From assembly GCA_947168865.1 (NCBI GenBank), contig CAMVNN010000022.1, positions 1-12,180 of the forward strand: 12,180 nucleotides of DNA, given 5' to 3'. The translations under genes and the position numbers were made by a program. Below, piece after piece: positions 1 to 12,180 of the stretch. The DNA is from an uncultured Bacillota bacterium (GTDB lineage Bacteria > Bacillota_I > Bacilli_A > RF39 > UBA660). The notes beneath the pieces were generated by a model. It was not told the DNA's origin. It searched no databases and saw only the letters and a program-made list of their open reading frames with translations. The number at the start of each line of letters is the position of its first letter. Position 1 is the stretch's first letter.

Positions 1-257
1 CTAAATATGGAAGATTAAAACTTAGAGATGCCCTAACTAAGCCAAAGGATAATGATGATTCTTATACAAATGCCATAGAATATTTAGCTAATACTGAAAA
101 GACTATAGATATTGAATCTAGATTATATGAATTTAAAAAATGTAATGTTATGGTTATTGAAGCTAACGATATAATAGTTAGTCCTTTTAAATCAGCATAT
201 CATTACATAATTGATAACATTGAAAAACTTTATAATTATATAAGTGATAATGTATAA
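1..257 (+). CDS. C-terminal fragment of an unrecognised protein
   Basis: An open frame runs from the window edge (first full codon at 3) to a TAA at 255-257, giving 84 residues. The fragment begins with KYGRLKLRDALTKP and ends with a hydrophobic and aromatic stretch around VMVIEANDIIVSPF and a helix-like YIIDNIEKLYNYI. There is no clear membrane span and no metal-binding or catalytic motif that I recognise. The start and most of the protein lie outside the window. Codon use is AT-rich like its neighbours. It is probably real because it is open to the edge and its stop sits directly before a strong hairpin terminator that it shares with the convergent lexA gene. I assign no function. Confidence 0.7.
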   Translation, partial: KYGRLKLRDALTKPKDNDDSYTNAIEYLANTEKTIDIESRLYEFKKCNVMVIEANDIIVSPFKSAYHYIIDNIEKLYNYISDNV

Positions 258-258
258 A

Positions 259-286
259 AAAAGGAGTGATTAATTTCACTCTTTTT
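259..286. terminator. Bidirectional hairpin terminator between the partial gene and lexA
   Basis: An inverted repeat pairs 259-269 with 276-286 (core GGAGTGA against TCACTCT with one G-U pair) around a 6-nt loop. An A-run on the left and a T-run on the right make it work on either strand. It starts two bases after the stop of the upstream gene and overlaps the lexA stop (287-285 on the minus strand). Confidence 0.8.
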
Positions 287-902
287 ATAATTTTCTATAT
301 AATCCAATAGCTTTACCTAATATTGTTACAGTTGGAAATATAAATGGATCCATTGTATCATTTTCTGGTTGCAAGCGAACATATCCATCTTCTTTATAAA
401 ATGTTTTTAAGGTTACTTCGTTTTCTTCAGTCATGGCAACCACAATTTCACCATTATTTGCAACGTTTCTTCTTTCAACTATTACGATATCACCATCAAA
501 TATTCCAGCATTAATCATACTGTCACCTGATACTCTTAAAGTAAATACTTCTTTATTGTTTGGTATCAAATATGCAGGTAATGAAAAATATTCATTTGGA
601 TTTTGAATAGCTTCAATTGGATTTCCGGCTGTTATTTTACCAAGAAGTGGTACTTCAACAATATCTTCACTTTTTTCTTCATATTCATTATCTACCAATA
701 ATTCTATTGCACGATTCTTAGCATCATCTTTCTTAATAAATCCTTTTTCAACCAAATGGCTTAAGTGTGCATGAACAGTTGCAGGTGATGAAATATCAAG
801 AGCACTACCGATTTCACGAACTGTTGGTGGATAACCATGCGATACAATGTAAGATTTAATATAATTTAAGACTTCATTTTGTCTTTTAGTAAGATCGTTC
901 AT
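285..902 (-). CDS. lexA: LexA, SOS-response transcriptional repressor and self-cleaving protease
   Basis: LexA binds SOS operators as a dimer and cuts itself when RecA-ssDNA filaments form, releasing the SOS regulon. From the ATG at 902 the protein is 205 residues, the usual length. Residues 1-65 form the winged-helix DNA-binding domain (it opens MNDLTKRQNEVLNYI). The Ala-Gly cleavage site is A92-G93 in ITAGNPIEA. The S24-peptidase dyad is S128 (in SGDSM) and K166 (in VTLK). A longer reading from 980 would add 26 residues, but it runs back through the -35 and operator, and the 902 start has a strong GGAGGT ribosome site 4 nt upstream. The gene is divergent from a small membrane-protein gene, as lexA and yneA are in Bacillus. 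It is probably autoregulated, since an operator-like palindrome overlaps its -35. Confidence 0.97.
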   Translation of the reverse strand: MNDLTKRQNEVLNYIKSYIVSHGYPPTVREIGSALDISSPATVHAHLSHLVEKGFIKKDDAKNRAIELLVDNEYEEKSEDIVEVPLLGKITAGNPIEAIQNPNEYFSLPAYLIPNNKEVFTLRVSGDSMINAGIFDGDIVIVERRNVANNGEIVVAMTEENEVTLKTFYKEDGYVRLQPENDTMDPFIFPTVTILGKAIGLYRKL

Positions 903-924
903 ATTTACCTCCGTTACTATAGTC

Positions 925-953
925 AGTATAACACCTAAATTGTAAAATGTCAA
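925..953 (-). promoter_or_regulatory. lexA promoter
   Basis: On the minus strand, TTGACA (953-948) is followed after 17 nt by TATACT (930-925). This is close to the sigma-A consensus. The predicted leader to the lexA ATG is about 16 nt. The -35 overlaps the LexA-box-like palindrome at 951-964. Confidence 0.8.
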
Positions 954-964
954 ACATTTGTTTG
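951..964. promoter_or_regulatory. LexA-box-like operator 1 (autoregulation of lexA)
   Basis: The sequence is CAAACATTTGTTTG. The arms CAAAC/GTTTG are perfectly palindromic with a 4-nt centre, and it differs at two positions from the Bacillus-type SOS box CGAACRNRYGTTYG. It covers the start of the lexA -35, so a bound LexA dimer would block lexA transcription. Confidence 0.65.
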
Positions 965-973
965 CAATTTGTA

Positions 974-1002
974 TTGACACGAATAAATGTTCGTGTTAGA
1001 AT
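974..1002 (+). promoter_or_regulatory. Promoter of the SOS small-protein gene
   Basis: A perfect TTGACA (974-979), a 17-nt spacer and TAGAAT (997-1002) form a strong sigma-A-type promoter. The spacer is filled by the LexA-box-like palindrome at 980-993. The predicted leader is about 20 nt. Confidence 0.8.
980..993. promoter_or_regulatory. LexA-box-like operator 2 (small-protein gene)
   Basis: The sequence CGAATAAATGTTCG matches CGAACRNRYGTTYG at every position but one (T for C at position 5). The palindrome extends outward as ACACGAA (977-983) and TTCGTGT (990-996). It lies wholly in the spacer between -35 and -10, where LexA binding would repress tightly. Its centre is 29 bp from that of operator 1. 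Confidence 0.8.
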
Positions 1003-1028
1003 ATAATTGTAAGAAGGAGAGTGAATAT

Positions 1029-1175
1029 ATGAAAGAATTATTTCAAAACAAATTTTTAATAGGAGTAGCAATTGTATTTTGGTTATCACTTTATTTAGTG
1101 GTTGCATTACAAACTAGAGTTGAAGCTCAAAATCAAGAATCCTTCAAGGCTGAGGTAAGCCTTAACGTTAAATAG
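1029..1175 (+). CDS. 48-residue single-span membrane protein, probable SOS-induced YneA/SosA analogue
   Basis: The ATG at 1029 is preceded by AAGGAG (1014-1019); the in-frame ATG at 987 lies inside the operator and promoter, so it is rejected. The 48-residue product has a short N-terminus (MKELFQNK), one strong membrane helix at about residues 9-27, and a polar tail of about 20 residues, probably outside the cell. It has its own promoter with a LexA box in the spacer, a good ribosome site and a hairpin terminator, so it looks like a real single-gene SOS unit. Its place, divergent from lexA and upstream of tkt, is that of yneA in Bacillus and sosA in staphylococci, whose products are membrane-anchored inhibitors of division during SOS. 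It is much shorter than YneA and has no LysM domain. Sequence homology is not demonstrable by eye; the function is inferred from position and regulation. Confidence 0.8.
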   Translation: MKELFQNKFLIGVAIVFWLSLYLVVALQTRVEAQNQESFKAEVSLNVK

Positions 1176-1176
1176 T

Positions 1177-1200
1177 ACTATAGTTAAGCTATAGTTTTTT
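1177..1200 (+). terminator. Hairpin terminator of the SOS small-protein gene
   Basis: ACTATAG (1177-1183) pairs with CTATAGT (1189-1195) around a 5-nt loop, followed by a T-run to 1200. It begins two bases after the stop codon and isolates the small gene from tkt. Confidence 0.75.
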
Positions 1201-1211
1201 AATATTATTAA

Positions 1212-1240
1212 TTTACATACCGATTATTAAATGTTATAAT
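1212..1240 (+). promoter_or_regulatory. tkt promoter
   Basis: TTTACA (1212-1217), a 17-nt spacer and a perfect TATAAT (1235-1240). The predicted leader is about 25 nt and includes an AGGGGATGAT-type ribosome site before the ATG at 1272. No LexA-like palindrome is seen here, so tkt is probably not in the SOS regulon. Confidence 0.7.
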
Positions 1241-1271
1241 ATTATCGTAATAAAATAGGGGATGATATTTA

Positions 1272-3260
1272 ATGGATCGTGAAATTATAAACAATTTAAA
1301 ATGCTTGGCTTTAGATATGATTAATCGTGCTGGTTCTGGACATTCTGGGATTGTAATGAGTGCAGCACCGCTTATTTATACTATTTATGCTAAACATATG
1401 AATGTTAATGTTAAAGATCCTAATTGGCTTAATCGTGATCGCTTTGTGATGTCTGCAGGACATGGTTCTGCTTTGCTTTATGCACTTCTTCACATGATGG
1501 GTCAAAATATAACAATTGAGGATTTAGAAAATTTTAGAAGATATGGTTATAAGACTCCTGGACATCCAGAAGTTGGTGTAACACCTGGAGTTGATATGTC
1601 AACTGGACCTTTGGGTCAAGGAATGGCAACTGCGGTTGGATTGGCTCTAGCTGAAAAAATGTTAGAAGCGAGATTCAAAATTGGAAAAGAAAAACCACGT
1701 AGTTTATTTAACTATCGTATTTATGCCTTAGTCGGAGATGGCGATATGATGGAAGGTGTTTCATATGAAGCTGCTTCGTTTGCAGCTAATAATGGCTTAA
1801 ACAACTTAATTGTTTTATATGATTCAAATAATGTAACTCTAGATGGAAATAAGAAAATAACTTTCACTGAGAATGTATCAGAACGCTTTCGTGCTATGGG
1901 GTGGCATGTTGAATTTGTCAAAGATGGCAATAGTGTTTCTGAGATAAATGGTGCTATTAATAGATGTAAGCAAGCTATTCGTCCTGGTTTTATTCAAATT
2001 GTTACGACAATTGGTCAAGACACTGATTTAGCAGGGGATCATAAAGTTCATGGTTATGTCTTCAGTGTTGATGAAATAAAGAAAATCAAAGAAAAATTAG
2101 AAATTAAAAATGAACCATTCTATGTTTCTGAACTTGCATCTAATGCTTTAAAAGAAGCTATTAGGACACGCTCAGACAAGAAATATGAAATGTGGGCTCA
2201 AGATTACAAAGAATATGTTAATGAACAACCAGACTTCGATATTCATGAATTAAAAGCAATCTTTGATGAAAATATTGATGTCACATTAACAGAAGAAGTA
2301 TTAAGTTATGTTAAGAATGCTGGTGAAAAACAAGCTCTTAGAGACACTAATCACCAAATAATGCAATATATAGCAAGTAAAGTTCCAAATTTTGTTGGTG
2401 GTTCTGCTGATCTTGCAAGTTCAACTAAGGCTCATATTGATGATGCAAATGATATAAATTATCAAGATTTTTCCGGACGTAACATCAATTTTGGTGTTCG
2501 TGAACATGCGATGGCAGCAATTTTAAATGGACTTGCATTAACTGGATTTAAGCCATTTGGTTCAACATTCTTGACTTTTGCTGATTATTTAAAACCAGCT
2601 ATGAGAATGTCTGCAATGATGCATTTGCCAGTAACTTATATATTTACTCATGACTCTATTAATATAGGTCCAGATGGTCCAACTCATCAGCCAATCGAAC
2701 AATTAGCAATGCTTCGTGCAACACCTAATCTAATGGTTTTTAGGCCTTGCGATGCAAAAGAAATAATTGGTTGCTGGAATAAAATATTACACGACTATAA
2801 ATCACCGGCAGCATTAGTTATTTCCAAAAGTGAAGTCTCAACTTTAAGAAATACAAGTATTGAACTTACTGAAAAAGGGGCATATATTATTCGTAAAGAA
2901 AGAGAACAATTACACGGAATTATAATTGCAACTGGAACTGAAGTACAAACATCTCTATTCATTGCTGAAGAGCTTTATAATCAAGAACATTTAGATATTC
3001 GTGTTGTAAGTATGCCAATTATGGAAGAATTTATTAAGCAACCAGAAGAATATCAAGAATCTGTTCTTCCATTTGGAGTAAAGCGTGTTGTATTTGAGGC
3101 AGGAACAAGTTATGGTTGGCATCAATTTGTATACAACAAAAAGTATTTAATTACACTTGATAACTATGGCATTAGTGGCACTAGAGATGAGGTATTATCT
3201 TATTTCTCATTTATGTATACTGATATTAAAGAAAGAATCAAAGAACTATTTTTGAAATAG
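1272..3260 (+). CDS. tkt: Transketolase
   Basis: This thiamine-diphosphate enzyme moves two-carbon units between sugar phosphates, linking glycolysis with the pentose-phosphate pathway in the cytoplasm. At 662 residues it is full length. Visible family features: H24 in GSGHSG, H64 in SAGHGSALL, H98 in KTPGHPE, GPLGQG at 112-117, the ThDP/Mg motif GDGDMMEG at 155-162 ending in DSNN (184-187), H260 in HKVHG, the catalytic glutamate E411 in FGVREHAM, and D468/H472 in GPDGPTHQP. The C-terminal domain follows. One oddity: the usual HPG.P.G around the first active-site histidine reads HSGIVMS here. It has its own promoter and terminator. The position after the lexA-divergent gene and before a SirA-like gene and yneF matches Bacillus, with yneB and ynzC missing. 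Confidence 0.97.
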   Translation: MDREIINNLKCLALDMINRAGSGHSGIVMSAAPLIYTIYAKHMNVNVKDPNWLNRDRFVMSAGHGSALLYALLHMMGQNITIEDLENFRRYGYKTPGHPEVGVTPGVDMSTGPLGQGMATAVGLALAEKMLEARFKIGKEKPRSLFNYRIYALVGDGDMMEGVSYEAASFAANNGLNNLIVLYDSNNVTLDGNKKITFTENVSERFRAMGWHVEFVKDGNSVSEINGAINRCKQAIRPGFIQIVTTIGQDTDLAGDHKVHGYVFSVDEIKKIKEKLEIKNEPFYVSELASNALKEAIRTRSDKKYEMWAQDYKEYVNEQPDFDIHELKAIFDENIDVTLTEEVLSYVKNAGEKQALRDTNHQIMQYIASKVPNFVGGSADLASSTKAHIDDANDINYQDFSGRNINFGVREHAMAAILNGLALTGFKPFGSTFLTFADYLKPAMRMSAMMHLPVTYIFTHDSINIGPDGPTHQPIEQLAMLRATPNLMVFRPCDAKEIIGCWNKILHDYKSPAALVISKSEVSTLRNTSIELTEKGAYIIRKEREQLHGIIIATGTEVQTSLFIAEELYNQEHLDIRVVSMPIMEEFIKQPEEYQESVLPFGVKRVVFEAGTSYGWHQFVYNKKYLITLDNYGISGTRDEVLSYFSFMYTDIKERIKELFLK

Positions 3261-3269
3261 TTCTTTTTT
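3241..3269 (+). terminator. tkt hairpin terminator, overlapping the stop codon
   Basis: AAGAACTATTT (3241-3251) pairs with AAATAGTTCTT (3255-3265) around a 3-nt loop and is followed by a T-run to 3269. The last codons and the TAG of tkt form part of the stem. Confidence 0.85.
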
Positions 3270-3316
3270 CTTCAAAAAATTCAAATGTAATAAGTTAATA
3301 TATACTTGGTGATTAT

Positions 3317-3697
3317 ATGAGAAAGTATTACTTATTTAAGATAAAAGATTTAAAAATAGACTTAAATAAAACATATCTAATTTTAGAAGAATTATTTTAT
3401 TTGAATTCTAATAAATTTAATTATGGAAAAACTATTTTTGAAAATCTTTGTCTTTCATTTAATAAAGAAAAAATAATTGAAAAACTTGGTAGTAATAAAT
3501 TTGTTATAAATGATTTAGAAAATACGATAATAGAAGTAAATAATACTTGTATAATAATTGAGACATCTAAAAACATTACGAAAGCTTTTAAATATCTTAA
3601 TGAGTTAGAAAGTAATATATTTGTAGCTGATTTTGATAATAGAGATTATTTCTTATTAGATGATTTTATTAAGTTGAATTTTAAAATATCAATATGA
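3317..3697 (+). CDS. SirA-like protein (putative DnaA-binding replication inhibitor family)
   Basis: The product is 126 residues, with no membrane span. The ATG at 3317 follows a GGTGAT ribosome site. The gene sits exactly where sirA (yneE) lies in Bacillus, between tkt and yneF. It also resembles SirA as I remember it in two places: the opening RKYYLFKIK followed by a helix LILEELFYL, against the YY..YLIK start and MFELFQDY helix of B. subtilis SirA; and the end AFKYLNELESNIFVADFDNR, against the FF.VL.....FLAFDFN pattern, followed by an aromatic residue. B. subtilis SirA binds domain I of DnaA and blocks new rounds of replication at sporulation. The middle is too divergent to align by eye. 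Length is near the family's (about 148). The call rests on gene order plus weak terminal similarity; any role in this organism is inference. No clear promoter was found; the gap to yneF is 49 nt. Confidence 0.55.
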   Translation: MRKYYLFKIKDLKIDLNKTYLILEELFYLNSNKFNYGKTIFENLCLSFNKEKIIEKLGSNKFVINDLENTIIEVNNTCIIIETSKNITKAFKYLNELESNIFVADFDNRDYFLLDDFIKLNFKISI

Positions 3698-3699
3698 TA

Positions 3700-3728
3700 T
3701 TGAATAAAAATAAAAAAAATAGTAAAAT
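3700..3728 (+). promoter_or_regulatory. Possible yneF promoter
   Basis: TTGAAT (3700-3705), a 17-nt spacer and TAAAAT (3723-3728). The match is fair, but in such AT-rich DNA it could arise by chance, and the predicted start falls at the edge of the AGGAGG ribosome site (3735-3740). Confidence 0.3.
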
Positions 3729-3746
3729 TAGATTAGGAGGAATTAT

Positions 3747-3965
3747 ATGGGACAATTTTGGATCGATTTATTATATATTTTATTAGGTTTAGTTGTTGGA
3801 GCAGTAATTGGTTTTTTTGTAGCAAGAAAAGTTATGAAAAAATATATTAAAGAAAATCCACCAATAAATGAAGCAATGATTAAGGCAATGATGCAACAAA
3901 TGGGACGTACACCAAGTCAAAAGCAAGTTAATCAAATGATGAAATCAATGCAAAAATACATGTAA
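3747..3965 (+). CDS. yneF: YneF family (UPF0154) small membrane protein
   Basis: The product is 72 residues with one N-terminal membrane helix (about residues 5-26, rich in Gly/Val/Ile and ending FFVARKVMKKYIKENPPINE), then a basic cytoplasmic region and a helix with repeated MM pairs (IKAMMQQMGRTPSQKQ, then QMMKSMQKYM). This is the typical UPF0154/YneF layout, found in nearly all Bacilli and many mycoplasmas. Its biochemical role is not established. A strong AGGAGG ribosome site lies 6 nt before the ATG. It follows the SirA-like gene as in Bacillus and ends in its own terminator. Confidence 0.92.
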   Translation: MGQFWIDLLYILLGLVVGAVIGFFVARKVMKKYIKENPPINEAMIKAMMQQMGRTPSQKQVNQMMKSMQKYM

Positions 3966-3981
3966 AAATGTATTTTTTTTT
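3952..3981 (+). terminator. yneF hairpin terminator, overlapping the stop codon
   Basis: AAAAATACAT (3952-3961) pairs with ATGTATTTTT (3968-3977) around a 6-nt loop, and the T-run continues to 3981. The last four codons and the TAA of yneF lie in the stem and loop. Confidence 0.8.
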
Positions 3982-4012
3982 GTATTTTTCATATATTTAA
4001 TTGGTGAAATAT

Positions 4013-5296
4013 ATGAAAATAATTGAGCTTTCAAATATAATTGGAAGTGAATGTAATTCTGATATAGAATTTTTTAAAATAAAAACTAATACTAAAGAAT
4101 TAACTAAAAATGATGTTTTTCTTGCTATTAATGGGGGACATGATTATTTAAAGACAATTAAAAAGTGCAAAGGAGTTATTGTTGAAAATGATTTTAAAAG
4201 TGATCTATTCCCTATTTTAAGAGTAAATGATACTAAAAAAGCACTAGAAAAAATAGCTTTATATAAACGAAATAACTATAAAGGAAAAATCATTGCTGTA
4301 ACAGGTTCAAATGGAAAAACAACTACCAAGGAACTCTTGGGACATGTATTAAATAGCAAATATAAGATTTTTAAATCCAAAGAAAATATGAATAATAAAT
4401 TAGGTCTGCTTTTAAATATGCTTTCTTTAGATGATAGTGAGTATTCTATCTTTGAGCTTGGGATGAATCACGAAGGTGAAATAAGTGAGTTATCTAAATT
4501 AATAAGACCTGATATGGCCCTTATTACCAATATTGGAACTGCACATATAGGAAATCTAGGAAGTAAAGAGAAAATTTATAAATCAAAGTTAGAAATATTA
4601 GATGGAATGTCTAGTCATAAGTTATTTGTTAATGGTAAAGATGAATACTTAAAAAGATGTGATTTAGCAACTAAAGTAAATTTAAAAAATAACCTATTTG
4701 AAATTAATAATATTTTAGAATATCCTGAATATTTAATGTTTGATCTTTTGATTGATAAAAAATATCATATAAAATATCAAATTCCATCTATGGTTCAAAT
4801 AATGAATATTGCTTTAGTTATTTATATTAGCCTTATTTTAAAAATTAAGCCTTCTAAAATAGCAAAGTCTTTAAAATCTTTTAAAGGTGTTAAAAATAGA
4901 ATGGAGATAATAAAATTAAAGGATAATATCATTATTAATGACTCTTATAATTCTAACTACGAATCTTTGATGGCAGGAATATCTTCATTGAAAAACTATT
5001 CTCTTGATAAGATTTGTATAATTGGTTCCATTCTAGAACTAGGTTCTAGTGAAAAGAGGATTTATAAGGAAATATCCCGCAATTTAAATCAAGATTATTT
5101 TTATATTTTTGTTGGAAATAAAATTAAAGCTAAAAATGCTATTTATTTAGATAGTGTTGATGATTTAATTGAATATTATTATTTAAATAGAAGCGTTTTT
5201 AAGAATAAAGTTATTTATATAAAAGGGTCTCATGCGATAGATTTAATTAGATTTGTTGATGAAATTAATAGCACAAAAAAAGCATTTATGCTATAA
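4013..5296 (+). CDS. murF: MurF, UDP-MurNAc-tripeptide--D-alanyl-D-alanine ligase
   Basis: MurF adds D-Ala-D-Ala to the UDP-MurNAc-tripeptide, the last cytoplasmic step in building the peptidoglycan pentapeptide precursor. The product is 427 residues. The ATP-binding P-loop is TGSNGKTT at 97-104. The central Mur-ligase domain shows FELGMN (147-152), TNIGTAHIGNLGS (172-184) and the lysine expected to be carbamylated, K192, in SKLEI. The C-terminal domain shows NDSYNSN (309-315) and IKGSHAIDL (403-411). I start at the ATG (4013) because GGTGA (4003-4007) lies 5 nt upstream; an in-frame TTG at 4001 would overlap that site. The gene probably leads a unit with the next two genes. It is evidence that this organism makes peptidoglycan. 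Confidence 0.95.
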   Translation: MKIIELSNIIGSECNSDIEFFKIKTNTKELTKNDVFLAINGGHDYLKTIKKCKGVIVENDFKSDLFPILRVNDTKKALEKIALYKRNNYKGKIIAVTGSNGKTTTKELLGHVLNSKYKIFKSKENMNNKLGLLLNMLSLDDSEYSIFELGMNHEGEISELSKLIRPDMALITNIGTAHIGNLGSKEKIYKSKLEILDGMSSHKLFVNGKDEYLKRCDLATKVNLKNNLFEINNILEYPEYLMFDLLIDKKYHIKYQIPSMVQIMNIALVIYISLILKIKPSKIAKSLKSFKGVKNRMEIIKLKDNIIINDSYNSNYESLMAGISSLKNYSLDKICIIGSILELGSSEKRIYKEISRNLNQDYFYIFVGNKIKAKNAIYLDSVDDLIEYYYLNRSVFKNKVIYIKGSHAIDLIRFVDEINSTKKAFML

Positions 5297-5297
5297 T
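5289..5297 (+). promoter_or_regulatory. Possible extended -10 promoter at the end of murF
   Basis: TGC-TATAAT is a perfect extended -10 overlapping the murF stop codon. No convincing -35 lies upstream, and a start 7 nt downstream would fall inside the ribosome site of the next gene. It may be chance or a weak internal promoter. Confidence 0.3.
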
Positions 5298-5314
5298 ATG
5301 CCTAGGTGAAGTGC

Positions 5315-5911
5315 ATGAAATGCCCGAATTGTTATAGTCGTAAGCTAAATAACAAGAAATGTGAAATGTGTGGTAAAGATATAACAACATTTCAAACTAA
5401 AAAAAATAGTATAAAAAAAATAATAACTATAAGTATAGTAATACTATTTTTATTCTTGATTATTCTTGCAATCTTTAAATCTGATGAAATTGTTGATTTC
5501 ATTAGTTCAAATCAGATATTTACTAAGATTAGAAATAATTATAAAGTTTTATTAAGGGTAGGCAGTTTTTGGTTTTTTGGAATCCTAAGTGTATTTTTAA
5601 TGATGCATGGATCATATGCGCGAGATAATCTCAGAATGTATGAGAGTTATTTGTTAGGAAAAATAGTTGATTATAGACCATCAATGAAAAGAGGATATTA
5701 TCATCCTATCATCGAGTATGAAGTTGATGGACAAAAGTATCGAGTTGTTGGTAAAAGTATTAAAACACGTGAGTTAGACGGATTAGTTGGTGTTAGATAT
5801 AAGATGATTAATCCAATTGAATCTATTATTGATGGTGAAAGAAATGCCGAATTAGAATTCGTTATTGGATTAATTATGTTTATAACTGTGCTAACAATTA
5901 TTATGATTTAA
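5315..5911 (+). CDS. Zinc-ribbon membrane protein with a DUF3592-like domain
   Basis: The product is 198 residues from the ATG at 5315. An AGGTGA ribosome site at 5304-5309 overlaps the alternative GTG start at 5306, so the ATG is preferred. Residues 1-20 form a short zinc ribbon with C3, C6, C16 and C19 in two CxxC knuckles. Membrane helices lie at about 34-54, 82-99 and 181-198. Between the last two is a beta-rich segment (about 112-175, including HPIIEYEVDGQKYRV and the later VRYKMINP) that looks like DUF3592, a small domain of unknown function common in membrane proteins. It starts 18 nt after murF and ends 14 nt before tgt, so the three are probably co-transcribed. The function is unknown; the neighbours do not settle it. 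Confidence 0.8.
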   Translation: MKCPNCYSRKLNNKKCEMCGKDITTFQTKKNSIKKIITISIVILFLFLIILAIFKSDEIVDFISSNQIFTKIRNNYKVLLRVGSFWFFGILSVFLMMHGSYARDNLRMYESYLLGKIVDYRPSMKRGYYHPIIEYEVDGQKYRVVGKSIKTRELDGLVGVRYKMINPIESIIDGERNAELEFVIGLIMFITVLTIIMI

Positions 5912-5922
5912 ACTTGAGGTGA

Positions 5923-7399
<1,477 letters not shown>

Positions 7400-7471
7400 A
7401 ATTCACCTCTATTTAATTATATTAATTGAATAAAAAAATATGAAATATCTCATAATTAAATAGGTGATAAA

Positions 7472-7852
7472 ATGATTTTTATAGTTTTATTTTTACTAAT
7501 ATTTTACTATGAATATAAGAAACATAGATATTTAATTTTAAATGGTAATGTAATTTTTAAAAATCTTAGTAATAGTTATAATCTAGAATCATTAATGAAA
7601 GATTTAATTAAAAGTAAAATAAGAGATATTAATGATATTGAAAAAGCTTATCTTTTCCTTGGCTTTTTAAGAGTAAAGGTCAATAAACCATTAGTTTTAA
7701 TAGCAAATGGAAAGATAGATTATGAAGCTTTGATTAAATCAAAAAAAGGGCTTAATTATATATATAAAATTTTAAAAGAAAAATCTTTAAAGTTAAATGA
7801 AGTATTATATGCTATATACTTAAATGATAGATTTTACATTGTTAAAATATAA
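7472..7852 (+). CDS. Membrane-anchored protein with two YetF/DUF421-like repeats
   Basis: The product is 126 residues. A hydrophobic helix (about 2-13) anchors a soluble part built from two similar units: about 20-69 (from YLILNGNVIFKNL to FLRVK) and about 73-125 (from PLVLIANGKIDYEALIKS to FYIVK). Both run hydrophobic strand, NG-x-I turn, a helix containing L..L.K, an I-ND/L-NE turn, an A-containing strand and a closing lysine strand. The second closely resembles the C-terminal domain of YetF proteins, typically written P..LI.NGKI....L......L...L......V..A.L. Full-length YetF has three membrane helices; here only one remains. The ATG follows an AGGTGAT ribosome site. No clear terminator follows, and pyrH has its own promoter. 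The function is unknown. Confidence 0.7.
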   Translation: MIFIVLFLLIFYYEYKKHRYLILNGNVIFKNLSNSYNLESLMKDLIKSKIRDINDIEKAYLFLGFLRVKVNKPLVLIANGKIDYEALIKSKKGLNYIYKILKEKSLKLNEVLYAIYLNDRFYIVKI

Positions 7853-7867
7853 TCTTTGTGATATTAT
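7839..7867 (+). promoter_or_regulatory. pyrH promoter (extended -10)
   Basis: TTGTTA (7839-7844), a 17-nt spacer and TATTAT (7862-7867), with TGA just before the -10 giving an extended -10. The predicted start is right at the GGAGG ribosome site (7874-7878), so the leader is only about 12 nt. The -35 lies inside the end of the upstream gene. Confidence 0.65.
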
Positions 7868-7885
7868 TTTAATGGAGGATTTAAC

Positions 7886-8575
7886 ATGTATAAGAAGATA
7901 GTATTAAAATTAAGTGGCGAATCACTTTCTAATGAAAATAATGCAGGAATTGATTTTAATAAAGCTTTAAATATAGCTAATGATTTAAAAAAAATATATG
8001 AAAGTGGCATCCGTCTTTTATTAGTTATTGGTGGTGGAAATTTCTGGCGCGGAAGATCTAATCAATATATGGATTCTGACACTAGTGATTATGTTGGAAT
8101 GCTTGGTACTGAGATGAATGCTTTAGTGTTAGGTGATGCTTTAAAGCAAGTTAGTTGTCCAGTTAAGGTTTTTCTACGTTACAACGTTCCATGTGCTAAT
8201 TTATATAAGAAAGAAGATTTATTAAAAGATATTGATTCTAATATATTAATTGTTGGAGGAGGAATTGGGCTTCCAGCACATTCAACTGATTCAGGAGCTG
8301 CTGCTGCAGCACGTGATATTAAAGCTGATTTACTTTTAAAGATGTCAAAAACAGATGGAATATATGATTCTGATCCATTTGTTAATCCTGATGCTAAGAG
8401 ATTAGATCATTTAACATTTGATGAAGTTATTGAAAAAGAACTTGGAATAATGGATTTGGAAGCATTTAAAATTTGTAAGGAAGCAAACGTTCCTATAATG
8501 GTGAGTAAAATGGATAATTTACTTGATGTTATTGAAATTGCTAATAAGAAAAAAGAAGGAAGTTTAATTGATTAA
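7886..8575 (+). CDS. pyrH: UMP kinase
   Basis: PyrH phosphorylates UMP to UDP with ATP, an essential cytoplasmic step of pyrimidine synthesis; bacterial forms are amino-acid-kinase-fold hexamers. The product is 229 residues, slightly short. Features: KLSGE (8-12), VIGGGNFWRG (47-56), SDYVGMLGTEMNAL (67-80), KTDGIYDSDP (155-164) and IMDLEAFKIC (188-197). It is odd that the usual GTGNP.F.TDTAA.LRA stretch reads GIGLPAHSTDSGAAAAARD here (126-144); STD is kept but the aromatic residue is replaced by A-H. The family is clear, but the altered stretch leaves specificity worth checking. GGAGG precedes the ATG. The usual neighbours tsf and frr are absent; the gene stands alone between its own promoter and terminator. 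Confidence 0.92.
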   Translation: MYKKIVLKLSGESLSNENNAGIDFNKALNIANDLKKIYESGIRLLLVIGGGNFWRGRSNQYMDSDTSDYVGMLGTEMNALVLGDALKQVSCPVKVFLRYNVPCANLYKKEDLLKDIDSNILIVGGGIGLPAHSTDSGAAAAARDIKADLLLKMSKTDGIYDSDPFVNPDAKRLDHLTFDEVIEKELGIMDLEAFKICKEANVPIMVSKMDNLLDVIEIANKKKEGSLID

Positions 8576-8603
8576 AATGGTATTTAAATTACCATTTTTT
8601 TTT
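8574..8603 (+). terminator. pyrH hairpin terminator, overlapping the stop codon
   Basis: AAAATGGTA (8574-8582) pairs with TACCATTTT (8590-8598) around a 7-nt loop, and the T-run extends to 8603. Its T-run merges into the extended -10 of the next gene. Confidence 0.85.
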
Positions 8604-8611
8604 GATATAAT
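8603..8611 (+). promoter_or_regulatory. Extended -10 promoter of the long SpoIID-like gene
   Basis: TGA-TATAAT gives a perfect extended -10 directly after the pyrH terminator T-run. Only a poor -35 (TTTAAA, 8583-8588) is seen, at 17-nt spacing. The predicted leader to the ATG at 8633 is about 15 nt. The ribosome site AGGGAAAGTGAT is weak. Confidence 0.5.
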
Positions 8612-8632
8612 TAGAGTAGGGAAAGTGATAAG

Positions 8633-10681
8633 ATGGATGTAGATAAAATAGAAAGTATTAAAAAATATGTAAAATATTCTCTTCTATTAATACCGTTAAT
8701 TATAATATTAGTTATTATAAAAGGCTGTGATAATAAGAACTATAGTGAGTTAGAAGATAAAGTAAGAACTGAAGTTTCAAACTATATAAAAGAAAAGAAT
8801 ATAGCTGTAATTAATGAAAGATACATAGAATTAGTTGTATTACCAGAGATAGAAGGATTAGAACTATGTAGTGAAGCAAGTGGAGCTTTAGTTGAAAATC
8901 AAAATGGTAATCTTAAAATAACTCCTTATTTAGAATGTAATGGATATAAAAGTGAAGCAATTAAAAATAAAAGTAAATATGTAACTTTAAATGGTGATAC
9001 AGTAATGTTACTTAATAAAGGAGAAGCTTTTAATGATCCTTTGTATACTTTAAAAAAAGATGCAGATGTTGAAGTTGATGGATATGTTGGTTCTAATGTC
9101 GGAATATATAATATTAAATATAATGTATATGTTGATAATGAACTTAAAGAGACTTTGTATCGTAAGGTAATAGTAACAGATAGTGATAAAACAAGAACTA
9201 TAAGCGGTTTAGAAAATACCGAAGAACCAACATTGATTTTGTATGGCGATACTGAAATAGTCTTGGCAAAAGGGGAAAGATTTGAAGAACCCGGTTATAA
9301 GGCAGTTGACTATGAAGATGGTAAAATAAGTCGTCAGGTTAAAATCGAACCGGCTAAAATTAATACTAATACAGTTGGATCTTATTTGGTAATATATAGT
9401 GTTGAGAACTCTAGAGGAAAATCAGTTTTTAAAACGAGAACTGTAAATGTAGTTATGAGAAAATCTAACTTAAAAATTGAATTAACTAGTACTCCTGGAC
9501 AAGGCAAGACTGTAATTCTAAAATTAAATGTAATTGGAAGTGATTATGAAAGAACAATATTACCTGATAAAGCTGAAACAATATTAAATGAAGTTACATA
9601 TCCAGTAACTGCTAATGGAACTTATACTTTCTTTGTATATGATACTTATGGAAACGTATATAAGAAAGAAATAGTTGTAAGTGAGATTGATAATATACCA
9701 CCTAATGGTACTTGTAAAGCAGTTGTTACTAGTTCTGCTACTAATGTAACTGTTGAAGCTTCTGACAATAAAGGAATAAGTGGATATAACTATGTAGTTG
9801 ATGGTAAATCGAGTGGTTATATCACGAATAGTTCATATGATTCTAGTGGTAAAGCAAGTTCAGTTAAGGTTAAGGTTAAAGACATATCTGGAAACGAAAC
9901 AACTTTACCTTGTGAAATAGAAAATAAGACATTGGTGATTGCATCTGGAAGATGTGGGGCTAGTGATGTTAGTGTTACAGTTAAGACTTGTTATGGTGAT
10001 AAGGTAATAAGATCAAGTATTCCTTTAGAAGAATATTTAATGGGAGTTCTTTATGGTGAAGAAGCTCCTGGAATTAATGATCCAGTTGACTATATAAAAG
10101 CATTTATAATATTTGCTCGTACTTATACATTAGGTAGAATTGGTTATTGGAATGGTCAAAATAAGTCAATTAAGAGTTGCTCAAGTGACCAAAACTGGTG
10201 TGATGTTGATATGGGTTGTTATCGTGATCAAACTCAAGAAATGTTTGATGCATGCATCGATTATGCGGTTAGTTATCCAAGAAAAGACTATACTGCTGAT
10301 ACATGTGCCAATAGAGTAACAACTTTCCCAGGAACAGCAAATGTTTCAAATAAGACATTCTATGTTAATAATCCTGGATGGTGGGGAGCATCATCAGTTA
10401 CTTCTAATCATGTTAGATCTGTATGGCATGGACCAGTATCTGATTCGAAGAAAGAATTTTACAAAAAAATGATTGAAGAAACTGCTGGATTAGTTATATA
10501 TGATGCTAGTGGAAAACCTGCTTCTGTTCATTACTATATGTGCGATGATACTACTAAATCTGATACGTTGTGTCCAAATACAGCTGAGGATCTCGCGAAT
10601 AGTGGATATACGATGGATCAATTGATTGAAGCATACACTCAGAAATATCCGGGTAGAACAATAGATTGTTATAATAGATAA
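8633..10681 (+). CDS. Cell-surface protein: membrane anchor, Ig-like domains, cysteine-rich SpoIID/LytB-like domain
   Basis: The product is 682 residues. An N-terminal helix (about 14-30) anchors it; IIKGC at 28-32 is not a good lipobox. Two DUF5011/Ig-like domains follow at about 117-182 and 200-275 (the second has GDTEIVLAKGERFEEPGY and VGSYLVIYSV), then more beta-rich sequence to about 435. Residues 445-682 are SpoIID/LytB-like: IPLEEYLMGVLYGEEAP with the likely catalytic glutamate E476, AFIIFARTYTL (490-500), and near the end GYTMDQLIEAYTQKYPG. SpoIID is a lytic transglycosylase that cuts peptidoglycan strands lacking stem peptides. The usual late S-Q-x-G-A motif is missing and replaced by a cysteine-bearing stretch (637-647). 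Nine cysteines lie in this domain, eight of them matched in the next gene's product. The substrate is unknown. It has its own promoter and terminator. Confidence 0.85.
   Translation: MDVDKIESIKKYVKYSLLLIPLIIILVIIKGCDNKNYSELEDKVRTEVSNYIKEKNIAVINERYIELVVLPEIEGLELCSEASGALVENQNGNLKITPYLECNGYKSEAIKNKSKYVTLNGDTVMLLNKGEAFNDPLYTLKKDADVEVDGYVGSNVGIYNIKYNVYVDNELKETLYRKVIVTDSDKTRTISGLENTEEPTLILYGDTEIVLAKGERFEEPGYKAVDYEDGKISRQVKIEPAKINTNTVGSYLVIYSVENSRGKSVFKTRTVNVVMRKSNLKIELTSTPGQGKTVILKLNVIGSDYERTILPDKAETILNEVTYPVTANGTYTFFVYDTYGNVYKKEIVVSEIDNIPPNGTCKAVVTSSATNVTVEASDNKGISGYNYVVDGKSSGYITNSSYDSSGKASSVKVKVKDISGNETTLPCEIENKTLVIASGRCGASDVSVTVKTCYGDKVIRSSIPLEEYLMGVLYGEEAPGINDPVDYIKAFIIFARTYTLGRIGYWNGQNKSIKSCSSDQNWCDVDMGCYRDQTQEMFDACIDYAVSYPRKDYTADTCANRVTTFPGTANVSNKTFYVNNPGWWGASSVTSNHVRSVWHGPVSDSKKEFYKKMIEETAGLVIYDASGKPASVHYYMCDDTTKSDTLCPNTAEDLANSGYTMDQLIEAYTQKYPGRTIDCYNR
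10095..10122 (+). repeat. Paralog repeat A, copy 1
   Basis: 28 bases are identical to 10973-11000 in the next gene. They encode the shared KAFIIFAR stretch of the SpoIID-like core, identical even at synonymous positions. Confidence 0.85.
10301..10360 (+). repeat. Paralog repeat B, copy 1
   Basis: 58 of 60 bases match 11188-11247 in the next gene, including an unbroken run of 33 at the right end. It encodes TCANRVTTFPGTANVSNKTF. Flanking codons diverge sharply on both sides. Confidence 0.9.
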
Positions 10682-10704
10682 AACCAGAAATATCTGGTTT
10701 TTTT
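10681..10704 (+). terminator. Hairpin terminator of the long SpoIID-like gene
   Basis: AAACCAGA (10681-10688) pairs with TCTGGTTT (10693-10700) around a 4-nt loop, followed by a T-run to 10704. It starts at the last base of the stop codon. Confidence 0.85.
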
Positions 10705-10705
10705 C

Positions 10706-10734
10706 TTGAAATTTAATGATATGTATGCTATATT
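10706..10734 (+). promoter_or_regulatory. Promoter of the short SpoIID-like gene
   Basis: TTGAAA (10706-10711), a 17-nt spacer and TATATT (10729-10734), with TGC before it as an extended -10. It follows the upstream terminator at once, so the two paralogs are separate units. The predicted leader is about 15 nt, with GGGTGAT as ribosome site. Confidence 0.7.
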
Positions 10735-10755
10735 ATTACCCATTCGGGTGATAGT

Positions 10756-11580
10756 ATGCGAAATATTTATAAAATCCTAATATTTACACTTTTAATATCT
10801 AACATCGTATTACTTAAAAACATTCCCCAAGATGTGAATAATGATATTAAGGTCAATATTAAAACTTGCTTTGGAAATGAAGTAATTAGAAATGATGTTC
10901 CTCTTGAAGACTATTTAGTAGGTGTTTTATATGCTGAAGAAAATCCCACTCTTAAAACAAATAAAGAGTATTTAAAAGCATTTATAATATTTGCTCGTAC
11001 ATATAGTTTAAAAAGAGGAGGATATAAGAATTTAGAATCCAATTTATCAATCAAAAGTTGCTCAAGTGATCAGAATTGGTGTGATTATGAATTAGGTTGT
11101 TATCGTAATCAAACGGATGAAATGTTTAAAAAATGTATTGATTTTTCTTTAAGTAAAAAATCTAAAAAACCGTATTATTCAGCTAAGACATGTGCTAATA
11201 GAGTAACAACTTTTCCAGGAACAGCAAATGTTTCAAATAAGACATTCAAAGTGGATAATCCTAAGTGGCCTAAAAATGTTACTAGCTCTGCAAAATCAAC
11301 TACAATTGTCTCTACATGGAAGAAGAAAGCATCTCTTTCTTATCAAGAATATTTGAAAAGTCTAGTTAAAGAAACAGAGGGACTAGTTTTAAAAAATCAA
11401 AATAATAAGATTTTAACAGTTGGTTATATGGTGTGTAATTCTAATTCTTCTGGCCATATTATGTGTATGAATAAAGCTAAAAAAATGGGCGAAAATGGTT
11501 ATACTTACGAAGATATAATTAAAGCTTTTACTAAGGATTATAAGAATATTAAAATAGAAGACTATCGAAAAAACATTTGA
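10756..11580 (+). CDS. Short secreted or anchored SpoIID/LytB-like protein, paralog of the upstream gene
   Basis: The product is 274 residues. A signal peptide or anchor helix (about 5-21; basic MRNIYK start) is followed within about 10 residues by the SpoIID/LytB-like domain: VPLEDYLVGVLYAEENP (48-64) with the likely catalytic glutamate E61, AFIIFARTYSL (75-85), SIKSCSSDQNWCDYELGCYR (98-117), NRVTTFPGTANVSNKTF (148-164) and a final GYTYEDIIKAFTKDY. There is no Ig-like stalk, so it should act close to the membrane or be released. All eight cysteines (C38, C102, C109, C115, C127, C146, C227, C237) have counterparts in the upstream protein. As there, the late S-Q-x-G-A motif is absent. It has its own promoter and a shared bidirectional terminator. 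A tandem duplication with later loss or gain of the stalk is the simplest origin. Confidence 0.85.
   Translation: MRNIYKILIFTLLISNIVLLKNIPQDVNNDIKVNIKTCFGNEVIRNDVPLEDYLVGVLYAEENPTLKTNKEYLKAFIIFARTYSLKRGGYKNLESNLSIKSCSSDQNWCDYELGCYRNQTDEMFKKCIDFSLSKKSKKPYYSAKTCANRVTTFPGTANVSNKTFKVDNPKWPKNVTSSAKSTTIVSTWKKKASLSYQEYLKSLVKETEGLVLKNQNNKILTVGYMVCNSNSSGHIMCMNKAKKMGENGYTYEDIIKAFTKDYKNIKIEDYRKNI
10973..11000 (+). repeat. Paralog repeat A, copy 2
   Basis: Identical over 28 bases to 10095-10122, in the homologous place and frame of the paralogous gene. Confidence 0.85.
11188..11247 (+). repeat. Paralog repeat B, copy 2
   Basis: Matches 10301-10360 at 58 of 60 bases; the two differences are C/T changes at synonymous positions. 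Confidence 0.9.
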
Positions 11581-11599
11581 AAATAATTCAAATGTTTTT
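11569..11599. terminator. Bidirectional terminator between the short SpoIID-like gene and the hydrolase
   Basis: A perfect 13-bp stem (11569-11581 with 11587-11599; core ACATTTGAA and TTCAAATGT) closes a 5-nt loop. A- and T-runs on the two sides suit both strands. It contains the TGA of the plus-strand gene and touches the TAA of the minus-strand gene. Confidence 0.9.
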
Positions 11600-12180
11600 A
11601 TTTTAAGAAATTTAATAATTTTTCATAATATTTTTCTTTATTTACCATATAACTTAATCCATGATCAGCACCTGGAGTAATTAATATATCTTTCTTAGAA
11701 GAAATATTTTCATATATTTTTTCACTCATCTCATAAGGAACAAAATTATCATTCATACCATGAAATAGTAAAATAGGAACTTTGCTTTTTTTTACTTCTT
11801 CTAAAGCATTAACTTCATGAGGATTAAAGTGACCAAATATTCTTGCTCCAATATAAACAAATGGGTAAAAAATAATAACAGGTAACTTCATATCTTTAAT
11901 GACTTTCTTGATAATGTCTTTTGGTGATGAAAAAGCTGAATCCGCGACTATTATTTTAACATTATTGGGTAGTTTTAAGCCACTCATCATTAATACTGTT
12001 GCTGCTCCCATAGATACACCATATAAGTATATTTCAGATTTTTTCCCGAATCTTTTTAAGACATATTCAATCCATTTTAAGCCATCTAAGCGTTCTTTTA
12101 TTCCGAACGTAATAACTTTTCCTTCGCTTTTTCCATGAGCTCTTTCATCAATTAAAATCATATTGTGTTTTGTCCTTTTT
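11598..12180 (-). CDS. Alpha/beta hydrolase, N-terminus outside the window
   Basis: The frame stays open from the stop at 11600-11598 to the window edge. The ATG at 12161 is probably internal, because the codons before it (KRTKHN) continue a typical strand leading into MILIDERAHGKSEG, a signature of the YqkD/FrsA-like serine hydrolases. About 193 residues are visible. Numbering from that Met: nucleophile S50 in GVSMGA, the acid in the HGMNDNFVP segment, and the catalytic histidine in GADHGLSY near the C-terminus. So the whole Ser-Asp-His triad is present; only the N-terminal strands and oxyanion region are missing. Possible substrates are small esters or peptides; nothing here defines them. 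The hydrophobic stretch LPVIIFYPFVYIGARIFG (about 93-110) may be a lid or membrane-facing helix. It converges on the SpoIID-like gene. Confidence 0.9.
   Translation of the reverse strand, partial: KRTKHNMILIDERAHGKSEGKVITFGIKERLDGLKWIEYVLKRFGKKSEIYLYGVSMGAATVLMMSGLKLPNNVKIIVADSAFSSPKDIIKKVIKDMKLPVIIFYPFVYIGARIFGHFNPHEVNALEEVKKSKVPILLFHGMNDNFVPYEMSEKIYENISSKKDILITPGADHGLSYMVNKEKYYEKLLNFLK

Follow-up and report, generated by a model that had tools for sequence, protein, structure and literature searches.

A predicted LexA-controlled membrane microprotein beside lexA in uncultured gut bacteria is a candidate SOS division inhibitor

The short open reading frame (ORF) that diverges from lexA in the DNA analyzed here (12,180 nucleotides, hereafter the window) belongs to a real gene family, which is kept beside lexA across a clade of uncultured gut bacteria. 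As read from its sequence, it almost certainly encodes a membrane microprotein under LexA control. By analogy with characterized systems we propose, with a probability of about 70%, that the product is an SOS division inhibitor similar to SosA, which would act on the FtsW complex and be cleared by a tail protease.

The microprotein gene and its locus

The microprotein gene (1029..1175, forward strand) encodes a single-pass protein of 48 aa, MKELFQNKFLIGVAIVFWLSLYLVVALQTRVEAQNQESFKAEVSLNVK, as called from the ORF list, hydropathy, the family alignment, AlphaFold2 and purifying selection. Its most hydrophobic 19-residue stretch, residues 9-27, is charge-free and has a mean Kyte-Doolittle value of 2.66, and both the ORF list and hydropathy agree with the preliminary description of this DNA, which had seen a short ORF with one membrane helix divergent from lexA. 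The protein would consist of 8 N-terminal residues, a helix at about residues 9-27 and an extracytoplasmic tail of about 21 residues. AlphaFold2 modeled the 48 aa as one helix, residues 2-47, with a pLDDT of at least 90 for 18 residues; the means were 96 and 92 for residues 11-30 and 58 at the end, so confidence is high in the membrane part and low in the tail. A longer frame of 62 aa, starting at an ATG at position 987, was dropped because this start sits within the operator, upstream of the -10 element, and the predicted promoter could not make such a product.

The promoter scan placed a -35 element, TTGACA (974..979, forward strand), and a -10 element, TAGAAT, preceded by a TG (997..1002, forward strand), ahead of the gene, with a 17-base spacer and 11 of 12 hexamer positions matched. 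Most of this spacer is filled by a predicted LexA operator, CGAATAAATGTTCG (980..993), which abuts the -35 element, lies one mismatch from CGAACNNNNGTTCG in the pattern scan and forms part of a palindrome that extends into the flanks CA...TG. A ribosome-binding site, AAGGAG (1014..1019, forward strand), stands 9 bases 5' of the ATG. Two earlier observations, a good ribosome site and a consensus promoter with a near-perfect LexA box as its spacer, are thereby confirmed, with the addition that this box is one of two. The second, CAAACATTTGTTTG (951..964; pattern scan), overlaps the -35 element of the lexA promoter (925..953, reverse strand), in which the promoter scan recognized TTGACA (953-948), a 17-base spacer and TATACT. 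Both promoters are of the sigma-70 type. This second box is weaker than the box at 980-993 and is identical in the closest relative, L102, where the operator is likewise unchanged. The second box is retained at some loci without an adjacent microprotein, such as L029, and it presumably serves the autoregulation of lexA. With up to two mismatches allowed, the LexA pattern occurred at 4 sites in the whole window versus 0.87 expected, a number that was reached in 2 of 200 shuffles.

The claim that the gene has its own terminator stood in part. A terminator-like hairpin (1177-1195) followed by six T (1177..1200 in all, forward strand) folds at -6.7 kcal/mol (z -1.9), a stability reached by 9 of 200 shuffles, and a similar sequence lies 3' of the stop codon in L102. 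The terminator scan of the window, whose rule is three G-C pairs, did not call it, and the evidence that this hairpin acts as a terminator is modest.

Divergent from the microprotein gene, lexA (285..902, reverse strand; 205 aa) was recognized by PF01726 (8.1e-24) and PF00717 (2.5e-33). The downstream neighbor of the microprotein gene is the transketolase gene tkt (1272..3260, forward strand; TIGR00232, 2e-215), for which the promoter scan detected a promoter-like site of its own at 1212-1240, and beyond tkt the window carries a 126-aa ORF, a UPF0154 gene (1.3e-30) and a murF-like gene. In Bacillus subtilis, yneA is flanked by lexA and tkt, and yneE (sirA) and yneF (UPF0154) follow farther on. 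Since the window order lexA-X-tkt-...-UPF0154 matches this region, the microprotein ORF occupies the yneA position, in agreement with the earlier assignment to the YneA/SosA locus.

The 126-aa ORF between tkt and UPF0154 (3317-3697) matches SirA weakly (E 0.11), with no SirA match at 0.01, and is possibly a diverged SirA/YneE. A lexA neighbor in L034 matches SirA at 7e-4, under the curated cut-off. Elsewhere in the window, positions 8633-10681 and 10756-11580 encode adjacent SpoIID-domain proteins, the first with surface Ig-like domains, in what is a small-genome clade.

Conservation of the family and selection on the protein

Relatives were taken from species genomes as the best 80 lexA loci by match to the window LexA, a sample that is not random; together with the window this made 81 loci, of which 80 could be assessed, L046 being too short to judge. 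The strict test for a transmembrane ORF called for an ATG, a ribosome-binding site, a length of 34-60 aa, a hydrophobic helix and a start 100-240 bases from lexA. Such an ORF, divergent from lexA, adjoins it in 68 of the 80 loci, compared to 0-2 (mean 0.5) of 80 in 20 dinucleotide-preserving rounds of shuffling; a curated set comprises exactly these 68 loci. Further lexA loci from whole genomes, inspected by eye, showed the ORF in 28 of 31 cases (4 of the 31 from genomes already counted), and among five more distant loci of the clade it was present in three (L148, identical to L080, as well as L151 and L152) and absent from two.

Apart from the protein of the window itself, a single-sequence protein search returned 11 relatives with identities of 77-98%, and a 24-row profile search returned 300 protein clusters at E <= 0.01; among the 120 clusters listed, lengths were 45-67 aa, no Pfam domain was present and the few named ones were called 'hypothetical protein'. 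In total we collected 92 distinct family sequences of 34-57 aa with a median of 48. The preliminary description had found the window protein comparable in size only to very small inhibitors such as SidA, a claim that found no support, as 48 aa is ordinary for the clade. One carrier, L071, is Candidatus Coprovivens, which the account in PMC8035907 places in the GTDB order RF39, and we infer that the whole set of carriers belongs to RF39.

For the analysis of selection, 27 non-overlapping pairs were drawn from 80 candidates, the choice being based on how similar the LexA proteins were (identity 0.86 to <0.998) and not on the ORF. The sums over these pairs gave a pN/pS of 0.43 and a Jukes-Cantor (JC) dN/dS of 0.32 in the real frame, whereas shifted frames of the same pairs gave dN/dS values of 0.92 and 1.47; pN exceeded pS, against the trend, in 2 of the 27 pairs (L104/L114 and L118/L121). 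By part, dN/dS was 0.35 for the N-terminus, 0.29 for the helix and 0.33 for the tail, from which it follows that the microprotein evolves fast yet is constrained over its whole length, tail included; lexA gave 0.05 in the same comparison. Purifying selection on the helix, proposed earlier as a check, was therefore found over the 27 pairs. In the closest relative found, G235 (LexA 94% identical), the ORF aligns without gaps at 67% identity (dN 0.20, dS 0.73), while operator and promoter are identical to those of the window. The small size of the ORF, taken alone, could be read as that of a chance frame in an AT-rich intergenic region; its occurrence at 68 of 80 loci, when shuffles yield 0.5 of 80, together with the dN/dS of 0.32, leaves that reading a negligible probability, and it was rejected.

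The 12 genomes without an adjacent ORF were searched with a profile, along with 6 carriers outside the alignment as positive controls. In 3 of the 12 the gene proved to be displaced, with the box kept in front of it (E 4.8e-13, 2.1e-14 and 1.1e-4). The displaced copies of L052 and L065 lie about 0.9 kb from lexA and have a box; L194, which comes from the same genome as L065, shows a single other long ORF between lexA and the microprotein. The genome of L040 carries its copy elsewhere (G142:C5:13807-13926, L201), next to a neighbor that by eye is MiaB-like, with the box TTGACATAAACAAATGTTCGTGGTAGAAT and 107 bases from box to start, more than at the other loci measured. Thus, the box travels with the gene in those three. 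At 9 of the 80 loci no copy was detected by this search, which overlooks divergent members: it recovered 5 of the 6 positive controls (E 8.7e-12 to 2.4e-8) and missed L026 (best 0.0085, in a 669-aa frame), so the nine remaining genomes may hide some.

These displaced copies also bear on whether the ORF could be a leader, or part of a regulatory RNA, for tkt, as its place upstream of tkt in the window would allow. By eye, the gene 3' of the microprotein differs among loci (tkt, UPF0154-like, polA-like and others), and a leader was ruled out on these changing neighbors and on the persistence of the copies that were displaced. Selection on the protein frame, the hairpin that the ORF has for itself and the promoter-like site of tkt speak in the same direction, and we regard a leader function as highly improbable.

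Across the 92 members, the part before the helix has a median of 8 residues, is net positive in 83 and often reads MKExLK[NS]K. In 87 members, among them the window protein, the helix core of 17 residues bears no charge. The tail (median 21 residues, net -1) is charged in a stretch that follows the helix, and its C-terminal end repeatedly shows [IV]-x-[IM]-N-x-K, with N in the N column in 53 members. The N-terminus is more positive than the tail in 77 members, and a single helix is predicted. A search for one conserved helix face gave p values of 0.80, 0.56 and 0.26 by permutation (two groups and all members), with no periodicity and no partner-binding face, and a shared transmembrane motif, [FYL]x5Gx4[SNAC], is not claimed since it occurs in only 37 of 92.

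The window protein had no match in Pfam and none among NCBIfam families up to E 1; PHROGs searches with three members gave nothing below 0.18, a profile search of solved structures gave no match (best E 0.61), and 22 pattern matches in viral contigs included no relative. LysM was found in none of the 28 members scanned, the longest of the 92 members being 57 aa, and none of the clade members examined showed a LysM form, in line with the earlier view that this domain is absent, whether lost or never acquired.

Among other Bacilli (L134-L147), 3 of 14 loci (L137, L141 and L142) have a different-looking single-helix ORF with LexA-type boxes beside lexA. This ORF (57 aa in L142) stands, by eye, between lexA and a DUF896-like gene and is unlike the RF39 family; the L141 and L142 versions share the end FKPQxIIPFLEVIAYQxK, and a protein search returned 12 unnamed clusters. 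Short LysM-free versions may be more widespread.

LexA boxes across loci and genomes

All assessable loci were scored for boxes that match at 8 or more of 10 positions. The 68 ORF-bearing loci had two or more in 44 cases, one in 22 and none in 2; the 12 ORF-less loci had two in no case, one in 5 and none in 7; and shuffled loci had a mean of 1.15 of 80. Such a box lies at most 70 bases before the ATG, as the predicted operator, in 64 of the 68 ORF-bearing loci, and the remaining four show TTGAC plus a half-site (L021, L041 and L050) or neither (L048). The distance from box to ATG has a median of 33, and in 56 of 66 loci the box closest to the ATG is overlapped or directly adjoined by a TTGA(C/A) element. 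A conserved short ORF by lexA with a LexA box, for which the preliminary description had recommended a search, is thus present, and the opposite of a box kept and an ORF lost was found: the ORF is conserved, and no second box occurs where the ORF is absent from the lexA flank. The box in the promoter spacer of the window and the conserved boxes in its relatives both support the LexA-type control that had been postulated.

At the genome level, the looser pattern CRAACNNNNGTTYG occurred 3, 8, 8, 8, 8 and 6 times in G235, G002, G010, G005, G006 and G001, and its reversed control 2, 1, 2, 4, 1 and 0 times in the same order, so that G235, the closest relative, shows no clear excess (3 versus 2). 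The stricter CGAAYNNNNGTTCG had a single match, at the microprotein ORF, in the assemblies of G235, G002 and G010, and CGAACNNNNGTTCG had its sole match there in G005 and G001 and matched it as one of three sites in G006. The microprotein operator is accordingly the only strict match in 5 of these 6 genomes, whose assemblies may be incomplete. That the microprotein usually owns the best box fits a gene that has to be kept off. Box quality is, however, reported not to have predicted the timing of induction in Caulobacter (PMC12700426).

Boxes also stand before recA at L177, L182 and L190 (NCBIfam), before uvrA at L179 (NCBIfam) and at L180, L188 and L192 (76-78% identical to the L179 uvrA), and before genes for DNA polymerase IV, recG, thymidylate synthase and anaerobic ribonucleotide reductase, named by their best NCBIfam matches; several of these NCBIfam matches are under the curated cut-off, some because the locus end cuts the ORF. 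As the same kind of box precedes recA, uvrA and the others, the box of the microprotein is the SOS box of the clade, and the genes that share it make up an SOS regulon. The named sites come from five genomes other than G235; in G235 itself, searches at site L174 matched no named gene, and recA was not found in three loci checked around looser box matches. Supply of nucleotides would seem to belong to this regulon, as indicated by boxes at L175, L181 and L185 ahead of genes for thymidylate synthase and for anaerobic ribonucleotide reductase, the latter identified by NCBIfam at L181 and by eye at L175. The remaining fetched sites (L178, L183, L184 and L186) lie before unnamed genes or have no gene start nearby, with strong LexA-type boxes at position 1493 of L178, before a 295-aa ORF, and at position 1526 of L184, before a 321-aa ORF.

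Proposed function and comparison with known systems

LexA-adjacent single-helix proteins of Bacillus, Listeria, Staphylococcus, Mycobacterium and Corynebacterium are reported to inhibit division, and adjacency to lexA is described as common to the characterized Gram-positive inhibitors (PMC6851548). By this analogy, the microprotein is quite probably a division inhibitor, and the chances that it acts on FtsW or its partners we hold to be evenly balanced. In the proposed mechanism, LexA bound at 980-993 would block the microprotein promoter, a step to which the sequence points strongly; upon DNA damage LexA would be cleaved and the 48-aa protein made, which to judge from its charge would insert with the basic N-terminus inside and the tail outside. 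As modeled on YneA, SosA and SidA, the helix would bind the septal cell-wall synthase, most likely FtsW, and the short tail would hold septum synthesis off. Division would pause while DNA is repaired, synthesis of the microprotein would end once LexA returns, and a CtpA-type tail protease would clear what had been made. Possible partners are encoded in the clade: FtsZ is found in 89 of 97 genomes and the CtpA family, over its cut-off, in 85 of 97; the FtsW/RodA family is present in all 8 genomes tried, with 2-4 FTSW/RODA/SPOVE-family matches per genome.

The helix of YneA is reported to bind transmembrane segment 7 (TM7) of FtsW and to suffice for reaching it, LysM being needed to stop wall synthesis and YneA without LysM failing to inhibit; in the same account, AlphaFold 3 models that its authors do not rate as highly confident place SosA, ChiZ and SidA on FtsW TM7 (PMC13396833). 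SosA lacking the greater part of its outer portion is described as inactive, whereas SosA minus its last 10 residues accumulates and has a stronger effect, similar to what is seen in a CtpA mutant (PMC6851548), and CtpA is reported to digest YneA (PMC6051672). Given that both of these truncated proteins, YneA and SosA, fail to inhibit, a tail of about 20 residues must work in another way. Our tentative suggestion, which we think somewhat less likely to be right than wrong, is that a single helix plus some 20 tail residues, with no LysM, suffice for septum arrest in an order-wide, undescribed family, the juxtamembrane charged stretch acting at the mouth of FtsW and the [IV]-x-[IM]-N-x-K motif serving as a handle for CtpA-type removal.

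Two other SOS-induced functions were considered, and we hold both to be unlikely. One is that of a membrane-depolarizing peptide in the style of TisB or HokB, which would cause pores and dormancy, not a septum block. The microprotein resembles TisB in its LexA-type control and small size, and HokB, too, is described as keeping a positively charged N-terminus inside and exposing a negatively charged C-terminus outside (PMC8309996). However, the same source gives TisB four charged residues on one helix face, whereas 87 of the 92 helix cores here have none; a charged amphiphilic helix of the TisB type was therefore rejected for the family, the window core included. Also against a depolarizing peptide, the tail is selected about as strongly as the helix, the gene is a widespread chromosomal one at lexA in the clade, and no Rfam RNA family reached its gathering threshold in the window, in a scan that would miss new or antisense RNAs, so that an antisense RNA of a new kind could be there. 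The other is action on a different membrane target, such as a protease, a transporter or lateral wall synthesis (RodA). With several FTSW/RODA/SPOVE-family matches in each of the 8 genomes, RodA or SpoVE paralogs are possible partners, but the division inhibition reported for characterized lexA-adjacent single-helix proteins of Gram-positive bacteria (PMC6851548) argues for the septum.

If the microprotein is a division inhibitor, the family provides a large natural set (92 sequences; 300 profile clusters) of LysM-free, very short candidate SOS division checkpoints. As the YneA helix alone does not inhibit, a comparison of their tails could show what a minimal inhibitor adds to an FtsW-docking helix. 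The hosts are small-genome uncultured gut bacteria, and a literature search by title and abstract, with subscription papers and preprints outside its coverage, returned no description of their DNA-damage response, no paper combining RF39, the SOS response and LexA, and nothing on this family.

Among known systems, YneA of Bacillus and Listeria likewise lies at this chromosomal place (lexA ... tkt ... yneF in Bacillus), under SOS control and with one N-terminal helix. It differs in its extracellular peptidoglycan-binding LysM domain, reported as needed for inhibition (PMC13396833), which was not found in the microprotein. SosA of Staphylococcus is similarly divergent from lexA, with one helix and no LysM, and is described as having its C-terminus outside and as variable between species, with conservation in a stretch directly behind the helix (PMC6851548). 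Compared by description, SosA has 77 aa versus the 34-57 aa seen here, and its inhibition is demonstrated whereas that of the microprotein is proposed. TisB, an E. coli type I toxin, is also a LexA-controlled small membrane peptide (PMC8309996). Its helix is amphiphilic and charged and its antitoxin is an RNA, in contrast to the uncharged helix and constrained tail of the microprotein. SidA of Caulobacter is again an SOS-induced tiny inner-membrane protein, reported to interact with FtsW (PMC4211646); at 29 aa this alphaproteobacterial protein is smaller than the microprotein, with which it is compared by description and no homology is claimed, and the earlier suggestion that the microprotein could define the smallest functional core of the class has to be withdrawn on that count. 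By sequence, the microproteins appear to form a new family, with no meaningful Pfam, NCBIfam or PHROGs match in the members scanned, and may or may not be distant homologs of YneA and SosA; by function, they are expected to be of a known kind.
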